The notes beneath the pieces were generated by a model, which was not told where the DNA came from, made no database searches, and saw nothing but the letters and a program-made list of their open reading frames with translations. Shown piece by piece: positions 1 through 64,000 of a DNA stretch of 64,000 nt (positions are counted from its first letter, which is position 1; each line of letters opens with the position of its first letter). Both the position numbers and the translations under genes were made by a program. The stretch is taken from contig NZ_JIAV01000015.1 of assembly GCF_000620645.1 (NCBI RefSeq), positions 186,001 to 250,000 of the forward strand, read 5' to 3'. This stretch comes from Nocardioides sp. URHA0032. Lineage in GTDB: Bacteria; Actinomycetota; Actinomycetes; Propionibacteriales; Nocardioidaceae.

Positions 1-374
1 GCGTCGCCCTCGGTCACGTTCAGCGCACGGGCGACACCGGGTCCGGCCTGCTCGCGGCGGGCCAGGAGGGTCTGTGACTCGCCCAGCAGGCCGCGGCGCG
101 CCATCTCCTCGGTGTAGCTCGTCAGCCGGCTCGCGGCCCGACGGGGGCGGGCGACGAACGTGCCCCTCCCCGGGATCCGCTCGAGAAGGCCCTCGACGAC
201 GAGGGCATCCATGGCTTGTCTCACGGTCATGCGGGCGACCCCGAAGCGGTGCACCAGCTCACGCTCGCTGGGTGCAGGTGAACCGGGTGCCGCCCCCGTG
301 ACGAGAGTGCGCACGTATTCGCGCACCTGGACGTGCTTGAGCGCACGCCCCTCAGTCACCAGCAACTCGTCCAC
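1..374 (-). CDS. GntR-family transcriptional regulator, partial (C-terminus outside window)
   Basis: Only the first 124 codons are present; the gene runs off the left edge. The reading frame begins at GTG (374). It encodes a winged helix with the GntR signature: residues about 8-70 contain VREYVRTLV, PSERELVHRFGVARMTVRQAMDALV and GLLERIPGRGTFVARP. The following residues (TSYTEEMARRGLLGESQTLL) resemble the start of a UTRA ligand-binding domain, so a HutC-type subfamily member is likely. Such proteins are usually one-component repressors of nearby metabolic or transport genes; the target and ligand cannot be told from this fragment. No strong ribosome binding site precedes the GTG. Family assignment is secure; subfamily is inference. 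Confidence 0.85.
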   Translation of the reverse strand, partial: MDELLVTEGRALKHVQVREYVRTLVTGAAPGSPAPSERELVHRFGVARMTVRQAMDALVVEGLLERIPGRGTFVARPRRAASRLTSYTEEMARRGLLGESQTLLARREQAGPGVARALNVTEGD

Positions 375-451
375 AGGGGGAAATGTAGGTGGCCTAGCCC
401 GGTTTCGTCCCCGGATCGGCGAAACCGCCGGCGCGGCGGCCCCGCCCGCGG

Positions 452-3019
452 TCAGTCGGTCGCGATCGCCCTCAGTACGTCGAGACGCGCGGCCCGGCGC
501 GCCGGGAAGACCGCCGCGAGCACCCCGATGACCACCGCCAGCGCCAGGAACACGGCGAGCTGGCCGTACGGGACGCTGATCACCTCGAGCCCCTGGTCGC
601 GCACGGCGTACATGAGGGCGACGCCGAAGCCGATGCCCAGCAGCACGCCCAGGACGGCTCCGAGGACGGCGATCACGACCGACTCGAGGGTGATCATCCA
701 GCGCAGCTGCCGTCGACTGACGCCGATCGCGCGCAGCAGGCCGACCTCCCGGGTGCGCTCGATGACCGACAGCGCGAGCGTGTTGACGATCCCGAGCACC
801 GCGATCACCAGCGCCAGGCCGAGGAGGGCGAAGATCATCAGCACGAACTGGTCGATCGGCTCCCGCTGCTCCTGGGCGAACTCGGCCTGGTTCTTGACGG
901 TCACGACCGGCAGGTCGGCGACGACCGCGTCGAGCCGGTCCTGGATGCCGGCCGAGTGGTCGGTGAAGACGATGAGGACGTTGTCGCTCTCGGTGAAGCC
1001 CGCGGCGCTGAGGTCGTCGAGGGTCATCAGCACGGGCGCCACCACGATCGGGTTGTCCTCGAAGATCCCCGCGATCCGGTAGGTCCGCTCGCCGACCGGC
1101 ACGTCGAGGTCGACGTGGTCGCCGACCCCGAGGTCCTCGTCGTCGGCCCAGGACCGCTGGACCAGGACCGAGCCGGTGGCCAGCCCGTCGGCCGCGCCGT
1201 CGCTGACGTCGAGCTCGAGCGGGCCGACGTCGCCGGGGGCGAGCGCGGACACCGACATCCGGTCGCCGTTCCGCTCGACCTGCTTGAACCGCTCGCGGAC
1301 CACGCGCCGGACGCCGTCCACCTGCTCCATCTGGTCGCCGATGGCCGGGGTGAACTCCGAGCCGATCACGTTGCTGACGACGTAGTCGCCGACGAAGTTC
1401 TCCTCGATCGACCGGTCCACGCTGGCCTTGGCGGAGTCGCCGACGATCGCCATCGTGCAGGCGAGCGCGAGGCCGATCATCAGCGCGGAGGCGGTGGCGG
1501 CGGTCCGCCGCGGGTTGCGCAGGGCGTTCTGTCCCGCCAGGTGGCCGACGGTGCCGAACAGCCGGGCGTACACCGCCCGGGCGACGGCCAGGAACGGCCG
1601 CGAGATCACCGGGCTCGCCGCCGCGACGCCGAGCAGGATCGCGAGGATGCCGCCGCCGGTCTGCCAGCCGCCGTGCGGGAGGTCGCCGAACAGGCCGAAC
1701 CACAGGCACCCCAGCCCGAGCGCCACCAGCACCGCACCGGCGACGAACCGGCGGCGCAGCGACGACTCCGGGAGGGCCACGTCGTCGCGGAGCGCCTGGA
1801 CCGGGGCGATCCGGGCGGTGCGCCGCGCTGGGAGCCACGCGGCGGCCATGGTGACCACGATGCCGACGGCGTACGCCGCGAGGAACGTGCGCGGCGCGAA
1901 GATCAGCGGCTGCCCGGACAGGTCGAGGCCGAAGTTCGCGAACAGGGCGCGGATGCCCATCGCGAGCAGGACACCGAGGCCGAGGCCGACGGTCGAGCCG
2001 ACGACCCCGAGCACGAAGGCCTCCAGCTGCACCGACCAGGTGACCTGCCGCTTCGAGGCGCCGAGGGCGCGGAGCAGCGCGAGCTCCCGGCTGCGCTGGG
2101 CGACCAGGATCGAGAACGTGTTGACGATCAGGAACGCGCCCACCACCAGCGAGATGCCGGCGAAGATCAGCAGGAACGTGGTGAGGAACGAGATCGCCTT
2201 CAGCAGGTCGGAGGCGGACTCGTCGGCCGCGTCGTCCCCGGTGACGGCCTCGGTGCCGTCGGGCAGCTCGGCCGCGACCGCGTCCCGCAGGTCGCCTTGG
2301 CTGACGCCGTCGCCGGCGGTCACCCACGCGTCGGTGTAGACGTCCTGCCCGCCCAGGAACAGGTCCTGCGCGGTCCGGGTGTCGAACGCGGCGTACGTCG
2401 CGCCGTTGAGCGACCCGCCGCCGGGGAACCCGGCGATGCCGACCAGCGTGGGTTGCAGCCGGGTCGGCGGCTGGAGGGTCTCGCCGGGCTCCGGCACGGA
2501 CGTCGTGGACGGGATGATCGTGACGGTGTCGCCGACGGCGTACCCGGCCCGCTCGGCGGTCCTCTCGTCCAGGACCACCTCCCCTCGCCCGTGAGGCTCG
2601 TGACCGTCGACGATCTCGAGGCCCTCGAGCCCGTGGCCGGCCGGCGCGTCGGACCAGTTGCCGCCGATCGCCGGTGGGCCGAAGCCGCTGACCACCTTGC
2701 CGTCGTCGCTGACGACGAAGACGCCGATCGCGCTGACGTTGCCGTCTACCCGGGCCGCGCCCGGGACGTCGCGGAGCTTGTCGAGGAGACTGGCGGGGAG
2801 CGTGACGCTGGACGGCGCACCGTCGGCCGTCGTACCGCCCTCGGGGCGGACCACGACGTCGCCGACCGTGGAGGCGAAGAGCGCCGTGAAGCTGCGGTTC
2901 AGGGTGTCGGAGAAGATCAGCGTGCCGGCGACGAACGCGACGCCGAGCACGATGGCGAACGTGCTCATCAGCAGGCGCACCTTGCACCCGAGCAGGCTCT
3001 TGAGGGCGGCGCGGATCAT
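452..3019 (-). CDS. ABC transporter permease, MacB/FtsX family with two FtsX domains
   Basis: An 855-residue membrane protein built as a duplication. An N-terminal helix (about 15-36) is followed by an extracellular MacB-like domain (about 40-265) and an FtsX helix bundle (about 270-405) carrying RELALLRALGASKRQV. A second extracellular part and a second FtsX bundle near the C-terminus (about 725-845) carry the matching REVGLLRAIGVSRRQL. This is the usual layout of actinobacterial MacB-like permeases, which do not pump in the classical sense but couple cytoplasmic ATP hydrolysis to motions outside the membrane. Its ATG overlaps the stop of the ATPase gene upstream (ATGA at 3016-3019), so the two are translationally coupled. 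Substrate is unknown; lipoprotein, peptide or antibiotic export are family possibilities. Confidence 0.93.
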   Translation of the reverse strand: MIRAALKSLLGCKVRLLMSTFAIVLGVAFVAGTLIFSDTLNRSFTALFASTVGDVVVRPEGGTTADGAPSSVTLPASLLDKLRDVPGAARVDGNVSAIGVFVVSDDGKVVSGFGPPAIGGNWSDAPAGHGLEGLEIVDGHEPHGRGEVVLDERTAERAGYAVGDTVTIIPSTTSVPEPGETLQPPTRLQPTLVGIAGFPGGGSLNGATYAAFDTRTAQDLFLGGQDVYTDAWVTAGDGVSQGDLRDAVAAELPDGTEAVTGDDAADESASDLLKAISFLTTFLLIFAGISLVVGAFLIVNTFSILVAQRSRELALLRALGASKRQVTWSVQLEAFVLGVVGSTVGLGLGVLLAMGIRALFANFGLDLSGQPLIFAPRTFLAAYAVGIVVTMAAAWLPARRTARIAPVQALRDDVALPESSLRRRFVAGAVLVALGLGCLWFGLFGDLPHGGWQTGGGILAILLGVAAASPVISRPFLAVARAVYARLFGTVGHLAGQNALRNPRRTAATASALMIGLALACTMAIVGDSAKASVDRSIEENFVGDYVVSNVIGSEFTPAIGDQMEQVDGVRRVVRERFKQVERNGDRMSVSALAPGDVGPLELDVSDGAADGLATGSVLVQRSWADDEDLGVGDHVDLDVPVGERTYRIAGIFEDNPIVVAPVLMTLDDLSAAGFTESDNVLIVFTDHSAGIQDRLDAVVADLPVVTVKNQAEFAQEQREPIDQFVLMIFALLGLALVIAVLGIVNTLALSVIERTREVGLLRAIGVSRRQLRWMITLESVVIAVLGAVLGVLLGIGFGVALMYAVRDQGLEVISVPYGQLAVFLALAVVIGVLAAVFPARRAARLDVLRAIATD

Positions 3020-3783
3020 GCCGTCGGCTCGGGCGCCTGCTCGGCCATCCGATTCATGACGTCGAGGACCTGCTCTCGGGTCGGGCTGCGCAGCTCGTCG
3101 ACGACACGGCCGTCGGCGAGGAACACCACGCGGTCGGTGTACGCCGCCGCGACCGGGTCGTGGGTGACCATCACGATGGTCTGCCCGTGGTCGACGACGC
3201 TGCGGCGCAGCAGCTCCAGGACCTCCGCGCCGGAGCGGGAGTCGAGGTTGCCGGTCGGCTCGTCGGCGAACACGATCCGGGGCCGGCTCGCCAGCGCCCG
3301 GGCCACCGCGACCCGCTGCTGCTGGCCACCGGAGAGCTCGCTCGGCTTGTGGCTGAGCCGGTCCGCGAGGCCCACGGTGTCGACGACCGCGTCGTACCAG
3401 GCGTGGTCGGGGTGCCGCCCGGCGATCGCCATCGGGAGCTTGATGTTCTCCTCGGCAGTCAGGGTCGGGACCAGGTTGTAGGACTGGAACACGAAGCCGA
3501 TCTCGTCGCGCCGCAGCCGGGTCAGCGCCTTGTCCTTGAGCCGGGTGATGTCCTGGTCGCCGATGAACACCTGGCCGGCATCGGCGGTGTCGAGGGCAGC
3601 GCAGCAGTGCATCAGCGTGGACTTACCCGACCCGCTCGGTCCCATCACGGCGGTGAACTCGCCGGCCGCGAGGTCGAGCGTCACGTCGTCCAGCGCGCGG
3701 ACCAGCGCCTGCCCGGTGCCGTAGGTCTTGGTGAGGTTGCGGACGCGCGCGGCCGGCGGCGAGCTGGGGGGAGCCTCGGTCAT
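3016..3783 (-). CDS. ABC transporter ATP-binding protein, MacB/LolD type
   Basis: A 255-residue nucleotide-binding domain that powers the FtsX-type permease encoded just downstream. Walker A is GPSGSGKST (48-56), the signature is LSGGQQQRVAVARAL, and Walker B runs into DEPTGNLDS, the wording typical of the LolD/MacB/FtsE branch. The open frame extends further upstream, but the ATG at 3783 gives the normal protein start (MTEAPPSSPP) and is preceded by GGGAGG about 12 bases upstream; the extra upstream codons would run under the alkB-like gene and its SOS box. ATPase first, permease second, with ATGA overlap, is the common operon order. Confidence 0.93.
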   Translation of the reverse strand: MTEAPPSSPPAARVRNLTKTYGTGQALVRALDDVTLDLAAGEFTAVMGPSGSGKSTLMHCCAALDTADAGQVFIGDQDITRLKDKALTRLRRDEIGFVFQSYNLVPTLTAEENIKLPMAIAGRHPDHAWYDAVVDTVGLADRLSHKPSELSGGQQQRVAVARALASRPRIVFADEPTGNLDSRSGAEVLELLRRSVVDHGQTIVMVTHDPVAAAYTDRVVFLADGRVVDELRSPTREQVLDVMNRMAEQAPEPTA

Positions 3784-3862
3784 GGGGCCAAGCCTCCCGT
3801 GCAACAGGTCCTCACGCCACGGGAAATGGTCCCGTCCCGTCCCTGATTTCACCCTGACGGGG

Positions 3863-3878
3863 TCGAACACGTGTTCGA
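3863..3878 (+). promoter_or_regulatory. LexA binding site (SOS box)
   Basis: A perfect 16-bp palindrome, TCGAACACGTGTTCGA, matches the actinobacterial LexA consensus TCGAAC-N4-GTTCGA. It lies 8 bp upstream of the -10 box of the AlkB-like gene, where bound LexA would block RNA polymerase. Confidence 0.88.
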
Positions 3879-3886
3879 TCCCGGCG

Positions 3887-3892
3887 TATGCT
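3887..3892 (+). promoter_or_regulatory. -10 box of the AlkB-like gene (leaderless)
   Basis: TATGCT sits exactly 6 bases before the ATG at 3899, so transcription should begin at the start codon. It is placed directly after the LexA box. Confidence 0.6.
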
Positions 3893-3898
3893 CGATGC

Positions 3899-4513
3899 AT
3901 GGACTTCCAGGGCTCGCTGTTCGAAGCACCGGCCGTCGACGCACCGACGTTCGACGCGATCACCCGCCGCACCCTGACGCGCGGCGCCTGGGTCGACGTG
4001 TGCCCGGCCTGGCTGCCCGAGGCGGACGAGGTCTTCGCCACGCTCGTCAGCGACGTCCCGTGGCGGGCCGAGCGGCGGCAGATGTACGACCGGGAGGTCG
4101 ACGTACCCCGCCTGCTGCACACGTACGGCGTCGGCGAGGCGCTCCCGCATCCCGCGCTCGGCCGGGCCCGGGGCGCCCTGTCGGCGTACTACCGGCCCGA
4201 GCTGGGCGAGCCGTTCGTGACCGCCGGGTGCTGCTACTACCGCGACGGCCGCGACAGCGTCGCCTGGCACGGCGACACGATCGGCCGCGGCCGGACCCAG
4301 GACACGATGGTCGCGATCGTCTCCCTCGGCGACCCGCGCCGGCTCGCGCTCCGGCCGCGGCTCGGCGGCGGCTCGATCTCCGTCGAGATGGGGCACGGCG
4401 ACCTGCTGGTGATGGGCGGCTCCTGCCAGCGCACCTGGGAGCACGCGGTGCCCAAGGTCGCCCACGCCGGGCCCCGGATCTCGGTCCAGTTCCGTCCGAT
4501 CCACGTGGCCTGA
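3899..4513 (+). CDS. AlkB-like 2-oxoglutarate/Fe(II) dioxygenase, SOS-controlled
   Basis: A 204-residue protein of the AlkB family, which removes alkyl groups from DNA or RNA bases by oxidative demethylation. The iron ligands H124 and D126 (AWHGDT) and H182 (TWEHAVPK) are in place, followed by the R-x5-R 2-oxoglutarate motif R193/R199 (PRISVQFR). The aromatic SAYYRP and CCYYRDG segments match the nucleotide-recognition side. The ATG at 3899 was chosen over earlier in-frame starts because a -10 box lies 6 bases upstream and the family N-terminus begins here. A perfect LexA box precedes the promoter, so the gene should be induced by DNA damage. The DNA substrate class is not resolved from sequence. 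Confidence 0.92.
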   Translation: MDFQGSLFEAPAVDAPTFDAITRRTLTRGAWVDVCPAWLPEADEVFATLVSDVPWRAERRQMYDREVDVPRLLHTYGVGEALPHPALGRARGALSAYYRPELGEPFVTAGCCYYRDGRDSVAWHGDTIGRGRTQDTMVAIVSLGDPRRLALRPRLGGGSISVEMGHGDLLVMGGSCQRTWEHAVPKVAHAGPRISVQFRPIHVA

Positions 4514-4515
4514 GT

Positions 4516-4807
4516 GAGCTGCCCGGCCCGAGCCTGCGAGGGCCGGGAGCAGCAGCCAGGTCGAGTAGCCGCGCGAGCGAGGAACGAGCTCGCGACCGGC
4601 GTACCGAGACTGAGCTGCCCCGGCCCGAGCCTGCGAGGGCAGGGAGCCAGCAGCCAGGTCGAGTAGCCGCACGACCGACGCAGGAGGTCGTGACCGGCGT
4701 ACCGAGACTGAGCTGCCCCGGCCCGAGCCTGCGAGGGCAGGGAGCCAGCAGCCAGGTCGAGTAGCCGCACGACCGACGCAGGAGGTCGTGACCGGCGTAT
4801 CGAGACT
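4516..4807. repeat. Tandem array of three 96-98 bp units with a conserved internal hairpin
   Basis: Three head-to-tail units at 4516-4611, 4612-4709 and 4710-4807, then a degenerate start of a fourth. Units 2 and 3 differ at a single base (C/T at 4800); unit 1 is more diverged. Each unit holds GGTCGAGTAGCC, an internal stem, and CCGGCGTAYCGAGACT. The stem is CGCGAGC/GCTCGCG in unit 1 (4572-4578 with 4588-4594) but CACGACC/GGTCGTG in units 2 and 3 (4670-4676 with 4686-4692; +98 in unit 3), so both arms changed together. The array fills most of the gap 4514-4883, which holds no gene. Confidence 0.9.
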
Positions 4808-4883
4808 GAGCAGCAGCCCGATCGCGACCGAGGACCATGCCGAGACATCGTGTGACTTTCCGCGACGCGGGTACCACCCGGTC

Positions 4884-5510
4884 ATGACCACCCTTTCCGC
4901 CGCGGAGACGATGCGCTTCGGTCCGCTCCGGATCGCGTTCGACGGTCGCGTGCTGCGGCCGCGTCCGTGGACGGAGGCCCAGTCGGTGTGGGCGGCGGAG
5001 ATCCTCGCGAGCGCGCCACCCGGCCCGGTCCTCGAGCTGTGCTCCGGTGCCGGGCAGATCGGGCTGCTCACCGTCGTCGGGTCCGGCCGGCCGCTGGTGT
5101 GCGTCGACCTCAACCCGGCCGCGTGCGAGTGGGCCCGGCACAACGCGGAGCAGGCCGGCCTCGCGGACCGGGTCGAGGTACGCGAGGGGCCGATGGACCG
5201 GGTGATCGAGGACCCGGAGCGGTTCGCGCTGGTGGTCGCGGACCCGCCGTGGGTACGACGGGAGGAGGTCGGTCGCTACCCGGAGGACCCGGTGGTCGCG
5301 ATCGACGGCGGCAGGGACGGCCTGGACGTCGCGTGGTCCTGCATCGAGGTCGCGCGCCGACACCTGGCACCCTCCGGGACGCTGCTCCTCCAGCTGGGCA
5401 CGGTGGAGCAGGTCGACGCGCTCCGGGCCCGCCTGCGCGGTGGCGGCTTCACGATCACCGAGGTCCGGTGGTGCGACCGAGGCGTGCTGGTCCGTCTCGA
5501 CCTCACGTAG
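4884..5510 (+). CDS. PrmC/HemK-like SAM-dependent methyltransferase
   Basis: A 208-residue class I methyltransferase. Motif I is ELCSGAGQIGL (51-61), the acidic ribose-binding residue is in VDLNP (75-78), and the catalytic-type motif IV reads DPPW (120-123). The stretch PVVAIDGGRDGLD matches the PrmC group that methylates the glutamine of release factors, where the usual motif is NPPY followed by LDGGxDGL. DPPW instead of NPPY and the lack of the N-terminal helical domain of true PrmC suggest a relative acting on another protein or on nucleic acid. The ATG at 4884 follows the tandem repeat array. The 3' end overlaps the convergent CDGSH gene by 8 bp. Confidence 0.82.
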   Translation: MTTLSAAETMRFGPLRIAFDGRVLRPRPWTEAQSVWAAEILASAPPGPVLELCSGAGQIGLLTVVGSGRPLVCVDLNPAACEWARHNAEQAGLADRVEVREGPMDRVIEDPERFALVVADPPWVRREEVGRYPEDPVVAIDGGRDGLDVAWSCIEVARRHLAPSGTLLLQLGTVEQVDALRARLRGGGFTITEVRWCDRGVLVRLDLT

Positions 5511-5721
5511 GGCGGAGCTTGGCCGGCAGCACCCTGTGGGTCCCGTCGCACCAGGGGAACGACGCCGACCGGTCGCACCGGCAGACCGCCGTGACCGGCC
5601 TCGTCGTCTCGTGGGGCACGCCGTCGGCGTCCTCGATGGTGTGCTTCCCGCGCAGCAGCATCGGACCGCCGGGGCAGACCACGACGTCCGGGTGCTCGAA
5701 GTGCGTTCCCGCGGCGCTCAC
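5503..5721 (-). CDS. CDGSH-type iron-sulfur protein
   Basis: A 72-residue protein with the CDGSH [2Fe-2S] motif: C47, C49, C58 and H62 in CRCDRS..FPWCDGTH, the three-Cys one-His ligand set of mitoNEET-like clusters. The GTG start at 5721 overlaps the stop of the upstream gene as GTGA (5718-5721), which fixes the start and indicates translational coupling. It is co-transcribed with an iron-containing redox enzyme, a pairing that suggests the cluster passes electrons or iron to that partner (inference). Confidence 0.9.
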   Translation of the reverse strand: MSAAGTHFEHPDVVVCPGGPMLLRGKHTIEDADGVPHETTRPVTAVCRCDRSASFPWCDGTHRVLPAKLRPT

Positions 5722-6677
5722 GCGACCTCCTCCTCCACGCCCCACCGGGCGAGCATCGTCCGGGCGAACCGGTCCTCGAGGTCGAGGCAGGTGAAGGCCC
5801 CGAACCACAGGTCCTCCTCGAGCTCCGGCTCCTCCTCCAGCAGGGCGGCGCAGATCGTCCGGACGGCCAGCTGCTCGTGCACCGCGTCCGCCTCGACGTG
5901 CTCGGCGTAGTAGTCGACCATCTCGGCCGGGAACCCCAGCCGCTCCAGCCCCTGCGCCATCCGCCGCGACGGCAGCGAGCTGGTCGCCTCGAACGCCGCG
6001 AGATGGCCGAGCGCGGCGCCGCGCAGGCGCCGGTGCAGGCCGAACATGCTCAGCGCGTTGTTCTGCTCGAGCACCTCGAGCGGCACCAGGTGCAGATAGG
6101 CGTCGTACGCCGGCTCGAGGCCGCTCGCCCGCATCCCCTCGGCGAACAGGTGGTGGTGGAGCCGGTTCGGGTCACCGGCGCCGTACTCGTCGTACTGGAG
6201 CTCCATGAGCGCGGCCTTGGCGCGCACCCCCAGGCGCGGCACCACCCAGGCGGTCGGGTCGGCCTCCTTGAGGTGGTACAGCGAGCGGAGGCGGAACAGC
6301 TCGAGCACCTGCTCGCGGTCGGCGTCGCGGTGGACGTGCCGGGCCAGCGAGGGGCCCTCGTGCCCGTCGATCCAGTCGAAGACGTCCTCCACGAAGGACA
6401 GTCCCTCGGGTGCGGTGAACCTGTCCCGGAGCCGGTTCTCGAGGTCGTGCTCGAGGACCCGGCGCACGCGGATCAGCTGCGGGTCCCACTCCAGCTGCTC
6501 GGGGACCTCCCCGAAGCCGCGGTAGTGCAGCTCGTGCAGCACCCACAGCGCGAGCGCGGCGTCCTCGCCGGTCGCCGTGGGCGCCGCCGCGAGCACGGCG
6601 TAGAAGTCGTCGATCCCGGACCGGAGAGCACCGAGGAGCTCCTCGGTCAGCGGCCCGCGGGGGTGTGGCAGGTGCAT
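5718..6677 (-). CDS. Iron-containing redox enzyme family protein (heme-oxygenase-like fold)
   Basis: A 319-residue, all-helical protein of the heme-oxygenase-like diiron type. Candidate metal ligands are spread along the chain as expected: LWVLHELHYRGF near the N-terminus, GAGDPNRLHHHLFAEGM in the middle, and MVDYYAEHVEADAVHE toward the C-terminus, which gives the E/H-x-x-H pattern of these oxidases. Members act on small organic substrates with oxygen, but this branch has no assigned reaction. The downstream CDGSH gene overlaps by GTGA. No transporter or regulator is linked, so the physiological role is open. Confidence 0.82.
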   Translation of the reverse strand: MHLPHPRGPLTEELLGALRSGIDDFYAVLAAAPTATGEDAALALWVLHELHYRGFGEVPEQLEWDPQLIRVRRVLEHDLENRLRDRFTAPEGLSFVEDVFDWIDGHEGPSLARHVHRDADREQVLELFRLRSLYHLKEADPTAWVVPRLGVRAKAALMELQYDEYGAGDPNRLHHHLFAEGMRASGLEPAYDAYLHLVPLEVLEQNNALSMFGLHRRLRGAALGHLAAFEATSSLPSRRMAQGLERLGFPAEMVDYYAEHVEADAVHEQLAVRTICAALLEEEPELEEDLWFGAFTCLDLEDRFARTMLARWGVEEEVA

Positions 6678-6718
6678 GTCGCGGGAGTACCCACCCCCGC
6701 GGCCGGCACACCCAGCAC

Positions 6719-6822
6719 ACTCGCCGGTCGAGCAGCGAGCGCCAGCGAGCGTGTCAGCCCCCCGGTCGATACGCCGGTCGCGCCCTCCTTCGTCGGTGGC
6801 GCGGCTACTCGACCTGGCGCCC
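6719..6822. repeat. Dispersed copy of the 98-bp array element, inverted
   Basis: Read on the minus strand, about 6766-6817 gives GGTCGAGTAGCC, a stem, then GACCGGCGTATCGACC, the core of the 4516-4807 array. The internal stem is CGCGCC/GGCGCG (6779-6784 with 6798-6803), a third sequence solution to the same hairpin. A related GGTCGAGCAGCGAGCG segment adjoins it at 6726-6750. It lies between the iron redox gene and lemA. Confidence 0.75.
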
Positions 6823-6825
6823 GGC

Positions 6826-7389
6826 TCAGAACTGCACCTGCGGGGCGTTCTCCTGCCCGGCGGGTGCCTCGTAGAAGTCGCGCTTGTGCACGTTGGCGAT
6901 GCCGGTGAACAGCATCCAGGGGATCGTCTGGGTCAGCTTGTTCAGCGTCGCGACGGCGTCGTTGTAGTACTGGCGGGCGAACGAGATCTGGTTCTCGGTC
7001 TCGGCCAGCTGACTCTGCAGCTCGAGGAAGTTCTGGTTCGCCTTGAGGTCGGGGTAGTTCTCCGCGACCGCGTTCAGGTTGACCAGCGCGCCCTGGAGCC
7101 GGGCGTCGGCGGCGGCCTTGGCCGGGACGTCGTCGCCCTTCGCGGCGGCCTGGACCCCGGCCCGCGCGGCCGTGACCTCCTCGAAGACGCCCTTCTCGTG
7201 CGCGGCGTACCCCTTGACGGTCTCGACCAGGTTCGGGATCAGGTCGGCGCGCCGGGTCAGCTGGACGTCGATGCCGCCCAGCGCCTCCTGGGCGCCGATG
7301 TCGCTGGTGCGCAGCTTGTTGAAGCCGGCGATGACGAAGCCGACCACGGCGACGAGCAGCACGACGATGACGATGATGGCGATGAGCAT
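6826..7389 (-). CDS. lemA: LemA family membrane protein
   Basis: A 187-residue protein with one N-terminal membrane helix (about 2-24, LIAIIVIVVLLVAVVGFVIAGF) and a cytoplasmic or exported helical bundle. The LemA signature region is clear: a segment with LTRRADLIPNLVETVKGYAAHEKGVFEEVTAAR split around residue 50-80, then ENYPDLKANQNFLELQSQLAETENQISFARQYYNDAV. Length matches the family. LemA proteins are widespread but functionally poorly defined. It follows the DUF2207 gene by 35 bp on the same strand, the usual partnership of these two families. Confidence 0.94.
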   Translation of the reverse strand: MLIAIIVIVVLLVAVVGFVIAGFNKLRTSDIGAQEALGGIDVQLTRRADLIPNLVETVKGYAAHEKGVFEEVTAARAGVQAAAKGDDVPAKAAADARLQGALVNLNAVAENYPDLKANQNFLELQSQLAETENQISFARQYYNDAVATLNKLTQTIPWMLFTGIANVHKRDFYEAPAGQENAPQVQF

Positions 7390-7424
7390 GTGAACCTCTC
7401 AGATGGGTGGGACGAGCCGGGTGG

Positions 7425-9173
7425 TCACCAGGAGCCGCCGCCCCCGCCGCCGCCTCCGCCACCGCCGGAGAACCCACCGCCGCCGCCGGACGACGACGAC
7501 TTCTGGGTGGCTTCGTAGGAGGAGATCGCGGAGCTGACGGTGGAGTTGAAGTCGCTGACCATCGACGATACGGCGGTGCCGACCGCGGCGGCGCCGTAGT
7601 AGCCGGGGAAGTACGACGGGACCGGTGGCTCCGAGCCCATCTCGACCCGGTACTTCTCGGCCCACTCGTCGGCACAGCCGAAGGCGACCGCCCACGGGAT
7701 GTAGGCCGTGTAGAGGTCCTTGCGGGCCGCGAAGTCGAAGCGTTCCTCGGCCGACGGGGTGGACAGGATCCGGCGGAAGCCGCCGGCGCGCGACCAGACC
7801 TCCCGGCCGGCGCGGGTGCGGCGGGTGCCGGCGCCGGTCGCCGCCAGGCTCGCGCCGAAGATCACGAACAGGCCGGGGATCAGCCCGAGCAGGGTCATCT
7901 CGAACGGGTTGAACCAGACGATGGCGCCGACGACGAGGAGCAGGCCGCCGAGGACGAGACCGCCGCGCCCGCCCAGCCCGCTCTTGACCATCAGGCCCTG
8001 GCTTCGCGCCCAGGTCCGGGTGTTCTCCTCGAAGTCCTCGATCTCGGTCTTCAGCCGCTTCCCCGCGGTGACGTCCTTCGGGGTGGCGCTGAAGGACTCG
8101 CCGGGCCCGCCGAGCAGGTGGGCGACGCTGCCGGTCACCGGGTCGAGGCCGGACCAGCCGTCCGCGCCGTTCTTGTCGGTGATCGTCCAGGTCTCGTTCG
8201 ACCGGTTCAGGTCGATGGCGCCCTTCTCCGCGGCATACAGCAGCGTGGCGACGTACTGCTCGGAGTCGACGTCCTCGCTGACGAGGTAGGCCGCCTGCGC
8301 AGGCCCGACGCCCTCGGGCGGGGCGTACATCAGTGGGAACTGCGGGTTCCGCTCGCGGGCGCGCCGGGCCAGCACGTAGCCGAGCAGGCCGGCCAGCACC
8401 GAGAAGACGAGCACCGCCAGCAGCGCGACGACGCTGGTGCTGAGCACCTGGTCGAACCGGGGCGTCCACGGCACCTTCGTGCCGGGCGGCGGGGTCGCCA
8501 TGTCCAGGCCGGCCTTGACCGTCACCGGCGTGTTCGGGTCGAGGGCGCCGGTCTGCACGTGGAGGGTCTCGGTGCCCTCGCCCTTCGCCCGGCAACCACC
8601 GGTCTGGCCGGCGCCGACCGCGCACTGCACGTCCTGGGCCGCGGTGGGGAGGGTGACGGTGAGGTCGGCCTGCTCGATGGTCTGCAACCAGCCGCCGGGC
8701 ACGAGGTTCCAGTAGAACTGCGTCTGGTGGCCGCCGGAGCCCTCGGTGAGGACCCCGTCGATGGCGTAGCTGATCTCGTAGACGTGCTCGCCGGGCGAGA
8801 CCGTGGCGTCGGGGTCGCCGATCCGCACGTTGAGGTAGCGGTCGTGACGGACCGTGGTCTCCTCGGTCGGCACGTCCCCGCCGTCCATGGTGACCTCGAC
8901 GTCGTGCGGGACGAAGCGCAGGTGGGAGTCGTTCTGGTAGGTCTTGTCGAAGTACCGGAAGATGCCGTGCTTGCCGGACGGGAAGTCGACCGTGAGCGTC
9001 TCGACGACGTCCATGTCCCCCTGGTCGTCGACGTCGAAGGTCGCGACGTACGACGTGATCGTGGTGTCCTCGTCGCTGGCGCCCTCGTCGTTCCAGGTGT
9101 AGAACGCGGCCGGCGCGAAGAGCAGGAGCAGCAGCACCGCGAGACCGACCAGGTATGCCACCACTCGCTTCAT
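7425..9173 (-). CDS. DUF2207 domain membrane protein with glycine-rich tail
   Basis: A 582-residue protein with a signal or anchor helix (about 4-24), an extracytoplasmic beta-rich DUF2207 domain (about 35-240, with IPVTL-like TVDFPSGKHGIFRYF and NVRIGDPDATVSPGEHVYEISY), a helix at about 255-275, further helices near 405-445, and a C-terminal run of serine then glycine ending in GGSW. This is the standard DUF2207 plan; the G-rich tail is family-typical, not a sequencing artefact. Function is unknown. The ATG at 9173 is preceded by a -10 box 7 bases upstream, predicting a leaderless mRNA that continues into lemA. Confidence 0.9.
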   Translation of the reverse strand: MKRVVAYLVGLAVLLLLLFAPAAFYTWNDEGASDEDTTITSYVATFDVDDQGDMDVVETLTVDFPSGKHGIFRYFDKTYQNDSHLRFVPHDVEVTMDGGDVPTEETTVRHDRYLNVRIGDPDATVSPGEHVYEISYAIDGVLTEGSGGHQTQFYWNLVPGGWLQTIEQADLTVTLPTAAQDVQCAVGAGQTGGCRAKGEGTETLHVQTGALDPNTPVTVKAGLDMATPPPGTKVPWTPRFDQVLSTSVVALLAVLVFSVLAGLLGYVLARRARERNPQFPLMYAPPEGVGPAQAAYLVSEDVDSEQYVATLLYAAEKGAIDLNRSNETWTITDKNGADGWSGLDPVTGSVAHLLGGPGESFSATPKDVTAGKRLKTEIEDFEENTRTWARSQGLMVKSGLGGRGGLVLGGLLLVVGAIVWFNPFEMTLLGLIPGLFVIFGASLAATGAGTRRTRAGREVWSRAGGFRRILSTPSAEERFDFAARKDLYTAYIPWAVAFGCADEWAEKYRVEMGSEPPVPSYFPGYYGAAAVGTAVSSMVSDFNSTVSSAISSYEATQKSSSSGGGGGFSGGGGGGGGGGGSW

Positions 9174-9180
9174 GAGCCGG

Positions 9181-9186
9181 AGCCTA
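9181..9186 (-). promoter_or_regulatory. -10 box of the DUF2207-lemA operon (leaderless)
   Basis: TAGGCT on the minus strand, 7 bases before the ATG at 9173. Confidence 0.55.
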
Positions 9187-9256
9187 GGGCCGGGGCGGCT
9201 CGCGGCGTCGGAAAACCGCGTGCTCGGTGTCGGTGGCCCCTGTTTGACTGGACACG

Positions 9257-10594
9257 ATGAGCGCTCCGACCTCCACCAGGCCCACCCTCGCCTCGTTCTG
9301 GCACGACCTGCCGCGTGAGGGGAAGCTGCTGCTCTCGGTGGTGGTCCTGGAGTTCGTCGGCACCGGGCTCGTGCTGCCGTTCCACGTCGTCTACCTCCAC
9401 GAGGTGCGCGGGTTCGACCTGGGGCACGTCGGGCTGCTCCTCGGCCTGCCGCCGCTGGTCGGGTTCCTCATCGTCGGGCCGGGCGGCTCCGCGATCGACA
9501 GGTTCGGCGCGCGCCGGATCCTGATGGGCGCGCTGGTCCTGCAGGTGGTCTCGAACACCCTGCTCGCGTTCGCCGGCACCGAGTACGCCGCCGCGTTCGC
9601 GCTCCTGCTGTCCGGCGCCGCGTTCGGGGTGACCTGGCCCGGCTTCCAGAGCCTGGTCGCGACCGTCGTACCCGTCGACCTGCGGCAGCGGTACTTCGGC
9701 GTGAACTTCACGCTGCTCAACCTCGGCATCGGGATCGGCGGCATCCTCGGCGGGCTGTTCGTCGACGTCGAGCGGGTGGCGACGTTCCAGGCGATCTACC
9801 TCGCCGACGCGGTGTCCTACCTGCCGGCACTGTTCCTGCTGACGGTGCCACTGCGGCACGTCGCCGGCCGGGTCGAGCACCCGCAGGGCCAGGCGCCCGC
9901 GAAGGTGAGCTACCTCGAGGTCGCACGTCGTCCGGCGGTCGCCACGCTGATGCTGCTGAGCTTCGTCTCCTCCTACGTCGGCTACTCCCAGCTGAACGCC
10001 GGCATGCCCGCCTTCGCCCGCGCCGTCGGCGAGGTGTCGACCCGGGGTCTCGGCCTGGCGTTCGCGGCGAACACCCTCGTCATCGTGGTGCTGCAGCTGT
10101 TCGTGCTGCAGCGCATCGAGGGACGCCGGCGTACCCGCGTCATCGCGGTGATGGGCGTGGTGTGGGCGGGATCCTGGCTGCTGCTCGGGGCGACCGGCCT
10201 GGTCTCCGGCACCTGGGGCGCGACGCTGCTGGTGGCCGCGTGCGCGTCGGTGTTCGCGTTCGGCGAGACGCTGCTGCAGCCGACGATCCCGGCGCTCGTC
10301 AACGAGCTCGCCCCCGACCACCTGCGCGGCCGTTACAACGCGCTCAGCTCCGGCACCTTCCAGCTGGCCGCGATCATCGCGCCGCCGGTCGCCGGCTTCA
10401 TGGTCGGCCACGGCCTCGGCGCCCTCTACATCGCGACGCTGGTCGTGGGCTGCCTGCTCTGCGGCGCCATCGCGATCCTCCGCCTGGAGCCGCAGCTCAC
10501 GCCCGAGGTGAACGGCGTGCGCAAGCGCCTCGTCGACGACCCCGCCGAGCTGTCCTCGCCGTCCTCGAAGACGATCAGCGCCGCGACCGACTGA
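9257..10594 (+). CDS. Major facilitator superfamily transporter
   Basis: A 445-residue, 12-helix transporter of the DHA1-like drug/metabolite efflux type. The loop 2-3 motif appears as GGSAIDRFGARRILM (about 75-89), a recognisable version of the MFS GxxxDRxGRR signature. The fold is symmetric, with a cytoplasmic central loop around residue 205-215. There is no linked regulator or enzyme that names a substrate. The 3' end overlaps the convergent CoxG-like gene by 20 bp, leaving no room for a separate terminator. Confidence 0.88.
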   Translation: MSAPTSTRPTLASFWHDLPREGKLLLSVVVLEFVGTGLVLPFHVVYLHEVRGFDLGHVGLLLGLPPLVGFLIVGPGGSAIDRFGARRILMGALVLQVVSNTLLAFAGTEYAAAFALLLSGAAFGVTWPGFQSLVATVVPVDLRQRYFGVNFTLLNLGIGIGGILGGLFVDVERVATFQAIYLADAVSYLPALFLLTVPLRHVAGRVEHPQGQAPAKVSYLEVARRPAVATLMLLSFVSSYVGYSQLNAGMPAFARAVGEVSTRGLGLAFAANTLVIVVLQLFVLQRIEGRRRTRVIAVMGVVWAGSWLLLGATGLVSGTWGATLLVAACASVFAFGETLLQPTIPALVNELAPDHLRGRYNALSSGTFQLAAIIAPPVAGFMVGHGLGALYIATLVVGCLLCGAIAILRLEPQLTPEVNGVRKRLVDDPAELSSPSSKTISAATD

Positions 10595-11279
10595 CCAGCC
10601 AGCGCAGCACCACCAGCGCGAGCAGCAGGCCCGCCGCCTGCTTCCAGTACGTCTTCAGGAGCACCGGAAGCACCGCCGCGCCGAGGTCCAGGGAGTCGTC
10701 CTGCGCCGGTGCTGGTGGCGGGGTCGCCGGCGCCTCCGCGACGTGCTTGGGTGCCGGTGTCTCGGGTAGTCCCTGCCCATTCGGTCGTTCGGAGGGCGTC
10801 TCGAGAGCATTTTCGTCAGGGAGTACGCCGCCGGGGGCACCCGAGAGGCGCTGCTCGAGGCAGGCGACGAACTGGCCGAGGAGCTTGTCGGAGACGTCCT
10901 GCATCACGCCGCGGCCGAACTGGGCGGGCTTGCCGGTGATCGACAGGTCGGTGACGACCTCGACGTCGGTGGCCGTCCCGGACCCGGCCATCGTCAGGGT
11001 CACCGTGGCGCCCGCGGTGCCGTTGCCGCGCTTGTCCTTGCCCTTGGCCTCGACGACGAACCGGTGCGCGGACTCGTCCTTCTCCACGAACGTGCCGGAG
11101 CCGTTGTAGACCAGGGCGATCGGGCCGAGCTTGACCTTCACCGAGCCCGCGAACGTGTCCCCGTCGACCGACGTGACGGTGGCACCGGGGAAGCAATCCG
11201 CCACCGACGCGATGTCGTTGAAGTGCGCCCACGTCTCGTCGACCGACGTCGGGACGGTGAACCGGTGGGTCAGGTCCAT
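10575..11279 (-). CDS. coxG: CoxG-like SRPBCC protein with C-terminal membrane anchor
   Basis: A 234-residue protein. Residues 1-150 form a CoxG/SRPBCC domain (MDLTHRFTVPTSVDETWAHF, FAGSVKVKLGPIALVYNGSG, GRGVMQDVSDKLL). CoxG is known to help recruit CO dehydrogenase to the membrane. A proline/alanine-rich linker (about 155-200) leads to a C-terminal helix (AAGLLLALVVLRWLV) with a basic end, which supports membrane anchoring. The ATG overlaps the coxM stop (TGATG at 11277-11281), making it the last gene of the S-L-M-G operon. Part of its linker (codons over 10766-10826) is encoded by a palindromic repeat also found next to lon. Confidence 0.88.
   Translation of the reverse strand: MDLTHRFTVPTSVDETWAHFNDIASVADCFPGATVTSVDGDTFAGSVKVKLGPIALVYNGSGTFVEKDESAHRFVVEAKGKDKRGNGTAGATVTLTMAGSGTATDVEVVTDLSITGKPAQFGRGVMQDVSDKLLGQFVACLEQRLSGAPGGVLPDENALETPSERPNGQGLPETPAPKHVAEAPATPPPAPAQDDSLDLGAAVLPVLLKTYWKQAAGLLLALVVLRWLVSRSRR
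10766..10826. repeat. 61-bp palindromic repeat, copy inside coxG
   Basis: Aligns without gaps to the 61-bp hairpin at 31042-31102. It shares the GTAGTCCCTGCC left arm, the central CTCGAGAGCATTTT and a near-identical right arm (CAGGGAGTAC). Here it is read in frame as part of the coxG linker. Arm complementarity is weaker than in the lon copy. Confidence 0.8.
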
Positions 11280-12136
11280 CAGGCGGCTCCGGCGGCCGCG
11301 AGCACCGCGCGCCGGGTGAGGACCCGGGCGAGGTGGCGGCGGTAGTCGGCGGCGCCGTTCAGGTCCGACGGCGGGTCGGTGCCCGCCGCGGCCTGCTGGG
11401 CGGCCGCGCGTACGGCGTCCTCGGTCGCGGGCTGACCGGCGAGCGCGTCCTCCACCGCCCGCGCCCGGACCGGTGTGGAGCCCATGTTCGTGAGCCCGAT
11501 CCGGGCCTCCGCGATGCTGCCTCCGTCGACCCGGACGGTCGCTGCGACCGCGACGATCGGCCACTGGTGGGCGACCCGCACGAACTTCTCGTAGTGCGCG
11601 CCCCAGCCGGTGCGCTTGGGGATCCGGACCGCGGTGAGGATCTCGTCCTCGCCGATCGCGGTCTCGAACAGGTCGACGAAGAAGTCGTCGGCCGCCACGG
11701 TGCGGGTGCCGCCCGCGCCCTGGATCACGAACTCCGCGCCGAGCGCCAGCGCCGGTGCGCCGAGGTCCCCGGCCGGGTCGGCGTGCGCGAGTGCGCCGCC
11801 GAAGGTCCCCCGGTGCCGGACCTGGGCGTCCGCGAGGTGCTCGATCGCCTTCGCGACCAGCGCGGCGTGCTCCGCGACCAGCGGGTCCGACCCGACGACC
11901 GAGTGCGGCGTCATCGCGCCGACCACGATCGCGTCGCCGTCGTCGCGCACCCCGCGCAGCGACTCGATCTTGCCGAGGTCGATGATCATCTCGGGCGCGT
12001 TCAGCCGCATCCGGAGCACCGGCAGCAGGCTCTGCCCACCGGCGATGATCTTGGCGTCGTCGCCGTGCTGGGCCAGGGCCGCGAGCGCGTCCTCGACCGA
12101 GGTCGGCGCCACGTAGTCGAACGCTACGGGGATCAT
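11279..12136 (-). CDS. coxM: CO dehydrogenase-like FAD-binding medium subunit
   Basis: A 285-residue FAD subunit of the xanthine dehydrogenase / aerobic CO dehydrogenase family. It passes electrons from the iron-sulfur subunit to the acceptor. The FAD-binding signatures are AGGQSLLP (32-39) and TFGGALAHADPAGD (about 115-128). The C-terminal CO_deh_flav_C-like region is present. Its ATG overlaps the coxL stop as ATGA (12133-12136), and its stop overlaps the coxG start. Third gene of the S-L-M-G operon. Confidence 0.93.
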   Translation of the reverse strand: MIPVAFDYVAPTSVEDALAALAQHGDDAKIIAGGQSLLPVLRMRLNAPEMIIDLGKIESLRGVRDDGDAIVVGAMTPHSVVGSDPLVAEHAALVAKAIEHLADAQVRHRGTFGGALAHADPAGDLGAPALALGAEFVIQGAGGTRTVAADDFFVDLFETAIGEDEILTAVRIPKRTGWGAHYEKFVRVAHQWPIVAVAATVRVDGGSIAEARIGLTNMGSTPVRARAVEDALAGQPATEDAVRAAAQQAAAGTDPPSDLNGAADYRRHLARVLTRRAVLAAAGAA

Positions 12137-14655
12137 GCGCCCGCTCCTTCCGTGCTCGAGGTGCCCGGTTGCTCCTGGTTGCCCATCGCGCCGCCGCCCT
12201 CGCTCGTGCCGGATGCTTCGGCTTCGCCGAAGTGCGGCATCGCCGCACCCTCCGTCGAGCCACCGGCACCGGCCCCGTTGATCGCCCGCCACACCCGCTC
12301 GGGCGTGCACGGCATCTGGATGTCGTTGACCCCGAAGTGGCGTACGGCGTCGACCACCGCGTTCACCACCGCCGGCGTCGAGGCGATCGTCCCCGCCTCG
12401 CCGACGCCCTTGGTGCCGAGCGTGTTGGTCAGGCTGGGCGAGGTCGTGTGGTCGATGTCGAAGCTGATCGTGTCGGCCGCGGTCGGGAGCAGGTAGTCCA
12501 CGAACGAGCCGGACACGAGCGTGCCGGACTCGTCGTACACCGCCTCCTCCCAGAGGGCCTGGGCGATGCCCTGGACCAGCCCGCCGTGCACCTGCCCGCT
12601 CACGATCAGCGGGTTGATGATGTTGCCGATGTCGTCGCAGCAGACGTACTTGCGCATCCGCAGCTCGCCGGTCTCGGTGTCGACCTCCATGGCGCACAGG
12701 TGGGTGCCGTGCGGGAAGTTGAAGGCCACCGGGTCGTACGTCGCGTCCGAGTCCAGCGACGGCTCGACCCCGTCCGGGAGGTTGTGCGCCGCGAACGTCG
12801 CCAGCGCGACCTCGCCGATCGCCATCCCCTGGTCCGTGCCCCGGACCGAGAACCGGCCCCCGGTGAACTCGAGGTCGTCGGCCGATGCCTCGAGCAGGTG
12901 CGCCGCGATCGGCTTCGCCTTCTCGATCACCTTGTCCGCGGCACGGACCAGCGCCTCGCCGCCGACCACCAGGGACCGCGACCCGTAGGTGTCCATGCCC
13001 TTGGGCGCCACCTGGGTGTCGCCGTGCAGGATCTCGACGTCCTCGAACGCGACCCCGAGGCGGTCGGCGACGATCTGGCTGAACGCCGTCTCGTGGCCCT
13101 GGCCGTGCGCCGAGGCGCCGGTCACCACCTCCACCTTGCCGGTGGCGAGCATCCGGACGCTCGCGTGCTCCCAGCCACCGGCGCCGTAGTCGAGCTGGCC
13201 CAGGACCCGGGACGGCGCGAGGCCGCACATCTCGGTGAACGTCGAGACACCGATGCCCAGCTGCACCGGGTCGCCCGACTCGCGCCGGCGCCGCTGCTCG
13301 GCCCGGAGCTCGTCGTACCCGATCATCTCCTTGGCGCGCGCCGTGGCGGCCTCGTAGTTGCCGGAGTCGTACTCGAGCCCGGCCACCGTGGTGAACGGGA
13401 ACTCCTCGTGCTTGATCCAGTTCTTCTCCCGGATCTCCAGCGGGTCCACCCCGACCTCGACGGCGAGCTCGTCCATCAGCCGCTCGATGGCGTACGTCGC
13501 CTCGGGGCGGCCGGCGCCGCGGTACGCGTCGGTCCAGGTCTTGTTGGTGAGCACGGTCTGCACAGAGAAGTGGTAGGCCGGGAACTTGTAGATCGCGTTG
13601 AACATGAACGCGCCGAGCACCGGCACGCCGCCACCGACGATCGCGACGTAGGCGCCGAGGTCGGCGAGCAGCTCGACCTTGAGCCCGGTGACGGTGCCGT
13701 CCTTCTCGGCCGCGAGCGTGAGCTTCTGCCACTGGTCACGGCCGTGGTGCGCCGACACCAGCGACTCGGAGCGGGTCTCGGTGTACTTCACGGGCTTGCC
13801 GAGCCGGCGGCCGACCGCCCAGGCGATCCACTCCTCGGGCGTGGTCTGGAGCTTGCCGCCGAAGCCGCCGCCGACGTCCGGCGCGATCACCCGGATCTTC
13901 GACTCCGGTACGCCGGTCGTGGCAGCCAGGGCGAAGCGCAGGATGTGCGGGATCTGGGTGGCGGAGTACATGACGTACTGCTCCCCGGTCGGGTCGACGA
14001 CGACCGAGCGCGGCTCCATGAACGCCGGGATCAGCCGCTGCTGGCGGTACTCCCGCTCGATCACGATGCCGTCGGCGCGGGCCTTGCTGATCGCGTCCTC
14101 GACCGGCGCACCGGTGCCCGCCTCGCCGGAGTCGAACACCCAGAGCGCGGACTTGTTGGTGCCGAGGTCGGGGTGGGCGAGCACCTCGTCGGCAGCGGCC
14201 GACTTGAGATCCAGGGCGGCCGGGAGCTCGTCGTACTCGACGTCGACGAGCTCGGCCGCGTCGCGGGCCTCGGCCGCGGTGCGCGCCACGACCACCGCGA
14301 CGATCTCGCCGGCGAACGCCACCCGGTCCGCGGGCATCGGCGAGTGCGTCGGCGTGACCTGCTCCGGCGTGATCGGCCACGCGTTGATGTTGACCCCCAG
14401 CGTCTCGCCGAGCTCCGGTCCGGTGAACACGTCGACGACGTTGGTGGCCGCCTTGGCGGCGCTGGTGTCGATGCTGACGATCTTCGCGTGCGCGAACGGG
14501 CTGCGCACCATCGCGAGGTGCAGCATGCCGGGCAGCGTCAGGTTGTCGGTCCAGCGGGTGCGCCCGGTGATCAGGCGCTGGTCCTCCTTGCGCCGGCGGT
14601 CGCGGCCGATCTCGCGCTCGACCTCCTCCGAGGGGCGCTCCTGGGTGGCGGTCAT
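12133..14655 (-). CDS. coxL: CO dehydrogenase-like molybdopterin large subunit, form II
   Basis: An 840-residue molybdenum hydroxylase large subunit. The active-site loop reads AYRGAGR (377-383), the signature of form II CoxL, not the AYxCSFR of proven form I CO oxidisers. So the substrate may not be CO. The molybdopterin motif GGGFGGK is at 262-268, and the catalytic glutamate lies in GVGEAGT near 755. The C-terminus has a Gly/Ser/Glu-rich extension of about 40 residues ([20 protein letters not shown]...), beyond the usual family end and likely disordered. ATG overlaps the coxS stop as ATGA (14652-14655). Gene order S-L-M also fits form II. Confidence 0.93.
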
Positions 14656-15122
14656 GACGTCGCCCCCTGGGAAGCGGCGTGCTGCACCGCGCGCACGATG
14701 TTGTGGTAGCCCGTGCAGCGACAGAGGTTGCCCTCGAGCCCGAGCCGGATCTCCTCCTCGGAGGGGTTCGGGTTCGTGCTCAGCAGGTCGACGCTCTGCA
14801 TGATCATCCCCGGCGTGCAGAAGCCGCACTGGAGGCCGTGGCACTCGCGGAACGCCTCCTGCACCGGGTGCAGCTGCCCGTCCCGGGCGAGGCCCTCGAT
14901 CGTGGTCACCTCGGCCCCGTCCGCCTGGACCGCGAGGACGTTGCAGGACTTCACGCTGGTGCCGTTGAGGTGGACCGTGCACGCGCCGCAGTTGCTGGTG
15001 TCGCAACCGATGACGGTGCCGGTCTTGCCGAGCTTCTCGCGCAGGTACTGCACGAGCAGCATGCGGGGTTCGACGTCGTCGGAGACGTTGGCTCCGTCGA
15101 CCGTGAGGCTGATCCGGGTCAT
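14652..15122 (-). CDS. coxS: CO dehydrogenase-like [2Fe-2S] small subunit
   Basis: A 156-residue electron-transfer subunit with two [2Fe-2S] clusters. The plant-ferredoxin-type ligands are C40, C45, C48 and C60 ([16 protein letters not shown]). The second, helical cluster uses C99, C102, C134 and C136 (QCGFCTPGM and [11 protein letters not shown]). The ATG at 15122 was preferred to the longer open frame because a -10 box lies 7 bases upstream and the family N-terminus starts here. First gene of the operon. Confidence 0.95.
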
Positions 15123-15129
15123 GCAGCGC

Positions 15130-15135
15130 ACGCTA
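15130..15135 (-). promoter_or_regulatory. -10 box of the cox operon (leaderless)
   Basis: TAGCGT on the minus strand, 7 bases before the coxS ATG at 15122. Confidence 0.55.
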
Positions 15136-15150
15136 GGCGCGGCGGGTTGG

Positions 15151-16554
15151 CTATACGTTGGCGGCGAGCTCCGGCGCGAGCTTCCGGGCGAGTACGGCGC
15201 GCGCGACCTCGGCCGCCTGGGTCCTGATCTCGGGGATCGCCGTGGACTCCCAGAGGGTGCCCTTCCGCGGCGGGCCGACGGCGTACAGGCCGGGGACGAC
15301 GGTGCCGTCGGCGCCGAGCACCTCGCCGGCCGGCGTCGAGTCGAGGCCGAGCCGAAGCGGGTCGGGCACGATGAGGCCGCGCGCCTGGAGCGCCTGCAGG
15401 AGCGGCTCCCCGGACCGGCTGATGTCGGTGAGCGGGCCGGTGCAGTTGACCACGGCGTCGGCGAGGACCCGGTCGCGCAGGTCGGGCAGCACCAGCTCGG
15501 CCAGGCCGCCGACCTCGTCGACACCTCCGACGCCGCCGGCGGCGAGCGTCAGCCGGCCGTCGCGGAGATAGCCGCGGATCCGGTCCGCGACCTCGGGCGC
15601 CATCCGGTGCCGGCGCACCTCCCAGTCCCGGGCGTGGGCGGCCAGGAACCGCCGCCGCTGCTCGAGGTCGAGCCGTCGCCAGATCGACTGCGTCTGCGGG
15701 CGCAGCCCGTCGACGACGTTGCGCCAGTCGACGCCCTGGCTGCGGGCGGCCTCGACCTGACCGCGCACGAAGGCCGCGATCCCGTCGGCGGTCAGCGGCC
15801 CCTCGGGCACGTGGCTGACCCAGGCCGTCGACTGCTGCTCGATGTGCGCGTGCGGCAGCAGTCCGTGCCGGCTGACCATCACCGCGCGCCGGCGCGGCTC
15901 GTCCTCGAGCAGCGTGATCGCGGTGTCGATCGCGGTGAGGCCGGTCCCGACGATCACCACGGTCGCGTCGCCCGGCAGCGCCCGGATCGCGGCGAGGTCC
16001 CAGGGGTCCGCGAGGTGGCCGGGCAGCCCCGCGAGCTCCGTCAGCGGCTGCGGCCTCTGGTTGCCGTGGGCGAGGACCACGGTCGCGGCCGACGTGGAGC
16101 GGTCCCGCGTGCGCACCTCGAAGCCGCCGGGCACCGGGACGATGTCGTCGACCCGGCCGGCGCTGATCGTGAGCCGGTGGTCGGCGACGCCGGCGAGCGT
16201 GTCCTGGAGGTACGCCGCGAACTCCATCCGCGGCAGGAACCCGAGCGGATCGGGGTCCCGGCCGGCCCGGACCGCCCAGTCGAGCAGGTCGGACGGCACG
16301 TCGGCGTACGCGCTCATGTGCCGCGCGCGGACGTTGAGGAGGTGCCGCGGGTCGGACGTGCCGTAGGCGATGCCGCGGCCGAGCACACCGGTCGCCTCGT
16401 GGACCGTCACCGCGAGCGACGAGTCGCCGGTGCTCGACAGCAGCTGGAGCGCCGTGAGCACGCCGCTCGCGCCGCCGCCGACCACCGCGACCCGGTGCCG
16501 GTCCGGCACCCCGGCCGCCGTCACTGACTGCTCCACCTCGACCACACCGCCCAT
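15151..16554 (-). CDS. FAD/NAD(P)-binding oxidoreductase
   Basis: A 467-residue flavoprotein of the NAD_binding_9 type. The N-terminal dinucleotide motif is [18 protein letters not shown] (about 22-39), followed by [29 protein letters not shown], the conserved stretch of this family, and a second nucleotide-binding motif [15 protein letters not shown] near 205. The reaction is not known for most members; some relatives sit near amino-acid or siderophore genes. It ends 28 bp before coxS on the same strand but has its own promoter, so its link to the cox operon is only positional. Confidence 0.85.
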
Positions 16555-16560
16555 GCCTTA

Positions 16561-16566
16561 AGAGTA
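16561..16566 (-). promoter_or_regulatory. -10 box of the FAD/NAD(P)-binding gene (leaderless)
   Basis: TACTCT on the minus strand, 6 bases before the ATG at 16554. The adjoining A/T-rich stretch 16565-16585 stands out from the surrounding GC. Confidence 0.55.
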
Positions 16567-16600
16567 GTAAACGAGTCCAGTTAAACCGGCATCGACCCGC

Positions 16601-17326
16601 TCAGAGCAGCTCGACCACCTGCCCCGCGCGCCCGTGCGCGACCAGGTCGACGACGGTGCGGACGACCGCGCCGACCGGCACCAGGGGGCCCAGCCGAGCC
16701 CGCTCGTCCTCGCCGAGGGCGGCCCACTCCACCTGGGCGCGGGGCAGCCCGATCCAGCCCGGGACCACCGCCATCACCCGGGCGCGAGCCGCGGTCCCCG
16801 GGTCGGAGAGCGCGGTGGTGAGACGGATCAGGCCGGCCTTGGCCGCGGCGTACTCCGGCGAGCCGTAGCCGTCGGTCCCCACCGCCGCGCTGGAGGCGAC
16901 GTTGACGACCGCGCCCACGCGGCGCGGTCCCCGGCGCTGGTCCAGGCCCTCGAGGAAGAGCTGGGTGAGCAGCATCGGTGCGCGGAGGTTGAGGTCGAGC
17001 GTGCGCGACCAGGCGTCGTACGGCGCCGCGGGGTACTGGTCACCGGCGGTCCAGCCGCCGGCGTTGTTGACGAGCACGTCCGCGCCGCCGAGGTCGCGGG
17101 CGCGGTCGGCCAGCGCGCGCAGGTCGGCCTCCTCGCTGACGTCGGCCGGGAACGCCCACCCGCCCACGCGCTGCTCGCGCACCAGCCCAGCGGCCTCCTC
17201 GGCGGCCGCCGGGTCCCGGTCCGCGACCAGCACCGCCGTCCCCCGGCGCGCCATCGCCACCGCGACCTCGCGACCGAGCCCGGCCCCGGCGCCGGTGACG
17301 ACGGCCAGCGCGTAGCGCAGCTCCAC
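16601..17326 (-). CDS. SDR-family oxidoreductase
   Basis: A 241-residue short-chain dehydrogenase. The NAD(P) motif is VTGAGAGLGREVA (about 10-22), NNAGG follows near 85, and the catalytic pair is in SPEYAAAKAGL (Y-x3-K). The GTG start at 17326 overlaps the TAG stop of the GAF regulator gene (TAGTG), so it is translated with it. Co-transcription with an AcoR-type GAF regulator is a common arrangement for alcohol, aldehyde or ketone metabolism; the substrate is unknown. Confidence 0.88.
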   Translation of the reverse strand: MELRYALAVVTGAGAGLGREVAVAMARRGTAVLVADRDPAAAEEAAGLVREQRVGGWAFPADVSEEADLRALADRARDLGGADVLVNNAGGWTAGDQYPAAPYDAWSRTLDLNLRAPMLLTQLFLEGLDQRRGPRRVGAVVNVASSAAVGTDGYGSPEYAAAKAGLIRLTTALSDPGTAARARVMAVVPGWIGLPRAQVEWAALGEDERARLGPLVPVGAVVRTVVDLVAHGRAGQVVELL

Positions 17327-18558
17327 TAGCGCCGGGCGGCGGCGAGCCGCCCCTTGAGCAAAGGGACGGCGGGGTGCGGGGTGCCCGCCAGCCGGGCCAG
17401 GCAGACCTCGACGACCTCGGTGTCGTACGGCGCGAGGTCGCTGTAGCGCACCACCGCGTCCGGCTGCGGGTCGGCGAGCAGGGCCTCGCGGACCGCGACC
17501 GCGACGTACTCGGCGAGCTCGGTGAGGGCCGGGGAGTTGGTCCCGGGCAGCAGGTCCCCGCCGTACGCGTCGACCGCGGCGGCGACCCGGCCGCCGCGGA
17601 GCAGCGCGAGCACGAGGTCGACGTCGGTCGCGGCCGGCATCATCAGCCGGTAGGGGCGTGAGGCGAGCTGGCCGCCGAGCGCGGCCCGCAGGTGTGACAC
17701 CTCGGCCTTCAGCGTGGACAGCGTGACGGCCTGGTCGCCGTACACGAGGGCGTGCAGGTGCTCGAGCGAGAGGCCCTCGGGGTGGATGGCGAGCAGCGCC
17801 AGCACCTCGGTCTGGCGCCGGTTGAGCAGCAGCCGCTGGCCGTCCAGCCAGGTCTCGGCGGTGCCGAGCAGCCGCATCACCAGGCCGGGCTCGTCCTGCT
17901 CGTCGAGCACGGCCGGACCGGCGTGGGCGCGCGAGGCTGGCATGGCGGTCTCGATGAGCCGCGCGAGCACCCGGGCCGTGGCCAGGCCGATGGGGTGCGT
18001 CCGGTCCCAGGTCGTGGAGATGTCGATGACGCCGAGCTGGGTCCCGGTGACCGGGTCGTGCAGCGGCGCGGCCCAGCAGACCCAGTTGTGCACGATCGAG
18101 GCGTAGTGCTCGGCGCTGAACACCATCGCCGGCGCGGCGAGCCGGTTCGCGAGGTCGAGCGCGTTGGTGCCGACGGACTCGTCGTCCCAGCGCCCGCCGG
18201 CCACGAAGTTCACCGTCTCCGCCTTGCGGCGCATCACGCGACCGCCGTACGTCCACAGGATGCGGGTCTCCGGATCGGTGACCGCGACCACGAGGTCGCC
18301 GTCCTCGGCGGTACGCCGGAGCTCCGCCTCGACCCGGCCCACGGCGGTCTGCAGCGGCGAGCCGTTCCAGTAGGCCGCCGTCTCGGCCTCGTCGGCGAGC
18401 GGCGCCTCACGGACGTCGGTGGTGATCGCGGCCTCGGACCTGGTCCAGCTGGTCAGGATCTCGGGGCGGACGCGCAGGGTGCCGTCCGCATGCTCCAGGA
18501 ACGCAGTCCAGGCGCGAACCGTGTCCATCCTGCGGGTCTGGAGCTCGCTGCGAGCCAT
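17326..18558 (-). CDS. GAF-domain transcriptional regulator with winged-helix domain
   Basis: A 410-residue regulator. Residues about 60-215 form an AcoR-like GAF sensor (SPLQTAVGRVEAEL, RWDDESVGTNALDLA, HYASIVHNWVCWAAPLHDP, LGVIDISTTWD). Residues about 245-320 form a winged helix (MRLLGTAETWLDGQRLLLNRRQTEVLALLA, LYGDQAVTLSTLKAEVSHLRAALGG-like), replacing the AAA+ and Fis domains of true AcoR. It should bind a small metabolite and control the downstream SDR gene or the cox genes around it. ATG 18558 is preceded by a -10 box at 7 bases. Confidence 0.85.
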   Translation of the reverse strand: MARSELQTRRMDTVRAWTAFLEHADGTLRVRPEILTSWTRSEAAITTDVREAPLADEAETAAYWNGSPLQTAVGRVEAELRRTAEDGDLVVAVTDPETRILWTYGGRVMRRKAETVNFVAGGRWDDESVGTNALDLANRLAAPAMVFSAEHYASIVHNWVCWAAPLHDPVTGTQLGVIDISTTWDRTHPIGLATARVLARLIETAMPASRAHAGPAVLDEQDEPGLVMRLLGTAETWLDGQRLLLNRRQTEVLALLAIHPEGLSLEHLHALVYGDQAVTLSTLKAEVSHLRAALGGQLASRPYRLMMPAATDVDLVLALLRGGRVAAAVDAYGGDLLPGTNSPALTELAEYVAVAVREALLADPQPDAVVRYSDLAPYDTEVVEVCLARLAGTPHPAVPLLKGRLAAARR

Positions 18559-18565
18559 GCGGTCG

Positions 18566-18571
18566 AAGGTA
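18566..18571 (-). promoter_or_regulatory. -10 box of the GAF regulator-SDR operon (leaderless)
   Basis: TACCTT on the minus strand, 7 bases before the ATG at 18558. Confidence 0.5.
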
Positions 18572-18598
18572 GCACCGGGAGCGTGACGCGGATCACCC

Positions 18599-19726
18599 TC
18601 AGTGGAGGTCGCGGTGGATGCGTCCCTCGAGGGTGCCGAGCCGCTCTCCGGACCCGCCCCAGCGGCCGGCGACGATCTCCGCGGCGATGCTGATCGCGGT
18701 CTCCTCCGGCGTCCGGGCACCGAGGTCGAGCCCGATCGGGCTGGAGAGCCGGGCGATCTCCTTCTCCTCCAGCCCCGCCTCGCGCAACCGCTCGAGCCGG
18801 TCCTCGTGGGTGCGCCGGGAGCCCATCGCGCCCACGTAGGCGATCTCCGGCAACCGCAGCGCCACCTCCAGCAGCGGCACGTCGAACTTCGGGTCGTGGG
18901 TCAGCACCGTGACCACCGTGCGGCCGTCGACCCGGCCCGCCTCGGCCTCCGCCGCCAGGTAGCGGTGCGGCCAGTCCACGACCACCTCGTCGGCCTCGGG
19001 GAACCGGCTGTTCGTCGCGAACACCGGCCGCGCGTCACACACCGTCACGTGGTAGCCCAGGAAGCTGCCGACCCGGGCGACCGCGGCCGCGAAGTCGATC
19101 GCCCCGAACACCAGCATCCGCGGCTTCGGCGCGAACGCCCACACGAACACCCGCATCCCCTCACCGCGACGCTCGCCGTCCGGGCCGTAGCCCAGCGTCG
19201 CGTTGTGGCCCGCCGCCAGCAACCCCAGCGCGTCGTCGTGGACCGCATCGTCCGCGCGCGGCGACCCCAGCGACCCGGCGAGCGGCTCGTCCGGGCGCAC
19301 GACGAGCCGGCGGCCCAGCCAGGCCGGGTCCGGGTGCTCGATCACCGTCGCCAGGGCCACCGGCCGGCCGGCCTCGACGTCCTCGGCGATCTCCCCGAGC
19401 TCGGGGAACGTCTCCCGGTCCACCTTCTCGACGTACACGTCGAGGATCCCGCCGCAGGTCAGCCCGACCGCGAACGCGTCGTCGTCGGAGACGCCGTACC
19501 GCTCGAGCACGGGCGTGCCGGACTCCACCACGGACTGGCCGAGCTCGTAGACCGCGCCCTCGACGCAGCCACCCGAGACCGAGCCCACCGCGGTCCCGTC
19601 CGGACCGACCAGCATCGAGGCGCCCGGCGGCCGCGGCGCGGACTGGAACGTCGCGACCACGGTCCCGACCCCCACCGTCTCCCCCGAGCGCCACCACGCC
19701 AGCAGCTCGGGCAGCACGTCACGCAC
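18599..19726 (-). CDS. XdhC/CoxF-like molybdenum hydroxylase maturation protein
   Basis: A 375-residue XdhC family protein. The N-terminal XdhC-CoxI domain has GSVSGGCVEGAV, and GLTCGGILDVYVE near 95-107; the C-terminal Rossmann domain has MLVFGAIDFAAAVARVGSFLGYHVTVCDAR and YVGAMGSRRTHEDRLERLREAG. XdhC proteins bind molybdenum cofactor and insert its sulfurated form into xanthine dehydrogenase-type enzymes, so the neighbouring CoxL is the likely client. The GTG at 19726 overlaps the VWA gene by 8 bp, which supports the start. Part of a maturation operon with the VWA, MoxR and MobA-like genes. Confidence 0.9.
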   Translation of the reverse strand: MRDVLPELLAWWRSGETVGVGTVVATFQSAPRPPGASMLVGPDGTAVGSVSGGCVEGAVYELGQSVVESGTPVLERYGVSDDDAFAVGLTCGGILDVYVEKVDRETFPELGEIAEDVEAGRPVALATVIEHPDPAWLGRRLVVRPDEPLAGSLGSPRADDAVHDDALGLLAAGHNATLGYGPDGERRGEGMRVFVWAFAPKPRMLVFGAIDFAAAVARVGSFLGYHVTVCDARPVFATNSRFPEADEVVVDWPHRYLAAEAEAGRVDGRTVVTVLTHDPKFDVPLLEVALRLPEIAYVGAMGSRRTHEDRLERLREAGLEEKEIARLSSPIGLDLGARTPEETAISIAAEIVAGRWGGSGERLGTLEGRIHRDLH

Positions 19727-20828
19727 GGGAGACCACCTCCACCAGCTCGGCGAACGTCGCGAGGGAGTGCCCGGCGACGAAGTCGTCGCAGTGCGGCAGG
19801 GCCGCGACGACGCCCTGCTGGACCGGCTCGTAGCCGGCCTTGCCGCGGTGCGGGTTGACCCACACGACCCGGTGCGCGATCCGCCGGAGCCGCGCCATCT
19901 GCTCGCCGAGCATGGTCGGGTCACCGCGCTCCCAGCCGTCGCTGAACACCACGACCACGGCGCCGCGGGCCATCCCGCGCTGGCCCCACCGGTCGAGGAA
20001 GAACCGCAGCGTCTCGCCGAGCCGGGTGCCGCCGGACCAGTCGGGCACGGTCTCGCCCGCGGCCACCAGCGCCCGCTCCGGGTCGCGGACCCGCATCGCG
20101 CGGGTGACGTGGGTGACCCGGGTGCCGACCGTGAACGTCTCGACCGACCCCGACGACCCGGCCGCCTGGGTGAACCGGTGCGCGAGGCGGAGCAGTGCGT
20201 CGGCGTACCCGCTCATCGATCCGGAGACGTCGACCAGCAGGACCACGCGGCGCGGCCGGGTGCCGCGGCGCCGCCAGGCGATCTCGGCGGGCTCGCCCAT
20301 CCGGCGCAGCGAGGCGCGCAGGGTGTGCGAGGCGTCGACCCGCCCGCGGTGCCAGCGCTGGTGCCGGGCGGTACGCCGGACCGGCGGGCGCGGCCGCAGC
20401 GTGGCGAAGAGACCGACCAGGCGGTGCTTCTCGGCGGCCGAGAGCGCGGCGACGTCGCGGTGCCGCAGCACCTCGGTGTCGCTGGCCGTGGCTCGCACGA
20501 CCTCCTGCTCGTCGGAGTCCGCCGCCCCGGTCCCCTCGTCGAGGGGCAGCCCCGAGAACGCGGGCGCCTCCACCCGCTGCTTCGGCCGGGGCAGCGGGAG
20601 GCCGTCCCGCGAGCCGAAGTACTCGTGGAACACCTGGTCGTAGCGCGCCAGGTCGTCCGGGCCGGCGCAGAGGGTGGCCCGGCCGGCCAGGTAGGCCGCG
20701 CGCCGGTCACCGGCGCCCAGCACCGCCGTCGCCGCGAGGAAGCCCTGCGCGCGGTCGTGCGTGACGGGGACGCCGGCGGCGCGGAGCGCGCGCGTGAAGG
20801 CGAGCAGAACGACGTCCGGGTCCCTCAT
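19719..20828 (-). CDS. coxE: VWA-domain protein, CoxE-like
   Basis: A 369-residue protein with a C-terminal von Willebrand A domain. The metal-ion-dependent adhesion motif is VDVSGSMSGYAD (D-x-S-x-S) near 198-209. The GGTRLGETLRFFL and VFSDGWERGDP segments complete it. In Oligotropha, CoxD (MoxR AAA+) and CoxE (VWA) work together to build the active-site metal-sulfur centre of CO dehydrogenase. Here the upstream MoxR gene overlaps its ATG as ATGA (20825-20828), and XdhC follows, which makes the maturation role a strong inference. Confidence 0.88.
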   Translation of the reverse strand: MRDPDVVLLAFTRALRAAGVPVTHDRAQGFLAATAVLGAGDRRAAYLAGRATLCAGPDDLARYDQVFHEYFGSRDGLPLPRPKQRVEAPAFSGLPLDEGTGAADSDEQEVVRATASDTEVLRHRDVAALSAAEKHRLVGLFATLRPRPPVRRTARHQRWHRGRVDASHTLRASLRRMGEPAEIAWRRRGTRPRRVVLLVDVSGSMSGYADALLRLAHRFTQAAGSSGSVETFTVGTRVTHVTRAMRVRDPERALVAAGETVPDWSGGTRLGETLRFFLDRWGQRGMARGAVVVVFSDGWERGDPTMLGEQMARLRRIAHRVVWVNPHRGKAGYEPVQQGVVAALPHCDDFVAGHSLATFAELVEVVSRA

Positions 20829-21709
20829 GGCCGCAGCATCTGGTCGAGGGCGTGGCGGACCCGCTCGGAGTCCTCGCGGTACTTCACGAGCGCGCCGAGG
20901 GTGGCCGCGGCCGTCTCGATGTCGATCTCGGCGGTGCCGAGGTGGTGGAGCGCGCGCGCCCAGTCGAGCGTCTCCGCGACGCCCGGTGGCTTCTGGAGGT
21001 CGTCCCGGCCGCGCAGCTGCTGGACGAGCTCGACCACCTGCCGGCGCAGCGTCTCGGACACCTCGGGCGCCCGGCTGCGGAGGATCTCGACCTCGCGCTC
21101 CAGGCCCGGGTGGTCGATCCAGTGGTACAGGCAGCGCCGCTTCAACGCGTCGTGCAGCTCCCGGGTTCGGTTCGAGGTGAGCACGACGATCGGCGGGGTC
21201 GCGGCGCGCACGGTGCCGAGCTCGGGGATGGTCACCTGGTAGGTCGAGAGCACCTCGAGCAGGAACGCCTCGAACTCGTCGTCGGCCCGGTCCACCTCGT
21301 CGACCAGCAGCACCGCCGGGCTCTCCTGGAGCGCCCGGAGCACGGGACGGGCGAGCAGGAAGCGCGCGTCGTACAGGCTCTTCTCGGCCTCCTCGACGCT
21401 CTGCTCGCCGCGAGCGGAGCCGGCAGCCTCGAGCGCGCGCAGGTGCAGGATCTGGCGCGGGAAGTCCCAGTCGTAGAGCGCCTGCGTGGCGTCGATGCCC
21501 TCATAGCACTGGAGCCGGACCAGCGGCAGCTCCAGGCTCTCGGCGATGGCCTCCGCGAGCGCGGTCTTGCCGGTGCCGGGCTCGCCCTCGAGCAGCAACG
21601 GCCGCTGCATCTCCAACGCGAGGAAGGCCACCGTCGCGAGCGCGTCGTCGGCGAGGTAGCCGGTGCCGCCGAGGCGGTCGGCCACGGCTGCAGGGGACTC
21701 GAGGGCCAT
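20825..21709 (-). CDS. coxD: MoxR-family AAA+ ATPase, CoxD-like
   Basis: A 294-residue AAA+ chaperone. Walker A is EGEPGTGKTALAEAI (about 38-52), Walker B is VLLVDEVDRADDEFEAFLLE, and sensor-1 is PIVVLTSNRTREL. MoxR ATPases pair with VWA proteins to remodel and metallate partner enzymes; CoxD is required for maturing CO dehydrogenase. The ATG at 21709 is supported by a -10 box 7 bases upstream; the frame stays open further upstream but without a promoter or RBS. Confidence 0.9.
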   Translation of the reverse strand: MALESPAAVADRLGGTGYLADDALATVAFLALEMQRPLLLEGEPGTGKTALAEAIAESLELPLVRLQCYEGIDATQALYDWDFPRQILHLRALEAAGSARGEQSVEEAEKSLYDARFLLARPVLRALQESPAVLLVDEVDRADDEFEAFLLEVLSTYQVTIPELGTVRAATPPIVVLTSNRTRELHDALKRRCLYHWIDHPGLEREVEILRSRAPEVSETLRRQVVELVQQLRGRDDLQKPPGVAETLDWARALHHLGTAEIDIETAAATLGALVKYREDSERVRHALDQMLRP

Positions 21710-21716
21710 GCAGCCA

Positions 21717-21722
21717 AGGCTA
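21717..21722 (-). promoter_or_regulatory. -10 box of the CoxD-CoxE-XdhC operon (leaderless)
   Basis: TAGCCT on the minus strand, 7 bases before the ATG at 21709; it lies just past the stop of the MobA-like gene (21738), giving the maturation genes their own start. Confidence 0.5.
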
Positions 21723-21737
21723 CGCGGGGCCCGTTGG

Positions 21738-22301
21738 TCAGGGGTTGGGGCGATCGACGTCGCGGCCCGACGCCAGGTCGGCGCACTCGACGACCTCGAC
21801 GTCGTGGCTCGCGAGGTACCCGCGCGCACCCCGGTCGCCGTCGGTCTCGGCGACCACGCCCGCCCAGTGGTCGCGGCCGATCACCACCGGGTGCCCGACC
21901 TGTCCGTCGTACGACGCGCGCCGGAGCGTGGCGGCCGAGGGGGGCGGGTCGAGGAGCCGGCGGACGACGTCCGCACCGACGTCCGGCAGGTCGACGAGGG
22001 TGAGGACCACCGCGTCGGCGTCCGTGCCGTCGACCGCGACGAGGCCCGCGCGGAGCGAGGCGGACATGCCCTCGGCCCAGTCCGCGGCGACGACAGCGGT
22101 GGCACCGGTGCCGTCGAGCAGCGGCAGCGCGTCCTCGGCCCCGGCGCCGAGCACGGCCGTCACCTGCGAGCACCCGCCGTCGGCCAGCGCGCGCACGGCG
22201 GCGACCAGCCACGGCTCGCCGTACCGGTCCCGCACCAGCGCCTTGGGCATGCCCATCCGCGAGCCCGCCCCCGCGGCGAGGAGCAGCCCGGCGACCGTCA
22301 C
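21738..22301 (-). CDS. MobA/MocA-like nucleotidyltransferase
   Basis: A 187-residue NTP transferase of the MobA-like type. The nucleotide-binding signature is LLLAAGAGSRMGMPKAL (6-22), LVDLPD supplies the metal-binding aspartates, and GHPVVI matches the MocA/YgfJ branch. MocA makes the molybdopterin cytosine dinucleotide used by xanthine dehydrogenase-family enzymes, so this is probably the cofactor enzyme for the nearby CoxL. The GTG at 22301 overlaps the stop of the preceding gene as GTGA (22298-22301). Confidence 0.85.
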   Translation of the reverse strand: MTVAGLLLAAGAGSRMGMPKALVRDRYGEPWLVAAVRALADGGCSQVTAVLGAGAEDALPLLDGTGATAVVAADWAEGMSASLRAGLVAVDGTDADAVVLTLVDLPDVGADVVRRLLDPPPSAATLRRASYDGQVGHPVVIGRDHWAGVVAETDGDRGARGYLASHDVEVVECADLASGRDVDRPNP

Positions 22302-22936
22302 CCGAAGGCCTGGTCGTAGAGCGCGGCCAGGTCGGCGGAGTACGGCGCACTGAACCCGCACACGGTCACCTGGCCGTCGCTCGCGCTCACGAGGTACCGC
22401 CCGCCGTCCTCGAAGTGCACCGCCCCCACGAGGTCCTGGAGCGCCTCCTCCGGCGCCTGCACGCGGACCAGGTCGGTCGGGCCGCCGGCGTACCAGTGCC
22501 CGACGGTGAGCGTGACGACCCGGCCAGCCAGGGCGGTGACGGTGCCGTCGAAGGCCAGCGACTGCTGCGCGAGGGTCTCGGCGTTCGGCACCATGCACCT
22601 CGCGTCGTACGTCGCCGGGCTGGGCGCGCCGAGCTCGGTGACCGTGGTGTGGTCGGCCGCCGTCGGCGGCGCGGCGGGGTCGTCGTCGTGGCTGACGACG
22701 GCGAAGACGCCGACACCGGCGATGATCAGCACCGCCGCGGCCGCGACGAGCCAGGTGAGCGGGCCGCGGTTGCGGGTGCCCGTCGCCCGGTTCTCGGTGG
22801 TCAGCTCGGTGCTCATGACGTCCTCCACGAGTCGGGTCGCCCGCTCGGGGCCGGCCGGCGGGAGGGAGGAGGCCGGGTCGGCCGCCCGCAGGCGGTCGCG
22901 CAGTTCGTCGTGCTGGTCGTCGTGCTGGTCGGTCAC
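22298..22936 (-). CDS. Membrane-anchored protein downstream of an ECF sigma factor (putative anti-sigma or sensor)
   Basis: A 212-residue protein with a cytoplasmic N-terminus of about 55 residues (acidic/His-rich MTDQHDDQHDEL), one membrane helix (about 60-82, WLVAAAAVLIIAGVGVFAVV) and an external domain with two cysteines (ARCMVPNAETL and VTVCGFSAPYS). It has no recognisable zinc anti-sigma motif. The GTG start overlaps the sigma gene stop (GTGA, 22933-22936), and this coupling is what suggests an anti-sigma or co-sensor role. The external domain matches no family I can name. Confidence 0.75.
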   Translation of the reverse strand: MTDQHDDQHDELRDRLRAADPASSLPPAGPERATRLVEDVMSTELTTENRATGTRNRGPLTWLVAAAAVLIIAGVGVFAVVSHDDDPAAPPTAADHTTVTELGAPSPATYDARCMVPNAETLAQQSLAFDGTVTALAGRVVTLTVGHWYAGGPTDLVRVQAPEEALQDLVGAVHFEDGGRYLVSASDGQVTVCGFSAPYSADLAALYDQAFG

Positions 22937-23463
22937 GGTCTTCTCCCCTCTCTCGACTCCTCATGTCCGGACGCGGCGCCGTTCTTTCGCAGCAGGTCCG
23001 CGAGCTTGCCGCGCGCCCGGTGGAGCCGGATGCTCGCGGCGTTCGCCGTGATGCCCAGGACGGTGGCGATCTCCGCCGGCGCCAGCTGCTCCCACGCCCA
23101 CAGGCGCAGCAGCTCGGCATCGTTCGGCCGCAGCGCGGCCACCGCGGCGGCGAGGTCCTCGTCGCGCTCCTCGGGACCCGGCAGGGCCTCGGCCGGCGGG
23201 TCGATCGCGGCGACCTTCGCCGCCACCCGCTCCTGGCGGCGCGCGGACCGCTCGGCGTTCCGCAGGCACATCCGGGCGACGCCGTACACCCACGGCAGCG
23301 GGTCCGGGGGGAGGTCGTCGGCCCGCCGCCAGCACACCAGCAGCGTCTCGGCGAGCACGTCCTCGGCGGTGGCGGCGTCGGTACGACGGGCGAGGTATCG
23401 GCGCACGGGCTCGATCAGCCCGGGCGCGACCTGTTCGAAGCGTTCGCGGCGGCTCTCGTCCAC
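22933..23463 (-). CDS. ECF RNA polymerase sigma factor
   Basis: About 176 residues, with sigma region 2 (RYLARRTDAATAEDVLAETLLVCWRRADDLPPDPLPWVYGVARMCLRNAER split over about 22-75) and region 4 (AALRPNDAELLRLWAWEQLAPAEIATVLGITANAASIRLHRARGKL split over about 105-155). It directs RNA polymerase to a stress or envelope regulon. Two GTG starts are possible, 23472 and 23463; the latter is 7 bases from CAGAGT, a weak -10-like box, and begins at the usual MDESRRERF-like position. Coupled to a membrane protein gene, as expected for an ECF pair. Confidence 0.88.
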   Translation of the reverse strand: MDESRRERFEQVAPGLIEPVRRYLARRTDAATAEDVLAETLLVCWRRADDLPPDPLPWVYGVARMCLRNAERSARRQERVAAKVAAIDPPAEALPGPEERDEDLAAAVAALRPNDAELLRLWAWEQLAPAEIATVLGITANAASIRLHRARGKLADLLRKNGAASGHEESREGRRP

Positions 23464-23520
23464 GGCCACCACTCTGCCCCACCCCCGCCACTCCCGTTGA
23501 ACCGGCCGGCGGGAGACGGC

Positions 23521-23554
23521 GAACGGCCCCAGTCCCGGGGGACTGGGGCCGTTC
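23521..23554 (-). terminator. Strong hairpin after groEL
   Basis: Arms of 16 bases, 23521-23536 and 23539-23554 (GAACGGCCCCAGTCCC and its complement), with a 2-base centre. It lies 29 bp past the groEL stop. No T-tract follows, as is normal for GC-rich actinobacterial terminators. It also separates groEL from the ECF promoter region. Confidence 0.8.
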
Positions 23555-23582
23555 GAACGGTGCTACGTGGAGCGGGTCGGAC

Positions 23583-25223
<1,641 letters not shown>

Positions 25224-25336
25224 TCACGCTTAGAGTTCGTGGATCCGGCTCGATGGGTTGCCCGCGACGGACGGCCCCGCTGACCCGGCGAACCCTTTCT
25301 CGCCGGCGCGGCGGGCCTCAACTGGCACCGATCCGG

Positions 25337-25363
25337 TTGTCACTCTCGCTAGGAGAGTGCCAG
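25337..25363 (-). promoter_or_regulatory. CIRCE operator 1 (HrcA site)
   Basis: TTGTCACTC, 9-base spacer, GAGTGCCAG. This matches the CIRCE core CACTC-N9-GAGTG with diverged outer bases. It is the copy nearest groEL. Confidence 0.82.
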
Positions 25364-25371
25364 CGTCATGT

Positions 25372-25398
25372 TTAGCACTCGACCCCTGCGAGTGCAAG
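25372..25398 (-). promoter_or_regulatory. CIRCE operator 2 (HrcA site)
   Basis: TTAGCACTC, 9-base spacer, GAGTGCAAG: seven of nine positions in the right arm and all of the left arm match the CIRCE consensus. Its centre is 35 bp from that of operator 1. Confidence 0.9.
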
Positions 25399-25433
25399 AA
25401 GCGGGGCCCTTCAGCACAGCCGGGCGGCGGACC

Positions 25434-26309
25434 TCACCAGGTCTTCGGGTAGGCCCGGGCGGCGACGGCCTCGGCGAACGGCAGGGCGTTCAGCGGGAGG
25501 ACGTCGAGGTACAGGCCCGGCTCGGTCAGCTCGACCTCGCTGACCACGAGGCGGTCCCGGTAGCGCATCATGTCGACCCGGCCGTAGACGATCTCCTCGC
25601 CCAGCAGGTCGACCACGGTGGCGATCGCCTCGGCCGCCAGCGACGCGGCCTGCTCCCCCAGCTCGACCGAGCGCGAGCTGCCGCCGTACTGCTCGTGGAC
25701 CCGGATGTCATTGGCGCTCGGGGTCTTCTGCGCCTGGCTCACGGGCCGGCCGCCGATCACGAAGACGGAGATCTCGCCCTCGGTGTGGATCGACTCGACC
25801 AGCGGCTGCACCACCCAGGGACCCTCGTGACCGTCCTTCGGAAGCCAGACCCGGCCGTCCGTGACGACCTCGAGGCCACGGCCGCCGGCGCCGACCCGCG
25901 GCTTCACCACGGCCAGGCCGAACCCGTCGGCGGCGGCGCGTACGTCGAAGATGGTGTCGGCCGCGACCGTCGGGACGACCGGGAGGCCGGCGTCCTGGAG
26001 CTCGATCAGGTAGCGCTTGTCGGTGTTCCAGCGGAACACCGACGCACCGTTGAGGAGCGTCGGGCCGACACCGGACGCCCAGCCGAGGAACTCCCCGAGC
26101 CGGCCGTCGTAGTCCCAGGCCGAGCGGACCGCCACGACCTCGGCGGTGCCCCAGTCGACGCCGAGGTCGTCCCAGACAACCCACCGGCTCGCGAGGCCGT
26201 GCGCGGCGAGCGCCGCGTCGAGCGCGCCGTGGCCGGGCTCGCCCTCGGCCCACTCGCGACTGGTCGCGAGCAGGACGAGTGGCACCTGGGCCTCACCGCG
26301 ATGCTCCAT
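25434..26309 (-). CDS. ATP-grasp domain protein
   Basis: A 291-residue ATP-grasp enzyme of the RimK/DcsG-like type, joining a carboxylate to an amine or thiol via an acyl phosphate. ATP-binding elements include LAVVKPRVGAGGRGLEVV (about 133-150), WVVQPLVESIHTEGEISVFVI (about 163-183) and the metal-binding end DMMRYRDRLVVSEVELTEPGLYLD. The ATG at 26309 was chosen because TAGCAT lies exactly 6 bases upstream, giving a leaderless start; a TTG two codons earlier is the only alternative nearby. The substrate is unknown and no biosynthetic cluster surrounds it. Confidence 0.85.
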   Translation of the reverse strand: MEHRGEAQVPLVLLATSREWAEGEPGHGALDAALAAHGLASRWVVWDDLGVDWGTAEVVAVRSAWDYDGRLGEFLGWASGVGPTLLNGASVFRWNTDKRYLIELQDAGLPVVPTVAADTIFDVRAAADGFGLAVVKPRVGAGGRGLEVVTDGRVWLPKDGHEGPWVVQPLVESIHTEGEISVFVIGGRPVSQAQKTPSANDIRVHEQYGGSSRSVELGEQAASLAAEAIATVVDLLGEEIVYGRVDMMRYRDRLVVSEVELTEPGLYLDVLPLNALPFAEAVAARAYPKTW

Positions 26310-26315
26310 GGGCAA

Positions 26316-26321
26316 ATGCTA
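26316..26321 (-). promoter_or_regulatory. -10 box of the ATP-grasp gene (leaderless)
   Basis: TAGCAT on the minus strand, 6 bases before the ATG at 26309, in the short gap after the LacI gene. Confidence 0.55.
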
Positions 26322-26330
26322 AGCGGTGGC

Positions 26331-27338
26331 TCAACTGCTGTCGCGGACGACCAGACGGGTGGACAACATCCGTGCGGCGTGATCGCGCTCGGGCGCGGCC
26401 ATCGTCTCGAGCAGCAACGCCACCATCTCGCGGCCCATCCGCTCCGGGGACTGGTGCACCGTCGTGAGCGGTGGATGGGCCGACTGGGCGATCGGCGCGT
26501 CCTCGAAACCGACCACCGCGACGTTCTCCGGCACCCGTCGGCCGGCGTCGCGGAGCACCTGGAGGGCGCCGACCGCCATCAGGTCGTTCGCACAGAAGAC
26601 CGCGTCGAGGTCCGGCGCCCGCTCGAGCAGCGCCCGCATCGCGTCGGCGCCGCTCTGCTGCCCGAAGTCGCCACGCTCGACGAGCCGTTCGTCGACTGCG
26701 CGCCCGGCGGCGGCCAGCCCGGCGACGTACCCCTCGTAGCGCGAGCTGCCGGCGACCATGTCGGTCGGGCCGGCGATCGTGGCGATCCGGCTGCGGCCGC
26801 GCTCGACCAGGTGCGCCACCGCGAGGCCGGCGCCCTGCACGTTGTCGACGTCGACGGAGCCGTTCGCGACGTCCTCGCGGGGGCGGCCGCCGACCACCAC
26901 GGGTACGCCGTGCGCACGGATCCGCTCCGGCAGCTCGTCGTCGTCGTGGAGGGAGAGCAGCAGCACGCCGTCGACGTGCTGCCGGGTCAGGTAGCGGTCC
27001 AGCCCGCCGCGCCGCTCCGACGCCTGGGCGAGGAGCAGCACCAGCTGCCGGTCGGCCGCGCCGAGGGCGGACCCGATGCCGCGGACGATGCCGGCGAAGA
27101 ACGGCTCGCCGAAGACCCGCTCCTCCGACTCCGCGATCACCAGGGCGACGGTGTCGGTGCGGCGCTTGACGAGGGCCCGGGCCGCGGCGTTCGGGACGTA
27201 CCCGAGCTGCTCGATGGCCTCCTCGACCGCCTGCCGGGATCGCTCGGAGACCTTCTCGCCCCCGTTGATCACGCGGGACGCGGTGCCCCGGCCGACGCCG
27301 GCGAGGGCGGCGACCTGCTCGAGGGTCGGCTGGGTCAT
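26331..27338 (-). CDS. LacI-family transcriptional regulator, CebR-like
   Basis: A 335-residue repressor. The N-terminal helix-turn-helix and hinge read LEQVAALAGVGRGTASRVING and GYVPNAAARALVKRRTDTVALVI (about 6-70). A periplasmic-binding-protein-like sensor domain follows (HVDGVLLLSLHDDDELPERI, IATIAGPTDMVAGSSRYEGY, AVFCANDLMAVGALQVLRDAG). Binding of a sugar would release DNA. A site almost identical to the CebR operator lies 158 bp upstream, so cellobiose or another beta-glucoside is a reasonable ligand guess and autoregulation is likely. No sugar transporter or glycosidase is adjacent, so its regulon must lie elsewhere. Confidence 0.9.
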   Translation of the reverse strand: MTQPTLEQVAALAGVGRGTASRVINGGEKVSERSRQAVEEAIEQLGYVPNAAARALVKRRTDTVALVIAESEERVFGEPFFAGIVRGIGSALGAADRQLVLLLAQASERRGGLDRYLTRQHVDGVLLLSLHDDDELPERIRAHGVPVVVGGRPREDVANGSVDVDNVQGAGLAVAHLVERGRSRIATIAGPTDMVAGSSRYEGYVAGLAAAGRAVDERLVERGDFGQQSGADAMRALLERAPDLDAVFCANDLMAVGALQVLRDAGRRVPENVAVVGFEDAPIAQSAHPPLTTVHQSPERMGREMVALLLETMAAPERDHAARMLSTRLVVRDSS

Positions 27339-27360
27339 GGCGCCAGTATCCCGTCGAGCA

Positions 27361-27395
27361 GCGGGCCCGGGACGTCGAGGAGTTCCCGGGCCCGC
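27361..27395 (-). other. Strong hairpin upstream of the LacI gene
   Basis: Perfect 12-bp arms GCGGGCCCGGGA (27361-27372) and TCCCGGGCCCGC (27384-27395) around an 11-base loop. It lies 23 bp before the start codon and upstream of a possible -10 (GATACT, 6 bases from the ATG), so it may insulate the gene from upstream transcription or fold in a longer leader. Confidence 0.65.
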
Positions 27396-27495
27396 CACAC
27401 GGATGGGCCCGCCGCGGAACCGCCGTTCGCGGCAGGCACCCCCACACGTCCGGCCAGGGCCATCATGCGGTCCACCCCCGGTCGGTCGTGGTGAG

Positions 27496-27509
27496 TGGGA
27501 GCGTTCCCA
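27496..27509. promoter_or_regulatory. CebR-type LacI-family operator
   Basis: TGGGAGCGTTCCCA is one base off the 14-bp CebR operator TGGGAGCGCTCCCA. An outer GTGAG/CTCAC pair (27491-27495 and 27515-27519) adds to the symmetry. It lies in the 364-bp gap between the LacI gene and the divergent DGPF gene; apart from this operator, the 27361 hairpin and the ECF42 promoter, I see nothing else in the gap. Confidence 0.75.
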
Positions 27510-27635
27510 TTGCGCTCACTCTGGCCGCTGGCGACGACCCTGTCAAGGGCTCCGGAGCCGGTGGCCGAACGGCACGTCGACGTCCATCCCGAACGCCTCA
27601 CGCGTCCGTTCGGGCAGGTCCGGGTGAACGGCAGC

Positions 27636-27662
27636 TGTCGATTCTGTCGGGCCTCGCCCGTC
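27636..27662 (+). promoter_or_regulatory. Candidate ECF42-dependent promoter
   Basis: TGTCGA (27636-27641), a 17-bp spacer and CGTC (27659-27662) match the -35 TGTCGA and -10 CG[AT]C reported for ECF42 sigma factors. It precedes the DGPF-ECF42 gene pair with about 40 bp of leader. Confidence 0.65.
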
Positions 27663-27702
27663 ATCGCGGTGACAGACTCATCCCACGTCGAGAGGAACCA
27701 CC

Positions 27703-28056
27703 ATGACCACCTACGCCGTTCTCCTCCCCGGTGACGAAGCCACCTGGGAGTCCGCCTCCGAGGAGCAGCGCGCCGCGATGTACGCCCGGCACGGCGAGTT
27801 CGCCCGGCTCCTCGGGGAGCGCGGTCACCAGGTGACCGGCGGCGCCGAGCTCACGCACTCGCGCAACGCCAAGGTCGTCCGTGCCAGCGGCGTCACCGAC
27901 GGGCCGTACGCCGAGACCGTCGAGCAGCTCACGGGCTTCTACCTGGTCGAGACCGACGACCTGGACGACCTGCTCGAGGTCGTGCGCGTGCTGGCCGGCA
28001 CCGACGGCGCGATCGAGGTGCGCGCGACCGTCGACAACAACGGAGGCGCCGCCTGA
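27703..28056 (+). CDS. DGPF/YCII-domain protein
   Basis: A 117-residue YciI-like protein. The family motif reads VTDGPYAETVEQLTGFYLVE (about 64-83). The ferredoxin-like fold is complete, running from TTYAVLLPGD to GTDGAIEVRATVD. DGPF proteins are the conserved genomic partners and targets of ECF42 sigma factors, and the next gene encodes one. GAGGA precedes the ATG. The biochemical role of DGPF proteins is not established; a dehydratase- or oxygenase-like or detoxifying role has been proposed for YciI relatives. Confidence 0.92.
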   Translation: MTTYAVLLPGDEATWESASEEQRAAMYARHGEFARLLGERGHQVTGGAELTHSRNAKVVRASGVTDGPYAETVEQLTGFYLVETDDLDDLLEVVRVLAGTDGAIEVRATVDNNGGAA

Positions 28057-28076
28057 CCGAGGAACAGCTCGCCGCG

Positions 28077-29252
28077 GTGCTGCGGGACGAGTGGGGCCGG
28101 TTGCTGGCCCTGCTGGTCGCGCAGTTCCGCCGGCTCGATCTCGCCGAGGACGGCCTCGCCGACGCCTTCGAGGCCGCCGCGCGGACCTGGACGGTGCCGC
28201 CGGACAACCCGCCCGCGTGGCTGCTCACCGCTGCCCGCCGGCGGATCGTCGACCGGCTGCGCAGCGAGGGCGTCGCGGCCCGGAAGCTGCCGATGCTCGC
28301 GGTCGAGGCGTCGGTGCAGGAGGAGGCGCAGGCGTTCATGGCAGATGCCGGTGAGACCGTGGTCGACGAGCGGCTGCGCCTGGTCCTGCTCTGCGCGCAC
28401 CCGTCGCTGCCGCGGGAGTCGGCGGCGGCCCTGACGCTCCGGCTGGTGCTGGGCGTGCCGACCGACGACATCGCGCGGCTGTTCCTGGTGCCGACGCCCA
28501 CGATGGCCGCCCGGCTGACCCGAGCGCGCAAGAGGCTCGCCGGCGAGTCGTTCGCCGTACCCGGTGACCTGGCTCCTCGGGTGGCGGTGGTGGCCGACGT
28601 CGCCTACCTGGCGTTCACGACCGGCTACGCGCCCGGCTCGGGCCCCGACGTGCTGCGCGCGGACGTGGCCGGCGAGGCGATCCGGCTGGTGCAGGTGCTG
28701 CGTTCCGTGCTGTCGTACGTGGACACCGAGCTGGACGCGCTGCTCGCGCTGATGCTGCTCCAGCACTCGCGCCGGGACGCCCGGGTGGACGGTGACCGGC
28801 TGGTGCTGCTGCCGGACCAGGACCGCAGCCGCTGGCACACCGCCGAGATCAGCGCCGCGCTCGACCTGCTGCGGCCGTGGGTCGACGCGGCACCCTCGCC
28901 GTACCTCCTCCAGGCGCTGGTCGCGGCCGAGCACGCGATCGCGCCGACCGCCTCCGCGACGGCCTGGGACCGGATCGCGGCGCGCTACGAGGAGCTCGAG
29001 GAGCTCACCGGCTCGCCGGTCGTCCGGCTCAACCGCGCGGTCGCGGTCGCCGAGGCGTCCGGCCCGGCCGCGGGGCTCGCGCTGCTCGACGGGCTGGTGC
29101 TCCCCGGCCACCGGCTGCCCGCCACCCGCGCCGAGCTGCTCACCCGGCTCGGTCGGTCCGCCGAGGCCGGCACGGCGTACGACGAAGCCATCGGCCGCTG
29201 CTCGAACCTCGCCGAGCGCGCCCACCTCATCGAGCGCCGCGCCCAGCTGTGA
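28077..29252 (+). CDS. ECF42-group RNA polymerase sigma factor with long C-terminal extension
   Basis: A 391-residue sigma factor. Regions 2 and 4 occupy about the first 165 residues (LLVAQFRRLDLAEDGLADAFEAAARTW; LTLRLVLGVPTDDIARLFLVPTPTMAARLTRARKRL). A C-terminal extension of more than 200 residues is made of helical, TPR-like repeats and ends with GTAYDEAIGRCSNLAERAHLIERRAQL, which matches the conserved ECF42 tail pattern. This extension is thought to replace an anti-sigma factor. The GTG at 28077 is the first conventional start after the DGPF stop (28056); a CTG start overlapping that stop cannot be excluded. Confidence 0.9.
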   Translation: MLRDEWGRLLALLVAQFRRLDLAEDGLADAFEAAARTWTVPPDNPPAWLLTAARRRIVDRLRSEGVAARKLPMLAVEASVQEEAQAFMADAGETVVDERLRLVLLCAHPSLPRESAAALTLRLVLGVPTDDIARLFLVPTPTMAARLTRARKRLAGESFAVPGDLAPRVAVVADVAYLAFTTGYAPGSGPDVLRADVAGEAIRLVQVLRSVLSYVDTELDALLALMLLQHSRRDARVDGDRLVLLPDQDRSRWHTAEISAALDLLRPWVDAAPSPYLLQALVAAEHAIAPTASATAWDRIAARYEELEELTGSPVVRLNRAVAVAEASGPAAGLALLDGLVLPGHRLPATRAELLTRLGRSAEAGTAYDEAIGRCSNLAERAHLIERRAQL

Positions 29253-29259
29253 CGCGGGA

Positions 29260-29538
29260 TCAGCAGCCGCCCGCGACCGCCGGGATCACCGAGATCTGGG
29301 TGCCGTCGGGCGTGGGCGTGGCCAGGTTGTCGAGGAAACGCACGTCGTCGTTGTCGACGTAGACGTTGACGAACCTGCGCAGCTCGCCGGACTCGTCGAG
29401 GATCCGGCCCTTGATGCCGCTGTAGTTCCCGTCGAGGTCGTCGAGAACCTCGGCGAGGGTCGCGCCCGAGGCGGTGACCTCGGACTCGCCCCCGGTGTAG
29501 GTGCGCAGGATGGTCGGGATCCGGACGGAGACTGACAT
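29260..29538 (-). CDS. cysO: CysO/MoaD-like sulfur-carrier protein with C-terminal GGC
   Basis: A 92-residue beta-grasp protein close to Mycobacterium CysO: VRIPTILRTYTGGESEVTASG, FVNVYVDNDDVRFLDNLAT and a C-terminus ending in SVIPAVAGGC. In CysO a bare terminal Gly-Gly is thiocarboxylated and donates sulfur to phosphoserine to make cysteine. Here the gene encodes one more residue, Cys, after the GG, confirmed base by base at 29260-29271. It would need trimming, or the tail mimics the CysO-Cys adduct. It follows thrC by 11 bp; there is no cysM or Mec protease gene here. Only 7 bp separates it from the convergent ECF42 gene. Confidence 0.88.
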   Translation of the reverse strand: MSVSVRIPTILRTYTGGESEVTASGATLAEVLDDLDGNYSGIKGRILDESGELRRFVNVYVDNDDVRFLDNLATPTPDGTQISVIPAVAGGC

Positions 29539-29549
29539 GCGAGTCCCTT

Positions 29550-30818
29550 TCAGGCGAGGCCGGTGGCGGCGAAGGCGGCGTACGTCGGTGCGATGGTGGC
29601 CGCCGGGGCGACCGAGCCGGAGACGGCGTCGAGGGTCTTGAGCCCGTGGCCGGTGTTGATGACGACGGTCTCGAGGGACGCGTCGAGCTGGCCGGTCTCG
29701 ACGAGCTTCTTGAGTACGGCGACCGTCGTACCGCCGGCGGTCTCGGTGAAGATGCCCTCGGTGCGGGCCAGCAGCACGATGCCCTCGCGGACCTGGTCGT
29801 CGGTGACGTCCTCGACCGCGCCGCCGGTCCCGCGGCAGATGTCGAGCACGTAGATGCCGTCGGCGGGGTTGCCGATCGCGAGGCTCTTGGCGATGGTGTC
29901 CGGCTTGACCGGCCGGATCGCGTCGACGCCGGCCTTGTAGGCGACGGAGACCGGCGAGCAGCCCTCGGCCTGCGCGCCGAAGACCCGGTACGGCTTGTCC
30001 TCGACCAGGCCGAGCGCGATCAGCTCCTGGAACGCCTTGTGCACCTTGGTCAGCTGCGAGCCGCTCGCGACCGGGATCACGATCTGGTCCGGCAGCCGCC
30101 AGCCGAGCTGCTCGGCGATCTCGTAGCCCAGGGTCTTCGATCCCTCGGCGTAGTACGGGCGGACGTTGACGTTCACGAACGCCCAGCCGTCCTCCTCGCC
30201 GGCGATCTCCGAGGCGAGCTTGTTCACGTCGTCGTAGTTGCCGTCGACCGCGACCAGCGAGTCGGTGAAGACCGCGCTGTTGACCTGCTTGGGCTGCTCG
30301 AGGTTGCTCGGGATGAACACGACGGTCTTGATGCCGGCGCGGGCGCCCGCGGCGGCGACGGCGTTCGCGAGGTTGCCGGTCGAGGGGCAGGCGAAGACCT
30401 TGGCGTGCAGCTCGCGAGCGGCGCTCAGCGCGCAGGCGACCACCCGGTCCTTGAAGGAGTTGGTGGGGTTGGTGGAGTCGTCCTTCACCCACAGGTCGGC
30501 GATGCCGAGCTCGGCGCCGAGGTTGTCCGCCTTGAGGAGCCGGGTGAAGCCGGGCTCCATGTTCGGGCTCTGCTCGATGTCGGACGGGACCGGCAGCAGC
30601 GCCTTGTAGCGCCAGATGTTCGCGGGTCCGGCCTCGATCTGCTCGCGGGTGACCTCGCCGAACTCGTAGGCGATCTCCAGCGGGCCGAAGCACTCCGGAC
30701 ACGCGTAGAAGGGCCCGAGGTCGACCCGGTGGCCGCACTCGCGGCAGGACAGGGCGACGGCGTTGCCGAACGCGCCCTCACGGGTGGTGGATGCCTTCTC
30801 GACGACAGCGGCGCTCAT
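29550..30818 (-). CDS. thrC: Threonine synthase
   Basis: A 422-residue PLP enzyme that converts O-phosphohomoserine to threonine. The N-terminus carries a four-cysteine zinc-ribbon-like element (C25, C28, C40, C43: SCRECG..YACPEC), then the PLP lysine in STNPTNSFKDR (about 101-111) and the phosphate loop VIPVASGSQLTK. Length fits the monomeric actinobacterial type. AGGAGG precedes the ATG. A SAM riboswitch occupies the leader. The gene is followed by a CysO-like sulfur carrier, so the unit links threonine and sulfur-amino-acid metabolism at the O-phosphohomoserine branch point. Confidence 0.95.
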   Translation of the reverse strand: MSAAVVEKASTTREGAFGNAVALSCRECGHRVDLGPFYACPECFGPLEIAYEFGEVTREQIEAGPANIWRYKALLPVPSDIEQSPNMEPGFTRLLKADNLGAELGIADLWVKDDSTNPTNSFKDRVVACALSAARELHAKVFACPSTGNLANAVAAAGARAGIKTVVFIPSNLEQPKQVNSAVFTDSLVAVDGNYDDVNKLASEIAGEEDGWAFVNVNVRPYYAEGSKTLGYEIAEQLGWRLPDQIVIPVASGSQLTKVHKAFQELIALGLVEDKPYRVFGAQAEGCSPVSVAYKAGVDAIRPVKPDTIAKSLAIGNPADGIYVLDICRGTGGAVEDVTDDQVREGIVLLARTEGIFTETAGGTTVAVLKKLVETGQLDASLETVVINTGHGLKTLDAVSGSVAPAATIAPTYAAFAATGLA

Positions 30819-30829
30819 GAGTCCTCCTT

Positions 30830-30971
30830 CTCATCTTCCCCGGCTGCGACGGTCGCGCCGGGCGGAATTGGCACCGTTTCCGCGAACCGCTTCCCGATGT
30901 TCCGGGCGGCGGAGGCTCGCGGCGGTTGCCGGGACTTCACAGGGCCGTATCCCTCTGTCCCTCTGGATGAG
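30830..30971 (-). ncRNA. SAM-I (S-box) riboswitch in the thrC leader
   Basis: Read on the minus strand: a closing helix CTCATC (30966-30971) with GATGAG (30830-30835); then AGAGGGA..ACGGCCCTGTGAAG, the conserved CCCGGCAACC, a variable arm, GGTGCCAATTCC, a GC-rich hairpin (CCGGC..GCCGG) and GGGGAAGATGAG. The order and conserved bases match the S-box aptamer. The 3' strand of the closing helix runs straight into AAGGAGG, the thrC Shine-Dalgarno, and there is no terminator in between, so control is probably at translation. SAM-IV shares some of these motifs and is the alternative class. Confidence 0.87.
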
Positions 30972-30980
30972 CTGTCAGGA

Positions 30981-30986
30981 ACTGTA
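30981..30986 (-). promoter_or_regulatory. -10 box of the riboswitch-thrC-cysO operon
   Basis: TACAGT on the minus strand. Transcription would start about 7 bases on, immediately before the riboswitch closing helix. The rest of the 290-bp lon-thrC gap holds only this, the riboswitch and the lon hairpin. Confidence 0.65.
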
Positions 30987-31041
30987 CGCGGGCCGTCTCA
31001 GCATGTGCACACCGCATCCGCATGCTGGACGTGCGAACGCG

Positions 31042-31102
31042 GTAGTCCCTGCCGAAAATGTCGTCGACACGGCGTGTCGAGAGCATTTTGGGCAGGGACT
31101 AC
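31042..31102 (-). repeat. 61-bp palindromic repeat forming a hairpin after lon
   Basis: A 19-bp outer stem with one mismatch (31042-31060 with 31084-31102; GTAGTCCCTGCC and GGCAGGGACTAC ends), a 3x3 internal loop, and a 7-bp inner stem TCGACAC/GTGTCGA with a GGC loop. It begins 8 bp past the lon stop and can act as its terminator. The same 61-bp element occurs inside coxG (10766-10826), so it is a dispersed repeat. Confidence 0.9.
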
Positions 31103-31109
31103 GCGGACG

Positions 31110-33431
<2,322 letters not shown>

Positions 33432-33485
33432 GCCTCCAGAACGCCCCGGGTGCGGCCGGTGTTCCGGAGAGGCCCTCCTGTTCGC

Positions 33486-34325
33486 TCAGGACGAACGCGC
33501 GTCGGCCGTGAGCCGCCGGAGCAGGTCGAGCACTCCTTCTGGTCCGCGGACCACGACATCGGCGCGCTCGGCCAGCGCGCTCACCTCGTCGGAGGCCGAG
33601 CAGACCAGCAGCGTCGGCATCCCCTCCTTGGCCAGGGCGGCGACCGCCTCGAACGCCTCGACGTCGCCGAGGTCGTCGCCGGCGAAGAGGAACGCACCGG
33701 CGCCCACCTCCTCGACCAGCGCCTCCACGGCCCGACCCTTGTCCATGCCGGGCGCCCGCACCTCGATCACGTTCCGGCCGGGCTCGAGGACCAGCCCGTT
33801 GCGGTCCGCGAGGTCGCGCAGGGGCCCGAGCAGCCGCTGGAACGCCGCGTCGGGATCGGCCATCCGCCGGGTGTGCACCGCGTGGGCGAGGCCCTTGTCC
33901 TCGACCCAGGCGTCCGCGGCGTCGGCGTTGCGGAGCGTGCGCGGGAGGTCCCGCAGGAACGTCGCCAGCCCCTGCGGCGGCCGGGGCGAGACGATCCGGC
34001 GGCGGGTCGAGCTCCACCGCTCGTTGCCGTACTGCCCGAACAGGTAGAGCTCCTTGCCGTGGTCGCCGATGGTGTTGCCGACCGCCTCCAGCCCGCCGAG
34101 GTCGAGGGCCTGGCGCGCGGGGCGCCCGGTGATCACCGCGACGGCGGCGACCACGTCGGCGAGGTCGACGAGGACGTCGCCCGCCTCCGCGTGGATGTGC
34201 GCGCGCTCCGGGTCGTCCACGATCGGGGCGAGTGTCCCGTCGAAGTCGAGTCCGACGACCGCCCGGTCGGCGGCGCGCACGAGCGCGGCGTACTTGTGCT
34301 CCCCCTCGGGCGAGGTGAACTCCAT
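33486..34325 (-). CDS. otsB: Trehalose-6-phosphate phosphatase
   Basis: A 279-residue HAD-superfamily phosphatase that removes phosphate from trehalose-6-phosphate, the second step of OtsAB trehalose synthesis. The nucleophile motif is GLDFDGTLAPIVDDPE (about 25-40), motif II is VAVITGRPA, and motif IV is FAGDDLGDVEAF. The partner otsA is in this window at 38322-39761 on the other strand, so the pathway is complete but split. GGGAGG is immediately before the ATG. Confidence 0.94.
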   Translation of the reverse strand: MEFTSPEGEHKYAALVRAADRAVVGLDFDGTLAPIVDDPERAHIHAEAGDVLVDLADVVAAVAVITGRPARQALDLGGLEAVGNTIGDHGKELYLFGQYGNERWSSTRRRIVSPRPPQGLATFLRDLPRTLRNADAADAWVEDKGLAHAVHTRRMADPDAAFQRLLGPLRDLADRNGLVLEPGRNVIEVRAPGMDKGRAVEALVEEVGAGAFLFAGDDLGDVEAFEAVAALAKEGMPTLLVCSASDEVSALAERADVVVRGPEGVLDLLRRLTADARSS

Positions 34326-34354
34326 GCCTCCCAGCCTGTCACCCGGAGGTGAGG

Positions 34355-34867
34355 TCAGGACAGCGGCCCCGTGAGGATCACGGTCAGCCGGTCGAGCCGC
34401 ATCGGGTCGACGGCGGGGGCGGTGCGCTTGATGCCCAGGTCGAGGGCGAGCTGCTTCGCGGCGGCCTTGAGCTTGGCCGGGTAGTACACCGTCGTCGCCG
34501 GGATGGTGCCGTACCAGTTGTCGGAGCCGACGACCTGCCAGCCGATCCCCGTGGCCCGCTCGCCGACCTGTCCGGCGAGGCCGGTGATGCCGGAGTTGTT
34601 GTAGACCTCGACGTAGACCTTGCCGCGCTGCACCTTCGGCGGCTGCGGCTTCGGATCCTTCGACGGGGTGAACGTCGGGGACGGCGTCCCGGTCGGGGTG
34701 CCGGTCGGGGTGCCGGTCGGAGTGTCGGAGACGGTGGTGACCTCGCGCTCGGTCGGCTCCGCGCCTCGGGTCGCGACGAAGGCGATGCCGGCCATCGCCA
34801 CGGCGATCACGCTGAGCATCACGACCGGGGACGGCATCGCGACGCCGCGCTGGTTGCGGGTGCGCAC
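34355..34867 (-). CDS. LytR C-terminal domain protein, membrane-anchored
   Basis: A 170-residue protein with a short cytoplasmic N-terminus, one membrane helix (about 12-33, PVVMLSVIAVAMAGIAFVA), a Thr/Pro linker with GTPT repeats (about 48-75), and a LytR_C domain (about 80-165, KVYVEVYNNSGITGLAGQV, GWQVVGSDNWYG). It lacks the catalytic LCP domain that attaches polymers to the wall, so it is probably a cell-wall-facing accessory. GTG start; the upstream DUF3263 gene ends 1 bp before it. Confidence 0.9.
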   Translation of the reverse strand: MRTRNQRGVAMPSPVVMLSVIAVAMAGIAFVATRGAEPTEREVTTVSDTPTGTPTGTPTGTPSPTFTPSKDPKPQPPKVQRGKVYVEVYNNSGITGLAGQVGERATGIGWQVVGSDNWYGTIPATTVYYPAKLKAAAKQLALDLGIKRTAPAVDPMRLDRLTVILTGPLS

Positions 34868-34868
34868 C

Positions 34869-35162
34869 TCAGACCTCGAAGCCCAGGCGGCGCGCCGACC
34901 GCTGGCGCTGGCGGGCGGAGCGGAGCCGACGCAGCCGGCGGACCAGCAGGGGGTCCGCCTCGAGCGCCTCGGGGCGGTCGATCAGGGCGTTGAGGACCTG
35001 GTAGTACCGCGTCGAGGACATGTCGAACTTCTCCCGGACCGCGGTCTCCTTCGCGCCGGCGTACTTCCACCACTGGCGCTCGAAGTCGAGGATCTCGCGG
35101 TCGCGGTCGCTCAACGCCGGCGTGGCGTCGGCAGCGCCACCGAGAGCGTTCGCGGCGTCCAT
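34869..35162 (-). CDS. DUF3263 protein
   Basis: A 97-residue actinobacterial protein of unknown function. The core LSDRDREILDFERQWWKYAGAKETAVREKF and SSTRYYQVLNALIDRPEAL resembles a small helix-turn-helix, and the C-terminus is very basic (RRLRRLRSARQRQRSARRLG), so nucleic-acid binding is plausible. The ATG at 35162 has GGAGG 8 bases upstream and is preferred to a GTG at 35180. It is co-transcribed with the LytR_C gene, 1 bp downstream, the usual pairing of these two families. Confidence 0.92.
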   Translation of the reverse strand: MDAANALGGAADATPALSDRDREILDFERQWWKYAGAKETAVREKFDMSSTRYYQVLNALIDRPEALEADPLLVRRLRRLRSARQRQRSARRLGFEV

Positions 35163-35204
35163 GCGGTCCTCCGGGATCACGTCCTACAAAGCAGGTCAGG
35201 CTTC

Positions 35205-35210
35205 ACTGTA
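35205..35210 (-). promoter_or_regulatory. -10 box of the DUF3263-LytR_C operon
   Basis: TACAGT on the minus strand, about 42 bases before the ATG at 35162. Unlike many neighbours this mRNA should carry a leader with a Shine-Dalgarno. Confidence 0.45.
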
Positions 35211-35254
35211 GGTGACGAACCACAACGATGTCATTCGCCTCGCGGGCGCGTCGC

Positions 35255-35260
35255 TAGTCT
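35255..35260 (+). promoter_or_regulatory. -10 box of the Gfo/Idh/MocA gene (leaderless)
   Basis: TAGTCT, 6 bases before the ATG at 35267. Confidence 0.6.
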
Positions 35261-35266
35261 CGCCCC

Positions 35267-36271
35267 ATGACGACCCGGTGGGGCATCCTCGCGACCGGCA
35301 GGATCGCGCACACGTTCGCGCGCGACCTGGCACTGGTTCCCGGTGCGGAGCTGGTCGCCGTGGGCTCGCGCCGGCCCGAGAGTGCTCGCGCGTTCGCGGC
35401 CGAGCACGGCGGCACGGCGTACGGCTCCTACGAGGAGCTGGTGGCGGACCCCGCCGTCGAGGTCGTCTACATCGCCACCCCGCACGCCCTGCACCTGGAC
35501 AACGCTCGGCTCTGCCTCGAGGCCGGCAAGCACGTGCTCTGCGAGAAGCCCCTCACGCTGACGGTCGCCGAGGCCGAGGAGATGGTGCGGCTCGCCGGCG
35601 TCCACGACCGGTTCCTCATGGAGGCGATGTGGACCGCGTGCCACCCGGCCGTGATAGCGCTGCGCGAGCGGCTCGCGTCCGGTGAGCTCGGTACGCCGCG
35701 CCAGCTGCACGCCGAGCTGGGGTTCCGGGTCGACGCGCCCCCGGCGGACCGGATGCTCGACCCGGGCCTCGGCGCCTCCGCGCTGCTCGACATGGGGGTC
35801 TACCCCCTGACCTTCGCCCACCTGATGCTCGGCGAGGCCCTCTCGCTGGCCGCGACCGCCGAGCTCTCCGACCGGGGCATCGACCTCGACGTCGCGATCG
35901 CCGGCCGCTACCCGGGCGGCGCGCTGGCCACCCTGAGCGCGTCGATGACGTCGTGGTCCAGCCGTCGCGCCGGCATCGCGACCGACCTCGGGCGGATCGA
36001 CGTCGACGACTTCCACCACCCCTCGCGGATCGTGTTCACGTCGTACACGACCGGGGACACCAACGACACCGTGGTGATCGGGGACCCGGAGGCGATCGAG
36101 CCCGGCCAGCCGCTCCTGGGCCGCGGGTACGCCCACGAGATCGTGGAGGTCGGTCGCTGCCTGAAGGCGGGACTGCGCGAGAGCCCGCTGGTCCCCCACG
36201 CCCAGACGCTGGCGATCATGCGCCAGATGGACGAGGTGCGCGCGCAGGTCGGCGTCAGCTTCCCCGCCTGA
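35267..36271 (+). CDS. Gfo/Idh/MocA-family oxidoreductase
   Basis: A 334-residue NAD(P)-dependent dehydrogenase. The Rossmann start is WGILATGRIAHTFARDL (about 4-20), and the conserved catalytic segment is GKHVLCEKPLTL (about 89-100; EKP lysine). The C-terminal alpha/beta domain is complete (ASALLDMGVYPLTFAHLMLGE). Members act on sugars, inositols or dihydrodiols, so a cyclic polyol or sugar is the likely substrate, but nothing adjacent narrows it. It is monocistronic; 14 bp separates it from the convergent response regulator. Confidence 0.92.
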   Translation: MTTRWGILATGRIAHTFARDLALVPGAELVAVGSRRPESARAFAAEHGGTAYGSYEELVADPAVEVVYIATPHALHLDNARLCLEAGKHVLCEKPLTLTVAEAEEMVRLAGVHDRFLMEAMWTACHPAVIALRERLASGELGTPRQLHAELGFRVDAPPADRMLDPGLGASALLDMGVYPLTFAHLMLGEALSLAATAELSDRGIDLDVAIAGRYPGGALATLSASMTSWSSRRAGIATDLGRIDVDDFHHPSRIVFTSYTTGDTNDTVVIGDPEAIEPGQPLLGRGYAHEIVEVGRCLKAGLRESPLVPHAQTLAIMRQMDEVRAQVGVSFPA

Positions 36272-36285
36272 CGCCGCGCCCGCCG

Positions 36286-36927
36286 TCAGCTGCGGAGGAA
36301 GGCGAGGACCGCGGCGACCCGGCGGTGCTGGGCGTCGTCGTCCGGCGCGAGGCCGAGCTTCGCGAAGATCCGCTGGGTGTGCTTCTCGACCCCGGCGAGC
36401 GACACCGTGAGTGCGGCGGCGATCGCGGCGTTCGACTTCCCCTCGGCCATCAGCGACAGCACCTCGCGCTCGCGCGGCGTGAGGTCGGCGATCGGGTCGC
36501 GGTGGCGGCCCATCAGCTGCCGCACGACCAGCGGGTCGAGCACGGTGCCGCCGGCGGCGACCGCGGCCACCGAGCCGAGGAAGTCGTCGAGGTCGCTGAC
36601 CCGGTCCTTGAGCAGGTATCCGACGCCGCCCGTGCCGGCCGCGAGCAGGTCGTCGGCGTACGACACCTCGACGTACTGCGAGAGCACCAGGAGCTTCGCG
36701 TCCGGCCAGGTACGGCGCACCTCCACCGCCGAGCGCAGCCCCTCGTCGGTGTGGCTGGGCGGCATCCGGACGTCGACGATGCCGAGGTCCGGCCGCTCCT
36801 CGAGCATCGAGGAGACGAACGCCGGGCCGTCGCCCACGGAGCCGACCACCGTGTGGCCGGCCTCGGTGAGCAGGAGCTGGAGCCCTTCACGGAGCAGCAG
36901 CGAGTCGTCGGCGACCACGATCCTCAT
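36286..36927 (-). CDS. NarL/LuxR-family response regulator
   Basis: A 213-residue two-component regulator. The receiver has the acidic pair in [13 protein letters not shown], the phospho-acceptor aspartate in [16 protein letters not shown] (about D53) and the lysine in YLLKDRVSD. The C-terminal LuxR helix-turn-helix is [45 protein letters not shown]. The ATG overlaps the kinase stop as ATGA (36924-36927), so it is made with its cognate kinase. Regulon unknown. Confidence 0.94.
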
Positions 36928-38219
36928 GCAGGGATCCTCGCGACCAGCGTCGTGCCGCCCCACTCCGGGGAGGTGATCTCGAGGGTGCCGTCGACGGCAG
37001 AGAGCCGCTGGCGCAGCCCGGCGAGGCCCAGGCCCTTGGCCGGGTGCGCGCCGCCGACACCGTCGTCCTCGACCCGCACCATCACAGTGCCGCCGTCGAG
37101 GACGACCGCGACGTCCGCGGACTTCGCGCCGCTGTGCTTGGCGACGTTGGTGAGGGCCTCGGCGACCACGAAGTAGACCGCGGTCTCCACGTGCGGCGGC
37201 AGCTGCTCCGGCACCTCGATCCGGCTCGAGACCGGCACGACGCTGTGCGTCAGCATCTCCTCGAGGGCGGCCGCGAGCCCCCGGTCGACCAGCAGCGGCG
37301 GTGCGATGCCGCGGGACAGCGAGCGCAGCTCGGCGACCGTCTCGCGGGCCTGCGTGAGCGCCTCGTCGAGCGTGGCGGCGGCGCGGTCGGGGTCGTCGGC
37401 GACCTGCTTCCTGGCCCGGCCGAGGTCCATGGTCAGCCGCACCAGCCGCTGCTGGGGCCCGTCGTGGATGTCGCGCTCGAGCCGGCGCAGCGACTCGGCC
37501 TCGGCCAGCCGGGCGGCGTCGCGGCTGTCCTCGACCCGCACCACCTGGTCCTGGAGCTCGGCGCGGCTGCACAGCAGCACCGAGGCCAGGCTGGAGTGGA
37601 TCAGCGCCGCCACCCGCATCGCGAACGGCAGGGTCACCAGGAGCAGCACCCCGATCGCGAGGTTGAGGAGGCTCTCGGCCGTACGCCCGCTGCCGAGGCC
37701 GATCAGCTCGGCCAGGCCCTCGTCGTCCGGGTTGTCCGGGATCCACATCTGCCAGAACCAGTAGGTCAGGCCGGTCAGCATGGCGGCCCACCACACCACG
37801 GCGACGGCGAACGCGAGCGTCCCGGTCACCAGGCCGACCAGCGACCAGACGACGTCCAGCCACGACTGGGGGTCCCGGAGCGGGGTCAGCATGCGGCGCC
37901 AGAAGCCGGAGCCCTCGGGTGCGCAGAGGTACCGCGGGCCGGGCGCCTCCTTGCCGAGCATGCCGCGCATCCGGATCCGCTCGAACCGCGCGAACCCGCG
38001 GGCGACCATGACACCGACCGGGATCAGCAGGACCCCGCCGATCAGGATCGACAGCGAGACGCCGAGCGCGATGTCGACCAGCACGACGACGAACGCCACC
38101 AGGGCGATCACGAACGCCGACAGGTTGTAGCCGGTGTCGTACAGGACACGTCGGACGCCGCGGGGTCTTGCGGACGCCGCGATCGGGAACTGGGTGGGCA
38201 TGCTGACCGTCTCCGTCAT
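36924..38219 (-). CDS. Sensor histidine kinase (HisKA_3 type) with membrane sensor
   Basis: A 431-residue kinase. A DUF-type membrane sensor holds about four to five helices (about 30-75, 130-160, 195-220), consistent with sensing an envelope or membrane-soluble signal. The dimerisation/phospho-acceptor box is [25 protein letters not shown] (His in [12 protein letters not shown]), and the ATPase has [15 protein letters not shown] and [25 protein letters not shown]. It phosphorylates the NarL-type regulator encoded by the overlapping downstream gene. Confidence 0.93.
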
Positions 38220-38308
38220 GCCGACAACGCTAGGAACGCCGCGGCCTCGGCACGATCCTGCCAGCCCGACGACCTCGGTCGTGCGAGCCCGACACCTCGC
38301 ACGCGGAC

Positions 38309-38314
38309 TAGGGT
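38309..38314 (+). promoter_or_regulatory. -10 box of otsA (leaderless)
   Basis: TAGGGT, 7 bases before the GTG at 38322; this selects that GTG over another GTG nine bases earlier. Confidence 0.55.
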
Positions 38315-38321
38315 GACCGTC

Positions 38322-39761
38322 GTGGGTGCACCCGGCTCTGCAGACCTCGTCATCGTCGCGAACCGCCTCCCCGTGGACCGCGTGGAGGAGCCCGACGGCT
38401 CAGCGGGCTGGCGGCGCTCGCCAGGGGGCCTGGTCTCGGCGCTCGAGCCGGTGATGCGTGAGAACGACGGGATCTGGATCGGCTGGCCGGGCGGCACCGA
38501 GCAGGACCTCCAGCCGTTCCAGGACGACGGCCTCGACCTGGTGCCGATGACGATGACGGCCGAGGAGATCTCCGACTTCTACGAGGGGTTCTCGAACGCG
38601 ACCCTCTGGCCGCTGTACCACGACGTGGTCGCCAAGCCGGAGTTCCACCGGAAGTGGTGGGACGCCTACGTGTCGGTCAACCGCCGCTTCGCGGAGCGCG
38701 CCGCGGAGGTCGCCGCCGAGCACTCGACGGTGTGGGTGCACGACTACCAGCTGCAGCTGGTGCCGGCGATGCTGCGCGAGCTGCGCCCCGACCTGCGCAT
38801 CGGGTTCTACCTGCACATCCCGTTCCCGCCCAACGAGCTGTTCTCCCAGCTGCCGTGGCGGCGGCAGCTCCTGGAGGGGCTGCTGGGCGCGGACCTGGTC
38901 GGCTTCCAGCTCAGCGGTGCCGCCCAGAACTTCATCCGGCTGGTCCGCAGGCGCGTCGGCCACAAGACGCACCGCGACCTCGTCTACCTGCCCGACGGCC
39001 GGATGGTGCGCGCGGCGGCGTTCCCGATCTCGATCGATGCGACGGCGTACGAGGACCTGGCCCGCTCGCCCGAGGTCACCGAGCGCGCCAAGGAGATCCG
39101 CGAGGCGGTCGGCAACCCGCGCCGGATCTTCCTGGGTGTGGACCGGCTCGACTACACCAAGGGCATCTACGCCAGGCTGCGCGCGTTCGGCGAGCTGATC
39201 GCCGAGGGGAGCCTCGACGTGGAGGACGCCGTGTTCGTCCAGGTCGCGACTCCGTCGCGCGAGCAGGTCGAGCAGTACCGCATCCTCCGCGACGACATCG
39301 AGCGCCTCGTCGGCCGGATCAACGGCGACCTCGGGAAGATCGGACAGCCGGTCATCCACTACCTGCACTCGTCGTATCCGCGCGAGGAGATGGCGGCGTT
39401 CTTCCGGGCCGCCGACGTCATGGTCGTCACGCCGTTGCGCGACGGGATGAACCTGGTCGCGAAGGAGTACGTCGCGTGCCGGTTCGAGGATGACGGCGCG
39501 CTCGTGCTCTCGGAGTTCGCCGGCGCCGCCGAGGAGCTGCGGCAGGCCTGGCTGGTGAACCCGTACGACATCAACGGCATGAAGGCGGCGCTCCGGGAGG
39601 CCTACGACGCCGACGGGCGCGACCTCGCCCGGCGGATGCGGGCGATGCGGAAGACCGTCACGCAGCACGACGTCTCCGCCTGGGCGCGGTCGTTCCTGCA
39701 CGAGCTGTCGTCGGTGCGGCCGTCGCACGGCAAGACGGTCCGCCCCGCGAAGCGCTCCTGA
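38322..39761 (+). CDS. otsA: Trehalose-6-phosphate synthase
   Basis: A 479-residue GT20 glycosyltransferase making trehalose-6-phosphate from a nucleotide-glucose and glucose-6-phosphate. The N-terminal loop is [12 protein letters not shown] and the GG loop SPGGLVSAL. Sugar-binding segments include [15 protein letters not shown] and [15 protein letters not shown]; the C-terminal nucleotide-binding part has [11 protein letters not shown] and [16 protein letters not shown]. Length is normal for the family. Start choice rests on the -10 box at 38309. The phosphatase OtsB is encoded 4 kb away on the other strand. Trehalose serves as osmolyte and stress protectant. Confidence 0.96.
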
Positions 39762-39765
39762 CCCG

Positions 39766-39771
39766 TAGTCT
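39766..39771 (+). promoter_or_regulatory. -10 box of the alpha/beta hydrolase gene (leaderless)
   Basis: TAGTCT, 6 bases before the ATG at 39778, within the 16-bp otsA-hydrolase gap. Confidence 0.6.
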
Positions 39772-39777
39772 CCCGCC

Positions 39778-41043
39778 ATGGACCTGGTGCCCAAGCCCGA
39801 CCAGCTGGTCGCCGCCGCGGGCAACGTGGCCCACGTCGTGATGTACGGCGGGCTCGCCGATCTCCGCCCGATGCCGCGCACGCTCATCGACGAGGGCACG
39901 CTGCGCGAGGTGTACCACTACCGCCCCGCGGTGAATGTCCGCGCCCAGGGCGACCCGGTCCTGCTGGTCACCCCACTGGCCGCGCCGGCGATCTGCTTCG
40001 ACCTCCGGCGCGGCTGCTCGGTGGTCCAGCACTTCGTCGAGGGCGGGCGGCCGACGTACCTCGTGGAGTACGGCACCGTCTCGTTCCGCGACCGCAACCT
40101 CGGCCTCGAGCACTGGGTGGAAGAGGTCGTGCCTACGGCTGTGCGCGAGGTGTCCGCCCACGCCGGCGGGCGCCCCGTGCATGTGGTCGGCTGGAGCCTC
40201 GGCGGCATCTTCGCGATGCTCGCGGCCGCGGACGCCCCCGACCTGCCCATCGCGTCGCTGTCGGTGATCGGCTCCCCGGTCGACGTCACCAAGGTGCCGC
40301 TGGTCGCGCCGCTGCGGCCGCTGCTCGACCTGACCCGTGGGCACGGGCTGGTGACGCGCGCCTACCGCGCGGCCGGCGGCGCGCCCACGCCGCTGGTCCG
40401 GTGGGCGTTCCAGCTCTCGTCCTTCCAGAAGCTCGTCACCAAGCCGATCGCGATCGCCACCCACCTCGACGACGCCGACTTCCTGGCGCAGCTCGAGGCG
40501 GTGGACCGGTTCACCGCGCAGATGACGGCGTACCCGGGACGCAGCTTCGGGCAGCTCTACCACCGGTTCGCGAAGGGGAACGCCCTCGCGGCGGGCTCGG
40601 TCCTCGTCGGCGCCCACGAGGTCTCGCTCGCCGACATCAAGGCACCCGTCCTCGTCTTCGCGGGCGCCACCGACGGCATCGCCCCGGTCGCGGCGGTCAG
40701 GGCCGTCGTGCCGCTCCTGTCCGGCGCGCGGGACGTCCGCTTCGAGATCGTCCCGGGCGGCCACCTCGGCATGCTCACCGGCCGAGCCGCGCGGGGTACG
40801 ACGTGGCGGGTGCTGGACGAGTGGATCGAGCAGTGGTCGGGCACCGACGACCCGCAGGGCGTCGTGCCGAGGAAGAAGCCCGCGACGCGCAAGAAGGCGG
40901 CCCCCGCGAAGAAGGCGGGCCCCGCGAAGAAGACTGCCGCGAAGAAGACTGCGGCGAAGAAGCCCGCCCCGTCCACGGAGAGCATCGGCTCGAACCCGAG
41001 CCGGCGCTACGGGTCCGGGGGTTCGCGGGCGCTCTCCCGCTGA
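39778..41043 (+). CDS. Alpha/beta hydrolase with lysine/alanine-rich histone-like tail
   Basis: A 421-residue protein. Residues 1-355 form an alpha/beta hydrolase related to PHA synthases and depolymerases; the nucleophile elbow is GWSLGG with S140, so it is a serine hydrolase and not a Cys-type PHA synthase. The acid is in GATDGIAP and the histidine in GGHLGML. Residues about 363-400 are a run of KKPATRKKAAPAKKAGPAKK-type repeats, like the tails of histone H1 or HupB, followed by a Ser/Gly/Arg end. Such a tail could bind DNA or polyanions, perhaps tethering granules to the nucleoid (inference). Confidence 0.85.
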   Translation: MDLVPKPDQLVAAAGNVAHVVMYGGLADLRPMPRTLIDEGTLREVYHYRPAVNVRAQGDPVLLVTPLAAPAICFDLRRGCSVVQHFVEGGRPTYLVEYGTVSFRDRNLGLEHWVEEVVPTAVREVSAHAGGRPVHVVGWSLGGIFAMLAAADAPDLPIASLSVIGSPVDVTKVPLVAPLRPLLDLTRGHGLVTRAYRAAGGAPTPLVRWAFQLSSFQKLVTKPIAIATHLDDADFLAQLEAVDRFTAQMTAYPGRSFGQLYHRFAKGNALAAGSVLVGAHEVSLADIKAPVLVFAGATDGIAPVAAVRAVVPLLSGARDVRFEIVPGGHLGMLTGRAARGTTWRVLDEWIEQWSGTDDPQGVVPRKKPATRKKAAPAKKAGPAKKTAAKKTAAKKPAPSTESIGSNPSRRYGSGGSRALSR

Positions 41044-41050
41044 GGCCCGC

Positions 41051-41056
41051 TAGTTT
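41051..41056 (+). promoter_or_regulatory. -10 box of the transporter-decarboxylase operon (leaderless)
   Basis: TAGTTT, 6 bases before the ATG at 41063. Confidence 0.6.
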
Positions 41057-41062
41057 GCGGGC

Positions 41063-42397
41063 ATGCCAGCGACCGACAGCCTGCCGCGCTCCGTCCGGGT
41101 GGGCTACGGGTCGGGCTCCGTGGCCACCGGCGCCTTCGGCACGGTCCCGGGCCTGATGCTGCTGCCCTACCTCACCGACAGCCTCGGCATCGCCGCGCTC
41201 GCGGCCGGGTTCATCGTGTTCCTCCCCAAGGCGTGGGACGTCGTCCTGAACCCGGTCGCGGGCCGGATCAGCGATCGGACGGTCGACCCGCGCGGCCCGC
41301 GCCGGCCGTGGTTGCTGCGCGCCGGCCTGGGCCTGGCGGCCGGGTTCGCGCTGCTGTTCGCGGCTCCGGACATGGCGGTGGGACTCGAGGCGCTGTGGGT
41401 GCTCGCGCTCTTCCTGGCCTGCGCGACGGCGTACGCCTTCTTCCAGGTGCCGTACGTCGCGATGCCCGCCGAGCTGACCGCGTCGTACGACGAGCGCACC
41501 CGGCTGATGACGTGGCGGGTCGCGATCCTGGCCTTCACGATCATGCTCGCCGGCGCGACCGCGCCGGCGATCCGCGACGCGGTCGGTGGCCGGGCCGGCT
41601 ACCGGGTGATGGGCGTCGTGATGGCCGTGATCATCCTGGTCGGGGTGGTCAGCGCGTACGTCGGGACCCGCCGCGCTCCGGTCACCGCGCCGCAGCCGGG
41701 CGCCGGTGGCCTGCGCGACCAGCTGCGCATCGTCGCGACCGCGCGGGACTTCCGCTGGCTGCTCACGACGTTCGTGATCCAGGCGCTCGCCACCGGTTGC
41801 ATGCTCGCCGGCGTCGACTACCTCGCGAGGAACGTGCTGGGCAAGGACGGGGCCTCGACGATCCTGTTCGTCTGCTTCGTCGGCCCCGCCCTCCTGCTCA
41901 CGCCCGCCTGGGCAGCGATCGGCACCCGCATCGGCAAGAAGAGCGGGTACGTCGCCTCCTCGGCCTTCCTCGCCGCCGGCGCCCTGCTCGCCGCGACGGC
42001 GCAGGTGGCGCCGGCCGCGCTGGTCTATCTCGCGGTCGTGCTCGTCGGCGTCGGGTACGCCGGCTGCCAGGTGTTCCCGATGGCGATGCTCCCGGACGCC
42101 GCGGCGGTCGACGCCCGGCGCACCGGCTCCAACCGGGCCGGCGTCTACACCGGCGTGTGGACCGCCGGCGAGACGCTGGGCCTCGCGCTCGGCCCTGCGA
42201 TCTTCGCGCTCGTCCTCGCGATCGGCGGCTACCGGTCCTCGACCGACGACGAGCACGTCCTCCAGCCCGACTCCGCGCTCACCGCGATCACCCTCGGCTT
42301 CTCGGTGCTGCCGGCGGTGCTGGTCCTGGCCAGCCTGTGGTGGCTGCGGAGGTACTCGCTGAGCGCCGACGAGGTCGATGAGAGCGTGCCGGCATGA
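41063..42397 (+). CDS. MFS/GPH-like transporter
   Basis: A 444-residue, 12-helix transporter. The PKAWDVVLNPVAGRISDRT segment (about 53-71) is the hallmark of the MFS_2/GPH (MelB-like) branch, where the aspartate-asparagine pair binds the coupling cation. It overlaps the following PLP decarboxylase gene (ATGA, 42394-42397), so transport of an amino acid, amine or related compound may feed that enzyme, although GPH transporters usually carry sugars or glycosides. Confidence 0.86.
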   Translation: MPATDSLPRSVRVGYGSGSVATGAFGTVPGLMLLPYLTDSLGIAALAAGFIVFLPKAWDVVLNPVAGRISDRTVDPRGPRRPWLLRAGLGLAAGFALLFAAPDMAVGLEALWVLALFLACATAYAFFQVPYVAMPAELTASYDERTRLMTWRVAILAFTIMLAGATAPAIRDAVGGRAGYRVMGVVMAVIILVGVVSAYVGTRRAPVTAPQPGAGGLRDQLRIVATARDFRWLLTTFVIQALATGCMLAGVDYLARNVLGKDGASTILFVCFVGPALLLTPAWAAIGTRIGKKSGYVASSAFLAAGALLAATAQVAPAALVYLAVVLVGVGYAGCQVFPMAMLPDAAAVDARRTGSNRAGVYTGVWTAGETLGLALGPAIFALVLAIGGYRSSTDDEHVLQPDSALTAITLGFSVLPAVLVLASLWWLRRYSLSADEVDESVPA

Positions 42398-43830
42398 GCG
42401 ACGCCCTCGCCCGCCTGCGCGAGATGCAGGCCGCCGACCTCCCGGTGCACGGCGGCCGCACCCTGGCCTACGTCTACGACTCCGGGCTGCCGGACGTCGA
42501 CCGCATCGGCCGCGAGGCCGTCGCGGCGTACGCCGGCTCGAACGGCCTCGACCCCACGGCGTTCCCGAGCCTGCTCCAGATGGAGAACGACCTGGTCGGA
42601 TTCACCGCGGACCTCCTGGACGCACCCGGCACCGCGGTCGGCACCGTCACCTCCGGCGGCACCGAGTCGTGCCTGCTCGCGGTGCAGTCGGCCCGCGACA
42701 GCCGCCCGGACGTCGAACACCCGCGCATGGTGGTGCCGTCGACCGTGCACGCGGCGTTCCTGAAGGCCGCGCACTACTTCCGGGTCGAGGCCGTGGTCGT
42801 GCCGGTCGGACCCGACTTCCGCGTCGACCCGGCCGCGATGGCCGCCGCGCTCGACGACGACCTGCACCGCACCGTGCTCGCGGTCGTGTCCGCGCCGTCC
42901 TATGCCCACGGGGTCGTCGACCCGGTCAGCGAGGTCGCGGCCACGGCGGCCGAGCGCGGCCTCCGCTGCCACGTCGACGCGTGCATCGGTGGCTGGGTGC
43001 TGCCGTACGCCGCCCGACTGGGTCGCCCGGTCCCGCCGTGGACGTTCGCCGTCGACGGCGTCACGTCGATCTCGGTCGACCTGCACAAGTACGCCTACGC
43101 ACCCAAGGGCACGTCGGTCCTGCTGCACCGCACGTCGGAGCACCGCCGCCCGCAGTACTTCGCGCACGCCGACTGGCCGGGCTACACGATGCTCAACTCC
43201 ACGATGCAGTCCACGAAGTCGGGCGGGCCCCTGGCCGGCGCGTGGGCGGTGGTGCGGTCGCTGGGCGACACGGGGTACGAGCTCCTCTCCCGAGAGGTCT
43301 TCGAAGCCGTCGACCGGATCGTGGCAGGCGTCGCCGACATCGCTGCCCTGCGCCTGGTCGTCCCGCCCGACTCCACCCTGCTCGCGCTGGCGACCGACGC
43401 GACCTGCGACCCGTTCACCGTCTGCGACGAGATGGCCGCGCGCGGCTGGTACGTCCAGCCGCAGATGGGCCACGGCGGCTGGCCCGCGACCATCCACCTC
43501 TCGGTCAGCGCGGCGACGAACGCGCACGTGGACGAGCTCCTCGGCGCGCTCCGCGAGGCGGTCGCGGCGGCCGTCGCCGCGGGGCCGGTCGGCGTCGACC
43601 CCGGCGTCGCCGCGTTCATCGAGGCCCTCGACCCGGCGATCCTCTCCGAGGAGGACTTCGACGGGCTGCTGGTCGCCGCGGGCCTGGTCGGCGCCGGCGA
43701 CCGGCCGGGCGGCCTGGCGCTGCCCGACCGGATGGCCGAGGTGAACGCGATGCTCGACCTGGCCTCGCCGCGGATGCGCGAGGCGCTCCTGGTGGCGTTC
43801 CTCGATCGCCTCCAGCGCCCGAACCGCTAG
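42394..43830 (+). CDS. PLP-dependent group II decarboxylase / sphingosine-phosphate-lyase-like enzyme
   Basis: A 478-residue PLP enzyme. The cofactor phosphate loop is TSGGTES (86-92), the ring-stacking and Asp region is CHVDACIGGW (192-201), and the Schiff-base lysine is K232 in SVDLHKYAYAPKG. This pattern and the VLLHRTSEHRRPQYF segment fit the branch that includes sphingosine-1-phosphate lyase and some amino-acid decarboxylases. The substrate is not resolved. It is translationally coupled to an MFS transporter. Its TAG stop shares CTAG with the stop of the convergent PfkB gene (43827-43830). Confidence 0.88.
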   Translation: MSDALARLREMQAADLPVHGGRTLAYVYDSGLPDVDRIGREAVAAYAGSNGLDPTAFPSLLQMENDLVGFTADLLDAPGTAVGTVTSGGTESCLLAVQSARDSRPDVEHPRMVVPSTVHAAFLKAAHYFRVEAVVVPVGPDFRVDPAAMAAALDDDLHRTVLAVVSAPSYAHGVVDPVSEVAATAAERGLRCHVDACIGGWVLPYAARLGRPVPPWTFAVDGVTSISVDLHKYAYAPKGTSVLLHRTSEHRRPQYFAHADWPGYTMLNSTMQSTKSGGPLAGAWAVVRSLGDTGYELLSREVFEAVDRIVAGVADIAALRLVVPPDSTLLALATDATCDPFTVCDEMAARGWYVQPQMGHGGWPATIHLSVSAATNAHVDELLGALREAVAAAVAAGPVGVDPGVAAFIEALDPAILSEEDFDGLLVAAGLVGAGDRPGGLALPDRMAEVNAMLDLASPRMREALLVAFLDRLQRPNR

Positions 43831-44738
43831 CCGGCGAGGGCAACCACGGTGTCGAGGTCGTAGCTCCCCGCGTCGGTGCCGAGGCCCGTCGCCACCTGCG
43901 CGGCCGTCGCGCAGCCGAGCCGGGCAGCGGCCCCCAGGTCGAGACCCAGCGACAGCCCGCGCAGGAACCCGGCGGAGAACGCGTCGCCGCAGCCGGTCGT
44001 GTCCACCACGTCGATCGGGTACGCCGGCACCTCGATCACCTCGTCCGCGGTGACGACCAGGGCGCCCTTGCTGCCCTGGGTCACCGCCACGCAGCCGGCG
44101 CCCGCGTCGACGAGCGCGCGGGCGCCGTCGGCCAGTGACGAGGCGCCGGTGAAGCCCAGCACCTGCTCGTCGTTCGGCAGCAGGTAGTCGGTGTGCGGGA
44201 GCGCGTCGCCGATCCAGGCCAGCAGGTCCGGGTCGCCCGGTGCGAGGATGTCGAGCGAGGTCACGGCACCGGTCGAGCGCGCGTGGGCGAGCAGCTTGCC
44301 GGCCGCCTCGCCGCCCAGGAACTCCGGCCCGCCGAGGTGCACGTGCGTGATGCCGTCCAGGTCCGCCAGGTCCAGGTCGTCGAGGGTGAAGGCGCCGTTC
44401 GCGCCGATGCAGTGCCACGCCGGGCGGTCGCCGTTCGGGCGCACCGGGATCACCGACGCCGAGGTCTGGTGGCCGGGCTTGCGGACCAGCCCGCTCACGT
44501 CCACGCCCTCGCGGGACAGCAGCGCGAGCAGGGTGTCCGCGATCGGGTCGGTGCCCACGCCACCGAAGGACAGCACCTCGGCGCCGAGCCGGCTGAGCAC
44601 GACGGCGGTCCCGCCCGCGGTACCTGCCGGGGACATCCGGATCGTCTCGACCAGCTGGCCGTCCGAGCCGTCCGGGATCGACCCGATCCCGATCACGTGG
44701 GTGTCGAGGACGTGGACGCCGACGGTGGCGATCTTCAT
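43827..44738 (-). CDS. PfkB-family carbohydrate kinase
   Basis: A 303-residue ribokinase-like kinase. The N-terminal PfkB motif region is AGTAGGTAVVLSRLGAEVLSFGGVG (about 38-62), and the catalytic C-terminal motif is DVVDTTGCGDAFSAGFLRG (the aspartate in GCGDAF). It phosphorylates a sugar or nucleoside; which one is unknown. The ATG overlaps the stop of the class II aldolase gene (ATGA, 44735-44738). Kinase plus aldolase plus TetR in one operon implies a small inducible pathway splitting a phosphorylated sugar. Confidence 0.92.
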   Translation of the reverse strand: MKIATVGVHVLDTHVIGIGSIPDGSDGQLVETIRMSPAGTAGGTAVVLSRLGAEVLSFGGVGTDPIADTLLALLSREGVDVSGLVRKPGHQTSASVIPVRPNGDRPAWHCIGANGAFTLDDLDLADLDGITHVHLGGPEFLGGEAAGKLLAHARSTGAVTSLDILAPGDPDLLAWIGDALPHTDYLLPNDEQVLGFTGASSLADGARALVDAGAGCVAVTQGSKGALVVTADEVIEVPAYPIDVVDTTGCGDAFSAGFLRGLSLGLDLGAAARLGCATAAQVATGLGTDAGSYDLDTVVALAG

Positions 44739-45379
44739 CGGGGGTTCTCCTGGGTCGTGCCGTAGCTGGTCTGCAGGGCCTGGGTGATGACGTCGAGCTG
44801 CTGCTGCTCGGTGAGCAGCCGCGGGGTGCCGAGCGCGGTGGCGCGGTGGTGGAGGGCAGCGAGCCACTCGAGCAGCAACGCGTTCTCCACCGCCTTCGCG
44901 AGGGTGGCGCCGACCGCGACGGAGCCGTGGTTGGCCATCAGCGCGGCCTGCCGGCCGTGCAGCGCGGCGAGCACACCGTCGGCGAGCTCGGGCGTCCCGA
45001 ACGTCGCGTACGGCGCGACGCGCACCTCTCCGCCCAGCAGCAGCTGCTGGTAGTGCAGCACCGGCAGCTCGACGAGGACGCACGCCGCCGCGGTGGAGTA
45101 CGGCGCGTGCGTGTGGACGACCGCGGCCGATCCGCTGCCGGCGTGGACGCACAGGTGCAGGTCGAGCTCCGAGGTGGGGACGAGTGTGCCCTCGAGCACC
45201 TCGCCGGTCGGGGACACGACGGTCACGTCGTCGGCGACGCACTCGGCGAGCACGACACCCGTGCCGGTGATCGCGATCCGGTCGCCCTCGCGGGCCGAGA
45301 CGTTGCCTGCGGTCCCGATGAGGAGTCCCTCGGCCGCCAGCCGCCGCGACGCGGCGGCGACCTGCTCACGCAGGCTCAC
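44735..45379 (-). CDS. Class II aldolase/adducin family protein (fuculose-phosphate-aldolase-like)
   Basis: A 214-residue zinc aldolase. The zinc and catalytic residues are in VPTSELDLHLCVHAG (Glu), VVHTHAPYST (His pair) and ALMANHGSVAVG (His), as in L-fuculose-1-phosphate aldolase. It would cleave a phosphorylated sugar to a ketone phosphate and an aldehyde. The GTG start overlaps the tetR stop as GTGA (45376-45379). The PfkB kinase gene overlaps downstream. Confidence 0.92.
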   Translation of the reverse strand: MSLREQVAAASRRLAAEGLLIGTAGNVSAREGDRIAITGTGVVLAECVADDVTVVSPTGEVLEGTLVPTSELDLHLCVHAGSGSAAVVHTHAPYSTAAACVLVELPVLHYQQLLLGGEVRVAPYATFGTPELADGVLAALHGRQAALMANHGSVAVGATLAKAVENALLLEWLAALHHRATALGTPRLLTEQQQLDVITQALQTSYGTTQENPR

Positions 45380-46029
45380 TGCCTGACCCCCTTCAGGCCG
45401 GCGGGGGTGGCGTAGCGCTCGAGGTAGGCGGTCATCATCGTGATGCCCTCCTCGACGAGGCGCTGGTTCCCGGCGTCGTCGTGCTCGTAGGCGAGCTGGA
45501 AGACGCGGTCGCCGACCTCGACGGCCAGGGTCGCGATCTCGAGGTCGATGTCGGGCCGGGCCAGGCCGGAGCCGACGGCGTACTCGAGCAGCATCTTGGC
45601 GGTGCTCGCGTTGTGCTCGCGCCCGAACCGGTACACGGCGAGGTTGGTCCGGCCGCGGAGGTAGATCTCCACGAACGCGGGGCGGCGGCGGTAGACCGCG
45701 ACGTACGCGCCCATCGTGGTGCGCACCAGCGACCCGACCGACAGCACCTCGAGCGCCGCCAGGTCGTCCGCGACCTGCGTGTCCATCTCGTCCATGTCTC
45801 GTTGGGCAAGCGCGAGGAGGACGTCCTCCTTGTCGGCGAAGTACTGGTACAGCGAGGCGACCGGGGCGCCGGCGGCTTCCGCGATGTCGCGGGTCGTCAG
45901 GGCCTCGACGCCCCGCTCGACCACCAGCCGCGCCGCCGCGTCGAGGAGACCCTCGACGCGGCGACGGCTGCGCTCCTGCCGCGGGACCCGTCGCTTCGGG
46001 GATGTGGTCGGGGTCGCAGCCGCAGGCAT
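45376..46029 (-). CDS. TetR-family transcriptional regulator
   Basis: A 217-residue repressor with an N-terminal helix-turn-helix (RVEGLLDAAARLVVERGVEALTTRDIAEAAGAPVASLYQYFADKEDVL, split over about 24-70) and a helical ligand domain. It is the first gene of the aldolase-kinase operon and diverges from the flavin oxidase gene across 64 bp, so it probably controls one or both. The ATG at 46029 is 7 bases from a -10 box; a longer open frame upstream is rejected because it would enter the divergent gene. Confidence 0.92.
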   Translation of the reverse strand: MPAAATPTTSPKRRVPRQERSRRRVEGLLDAAARLVVERGVEALTTRDIAEAAGAPVASLYQYFADKEDVLLALAQRDMDEMDTQVADDLAALEVLSVGSLVRTTMGAYVAVYRRRPAFVEIYLRGRTNLAVYRFGREHNASTAKMLLEYAVGSGLARPDIDLEIATLAVEVGDRVFQLAYEHDDAGNQRLVEEGITMMTAYLERYATPAGLKGVRQ

Positions 46030-46036
46030 GGCGACG

Positions 46037-46042
46037 AGTGTA
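46037..46042 (-). promoter_or_regulatory. -10 box of the tetR-aldolase-kinase operon (leaderless)
   Basis: TACACT on the minus strand, 7 bases before the ATG at 46029. The short AT-richer divergent gap 46043-46093 probably holds the TetR operator, but I see no clear palindrome. Confidence 0.5.
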
Positions 46043-46093
46043 GGGTACGAAACCGAATCTGACACACGTTCACATTCAATCCCAGGAGCAGCC

Positions 46094-47584
46094 ATGACGC
46101 TCACGCGCCGATCCCTCCTCGGCAGTGGCGCCGCCACCGGAGCCCTGCTCGGCACCGGCGCCCTGCACGAGGCCGTCGCCGCCGCCTCACGGCAGGGCTC
46201 CCTGCCGAAGCAGGTCGACGCGGTCGTGGTCGGCGGCGGCATCTCCGGGCTCGTCGCCGCGCGCGAGCTCGCCCGCACGGGGCACGACGTGCTGCTGCTC
46301 GAGGCCCGCGACCGGGTCGGCGGCCGGGTGCTCAACCACCACCTGTCCGGACCGGGCACCCACGGCGCGACCATCGAGTCCGGGGGCGCGTTCATCGGCC
46401 CGACGCAGGACCACATCGCCGCCCTGGCGAAGGAGCTGAAGGTCCCGACGTTCCTGGAGTACAACACCGGGTCGAGCGTCTACGTCTCCTCGACCACCGG
46501 CCGGATGGAGTACTCCGGGACCGTGCCGCCGGACCCGACGATCCTCCCCGACGCCGCCGTGCTGCTGCAGCGGATCGACAACATGGCGGCGGAGATCGAC
46601 GTCGCCGCGCCGTGGACGCACCCGAGCGCGGCCGAGTGGGACGCCCAGACGCTCGGCGAGTGGATCCGCGCGAACGCCGTCAACGGCGAGGGCGTCGAGA
46701 ACCTCATCGAGTGCTGGACCCAGCCCGGCTTCGGCGCCGACCCCAACGAGCTCTCGCTCCTCTACGTCCTCTGGTACGTCGCGTGCTCGGGCAACGAGCA
46801 GAACCCCGGCACCTTCTCGCGCAACTCCGACACCGCGGACGGCGCCCAGGAGCGCCGGTTCGTCGGCGGCTCGCAGCTGATCCCGCTCGGCCTGGCGAAG
46901 AGGCTCGGCGACATCGTCACGCTGCGCGCGCCGGTGCGGAGGATCGAGCAGAAGGACGGCCACGTCGTCGTGCACAGCGCCCGCGGCGTGGTCCGGGCGA
47001 GGCGCGCGATCGTCGCCGCTCCCCCGCCGCTGGTGCTCGACATCGACTGGTTCCCGAAGCTGCCGGCCAAGCGGCTCCAGCTCCTCCGCCACCTCGACAT
47101 GGGCCAGCTGATGAAGTGCGACGCCGTCTACGCGAAGCCGTTCTGGCGCGAGGCCGGGCTCAACGGCTTCGGCATCAACGACTCCGGCGCGTGCCGGGCC
47201 GTCTTCGACAACTGCCCGAAGGAGGGCGAGCCCGGCGTGCTGCTCGCGTTCGTCGGCGGCGGGACCTGGCGCCAGTACGGCGTGCTGTCCCGGGCCGAGC
47301 GCAAGCAGGCCGTGCTCGAGGGGTTCGCCGCGATGTTCGGCGACGAGGCCCTGCACCCGATCGACTACGTCGAGCACGACTGGACCGAGGAGCGCTGGAC
47401 GACCGGCGGTCCGGTGGCCAACTACGCGCCGGGCACGATGCTGCAGTTCGGCTCGGCGATCCGGAGGCCGTTCGGCCGCGTGCACTGGGCGGGCACCGAG
47501 ACCTCGACGTACTGGACCGGCTACATGGACGGCGCGGTGCGGGCCGGCGAACGCGCCGCGATCGAGGTGGGGGAGCAGCTGTGA
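46094..47584 (+). CDS. Tat-exported flavin monoamine oxidase-like protein
   Basis: A 496-residue FAD amine oxidase. A twin-arginine signal (TRRSLLGSGAATGALLG, residues 4-20) predicts folded export. FAD binding follows at VVVGGGISGLVAARELA (44-60) and EARDRVGGRVLNH, and the C-terminal flavin site is HWAGTETSTYWTGYMDGAVRAGERAA. Oxidation of an amine outside the cell, giving aldehyde, ammonia and peroxide, is the family reaction. AGGAG precedes the ATG. The next gene overlaps by GTGA and encodes another secreted protein. Confidence 0.93.
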   Translation: MTLTRRSLLGSGAATGALLGTGALHEAVAAASRQGSLPKQVDAVVVGGGISGLVAARELARTGHDVLLLEARDRVGGRVLNHHLSGPGTHGATIESGGAFIGPTQDHIAALAKELKVPTFLEYNTGSSVYVSSTTGRMEYSGTVPPDPTILPDAAVLLQRIDNMAAEIDVAAPWTHPSAAEWDAQTLGEWIRANAVNGEGVENLIECWTQPGFGADPNELSLLYVLWYVACSGNEQNPGTFSRNSDTADGAQERRFVGGSQLIPLGLAKRLGDIVTLRAPVRRIEQKDGHVVVHSARGVVRARRAIVAAPPPLVLDIDWFPKLPAKRLQLLRHLDMGQLMKCDAVYAKPFWREAGLNGFGINDSGACRAVFDNCPKEGEPGVLLAFVGGGTWRQYGVLSRAERKQAVLEGFAAMFGDEALHPIDYVEHDWTEERWTTGGPVANYAPGTMLQFGSAIRRPFGRVHWAGTETSTYWTGYMDGAVRAGERAAIEVGEQL

Positions 47585-48606
47585 GGCGGCTGCTCCCCGT
47601 GCTGGTCGCGGCACTCCTGGTGGCCGCTCCTGCGGCCGCCGTACCTCGAGAGAAGTGGGACACCCAGGTGTTCTCGCTGGTCCCGGCGCCGGGCTACCCG
47701 GCGTACGTGCACGTGCACACGAACGGCCGGGTGTACGCCGGCACCTACATCTCGTCGGGCAGCACGGTGCCGTCGAGGGTGTTCGAGTGGACGAAGGACG
47801 GCGCCCTGCTGCGGTCCTGGCGGGTGCCCGGCCAGCACCTCGACGAGGACCACGGCGTGCAGGTCGCGAACCAGACGAGGAGAGGGCGGCTGGTTCTCCT
47901 GGAGACCTCGACGAGGTCGGTCCTCACCCTCGACGTGACGACCGGGAGGTTCCGCCGGGTGGCGACCTTCCCGGAGGGCGCGATCCCCAACTATGCCTCG
48001 TGGGGCCCGGGCGGCGCGCTCTATGTCACCGACTACGGCCAGGGCGTGATCTGGCGGCTGCCTCACGGCTCGCACACGCCCCAGCGGTGGCTCGAGTCGC
48101 CGGCGCTGGCGGGCGCGATCGAGTTCGGCACCACCGGCATCCGCTACCGCCCCGGCCGGCACGACTTCCTCATCACCCAGCAGACCGTGAGCGACGGCAG
48201 CGACCTGCCGACCAACGGGGCTCTCTACCGACTGCCGGTCCGAGACGACGGCTCGCCCGGAGAGCTCGAGACGCTGTGGACCTCACAGCCCGGCGATCTG
48301 CCGGACGGCTTCGGCATCGGGCGGTCCGGCCACCTGTACGTCGCCCTCGCCGGGCTGTCGAACCAGCTCGTCGAGCTGACCGCAGCGGGAGAAGAGGTGG
48401 CGCGCTTCCCGGACGCGCCGCTGACCGGAGACAACGGCTCGCCGATCCCGTTCGACACCCCGTGCAGCGCGACGTTCCTCGGCAAGCGGGTGCTGGTCGC
48501 CAACCAGTCCGCTGTCGAGGGCGACAGGACCCACCAGGCGATCCTCGACGTGTACGTCGGCGAGGCCGGGCGGGCGCCGTACCTGCCGAGGCGCGCGACC
48601 CTCTAG
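47581..48606 (+). CDS. Secreted beta-propeller-like protein (SMP-30/NHL type)
   Basis: A 341-residue protein with a signal peptide (about 1-20, LLPVLVAALLVAAPAAA) and repeating strands typical of six-bladed propellers (NGRVYAGTYISSG, IPNYASWGPGGALYVTDYGQGVIWRL, LPDGFGIGRSGHLYVALAGLSNQLVEL). Relatives bind metals and may be lactonases or scaffolds. The GTG start overlaps the stop of the Tat oxidase (GTGA, 47581-47584), so both are made and exported together and may act on one substrate. Its TAG stop is part of the next gene's -10 box. Confidence 0.85.
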   Translation: MRRLLPVLVAALLVAAPAAAVPREKWDTQVFSLVPAPGYPAYVHVHTNGRVYAGTYISSGSTVPSRVFEWTKDGALLRSWRVPGQHLDEDHGVQVANQTRRGRLVLLETSTRSVLTLDVTTGRFRRVATFPEGAIPNYASWGPGGALYVTDYGQGVIWRLPHGSHTPQRWLESPALAGAIEFGTTGIRYRPGRHDFLITQQTVSDGSDLPTNGALYRLPVRDDGSPGELETLWTSQPGDLPDGFGIGRSGHLYVALAGLSNQLVELTAAGEEVARFPDAPLTGDNGSPIPFDTPCSATFLGKRVLVANQSAVEGDRTHQAILDVYVGEAGRAPYLPRRATL

Positions 48607-48609
48607 CCT
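48604..48609 (+). promoter_or_regulatory. -10 box of the uracil-DNA glycosylase gene (leaderless)
   Basis: TAGCCT, 6 bases before the ATG at 48616; its first three bases are the stop codon of the preceding gene. Confidence 0.6.
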
Positions 48610-48615
48610 CCCGGC

Positions 48616-49311
48616 ATGGGCGGCGCACTCGCGGGACTCGTCGACAAGGGCCTGATGGCGCCGGACTGGGCCGAGGCCCTGGCGCCGGTGGACGACCGGA
48701 TCGGCGCGATGGGCCGGTTCCTGCGGGAGGAGAACGCCGCGGGCCGGGGCTACCAGCCCGCCGGCGACCGGGTCTTCCGGGCGTTCCAGCGGCCGCTGTC
48801 CGAGGTCCGCGTGCTCGTCGTCGGGCAGGACCCGTACCCCAACCCGGGCCACCCGATCGGCCTGTCCTTCGCCGTCGACGCCCACGTGCGGCCGCTGCCG
48901 CCGAGCCTGGTCAACATCTACACCGAGCTGCGGTCCGACCTCGGCATCGAGCCACCGCCGCACGGCGACCTGACCGCGTGGGCCGACCAGGGCGTGATGC
49001 TGCTCAACCGAGCACTGACCGTGCAGCCGCACAAGTCGGCCGCGCACCGCGGCAAGGGCTGGGAGCCGATCACCCAGTGCGCGATCGAGGCGCTGGTACG
49101 CCGCGGCGGCGCGTGCGTTGCGATCCTGTGGGGCAGCGACGCCCGCAACCTCAGGCCGATGCTCGGCGCGGTCCCGGTGGTCGAGTCCCCGCACCCGTCG
49201 CCCCTGTCGGCGTACCGCGGCTTCTTCGGCTCCCGGCCGTTCAGCCAGGTGAACGCGCTGCTTGAGCAGCAGGGCGGCGAGCCGGTGGACTGGCGGATCC
49301 CGGCGGCCTGA
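48616..49311 (+). CDS. ung: Uracil-DNA glycosylase (family 1)
   Basis: A 231-residue repair enzyme that removes uracil from DNA. The water-activating loop is [16 protein letters not shown] with D72, the uracil-recognition part is [19 protein letters not shown], and the minor-groove leucine loop is [20 protein letters not shown]. Length and motif order fit Ung. No LexA box precedes it. The 124-bp gap to the dioxygenase holds only that gene's promoter elements. Confidence 0.96.
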
Positions 49312-49400
49312 CCAGCGGGACCTTCGCGCGTTCCGGCTGCGCGGGTGCCGCATCGCCTGGCACCCGGGCTGGACTAGGGGTCTGGTCCCGGCGCCAAAGG

Positions 49401-49429
49401 GAATACAGTTGAAGATACAACCAGTTGAG
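49401..49429 (+). promoter_or_regulatory. Near-palindromic operator candidate before the DODA dioxygenase
   Basis: AGTTGAAGATACAACC (49407-49422) is close to an inverted repeat (GTTG-N6-CAAC), like operators of MarR-type regulators. It overlaps TACAACCAGTTGAG (49416-49429), one base off the TNNAACNNGTTNNA pattern found at 55034 and 57440. Confidence 0.4.
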
Positions 49430-49435
49430 GTGAAC

Positions 49436-50209
49436 ATGACCGACCGGATGCCTGCCCTCTACATCGGCCACGGTGCGCCGCCGCTCCTCGACGACCCGAC
49501 CTGGTCCGGCCAGCTCGCGGCCTGGGCGCAGGACCTGCCGCGCCCGAAGGCGATCCTGATCGTCAGCGCGCACTGGGAGTCCGCGCCGGTGATGCTCTCC
49601 GCGAGCGGCGCGCCCCTCGTCTACGACTTCGGCGGCTTCGACGAGAAGTACTACCGGATGACCTACGAGACGCCGGACGCGTCCGCGCTCGCCGCCCGCG
49701 TGGCCGCGATGATGCCGGCGACCGAGCCGGTGCACCAGCACGCCAGCCGCGGCCTCGACCACGGCGCGTGGGTGCCCCTGCGGATCATGTACCCCGAGGC
49801 CGACGTCCCGGTGCTGCAGCTGTCGCTGCCCACCCAGGACCCGGTCCGGCTGCTGGCACTCGGCGAGCGGCTCCGGCCGCTGCGGGACGAGGGCGTGCTG
49901 ATCATCGGATCCGGCTTCCTCACCCACGGCCTCCCCTTCCTGACCGAGTGGCGCATCGACGCGGCCGCCCCGGGCTGGTCCACCGACTTCGACGCGTGGG
50001 CCGGCGAGGCCCTGGCGCGCGGCGACGTCGACGCGCTCGCCCGCTACCGCACCGAGGCGCCCGGCATGCCGTACGCCCACCCGACCGTCGAGCACTACAC
50101 GCCGCTCTTCGTCACCCTCGGCGCCGCCACCGACCCCGAGTCCCCCGGCCTCCAGGTCATCGACGGGTTCTGGATGGGGCTGTCGAAGCGCTCGCTGCAG
50201 GTTGCCTGA
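49436..50209 (+). CDS. Class III extradiol ring-cleavage dioxygenase (DODA type)
   Basis: A 257-residue protein of the LigB/DODA family. Metal ligands are in LYIGHGAPPL, ILIVSAHWES and HQHASRGLDHGAWVPLRIMYP; GSGFLTHGLPF and AHPTVEHYTPLFVTLGAA complete the active site. Members cleave catechol-type rings or act as quinone-linked oxygenases such as YgiD. The ATG at 49436 has TGAGGTGA upstream; the frame stays open upstream but overlaps ung. No aromatic-degradation genes are adjacent. Confidence 0.92.
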   Translation: MTDRMPALYIGHGAPPLLDDPTWSGQLAAWAQDLPRPKAILIVSAHWESAPVMLSASGAPLVYDFGGFDEKYYRMTYETPDASALAARVAAMMPATEPVHQHASRGLDHGAWVPLRIMYPEADVPVLQLSLPTQDPVRLLALGERLRPLRDEGVLIIGSGFLTHGLPFLTEWRIDAAAPGWSTDFDAWAGEALARGDVDALARYRTEAPGMPYAHPTVEHYTPLFVTLGAATDPESPGLQVIDGFWMGLSKRSLQVA

Positions 50210-50212
50210 CAC

Positions 50213-50284
50213 GTCGGGTTTCACCGGCTGACCGGAGAAACCCGACCGACACGCCGGGCACCATCGGCGTGTCCGTCGGGTTTC
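50213..50284. terminator. Bidirectional terminator with two competing hairpins
   Basis: GAAACCCGAC (50237-50246) can pair with GTCGGGTTTC on its left (50213-50222) or with a second copy on its right (50275-50284). The right-hand fold has 20-base arms with one mismatch (50237-50256 with 50265-50284) and an 8-base loop. It fills the gap between the convergent dioxygenase and aldo/keto reductase genes. Confidence 0.75.
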
Positions 50285-50295
50285 CCCGGACAAGT

Positions 50296-51252
50296 TCAGC
50301 CCGCGGTCACCGCGTCGAGCTCGACCAGGTCGTCCTCGGAGGGCCGCCAGCGCAGCGCCGCGGCGTTCGCGCGGACCTGGTCGCCCGAGGTCGCACCCGA
50401 GATCACCGAGGCGACCGCGGGCTGGGCGGCGAGGCCGGCGACGGCCACGTCGAGCGGGGTGAGGTCGCGCGCCGCGGCGTACGTCTCGAAGGCCTCGATG
50501 CGGTCCCAGTCGGCGTTCCTCAGCCACGAAGACCGGGCCGGGTCGAGCGCGGCGCGCGATCCCGCCGGCGCATCGGCGCCGCGCTTGTACTTGCCCGTCA
50601 GCAGGCCGTACTCCAGCGGGAAGAATGGCAGCAGGCCGAGGCCGAACTGCGTCGCGGCCGGCACGACCTCCGCCTCGACCGTGCGGTCGAGCAGCGAGTA
50701 GCGGTTCTGCACCGAGACGAACGCCTCGAGGCCCGCGGAGCGGGCCGTCCAGGCGGCGTCGGCGACCTGCCAGCCGGCGAAGTTCGAGCAGCCGACGTAC
50801 CGCACCTTGCCCTCGCGGACCAGGTCGGTGAGCGCGGACAGCGTCTCCTCGATCGGCGTCACGCCGTCGGGCTCGTGCAGCTGGTAGAGGTCGACGTGGT
50901 CGGTCCTCAGCCGCCGCAGGGACGCCTCGACCGCACGGCGTACGTAGCGGCGCGAGGCGCGTGCGCCGAAGTCGGCACCGTTCGCGCCACGCATGTCCAT
51001 GCCGAACTTGGTCGCGACCACGAAGTCGTCGCGCTGCCCCTGCAGCGCCTCACCGAGCAGCTCCTCGCTGGCGCCGGCCGGATCGCCGTAGATGTCCGCC
51101 GTGTCGAGCAGCGTCACGCCGACGTCGCGCGCCGCGGCCAGGATGCCGCGCACGCCGGCCAGGTCGACGCGCCGCCCGAACGCGTTGCAGCCGACACCGA
51201 CCGCGCTCACCATGAGTCCCGAGCTGCCCAGCGGGCGGTAGGTCATCTCCAC
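50296..51252 (-). CDS. Aldo/keto reductase
   Basis: A 318-residue NADPH-dependent reductase. The fold and active site are clear: the catalytic Asp and Tyr in LLDTADIYGDPAGASEELLGEAL, the Lys in FVVATKFGMDM, the His in HVDLYQLHEPDG, and the cofactor loop in VASVISGATSGDQVRANAAAL. The start is GTG at 51252, because TACTGT lies 7 bases upstream; the ATG two codons later is too close to any RBS. It reduces a carbonyl; substrate unknown. Confidence 0.93.
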   Translation of the reverse strand: MEMTYRPLGSSGLMVSAVGVGCNAFGRRVDLAGVRGILAAARDVGVTLLDTADIYGDPAGASEELLGEALQGQRDDFVVATKFGMDMRGANGADFGARASRRYVRRAVEASLRRLRTDHVDLYQLHEPDGVTPIEETLSALTDLVREGKVRYVGCSNFAGWQVADAAWTARSAGLEAFVSVQNRYSLLDRTVEAEVVPAATQFGLGLLPFFPLEYGLLTGKYKRGADAPAGSRAALDPARSSWLRNADWDRIEAFETYAAARDLTPLDVAVAGLAAQPAVASVISGATSGDQVRANAAALRWRPSEDDLVELDAVTAG

Positions 51253-51259
51253 GGCAGCG

Positions 51260-51265
51260 ACAGTA
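51260..51265 (-). promoter_or_regulatory. -10 box of the aldo/keto reductase gene (leaderless)
   Basis: TACTGT on the minus strand, 7 bases before the GTG at 51252; it lies in the 23-bp gap after the cupin gene. Confidence 0.5.
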
Positions 51266-51275
51266 CGTCGCGGTG

Positions 51276-51761
51276 TCACACCCAGTACGTGTCGTGGCGG
51301 AGCATGAATTCCGCGCGCTGCTCCTCGGTCATCTGCTCGCCCCTCGCGAGGGTCTCGAAGTAGTCCTCGCGCGGGCCGCCCGGCGCGAACATCAGCAGCA
51401 TCGACGCCCCGCCACCACCGCGGAAGCCGTGCAGCCCGCCCTCGGGCACGTAGAGGAAGTCGCCGCTGCGCGCGGTGACCCACTCGCGCCCGTCGTACAG
51501 CCGCACCTCGCCGGAGAGCACGTAGAACTGCTCGGAGATGGCCCGGTGGAAGTGCGGGTCCGGCCCGGTCTCGGCGTCGCCGAAGGTCCAGCGGTAGAGC
51601 CCGAAGCGGCCCGCGGTCTGCTCGCCGGTGGCGAGGTACTCGCACGTCCCGCCGCCGCGGTAGGTGATCTCGGGCGGCTCGTCGTCGCGCCGGATCCACG
51701 CCGAGACCTCACCGCCCTCGCCGTGGTAGGTGTCGGGCGGGTACGGCCGGGGCAGCGACAT
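51276..51761 (-). CDS. Cupin-domain protein
   Basis: A 161-residue single-domain cupin. The two cupin motifs are visible: DPHFHRAISEQFYVLSGEVRLYDG (metal-binding His and Glu) and DFLYVPEGGLHGFRG (second His). An N-terminal strand region precedes them (GGEVSAWIRRDDEPPEITYRG). Cupins range from dioxygenases and isomerases to sensors; nothing here decides which. The ATG at 51761 is 6 bases from a -10 box. Confidence 0.9.
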   Translation of the reverse strand: MSLPRPYPPDTYHGEGGEVSAWIRRDDEPPEITYRGGGTCEYLATGEQTAGRFGLYRWTFGDAETGPDPHFHRAISEQFYVLSGEVRLYDGREWVTARSGDFLYVPEGGLHGFRGGGGASMLLMFAPGGPREDYFETLARGEQMTEEQRAEFMLRHDTYWV

Positions 51762-51767
51762 GCCCCC

Positions 51768-51773
51768 AACGTA
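51768..51773 (-). promoter_or_regulatory. -10 box of the cupin gene (leaderless)
   Basis: TACGTT on the minus strand, 6 bases before the ATG at 51761, in the 18-bp gap after the aldehyde dehydrogenase gene. Confidence 0.55.
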
Positions 51774-51779
51774 CGACGG

Positions 51780-53339
51780 TCAGCGGATGCCGGTCTTCCG
51801 CATCATCCGCAGCCCGCCGAGCATCCCCTTGACGTACTTGTCGTAGTCCTGGCCGGGCTTCGCGCCCATCACCTGCTTCTTCAGCACGGCGAGGTTCTGA
51901 ACGTCGGTGTACTTGAGCATGCCCTGGTCACCGTGCCGCGCGCCGACGCCGGACTGCTTCACGCCGCCGGACGGCGTGCCCTTGGAGGCGAACGCGGTCG
52001 CGAGGATGTCGTTGACGTTGACGTTGCCGGACTCGATCCGCCGGCCGACCTGGCAGGCGGTGCTCACGTCGCCGCCCCAGACCGAGGCGTTGAGGCCGTA
52101 CTCGGTGTCGTTCGCGAGCGCGACCGCCTCGTCGACGGTCCGGTAGGAGTGCAGCGCGACGACCGGGCCGAAGGTCTCGGTGACGCCCGCGAGCATGTCC
52201 TTCGTGACGCCCTCGAGGATCGTCGGCTCGAAGAACGCCGGGCCGAGGTCGGGCCGCGGCCTGCCGCCGGTGAGCACCGTGGCGCCCTTGGCGACCGCGT
52301 CGTCGACATGCGACTTCACGCGCTCCATGTGGTCGGGAGAGACCAGCGAGCCCATGTCCGGACCGAAGTCGTACGCCGCGCCGATCGTCAGCGCCTCCGT
52401 GGCCGCGACGAAGCGGTCGCGGAACTCGGCGTACCGCGACTCGGGCAGGTACATCCGCTCGATGTGCATGCAGATCTGCCCGGTGTTGCCGAACGCACCG
52501 AAGATCGCGCCGTGGACGACCTCGTCGAGGTTCGCGTCGTCGAGCACGATCATCGGGTTCTTGCCGCCCAGCTCGAGGCAGCAGCCGATCAGGTTGCGCC
52601 CGGCCCGCTCGCCGATCACCCGGCCGGTCGCGGTCGAGCCGGTGAACATCACGTAGTTCGCGTTGTCGATCAGCGTCGGGCCGACGTCCGGGCCTTCGCC
52701 GCACACGACCTGGAAGAGACCTTGCGGCAGGCCGGCCTGCTCGAGCATCTGCACGCCGTACAACGGCGACAACGCGGTCTTGTTGTCCGGCTTGAGCACG
52801 ATCGCGTTGCCGGCCATCAGCGCCGAGATGGAGTCGGAGATGCCGGTCGCGAACGGGAAGTTCCAGGGCGCGATGATGCCGACGACGCCCTTGGGCTGGC
52901 GGATCTCGGTGGACGTCGACAGCAGCGGCACCGGCCCGCCCCGCTTGACCGGCGCGAGCAGCTTGGGCGCCCGCTTGAGGTAGTGGCTCATCACCATCAC
53001 CGGGTCGCAGGTCTCCTCGATCGCCATCCGGCGGTTCTTGCCGCTCTCGGCCTGGATCAGGTCGGTGGTGGTCTGCGCGTTGTCGAGGAACAGGGTGTGC
53101 GCGCGCTTGAAGACCGCCAGCCGCTCCTTGAGCGGGCGCGCCGCCCACTCGGCCTGCGCCGCCCGCGCGGTCGCGAACGCCTGCTCGATGTCAGCGGGCG
53201 TCGACTGCGGCAGCTCGACGAGGAGGTCACCGGTGTAGACCTCGGTCAGCTTCCACGAGCCCCCGCTGGTCGACGGCACGCGGGCGACCAGGCCCTGGAG
53301 GAACGAGTCGGTCAGGGAGGCAGGTCGCTGCAGTGTCAT
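51780..53339 (-). CDS. Succinate-semialdehyde-dehydrogenase-like aldehyde dehydrogenase
   Basis: A 519-residue NAD(P)-dependent aldehyde dehydrogenase. The substrate-pocket asparagine is in IIAPWNFPFATGI, the glutamate in LELGGKNPMIVLDDANLDEV, and the nucleophilic cysteine in FGNTGQICMHIERMYL. The last pattern is typical of GabD2-like enzymes. The substrate is probably an aldehyde made by the GMC oxidoreductase, whose gene ends 3 bp upstream. The pair shares the promoter region containing a KstR-type operator. Confidence 0.92.
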   Translation of the reverse strand: MTLQRPASLTDSFLQGLVARVPSTSGGSWKLTEVYTGDLLVELPQSTPADIEQAFATARAAQAEWAARPLKERLAVFKRAHTLFLDNAQTTTDLIQAESGKNRRMAIEETCDPVMVMSHYLKRAPKLLAPVKRGGPVPLLSTSTEIRQPKGVVGIIAPWNFPFATGISDSISALMAGNAIVLKPDNKTALSPLYGVQMLEQAGLPQGLFQVVCGEGPDVGPTLIDNANYVMFTGSTATGRVIGERAGRNLIGCCLELGGKNPMIVLDDANLDEVVHGAIFGAFGNTGQICMHIERMYLPESRYAEFRDRFVAATEALTIGAAYDFGPDMGSLVSPDHMERVKSHVDDAVAKGATVLTGGRPRPDLGPAFFEPTILEGVTKDMLAGVTETFGPVVALHSYRTVDEAVALANDTEYGLNASVWGGDVSTACQVGRRIESGNVNVNDILATAFASKGTPSGGVKQSGVGARHGDQGMLKYTDVQNLAVLKKQVMGAKPGQDYDKYVKGMLGGLRMMRKTGIR

Positions 53340-53342
53340 GTC

Positions 53343-54986
53343 CTAGTGCCCCTTGGATGAGATACGGCCGAGCACGAGGTCGGCGCCGCGCTCACCGATC
53401 ATGATGGCGGGCGCGTTGGTGTTGCCGCCGGTGATCGACGGCATGATCGACGCGTCGCAGACCCGCAGGCCCTCGACGCCACGGACCCGGAGGTCCGGCG
53501 TGACGACCGCGAGCTCGTCCACGCCCATCCGGCAGGTGCCGACGCCGTGGTAGACCGACGTGGCCCGGTTGAGGATCGCGTCCCGCAGGTCCTGGTCCTG
53601 GAGCGCGGCGCCCGGGTGGATCTCCTCCTTGACCGCGCCCTTGAACGCCGGGCTCGCGAAGATCTCGCGGGCCATCTCGGAGCCCTCCGCGAGCACCTCG
53701 AGGTCGGCGGGGTCGGAGAGGTACTGGAAGTCGATCAGCGGCGACGCCGTCGGATCCGCGGACGCGAGCCGCACGGTGCCGCGGCTCCTGGGGTAGATCA
53801 GCGTGGCCAGCACCGTGAGCGCCGTCCGCTTGTCGACGTCGTGGCGGATCGGCTCGTCCTGGTTGGGCGAGACGTAGGCCCACGGCAGGAGGTGCAGCTG
53901 GAGGTCCGGTACGCCGTTGGCCTGCGACGTGCGCAGGAACGCGACGGACTCGAAGACCGAGTTCGCGAGGAAGGTCCGCCCGGGCCGCAACGTCTCCATC
54001 AGCACCCCCTTGGCGAAGTACGCCGGGGTGCCGCGCATCTTCGTCGACGTGACGTGGAAGGTCAGCGCGTGGAACAGGTGGTCGTGGAGGTTGTCGCCCA
54101 CGGGCAGGTCGCCGAGCACGTCGATGCCGTGGTCGCGCAGGTGCTGCGCGGGTCCGATGCCGGACAGCATCAGCAGCTGCGCGGAGCCCACGAAGCCCGC
54201 CGAGAGGATGACCTCCCTACCGGCGCGGACGGTGCGCTGCGAGCCGTCCTTGTCGGTGACCTCGACGCCGGTCGCGCGGCCGTTATCGATGACGACCTTG
54301 CGGACCAGCACCTCGGTCTGCAGCTCCAGCGTCGGCACGTCGAGGTGGTGGAGGTACCCGCGGGACGCCGAGTAGCGCAGGCCGCGCGCGGCGTTCTGCT
54401 GCATCCGGCTGACGCCCTCCTGCGAGGCGGCGTTGTAGTCGTCGAGCACGGGCACGCCGAGTGCCTGCGACGTCGCCTCGAGGAACTGCAGCGAGCCCTC
54501 CTGCGGGATGCCGTTGCGGGTCACCTTGATCGGGCCGCCGGCGCCGCGGTAGTCGTTCGCGCCGTCCTCGAAGTCCTCCATCCGGCGGTACGCCGCGTTG
54601 ACCTCGTCGGCCGACCAGCCGGTGTTGCCCTCGGCGGCCCAGGAGTCGTAGTTCGCACGGTTGCCACGCACGTAGACCATGCCGTTGATCGAGCTCGAGC
54701 CGCCGACCACCTTGCCGCGCGGCACCGGCATCCTCCGGTCCAGCATGTGCTTCTGCGGCGTGGAGTAGAGGCCCCAGTCCACGCGCGCCTTGAGCTTCGG
54801 CTCGGCGTGCATCGGCCCGATCATCCCGGGCTTCTTCACGAGGTACTGCTCGTCGCTCTTGCCGGCCTCGAGCACGATCACGCTCGCCCCGGACTGCGCG
54901 AGCCGGCCCGCGATCGTGGCTCCGGAGCTCCCGGAGCCGACCACGACGTAGTCGGCCTCGTTGCGGTACGACGACTTCTTCGCCAC
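53343..54986 (-). CDS. GMC-family oxidoreductase (choline-dehydrogenase/alcohol-oxidase-like)
   Basis: A 547-residue FAD enzyme oxidising alcohols. The FAD motif is YVVVGSGSSGATIAGRL (about 12-28), the GMC signature 1 is GRVVGGSSSINGMVYVRGN-like (KVVGGSSSINGMVYVRGN), and the C-terminal active site is TSVYHGVGTCRMG with the following Asn in GGNTNAPAIMIGERGADLVL. GTG start at 54986 with AGAGGT upstream. Its aldehyde product would suit the ALDH encoded 3 bp downstream. A KstR-type operator lies 48 bp before the start, hinting at steroid or lipid-type alcohols. Confidence 0.92.
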   Translation of the reverse strand: MAKKSSYRNEADYVVVGSGSSGATIAGRLAQSGASVIVLEAGKSDEQYLVKKPGMIGPMHAEPKLKARVDWGLYSTPQKHMLDRRMPVPRGKVVGGSSSINGMVYVRGNRANYDSWAAEGNTGWSADEVNAAYRRMEDFEDGANDYRGAGGPIKVTRNGIPQEGSLQFLEATSQALGVPVLDDYNAASQEGVSRMQQNAARGLRYSASRGYLHHLDVPTLELQTEVLVRKVVIDNGRATGVEVTDKDGSQRTVRAGREVILSAGFVGSAQLLMLSGIGPAQHLRDHGIDVLGDLPVGDNLHDHLFHALTFHVTSTKMRGTPAYFAKGVLMETLRPGRTFLANSVFESVAFLRTSQANGVPDLQLHLLPWAYVSPNQDEPIRHDVDKRTALTVLATLIYPRSRGTVRLASADPTASPLIDFQYLSDPADLEVLAEGSEMAREIFASPAFKGAVKEEIHPGAALQDQDLRDAILNRATSVYHGVGTCRMGVDELAVVTPDLRVRGVEGLRVCDASIMPSITGGNTNAPAIMIGERGADLVLGRISSKGH

Positions 54987-55033
54987 GTGCTACCTCTGCT
55001 TCACATACCGAGAGAATGTGCGGATCGCCATAC

Positions 55034-55047
55034 TGTAACAAGTTCTA
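55034..55047. promoter_or_regulatory. KstR-type operator between the GMC operon and pyridoxal kinase gene
   Basis: TGTAACAAGTTCTA fits TNNAACNNGTTNNA, the KstR consensus of mycobacterial lipid/steroid regulons, at every fixed position. It sits centrally in the 87-bp divergent promoter region. Confidence 0.55.
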
Positions 55048-55073
55048 GTTCTCCAGCGCGAGAGGATGCAGCG

Positions 55074-55925
55074 GTGAAGATCCTGTCGATCCAGTCCTCG
55101 GTGGCGTACGGCCACGTCGGCAACTCCGCCGCGGTCTTCCCGCTCCAGCGGCTGGGTCACGAGGTCTGGCCGGTCCTCACCGTGCACTTCTCCAACCACA
55201 CCGGGTACGGCGCCTGGCGCGGCCCGCTGCTGGCCCCCGAGGACGTGCGCGAGGTGATCGCCGGGATCGACGACCGGGGCGTGCTGGGCGAGGCGGACGC
55301 GGTGCTGTCCGGGTACCAGGGCGACCCGGCCGTCGGGGGCGTCATCCTGGACGCCGTGGCGCGGGTGAAGGAGCTGAACCCTAAGGCCGTCTACTGCTGC
55401 GACCCGGTGATGGGCGACGTCGGCCGCGGCATGTTCGTGCGGCCGGGCATCCCGGAGTTCATGCGCGACACCGTCGTACCGCAGGCGGACATCCTCACGC
55501 CGAACCACTTCGAGCTCGACTTCCTCGCCGGCCGCTCGACCTCGACCCTGCCGGACATCCTGATCGCCGTCGACGAGGTCCGCGACCGCGGCCCGCGTGA
55601 CGTGCTGGTCACCAGCGTCATCCACGGCGACGTGCCGGACGGGAGGCTGGACATGGTCGCGGTGTCCGGCGACGGCGCCTGGGCCGTCGAGACGCCGCTG
55701 CTCCCGATCACCCCGAACGGCTGCGGCGACGTGACCGCCGCGCTCTACCTCGCGCACCTGCGCAGCACCGGCTCCGCCCCGACCGCGCTCGCGCGGGTCG
55801 CCGGCACCGTCTTCGCCGTCCTCGAGCAGACCATCGCGGCCGGCACCCGCGAGATCCAGCTGGTCGCGGCGCAGGACGCGATCGCCGACCCGCCGGCGAC
55901 GTTCGAGGTGCGGCGGCTTCGCTAG
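55074..55925 (+). CDS. pdxY: Pyridoxal kinase (PdxY-like)
   Basis: A 283-residue ribokinase-fold kinase that phosphorylates pyridoxal to pyridoxal phosphate. The opening ILSIQSSVAYGHVGNSAAVFPLQRLGHEVWPVLTVHFSNHTGY is a close PdxY match (split over residues 3-45), YCCDPVMGDVGRGMFV is the substrate/ATP region, and the catalytic aspartate is in TPNGCGDVTAALYLA. GTG start with GAGAGG upstream. It salvages B6, useful for the several PLP enzymes in the window, but no direct functional link is shown. Confidence 0.95.
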   Translation: MKILSIQSSVAYGHVGNSAAVFPLQRLGHEVWPVLTVHFSNHTGYGAWRGPLLAPEDVREVIAGIDDRGVLGEADAVLSGYQGDPAVGGVILDAVARVKELNPKAVYCCDPVMGDVGRGMFVRPGIPEFMRDTVVPQADILTPNHFELDFLAGRSTSTLPDILIAVDEVRDRGPRDVLVTSVIHGDVPDGRLDMVAVSGDGAWAVETPLLPITPNGCGDVTAALYLAHLRSTGSAPTALARVAGTVFAVLEQTIAAGTREIQLVAAQDAIADPPATFEVRRLR

Positions 55926-55984
55926 CCGTACGGCCCGCTGGACGGACCGCCAGAGCCGGCTCGGGCGACAGCCTCCGCTCACGA

Positions 55985-56102
55985 CGCGCATGTACCGCTC
56001 CATCCCGATGACGACCTCGGGGTGCGCGTTCAGCACGTGCAGCAGCGCCGTCGTCCCCGAGCGGGCGAGACCGGCGAGGAAGAGGAGCCGTGGCGTGGTC
56101 AC
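55985..56102 (-). pseudogene. Sulfotransferase remnant (N-terminal fragment)
   Basis: From a GTG at 56102 the minus strand reads VTTPRLLFLAGLARSGTTALLHVLNAHPEV, the PAPS-binding P-loop start of a sulfotransferase, then IGMERYMRV. Homology stops after about 40 codons; the rest of the 250-300-residue enzyme is absent and the frame then runs antisense through pdxY. It lies 50 bp from tRNA-Thr. The whole gap 55926-56152 holds only this fragment. Confidence 0.7.
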
Positions 56103-56152
56103 CGAGGAGGCAGCCTCCGACGACCGCCCCCGCACCTTCGGGTCGGGACGAG

Positions 56153-56225
56153 AGCCGGTGACAGGAATCGAACCCGCGACATCGTCTTTACAAGAGACGC
56201 GCTCTACCAACTGAGCTACACCGGC
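56153..56225 (-). tRNA. tRNA-Thr (anticodon TGT)
   Basis: A 73-nt cloverleaf on the minus strand. The acceptor stem GCCGGTG pairs with CACCGGC, with discriminator T. The D arm is GCTCAGTTGGTAGAGC, the anticodon stem CGTCT/AGACG encloses loop CTTGTAA (anticodon TGT, reading ACA), and the T arm is GCGGGTTCGATTCCTGT-like. No CCA is encoded. Confidence 0.95.
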
Positions 56226-56248
56226 AGCGCGCACATCCTAGGAGACGG

Positions 56249-56971
56249 TCAGCTCATCCCGCCGTCGTGGGCGATGATCGCGCCGGTGACCATCCGCGCG
56301 GCCGGCGACGCCAGCCAGACGATGGTCTCGCCGATCTCCGCCGGCGTGATGGCGCCGCCGGGGAGCATCATCATCAGCCGGTCCGCGACCCGGGTGTCGA
56401 GGTCGTCGGTGAGCTTGTGGAACACCTGCTCGACGATCGGGGTGTCCACCGTGCCGGGGCAGATCGCGTTCACGCGGATGCCCTCGGGTGACAGCTCCAG
56501 GGCGAGCGCCTTGGTGAGCTGCGTGAGCCCGCCCTTGGCGGCGGCGTACGCCGTGGCGTACGGCTGGGCGACGTTGCCGGCGACCGACGAGACGTTCACG
56601 ATGTTGCCGCCGCCGGCACGGATGTGCGGCAGCGCCGCCTGGATGAGGAAGAACGGGCCCTTGAGGTCGACCGCGTGCACGCGGTCCCACTCCTCCTCGG
56701 TCACGGTCTCGATCCGGCCGAACTGGACGATGCCGGCCACGTTCGCCAGCACGTCGATGCGGCCGTGCACCGCGCAGGTCTCGATCGCGGCGTCGACCGC
56801 GGCCCGGTCGCCGACGTTGCAAGGCACGTAGGTCACGCCGTCCGGGACGGTGTCGTTGATGTCCAGGCCGAACACGGTGTCCCCGAGGTCGCGGAACAGC
56901 TCCGCGGTGGCGCGGCCGATGCCGGAGGCGGCCCCGGTGATGACGACGACGCGGTTGCCAGGCTGGTTCAT
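56249..56971 (-). CDS. SDR-family oxidoreductase
   Basis: A 240-residue classical short-chain dehydrogenase. NAD(P) binding is VVITGAASGIGRATAELF (9-26), then NVAGIV near 87, NVSSVAGN with the catalytic serine, and YATAYAAAKGGLTQL with Y-x3-K. The end GGMS is a typical classical-SDR C-terminus. It follows the NTF2-like gene by 10 bp in one operon whose promoter carries a KstR-type operator, so a hydroxysteroid or lipid-alcohol substrate is a reasonable inference. Confidence 0.93.
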   Translation of the reverse strand: MNQPGNRVVVITGAASGIGRATAELFRDLGDTVFGLDINDTVPDGVTYVPCNVGDRAAVDAAIETCAVHGRIDVLANVAGIVQFGRIETVTEEEWDRVHAVDLKGPFFLIQAALPHIRAGGGNIVNVSSVAGNVAQPYATAYAAAKGGLTQLTKALALELSPEGIRVNAICPGTVDTPIVEQVFHKLTDDLDTRVADRLMMMLPGGAITPAEIGETIVWLASPAARMVTGAIIAHDGGMS

Positions 56972-56981
56972 GCGAGCCCCT

Positions 56982-57425
56982 TCAGAGGGTGATGGTGAGG
57001 TGGTGGTCGAGGTGGCCGGAGCGACCGATGCCGAAGCGGCGCTCGAGGAACTTCCAACCGCGCTCGCCGCCGATGAAGGTGTCGACGTAGGTGCCGGTGA
57101 TGATCGGCTGGAGCGGCACGTCGGGCAGCGCCTGGAACACCAGGTACGTCGACGTCACCGTCACGGTGCCGTCCGCGGCCGGCTCGTCGAAGGTGGTGTT
57201 CGCGACGACGTGCTGGGTGCCGGGGGTCCCGTCGTCGTGGAGCCTGACCAGGCCGGCGTACAGCCGCTCGACCTCGGCGGCACCCGTGGCGATCGTCGTG
57301 CCGTCCTCGGTCCTCAGCACGGCGTCGCCCATCAGGACACCGACGCCCGCGAAGTCACCGGCGTCGATGAGCCGGCAGTACGTCGCGAGCAGGCCGCGGA
57401 TGCGGTCGCCGTCGGTGAGCTGCAC
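56982..57425 (-). CDS. NTF2/SnoaL-like protein
   Basis: A 147-residue cone-fold protein (VQLTDGDRIRGLLATYCRLIDAGDFAGVGVLM, then strands ending in FGIGRSGHLDHHLTITL). The fold includes ketosteroid isomerases, dehydratases and hydroxylating-dioxygenase small subunits; no diagnostic catalytic pair can be named with confidence. GTG at 57425 was chosen because TACCGT is 7 bases upstream. It is the first gene of a two-gene operon with an SDR, under a KstR-type operator. Confidence 0.85.
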   Translation of the reverse strand: MQLTDGDRIRGLLATYCRLIDAGDFAGVGVLMGDAVLRTEDGTTIATGAAEVERLYAGLVRLHDDGTPGTQHVVANTTFDEPAADGTVTVTSTYLVFQALPDVPLQPIITGTYVDTFIGGERGWKFLERRFGIGRSGHLDHHLTITL

Positions 57426-57432
57426 GGACGGG

Positions 57433-57438
57433 ACGGTA
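57433..57438 (-). promoter_or_regulatory. -10 box of the NTF2-SDR operon (leaderless)
   Basis: TACCGT on the minus strand, 7 bases before the GTG at 57425; the KstR-type operator begins 2 bp upstream of it. Confidence 0.5.
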
Positions 57439-57439
57439 C

Positions 57440-57453
57440 TAGAACAGGTTCTA
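57440..57453. promoter_or_regulatory. KstR-type operator of the NTF2-SDR operon
   Basis: TAGAACAGGTTCTA has perfect 6-bp arms around AG and fits TNNAACNNGTTNNA at every fixed position. It abuts the -10 box, a repressing position. Confidence 0.62.
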
Positions 57454-57457
57454 TTTG

Positions 57458-57483
57458 GGAACTTGAACGATGGTTGAAGTTCC
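57458..57483 (+). promoter_or_regulatory. SoxR/MerR-type operator-promoter dyad
   Basis: Arms GGAACTTGAAC and GTTGAAGTTCC (57458-57468 and 57473-57483) are inverted with one mismatch around GATG. The left arm contains TTGAAC as a possible -35. It lies 15 bp before the soxR ATG, suggesting autoregulation. Confidence 0.65.
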
Positions 57484-57498
57484 GTCAGGGTGGAACGC

Positions 57499-57945
57499 AT
57501 GACGCAGCTGACCATCGGGCACCTCGCCGAGCGCGCCGGGGTGGCGACCTCGGCCATCCGGTTCTACGAGTCCAGGGGGCTGATCTCCTCGGTGCGCACC
57601 ACCGGCAACCAGCGCCGCTACGAGCAGTCCACGCTGCGGCGGATCGCGTTCATCCGAACGGCGCAGCGCGTCGGCCTCTCCCTCGAGGAGATCGGCGAGG
57701 CGCTGGCCACGCTCCCGGACGGGCGGACGCCGACCAAGGCGGACTGGAGCCGGCTCAGCCAGGCCTGGCGGCCGCGCCTCGACGAGCAGATCGAGCGGAT
57801 CCAGCGGCTCCGCGACCGGCTCGACAGCTGCATCGGCTGCGGCTGCCTGAGCCTCAAGACCTGCGCGCTCAGCAACCCCGGTGACGAGATGGCGGGCCAC
57901 GGGCCGGGCCCGGTCTTCCTGGAGCCGAGGGGCGCTCGCCGGTGA
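57499..57945 (+). CDS. soxR: Redox-sensitive transcriptional activator SoxR
   Basis: A 148-residue MerR-family regulator. The N-terminal winged helix reads TIGHLAERAGVATSAIRFYESRGLI (5-29), a dimerisation helix follows, and the C-terminal [2Fe-2S] site is CIGCGCLSLKTC with four cysteines (about 113-124), the SoxR fingerprint. Oxidation of the cluster by redox-cycling compounds activates target promoters. The ATG at 57499 is preferred to a GTG three codons earlier. Its stop overlaps the GH13 gene as GTGA, an unusual partner, since actinobacterial SoxR usually controls oxidoreductases or pumps. Confidence 0.94.
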   Translation: MTQLTIGHLAERAGVATSAIRFYESRGLISSVRTTGNQRRYEQSTLRRIAFIRTAQRVGLSLEEIGEALATLPDGRTPTKADWSRLSQAWRPRLDEQIERIQRLRDRLDSCIGCGCLSLKTCALSNPGDEMAGHGPGPVFLEPRGARR

Positions 57946-59789
57946 CGCTCCTGCACGAGCCGCACCACGACGGCTCGCCGCTGTACGTCGCCGACGACGC
58001 GCCCGCGCCCGGAGCGGAGGTGCTGGTCCGGCTGCGCACGAGCGCCGCCGACCCCGTGGACCGCGTGTGGGTGCGCACGTCGTACGACGCGGAGCCGACG
58101 TACCACGCGTGCGTGGAGTCGTCCCGCGACGAGCACACGGTCTGGTGGGAGGCCCGGCTGCCGGTCCACAACCCCGTCACCCACTACCGCTTCCTGCTGG
58201 CGACGTCGGCGACCGACGGGCCGGGCCGGCAGCGCTGGCTGACCAGTGCCGGCGTGGTGGAGCACGACCCACCGGACGCGTTCGACTTCCGGCTCAGCTC
58301 GCACCGCCCGCCGCCGGACTGGGCGCGGGACGCGGTGGTCTACCAGGTGTTCCCGGACCGGTTCGCGCGCTCGGCGGCCGCGGGCGAGCACGAGGTCCCG
58401 CCGTGGGCCGAGCCGGCCGGCTGGGACGACGAGGTGGTGTTCGAGCTCTCCGACCCGCGCACGCCGCTCCAGTACTTCGGCGGGGACCTGGACGGGATCA
58501 CCGAGCACCTCGACCACCTCGCCCGGCTCGGGGTGACGGTCGTCTACACGACGCCGGTCTTCCCCGGCGAGAGCAACCACCGCTACAACGCCTCCACCTT
58601 CGACGAGATCGACCCGTGGCTCGGTGGCGACGCGGCGTACGCCCGGCTCGCGGCCGCCGTGCACGACCGCGGCTGGCGGATCCTCGGCGACCTCACCACC
58701 AACCACACCGGCGACACCCACGAGTGGTTCGTCGCGGCCCGGGACGTGCCCGGGGCCCCGACGCGGTCCTTCTACCACTTCCTGCCCGACGGCTCCTACG
58801 AATGCTGGATGGGGTACGCCACGCTCCCCAAGCTCAACCACGCCGATCCGGCGCTGCGTGCCGCGATGGTCGACGGGCCGGGGTCCGTGGTGGCGCGGTG
58901 GCTGCGGCCGCCGTTCGACCTCGACGGCTGGCGCATCGACGTCGCGAACATGACCGGCCGGCTGGGTGCGGTCGACATCAACCACGAGGTCGCGCGGCTG
59001 GTCCGCCGGACCGCGGAGGCGGAGCGCGCGGACGCGTTCGTGATCGGTGAGCACAACCACGACGCCTCGGCCGACCTCGACGGCGACGGCTGGCACGCGA
59101 CCATGAACTACTCCGGGTTCTCCTGGCCGGTGTGGTCGTGGCTGCGCGACCCGGGCTCGCCGGCGAGGCCGTTCGGGCGGCCCGTGCCCGTGCCACGGCG
59201 CGACGGCCCGGCCGTGGTCCGCGGCCTGCGCGAGTGGCAGGGCCGGTACGGCTGGCGGGCGACGACCGCGTCCTGGAACATCCTCGGCTCCCACGACAGC
59301 GCGCGGATCCGCACCCTCACCGGCTCCGGGGCCGCGCACCGGGTCGCGGCCGGGCTGCAGTTCGCGCTGCCGGGCGTGCCGATGCTGTTCGCCGGTGACG
59401 AGATCGGGCTCGAGGGCGTGACCGGGGAGGACGCGCGCCGGCCGTTCCCGTGGGCGCACCCCGAGGCGTGGGACGACGCCACGCTCGCGACGTACGCCGG
59501 GCTCGCGCGGCTGCGTCACGAGCAGCCGGCGCTGCGCCGCGGCGGGATGCGGTGGGCGCACGTCGGCGACGACGTGCTGGTGTTCGCTCGCGAGCACCCG
59601 GCCGGGTCCGTCCTGGTCGCCGCGCGCCGCTCGGCCGCGCCCGCCGTGGACCTGCCGGCGGGTCCGCTCGGCTTCGCAGGCGGCACGCTGCTGCTGACGA
59701 CCGGCGCCGACGGGGACCTGGCCGAGCGCGACGGCGTGGTCACGGTCCCGGCCACCGACGGACCGGCGGTGTCGTTCTGGAGGCTCTAG
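57942..59789 (+). CDS. GH13-family alpha-glucosidase/maltodextrin-type amylase
   Basis: A 615-residue glycoside hydrolase. An N-terminal beta-sandwich (about 1-120) precedes the TIM barrel. Catalytic residues are the nucleophile D333 (GWRIDVANM), acid E370 (VIGEHNHD) and D452 (GSHDSAR), with region I at DLTTNH (250-255). The N-terminal domain and AVVYQVFPDRFA opening resemble neopullulanase/maltogenic amylase and maltodextrin glucosidase. No signal peptide is seen, so it acts in the cytoplasm on maltodextrin or glycogen-derived chains. Start is GTG overlapping the soxR stop. Confidence 0.93.
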   Translation: MTLLHEPHHDGSPLYVADDAPAPGAEVLVRLRTSAADPVDRVWVRTSYDAEPTYHACVESSRDEHTVWWEARLPVHNPVTHYRFLLATSATDGPGRQRWLTSAGVVEHDPPDAFDFRLSSHRPPPDWARDAVVYQVFPDRFARSAAAGEHEVPPWAEPAGWDDEVVFELSDPRTPLQYFGGDLDGITEHLDHLARLGVTVVYTTPVFPGESNHRYNASTFDEIDPWLGGDAAYARLAAAVHDRGWRILGDLTTNHTGDTHEWFVAARDVPGAPTRSFYHFLPDGSYECWMGYATLPKLNHADPALRAAMVDGPGSVVARWLRPPFDLDGWRIDVANMTGRLGAVDINHEVARLVRRTAEAERADAFVIGEHNHDASADLDGDGWHATMNYSGFSWPVWSWLRDPGSPARPFGRPVPVPRRDGPAVVRGLREWQGRYGWRATTASWNILGSHDSARIRTLTGSGAAHRVAAGLQFALPGVPMLFAGDEIGLEGVTGEDARRPFPWAHPEAWDDATLATYAGLARLRHEQPALRRGGMRWAHVGDDVLVFAREHPAGSVLVAARRSAAPAVDLPAGPLGFAGGTLLLTTGADGDLAERDGVVTVPATDGPAVSFWRL

Positions 59790-59792
59790 CCT
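59787..59792 (+). promoter_or_regulatory. -10 box of the DUF4032 gene (leaderless)
   Basis: TAGCCT, 7 bases before the ATG at 59800; its TAG is also the stop codon of the GH13 gene. Confidence 0.55.
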
Positions 59793-59799
59793 GAGCGGC

Positions 59800-60999
59800 A
59801 TGCGGATCGTCGCGAACCGTGCCGACCCGGCGCTGCTGACCCTGCCGTGGTCGCTGCCGCTGGACCAGTGGACCGAGCACGTCGTGCAGCTGCCGCGCGG
59901 CCTGTCGCGGCACGTGGTGCGGATCGTCCGGCTCGGCGACGCGACGTACGCGGTCAAGGAGACCACCGAGGAGATGGCGTTCCGGGAGTACCGGACGCTG
60001 CGCGACCTCCAGCGGATCGGGCTGCCCGCCGTGCACCCGCAGGGCGTCGTGACCGGCCGGCTCGACGCGCACGGCGAGGAGCTGCCGTCCGCGCTGCTGA
60101 CCCAGCACCTGCAGTTCTCGCTGCCGTACCGCAGCCTCTTCGCCCACGGCCTCAGCGCCGACAGCCTGCCGGCCCTGGTCGACGCGATGGTGGTGCTGCT
60201 GGTCCGGTTGCACCTCGCCGACTTCTACTGGGGCGACGTGTCGCTCTCGAACGTGCTGTTCCGCCGCAACGCCGGCGGCTTCGCGGCGTACCTCGTGGAC
60301 GCGGAGACCGGGGAGCTCAAGACGAGCCTGTCCCGACAGCTCCGCGAGTACGACCTGACCGTCGCGACCGAGAACGTCTTCGCCGAGCTGCTCGACCTGC
60401 AGGCCAGTGACTCACTGCCCCACGAGGTGCCGGCCCACGACGTGGTGGCCCTGCTCGAGGACCGCTACCAGGCGCTGTGGGACGAGCTGACCGCGGCCGA
60501 GCAGTTCTCCCCCCACGAGATGTGGCGGATCGAGCAGCGGGTCGCCCGCCTCAACGAGCTCGGCTTCGACGTCGACGAGCTCGACATCGTCACCGACTGG
60601 GACGGCGAGCAGATCCGGATCCAGCCGAAGGTGGTCGAGGAGGGCCACCACCGCCGCGAGCTGCAGGCGCTGACGGGGCTGAACGTCGAGGACGCGCAGG
60701 CGCAGCGGCTGCTCAACGACATCGCGTCGTTCACCGCGCACTTCGACCTCGGCCGCGAGGACCGCAGCCTGGTCGCGAACCGCTGGCTCACCGAGATCTA
60801 CGAGCCGGTCATCGACCTGGTGCCGCCCGAGGCCCGCGGCAAGCTCGAGCCGGCCGAGATCTTCCACGAGATCCTCGTGCACCGCTGGTACCTCTCCGAG
60901 CAGGCCGGCCACGAGGTCGGCATCTTCGAGACCGCCCGCGACTACATCGACCGGTACCTCATGGAGAAGCCCGAGGAGCAGCTCGCCGCCGACGAGTGA
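59800..60999 (+). CDS. DUF4032 protein with kinase-like N-terminal domain
   Basis: A 399-residue actinobacterial protein. The N-terminal part looks like a degenerate lipopolysaccharide-kinase fold: TYAVKETTEEMAFREYRTLRDL supplies a Lys and Glu, and DFYWGDVSLSNVLFR is a candidate catalytic loop (D..N). The DUF4032 domain follows (about 230-390, with DIVTDWDGEQIRIQPKVVEEGHHRREL and EIFHEILVHRWYLSEQAGHEVGI). Function is unknown; a phosphotransfer role on a sugar or lipid is only an inference. The end of the gene is inside a perfect palindrome shared with the convergent gene. Confidence 0.85.
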   Translation: MRIVANRADPALLTLPWSLPLDQWTEHVVQLPRGLSRHVVRIVRLGDATYAVKETTEEMAFREYRTLRDLQRIGLPAVHPQGVVTGRLDAHGEELPSALLTQHLQFSLPYRSLFAHGLSADSLPALVDAMVVLLVRLHLADFYWGDVSLSNVLFRRNAGGFAAYLVDAETGELKTSLSRQLREYDLTVATENVFAELLDLQASDSLPHEVPAHDVVALLEDRYQALWDELTAAEQFSPHEMWRIEQRVARLNELGFDVDELDIVTDWDGEQIRIQPKVVEEGHHRRELQALTGLNVEDAQAQRLLNDIASFTAHFDLGREDRSLVANRWLTEIYEPVIDLVPPEARGKLEPAEIFHEILVHRWYLSEQAGHEVGIFETARDYIDRYLMEKPEEQLAADE

Positions 61000-61046
61000 C
61001 GCCGACCCGGCGCAGTCTCAGCTGAGACTGCGCCGGGTCGGCGTCA
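60997..61046. terminator. Perfect 50-bp palindrome spanning two convergent stop codons
   Basis: Two identical inverted 25-base arms, 60997-61021 and 61022-61046, no spacer; the ends read TGACGCCGACCCGG and CCGGGTCGGCGTCA, the centre CTCAGCTGAG. The first three bases are the TGA of the DUF4032 gene, and the last three are the TGA of the minus-strand gene. It should terminate both transcripts equally. Confidence 0.9.
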
Positions 61047-61619
61047 GGGACGGCAGACCCGGCAGGGCGTCAGGTGCCCGTTGCTCTCCCCCACCGGGTG
61101 CAGGTCGGCGCGGTGCGCGATCAGCGCGCAGTCGCGGCGGTGCATGGTGGTGCCGTCGCCGGCGGTCACCGGCAGCGCCGAGACGTCGACGCCGTCGTCG
61201 CGCAGGTTCGCCGAGCGCGAGGTGACGTCCGCGAGGAGCAGGAGGGTGTCCGCGAGCCGGCGCTGCGACTCCTTGGCGTCGGCCGCCAGCCGGGCGAGCC
61301 ACGCACCGAAGTACAGGAAGCCGCCGGTGAAGGTGAGGCCGAGGCCGAGCAGGCCGCCGGAGACCAGGTAGGACAGCTGGTCGTACTGGTACGGCGTGTT
61401 GGCCGCGCCGTACCAGCCCAGCACGATCACCACGAGCCCCAGGGGCACCAGGATCGCGCCCGCCCAGAACAGCACCAGCTGCAGCAGCTGCCAGTGGTTG
61501 TCCTTCAGCGGCGCGGCGCCGGACGCGGAGCCGGTGCGGCTCCCGGCCCGCGGGAGCCCGACCGAGAGCCGTTCGGCGTCGGAGGAGGCGACCGGGGTCG
61601 TCATGTTCATGGTGGTCAT
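61044..61619 (-). CDS. Uncharacterised membrane protein with C-terminal cysteine motif
   Basis: A 191-residue protein. Two or three membrane helices lie between about 45 and 110 (LLQLVLFWAGAILVPLGLVVIVLGWY and YLVSGGLLGLGLTFTGGFLYFGAWLA). The soluble C-terminus contains HRRDCALIAHRADLHPV and ends GHLTPCRVCRP, so a His/Cys metal or redox site (C..C-x-x-C) is possible. I recognise no family. It follows the secreted protein gene by 3 bp at the end of the ABC transporter operon and may form part of the same envelope system. Confidence 0.75.
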   Translation of the reverse strand: MTTMNMTTPVASSDAERLSVGLPRAGSRTGSASGAAPLKDNHWQLLQLVLFWAGAILVPLGLVVIVLGWYGAANTPYQYDQLSYLVSGGLLGLGLTFTGGFLYFGAWLARLAADAKESQRRLADTLLLLADVTSRSANLRDDGVDVSALPVTAGDGTTMHRRDCALIAHRADLHPVGESNGHLTPCRVCRP

Positions 61620-61622
61620 CGG

Positions 61623-63235
61623 TCAGGCCTTTCGGAGGTCGGGCAGGCCGCTGTCGAGGCCGTGCGGGCAGGAGCCGGCGCCACCGAGGGCGATCACGCC
61701 GATCCTGCGGAGCCAGGTGCCGCCGACGGCGGCGAGCGCGATGCCCCCCATCAGGATCGCGCCGGGGATCGAGTAGAGCGGGGGCAGCCCGGAGCCGGTG
61801 AGCTGGCTGGGCGGCAGGTCGCCGTCGGCCGCGGGCGTGTCCCCACCCGAGGCCGGTCCGGGCGCGGTGGCGGACGGGGTGCCGCCGCCCGCGGAGGTCG
61901 GGCCGGACGACGCGCCGCCGCCGGCGTTGCCGGTCGTGCCCGGGTCGTTGTCCGGCACGGTGGTCGGAATGATGATCCCGTCCGCGGTCTCGACCTGGGT
62001 CGTCGCGGTGGCCAGCGTGATCACGACCCGCGGGGACAGTCCGGAGATCGCCTGGAGCGTGCTCTTGAGCTCCTTGGGGTCGTTGGGCAGCTGGTTGATC
62101 AGGTCGTCGATCGGCAGCTGGTGCAGCTGCTTCATCAGCGTGGAGGTGTCGATCTGGATCTGCAGCGCGGAGATCGCGCTGCTGGCCGTGTCGCCCTTCT
62201 TGTGCAGCTCGGGCTTCGGGAGCACCAGCTTCAGGCCCAGCTGCGCCAGCGCGGCGGCCGCCTGGTCCGGGATCGCCGGCGCGTCCCCGTGCTGCGGACC
62301 GGCGCTGTAGCCGGACGGCCCGAAGGAGAACTCCTGGCCGGCGACCGTCATGCCGCCGAGCACCGACCGCCCGGACGCGGTGTTCGCGGACCCGTCGCTG
62401 CCGCTGGTGCTCGTGGCGACGATGCCGTCGAGCGTGACCAGTCCGCCGAGCAGGGCGACGTCGCCGAGCGCCGCTCGGGAGACCGTGGTGACCTTGCCGT
62501 CCTCGACGACGTTCTGGCTGGACGAGGTGTAGCCCTCGAGGTCGACCAGCGCGGCGAGCTCCGGCGGTACGCCGGGGGTCGTGGGCGCCGGGTCGTCCGC
62601 CGGCGCGTCGGCCGAGGCGCTGGACCCGCCGGTGATGGCGGCGCCGAACTGCTGGAGCAGGTCGCCGGCCGACGGGACCCCGGGGAGACCGGGAAGAGTG
62701 GGGGCGCCGGGCGTACCTTCGCCCCCACTCCCGTTCCCACCGTCCTTGCCCCCGCCGTCCTGCACCTGGCCGTCGGGGGAGAACCCGGCCTGGGCGATCG
62801 TCCTGGTGTCGCTCGCGCTGGTGCGCATCACGGCACCGGGGAACGGCTCGTCGGCCTGCTGCTGCTCGCCGGAGGGCTGTCCCGAGTTCACCTGCACCGG
62901 GTAGCCGTTCTCGAACAGCTGCGGCGGCAGGTTGAGCTGCTCGCCGAACGTCTTCGCGCCCTCGCCGACCGGGTCGCCCGGCCACAGCCAGCTGGCCCGG
63001 CCCGCCGAGCTGCCGGAGTCGGCCTCGACCTTGGTGTAGCCCATCTCGACCTCGAACTGCGGGTTCGCCGGGATCGGGATGGTGGGCTCGTAGAACTCCA
63101 TCTTCACCGGGCTCGCCATCGCGACCGAGCTGTACCCGAAGGCCTGGTCCGCAGCGGACGCCGCGGGCGCGCCCGCCGACACCGGCAGAACGATGCCGGC
63201 GAGCGCTGCGGCCGAGATGGGGATGAGGATCCGCT

Positions 63236-63239
<4 letters not shown>
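61623..63239 (-). CDS. Uncharacterised secreted, membrane-anchored protein linked to an ABC transporter
   Basis: A 538-residue protein. A signal peptide (about 1-30, ending PAASAA) is followed by a beta-rich region (about 35-230) and a low-complexity Gly/Ser/Ala/Pro segment. A second region (about 235-430) includes VLGGMTVAGQEFSFGPSGYSAG and KLVLPKPELHKKGDTASSAISALQIQIDTSTLMKQL, then a Gly/Pro-rich linker and one membrane helix near the end (AILMGGIALAAVGGTWL). Its ATG overlaps the LivF-like ATPase stop (ATGA, 63236-63239), so it is made with the transporter. No family recognised; a surface accessory or ligand-handling role is inference. Confidence 0.75.
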
Positions 63240-63939
<700 letters not shown>

Positions 63940-63943
<4 letters not shown>

Positions 63944-64000
63944 CGCACGACCTCCAGCTCCTGGGTGAGGTCGGACGGCTCGGCAGCGGGCTCGGCGTCG
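63940..64000 (-). CDS. C-terminus of an upstream ABC transporter subunit, partial
   Basis: The last 20 codons of a gene entering from the right edge, read as AEPAAEPSDLTQELEVVR then TGA (63940-63942). The acidic, proline/alanine-rich tail has no diagnostic motif. Overlap with the livF ATG places it in the same operon; LivG or a permease fused to an ATPase is expected from the usual gene order, but this is inference. Confidence 0.6.

Follow-up and report, generated by a model that had tools for sequence, protein, structure and literature searches.

A SAM-I-family riboswitch aptamer stands ahead of thrC2 and cysO2, which encode a threonine-synthase paralog and a CysO-like sulfur carrier, in the 64,000-nucleotide stretch of Nocardioides DNA analysed here (the window). 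ThrC2 probably makes homocysteine from O-phosphohomoserine, with the sulfur likely drawn from the carrier thiocarboxylate, and the cluster would be switched off by SAM. A broader proposal, also likely if held a little less firmly, is that a methionine route via a ThrC paralog and a CysO-type thiocarboxylate extends across the phylum; that one of the "threonine synthase" genes in Nocardioides, Actinomadura, Streptomyces, Acidimicrobium, and many further actinobacteria is the missing homocysteine synthase; and that the class's main SAM-I riboswitch serves to control it. The link between riboswitch and genes is already known. The accessible part of a Streptomyces lividans reannotation places RF00162 ahead of SLIV_16930-SLIV_16925 and calls these genes threonine biosynthesis (PMC8079986). 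The functional reading is the new part; no proposal of a homocysteine function for ThrC2 was found in the CC-licensed literature, and an earlier subscription report is possible.

A covariance-model search of the whole window (cmscan) places RF00162 at 30828-30973 on the minus strand (65.7 bits, E 4.7e-13, gathering score 44.4, full model 1-108), bearing out the preliminary description, in which a SAM aptamer had been proposed at 30830-30971 of this strand. Only two matches in the window exceed threshold, this one and a tRNA, and the leader is the single RF00162 match in the 4.56 Mb genome. A single-sequence fold of the leader forms P1 from CUCAUC (30966-30971) and GAUGAG (30830-30835) and is more stable than 200 of 200 shuffled sequences (z -3.22). 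Pairing was examined in 24 leaders chosen from 81, in which both P1 strands are conserved. The P1, P2, and P4 pairs of the window fold are formed in 79.6% of cells, versus 34-53% in controls shifted by 1-3 columns, and changes on both sides occur at 10 of 26 pairs. P1 is nearly invariant, helix 4 is paired in just 54% of cells, and P3 was excluded because it does not align. The P1-P4 fold with a conserved core that marks the SAM-I class was thus found, with P3 uncounted and P4 poorly aligned. As in other SAM-I leaders, the match is full length and over the gathering score, and it stands ahead of a likely methionine gene. The window leader differs from the family in having a long P3, in abutting the Shine-Dalgarno sequence, and in having no terminator detected by scanning; judged from its sequence, it is a putative SAM binder.

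The geometry at the start of thrC2 bears on how the switch would act. P1 ends at 30830, 1 nt ahead of the Shine-Dalgarno sequence AGGAGG (30823-30828, minus strand, starting at 30828), which in turn lies 4 nt ahead of the AUG (30818-30816). This spacing and the absence of a detected terminator fit translational control, which is probable and had been suggested earlier from the closing helix adjoining the Shine-Dalgarno sequence. Without P1, the Shine-Dalgarno sequence is more open in 32 of 63 leaders, less open in 14, and similar in 17, a result that leans only weakly to an OFF switch; the remaining 18 of the 81 leaders did not fit the anchor rules. The predicted OFF sign follows the precedent of the family. 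An alternative hairpin around the Shine-Dalgarno sequence, AUGAG/CUCAU, was considered as a conserved element and rejected, as it is absent by eye from, for example, L009, L010, and L012. The preliminary description had also placed a promoter exactly at the 5' end of the aptamer. This was not borne out: a scan found no consensus sigma-70 promoter at the leader, and inspection by eye yields just a -10-like hexamer, TACAGT (30981-30986, minus strand), as an unconfirmed promoter. Immediately past the lon stop codon and ahead of the riboswitch lies a near-perfect inverted repeat of about 61 nt (31042-31102) with arms TAGTCCCTGCC/GGCAGGGACTA; a diverged copy of one arm, with 2 mismatches, is found at 10808-10825.

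The two genes following the leader are those described earlier, a ThrC-like gene (thrC2, 29550-30818, minus strand) and, 11 nt past it, a CysO-like gene (cysO2, 29260-29538, minus strand). ThrC2 exceeds the cut-off of the curated threonine synthase model TIGR00260 (252.6 vs 167.1) and falls under that of PRK08197 (287.9 vs 303). Among the best 120 of at least 7998 scored relatives in public sources, the named close ones are labelled threonine synthase. The preliminary description took the gene for a threonine synthase that competes with methionine synthesis. ThrC2 would then be a second true threonine synthase, SAM would tune the branch point between threonine and methionine, and the carrier would be used elsewhere. 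The TIGR00260 score, the ThrC fold, the retained SFKDR lysine, and the annotation in S. lividans as threonine biosynthesis (PMC8079986) all favor this reading, which we nevertheless consider improbable. A protein search of the same genome finds another threonine synthase, ThrC1, encoded between the homoserine dehydrogenase (hom) and homoserine kinase (thrB) genes, with all three products over their curated cut-offs. This separate hom-thrC-thrB cluster makes the window gene the paralog, and the two proteins share 31% identity. Moreover, repression of a threonine synthase by SAM would cut threonine when methionine is plentiful.

The protein itself also argues against a second threonine synthase. 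A comparison of 80 ThrC2 and 31 ThrC1 sequences reveals 66 positions that differ between the groups and are at least 95% fixed within each, a number that overstates what is special to ThrC2 because the ThrC1 set contains close Nocardioides-type relatives only (L066 was left out). Four N-terminal cysteines are present in 80 of 80 ThrC2 sequences. In 33 of 33 ThrC2 proteins from several classes, R220, Y223, A251, S252, G253, and C287 are invariant; the corresponding residues in 6 ThrC1 proteins are N, R, G, N, A, and A. The catalytic lysine of SFKDR is retained in ThrC2, but conserved ThrC positions are not, with N replaced by R220, R by Y223, and GNAGN by ASGSx. We take these positions to be phosphate/PLP contacts in ThrC. 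Alignments show that the VNPxR, GNAGN, and GQKT motifs are kept by ThrC of Mycobacterium, Aquifex, Thermus, and Bacillus. ThrC2 thus shares the fold, the catalytic lysine, and the TIGR00260 match with threonine synthase, and it differs in its fixed changes, its N-terminal cysteines, its leader, and its neighbors. The structure model (mean pLDDT 85.8) has the ThrC fold, and the 4th-ranked entry of the fold search is a cysteate synthase (9k3c). Cysteate synthase is a ThrC-like enzyme that uses a sulfur nucleophile; ThrC2 shares this kinship, yet lies far below the cut-off of the cysteate synthase model (67.5 vs 324.9 bits). A further ThrC paralog, distinct from ThrC2 and 35-40% identical to it, occurs in genomes G007, G008, G058, G071, and G082.

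The distribution of ThrC2 was examined in a sample of 196 genomes of the class, which served for all class searches. ThrC2 is found in 135 of them; its weakest match is at 6.6e-114, and the next match of another kind is at 5e-73. An RF00162 match in the same orientation immediately precedes ThrC2 in all 135, at a median distance of 43 nt from the protein match. RF00162 occurs without ThrC2 in five more genomes, and a second RF00162 match is present in four ThrC2 genomes. In three genomes with RF00162 and no ThrC2 (G002, G021, and G056), MetY-type genes are found at 0.1 to 3.5 kb from the match, with MetY on the opposite strand in G021. MetX/MetA are missing from 73 of 135 ThrC2 genomes and from 3 of 61 others (Fisher 3.6e-12, uncorrected for phylogeny). 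The curated MetX cut-off of 500 bits is reached by no class genome and by none of 14 control genomes, and so full-length matches above 300 bits were counted, together with two cut by contig ends (G151 and G180). Weaker matches in six genomes, all with ThrC2, were dropped (G017, G046, G080, G119, G187, and G190); counting them changes 73/135 to 67/135.

MetY was scored as present when over the TIGR01326 cut-off. By these rules, 75 genomes lack both MetX/MetA and MetY, and 72 of them carry ThrC2, a pattern that speaks against a second threonine synthase. The three exceptions, G007, G010, and G071, are draft assemblies in 100-970 contigs. In G071 a contig end cuts a weak riboswitch match, and both of the other sampled members of the genus of G010 have ThrC2. 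Within the genus of the window organism, 6 of 13 genomes are without MetX and MetY, and ThrC2 is present in each of them. Just one member of the genus lacks ThrC2, and it has MetX and MetY, no RF00162, and a single CysO-type match. ThrC2 occurs together with MetX/MetA in 62 of 135 genomes, so redundancy is common, which argues against strict replacement.

The genome of the window organism illustrates the gap. MetH is present, MetX and MetA give no match at 1e-10, and no protein is over the MetY cut-off. The recognised methionine route of this genome thus breaks at homocysteine. Only two Cys/Met PLP genes are found. One, L086, is a cystathionine gamma-synthase by model (670.5 vs a cut-off of 513); the other, L087, is nearest the gamma-lyase model and under its cut-off. 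The strong score of L086 raises the prospect that a plant-like cystathionine gamma-synthase acting on O-phosphohomoserine leads to homocysteine and that ThrC2 performs some other methionine-linked step. We regard this as very improbable, since with only two such genes the beta-lyase step stays open, and the leader and carrier of ThrC2 are left unexplained. In addition, the accessible part of one source describes this family in Mycobacterium tuberculosis as bifunctional with gamma-lyase (PMC12910592).

Leaders in other classes provide a further indication of function. At 1e-100 or better, ThrC2 is found in 95 of 246 genomes of the phylum, 84 of them outside the class, and 20 loci were taken from the upper ranks of these 84. 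RF00162 precedes ThrC2 in 16 of the 20. At two others, a T-box takes this position, over threshold at L118 and under it at L108 (75.1 vs 93 bits, E 3.6e-15). The last two, L111 and L112, have ThrC2 and a carrier; no Rfam match to their leaders turns up with E as high as 1, and another regulator may control them. The T-box specifier was read as the triplet one base past GAA in the specifier loop. This position was calibrated on the three other T-boxes of the two genomes, whose downstream genes are over curated cut-offs, and was correct in 3 of 3: AUC, UUC, and GGC (Ile, Phe, and Gly) ahead of citramalate synthase, pheS, and glyQ. Ahead of ThrC2, the specifier is AUG, for methionine, at both L118 and L108. 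A T-box of a threonine gene would be expected to carry ACN. In the tree, the ThrC2 proteins of these two loci group as sisters, and so the two T-boxes probably reflect one replacement event. Together with the hom-linked ThrC1, the altered residues, the co-occurrence pattern, and the carrier found in every ThrC2 genome of the class, the methionine specifier leads us to reject the view that ThrC2 is a genuine threonine synthase that balances the branch point. Of the earlier suggestion that SAM balances threonine, methionine, and cysteine flow, the idea of methionine flow stands and the threonine role falls away, as ThrC2 is likely itself an enzyme of the methionine branch.

Sulfur genes lie near some loci. 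With more flank, the L118 locus (named L127, genome G408) encodes on one strand, at 4144-11407 of L127, a Met T-box, ThrC2, the carrier, a sulfite-reductase-like protein, TusA, AprA, AprB, a 348-aa protein, and sulfate adenylyltransferase. At L137, genes no more than 3 kb away encode an Rrf2 regulator and a nitrite/sulfite reductase. A putative Acidimicrobium ferrooxidans genome (G268, locus L116) has the riboswitch (60 bits), ThrC2, and the carrier; in the part of the source available, this species is named as one without a known homocysteine route (Price et al. 2018).

The identity of the carrier suggests the form in which sulfur is delivered. The nearest solved relatives of the window carrier are 3dwg_C (E 2.7e-27) and 4n6e_B (E 1.5e-25). 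The small chain of 3dwg is presumably M. tuberculosis CysO, and its large chain is listed as cysteine synthase. Elsewhere in the genome, JAMM-, CysO-, and CysM-like genes are adjacent (L005; named from best model and gene order, all under cut-off), and the CysO beside the CysM-like gene is 58% identical to the cysO2 product. The window carrier is thus a second CysO, and two enzyme-carrier pairs coexist in the genome. The window carrier terminates in AVAGGC. Its GGC end (29260-29265) extends one residue past the GG, and relatives end in GG, GGC, GGS, GGSR, GGYR, or GGAR; trimming before sulfur loading may therefore be needed. The carrier gene of L127 (5461-5739) encodes a C-terminus AVAWG in place of GG, as well as an odd F run; the carrier may have diverged, the gene may be decaying, or the assembly may be in error.

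ThrC2 could instead make homocysteine from O-phosphohomoserine and free sulfide, with the CysO-like protein accessory or reserved for other steps. No carrier adjoins ThrC2 in 36 of 135 class genomes or in 2 of the 20 other loci (L108 and L120), which would suit free sulfide, as would the L127 carrier without its GG end. However, those 36 genomes have a CysO-type gene elsewhere, such that a carrier is present in 135 of 135 genomes with ThrC2, as compared to 29 of 61 without. In addition, the carrier lies directly downstream of ThrC2 in 99 of 135 class genomes and adjoins it in 18 of the 20 other loci, and its GG is invariant in 22 aligned carriers. Free sulfide is therefore an unlikely sulfur source, and use of the carrier thiocarboxylate is preferred.

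Two known systems offer models for this chemistry. In M. tuberculosis, CysM joins O-phosphoserine and CysO-COSH to give cysteine, according to the accessible part of PMC12910592. The window cluster resembles the CysM/CysO/Mec system in pairing a PLP enzyme with a CysO-like carrier, and it differs in that its enzyme is a threonine-synthase paralog. The likeness of the pairing extends to a fold-type II PLP enzyme. As a ThrC paralog, the window enzyme is predicted to use O-phosphohomoserine and yield homocysteine, not to use O-phosphoserine and yield cysteine, and by analogy the ThrC2-carrier pair would be the methionine counterpart of CysM/CysO. Protein-thiocarboxylate methionine synthesis was reportedly described by Krishnamoorthy and Begley in 2011 in Wolinella succinogenes, where the enzyme is said to be MetY-like and the acceptor O-acetylhomoserine. 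That route and the one predicted for ThrC2 share the formation of homocysteine from a carrier thiocarboxylate; they differ in that the genome studied here has neither a MetY over cut-off nor any match to MetX or MetA.

Expression data and earlier surveys, each consulted in the part available, touch on the same genes. In S. coelicolor, a list of sulfate-assimilation genes contains SCO4293 (a putative threonine synthase) and SCO4294 alongside cysM, SCO2911, and SCO2912; these genes reportedly have a common transient peak that is absent in an afsS mutant (PMC2267785). From gene order and the riboswitch, we infer that SCO2911/2912 are CysO/Mec and SCO4293/4294 are ThrC2/CysO2. Binding of ArgR upstream of SCO4293 has also been reported (PMC3293853). 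By term count, "threonine synthase" does not occur in the accessible text of a 2006 survey of prokaryotic ubiquitin-like operons (PMC1779556). Counted against the preferred reading are the genomes with both ThrC2 and MetX/MetA, those without an adjacent carrier, the exceptions G007, G010, and G071, the TIGR00260 score, the L127 carrier end, the absence of a recognised leader at L111 and L112, the single T-box event, the genome's own cystathionine gamma-synthase, ArgR upstream of SCO4293, and the mixed Shine-Dalgarno accessibility.

Our analysis allows us to propose a mechanism for the ThrC2-carrier pair. An E1-like enzyme would load sulfur on the carrier C-terminus, and ThrC2 would build the usual PLP intermediate from O-phosphohomoserine. 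In place of the addition of water at the beta carbon, the carrier sulfur would then attack the gamma carbon. Homocysteine would be freed by a Mec-type JAMM peptidase and methylated by MetH. By stabilising P1, the helix that abuts the Shine-Dalgarno sequence, SAM would block translation. Such a source of homocysteine would explain methionine synthesis in many actinobacteria without the textbook enzymes. If this is true, many "threonine synthase" genes are misannotated, predictions of methionine auxotrophy would change for many actinobacteria, and the puzzling "threonine" S-box would be ordinary methionine feedback.
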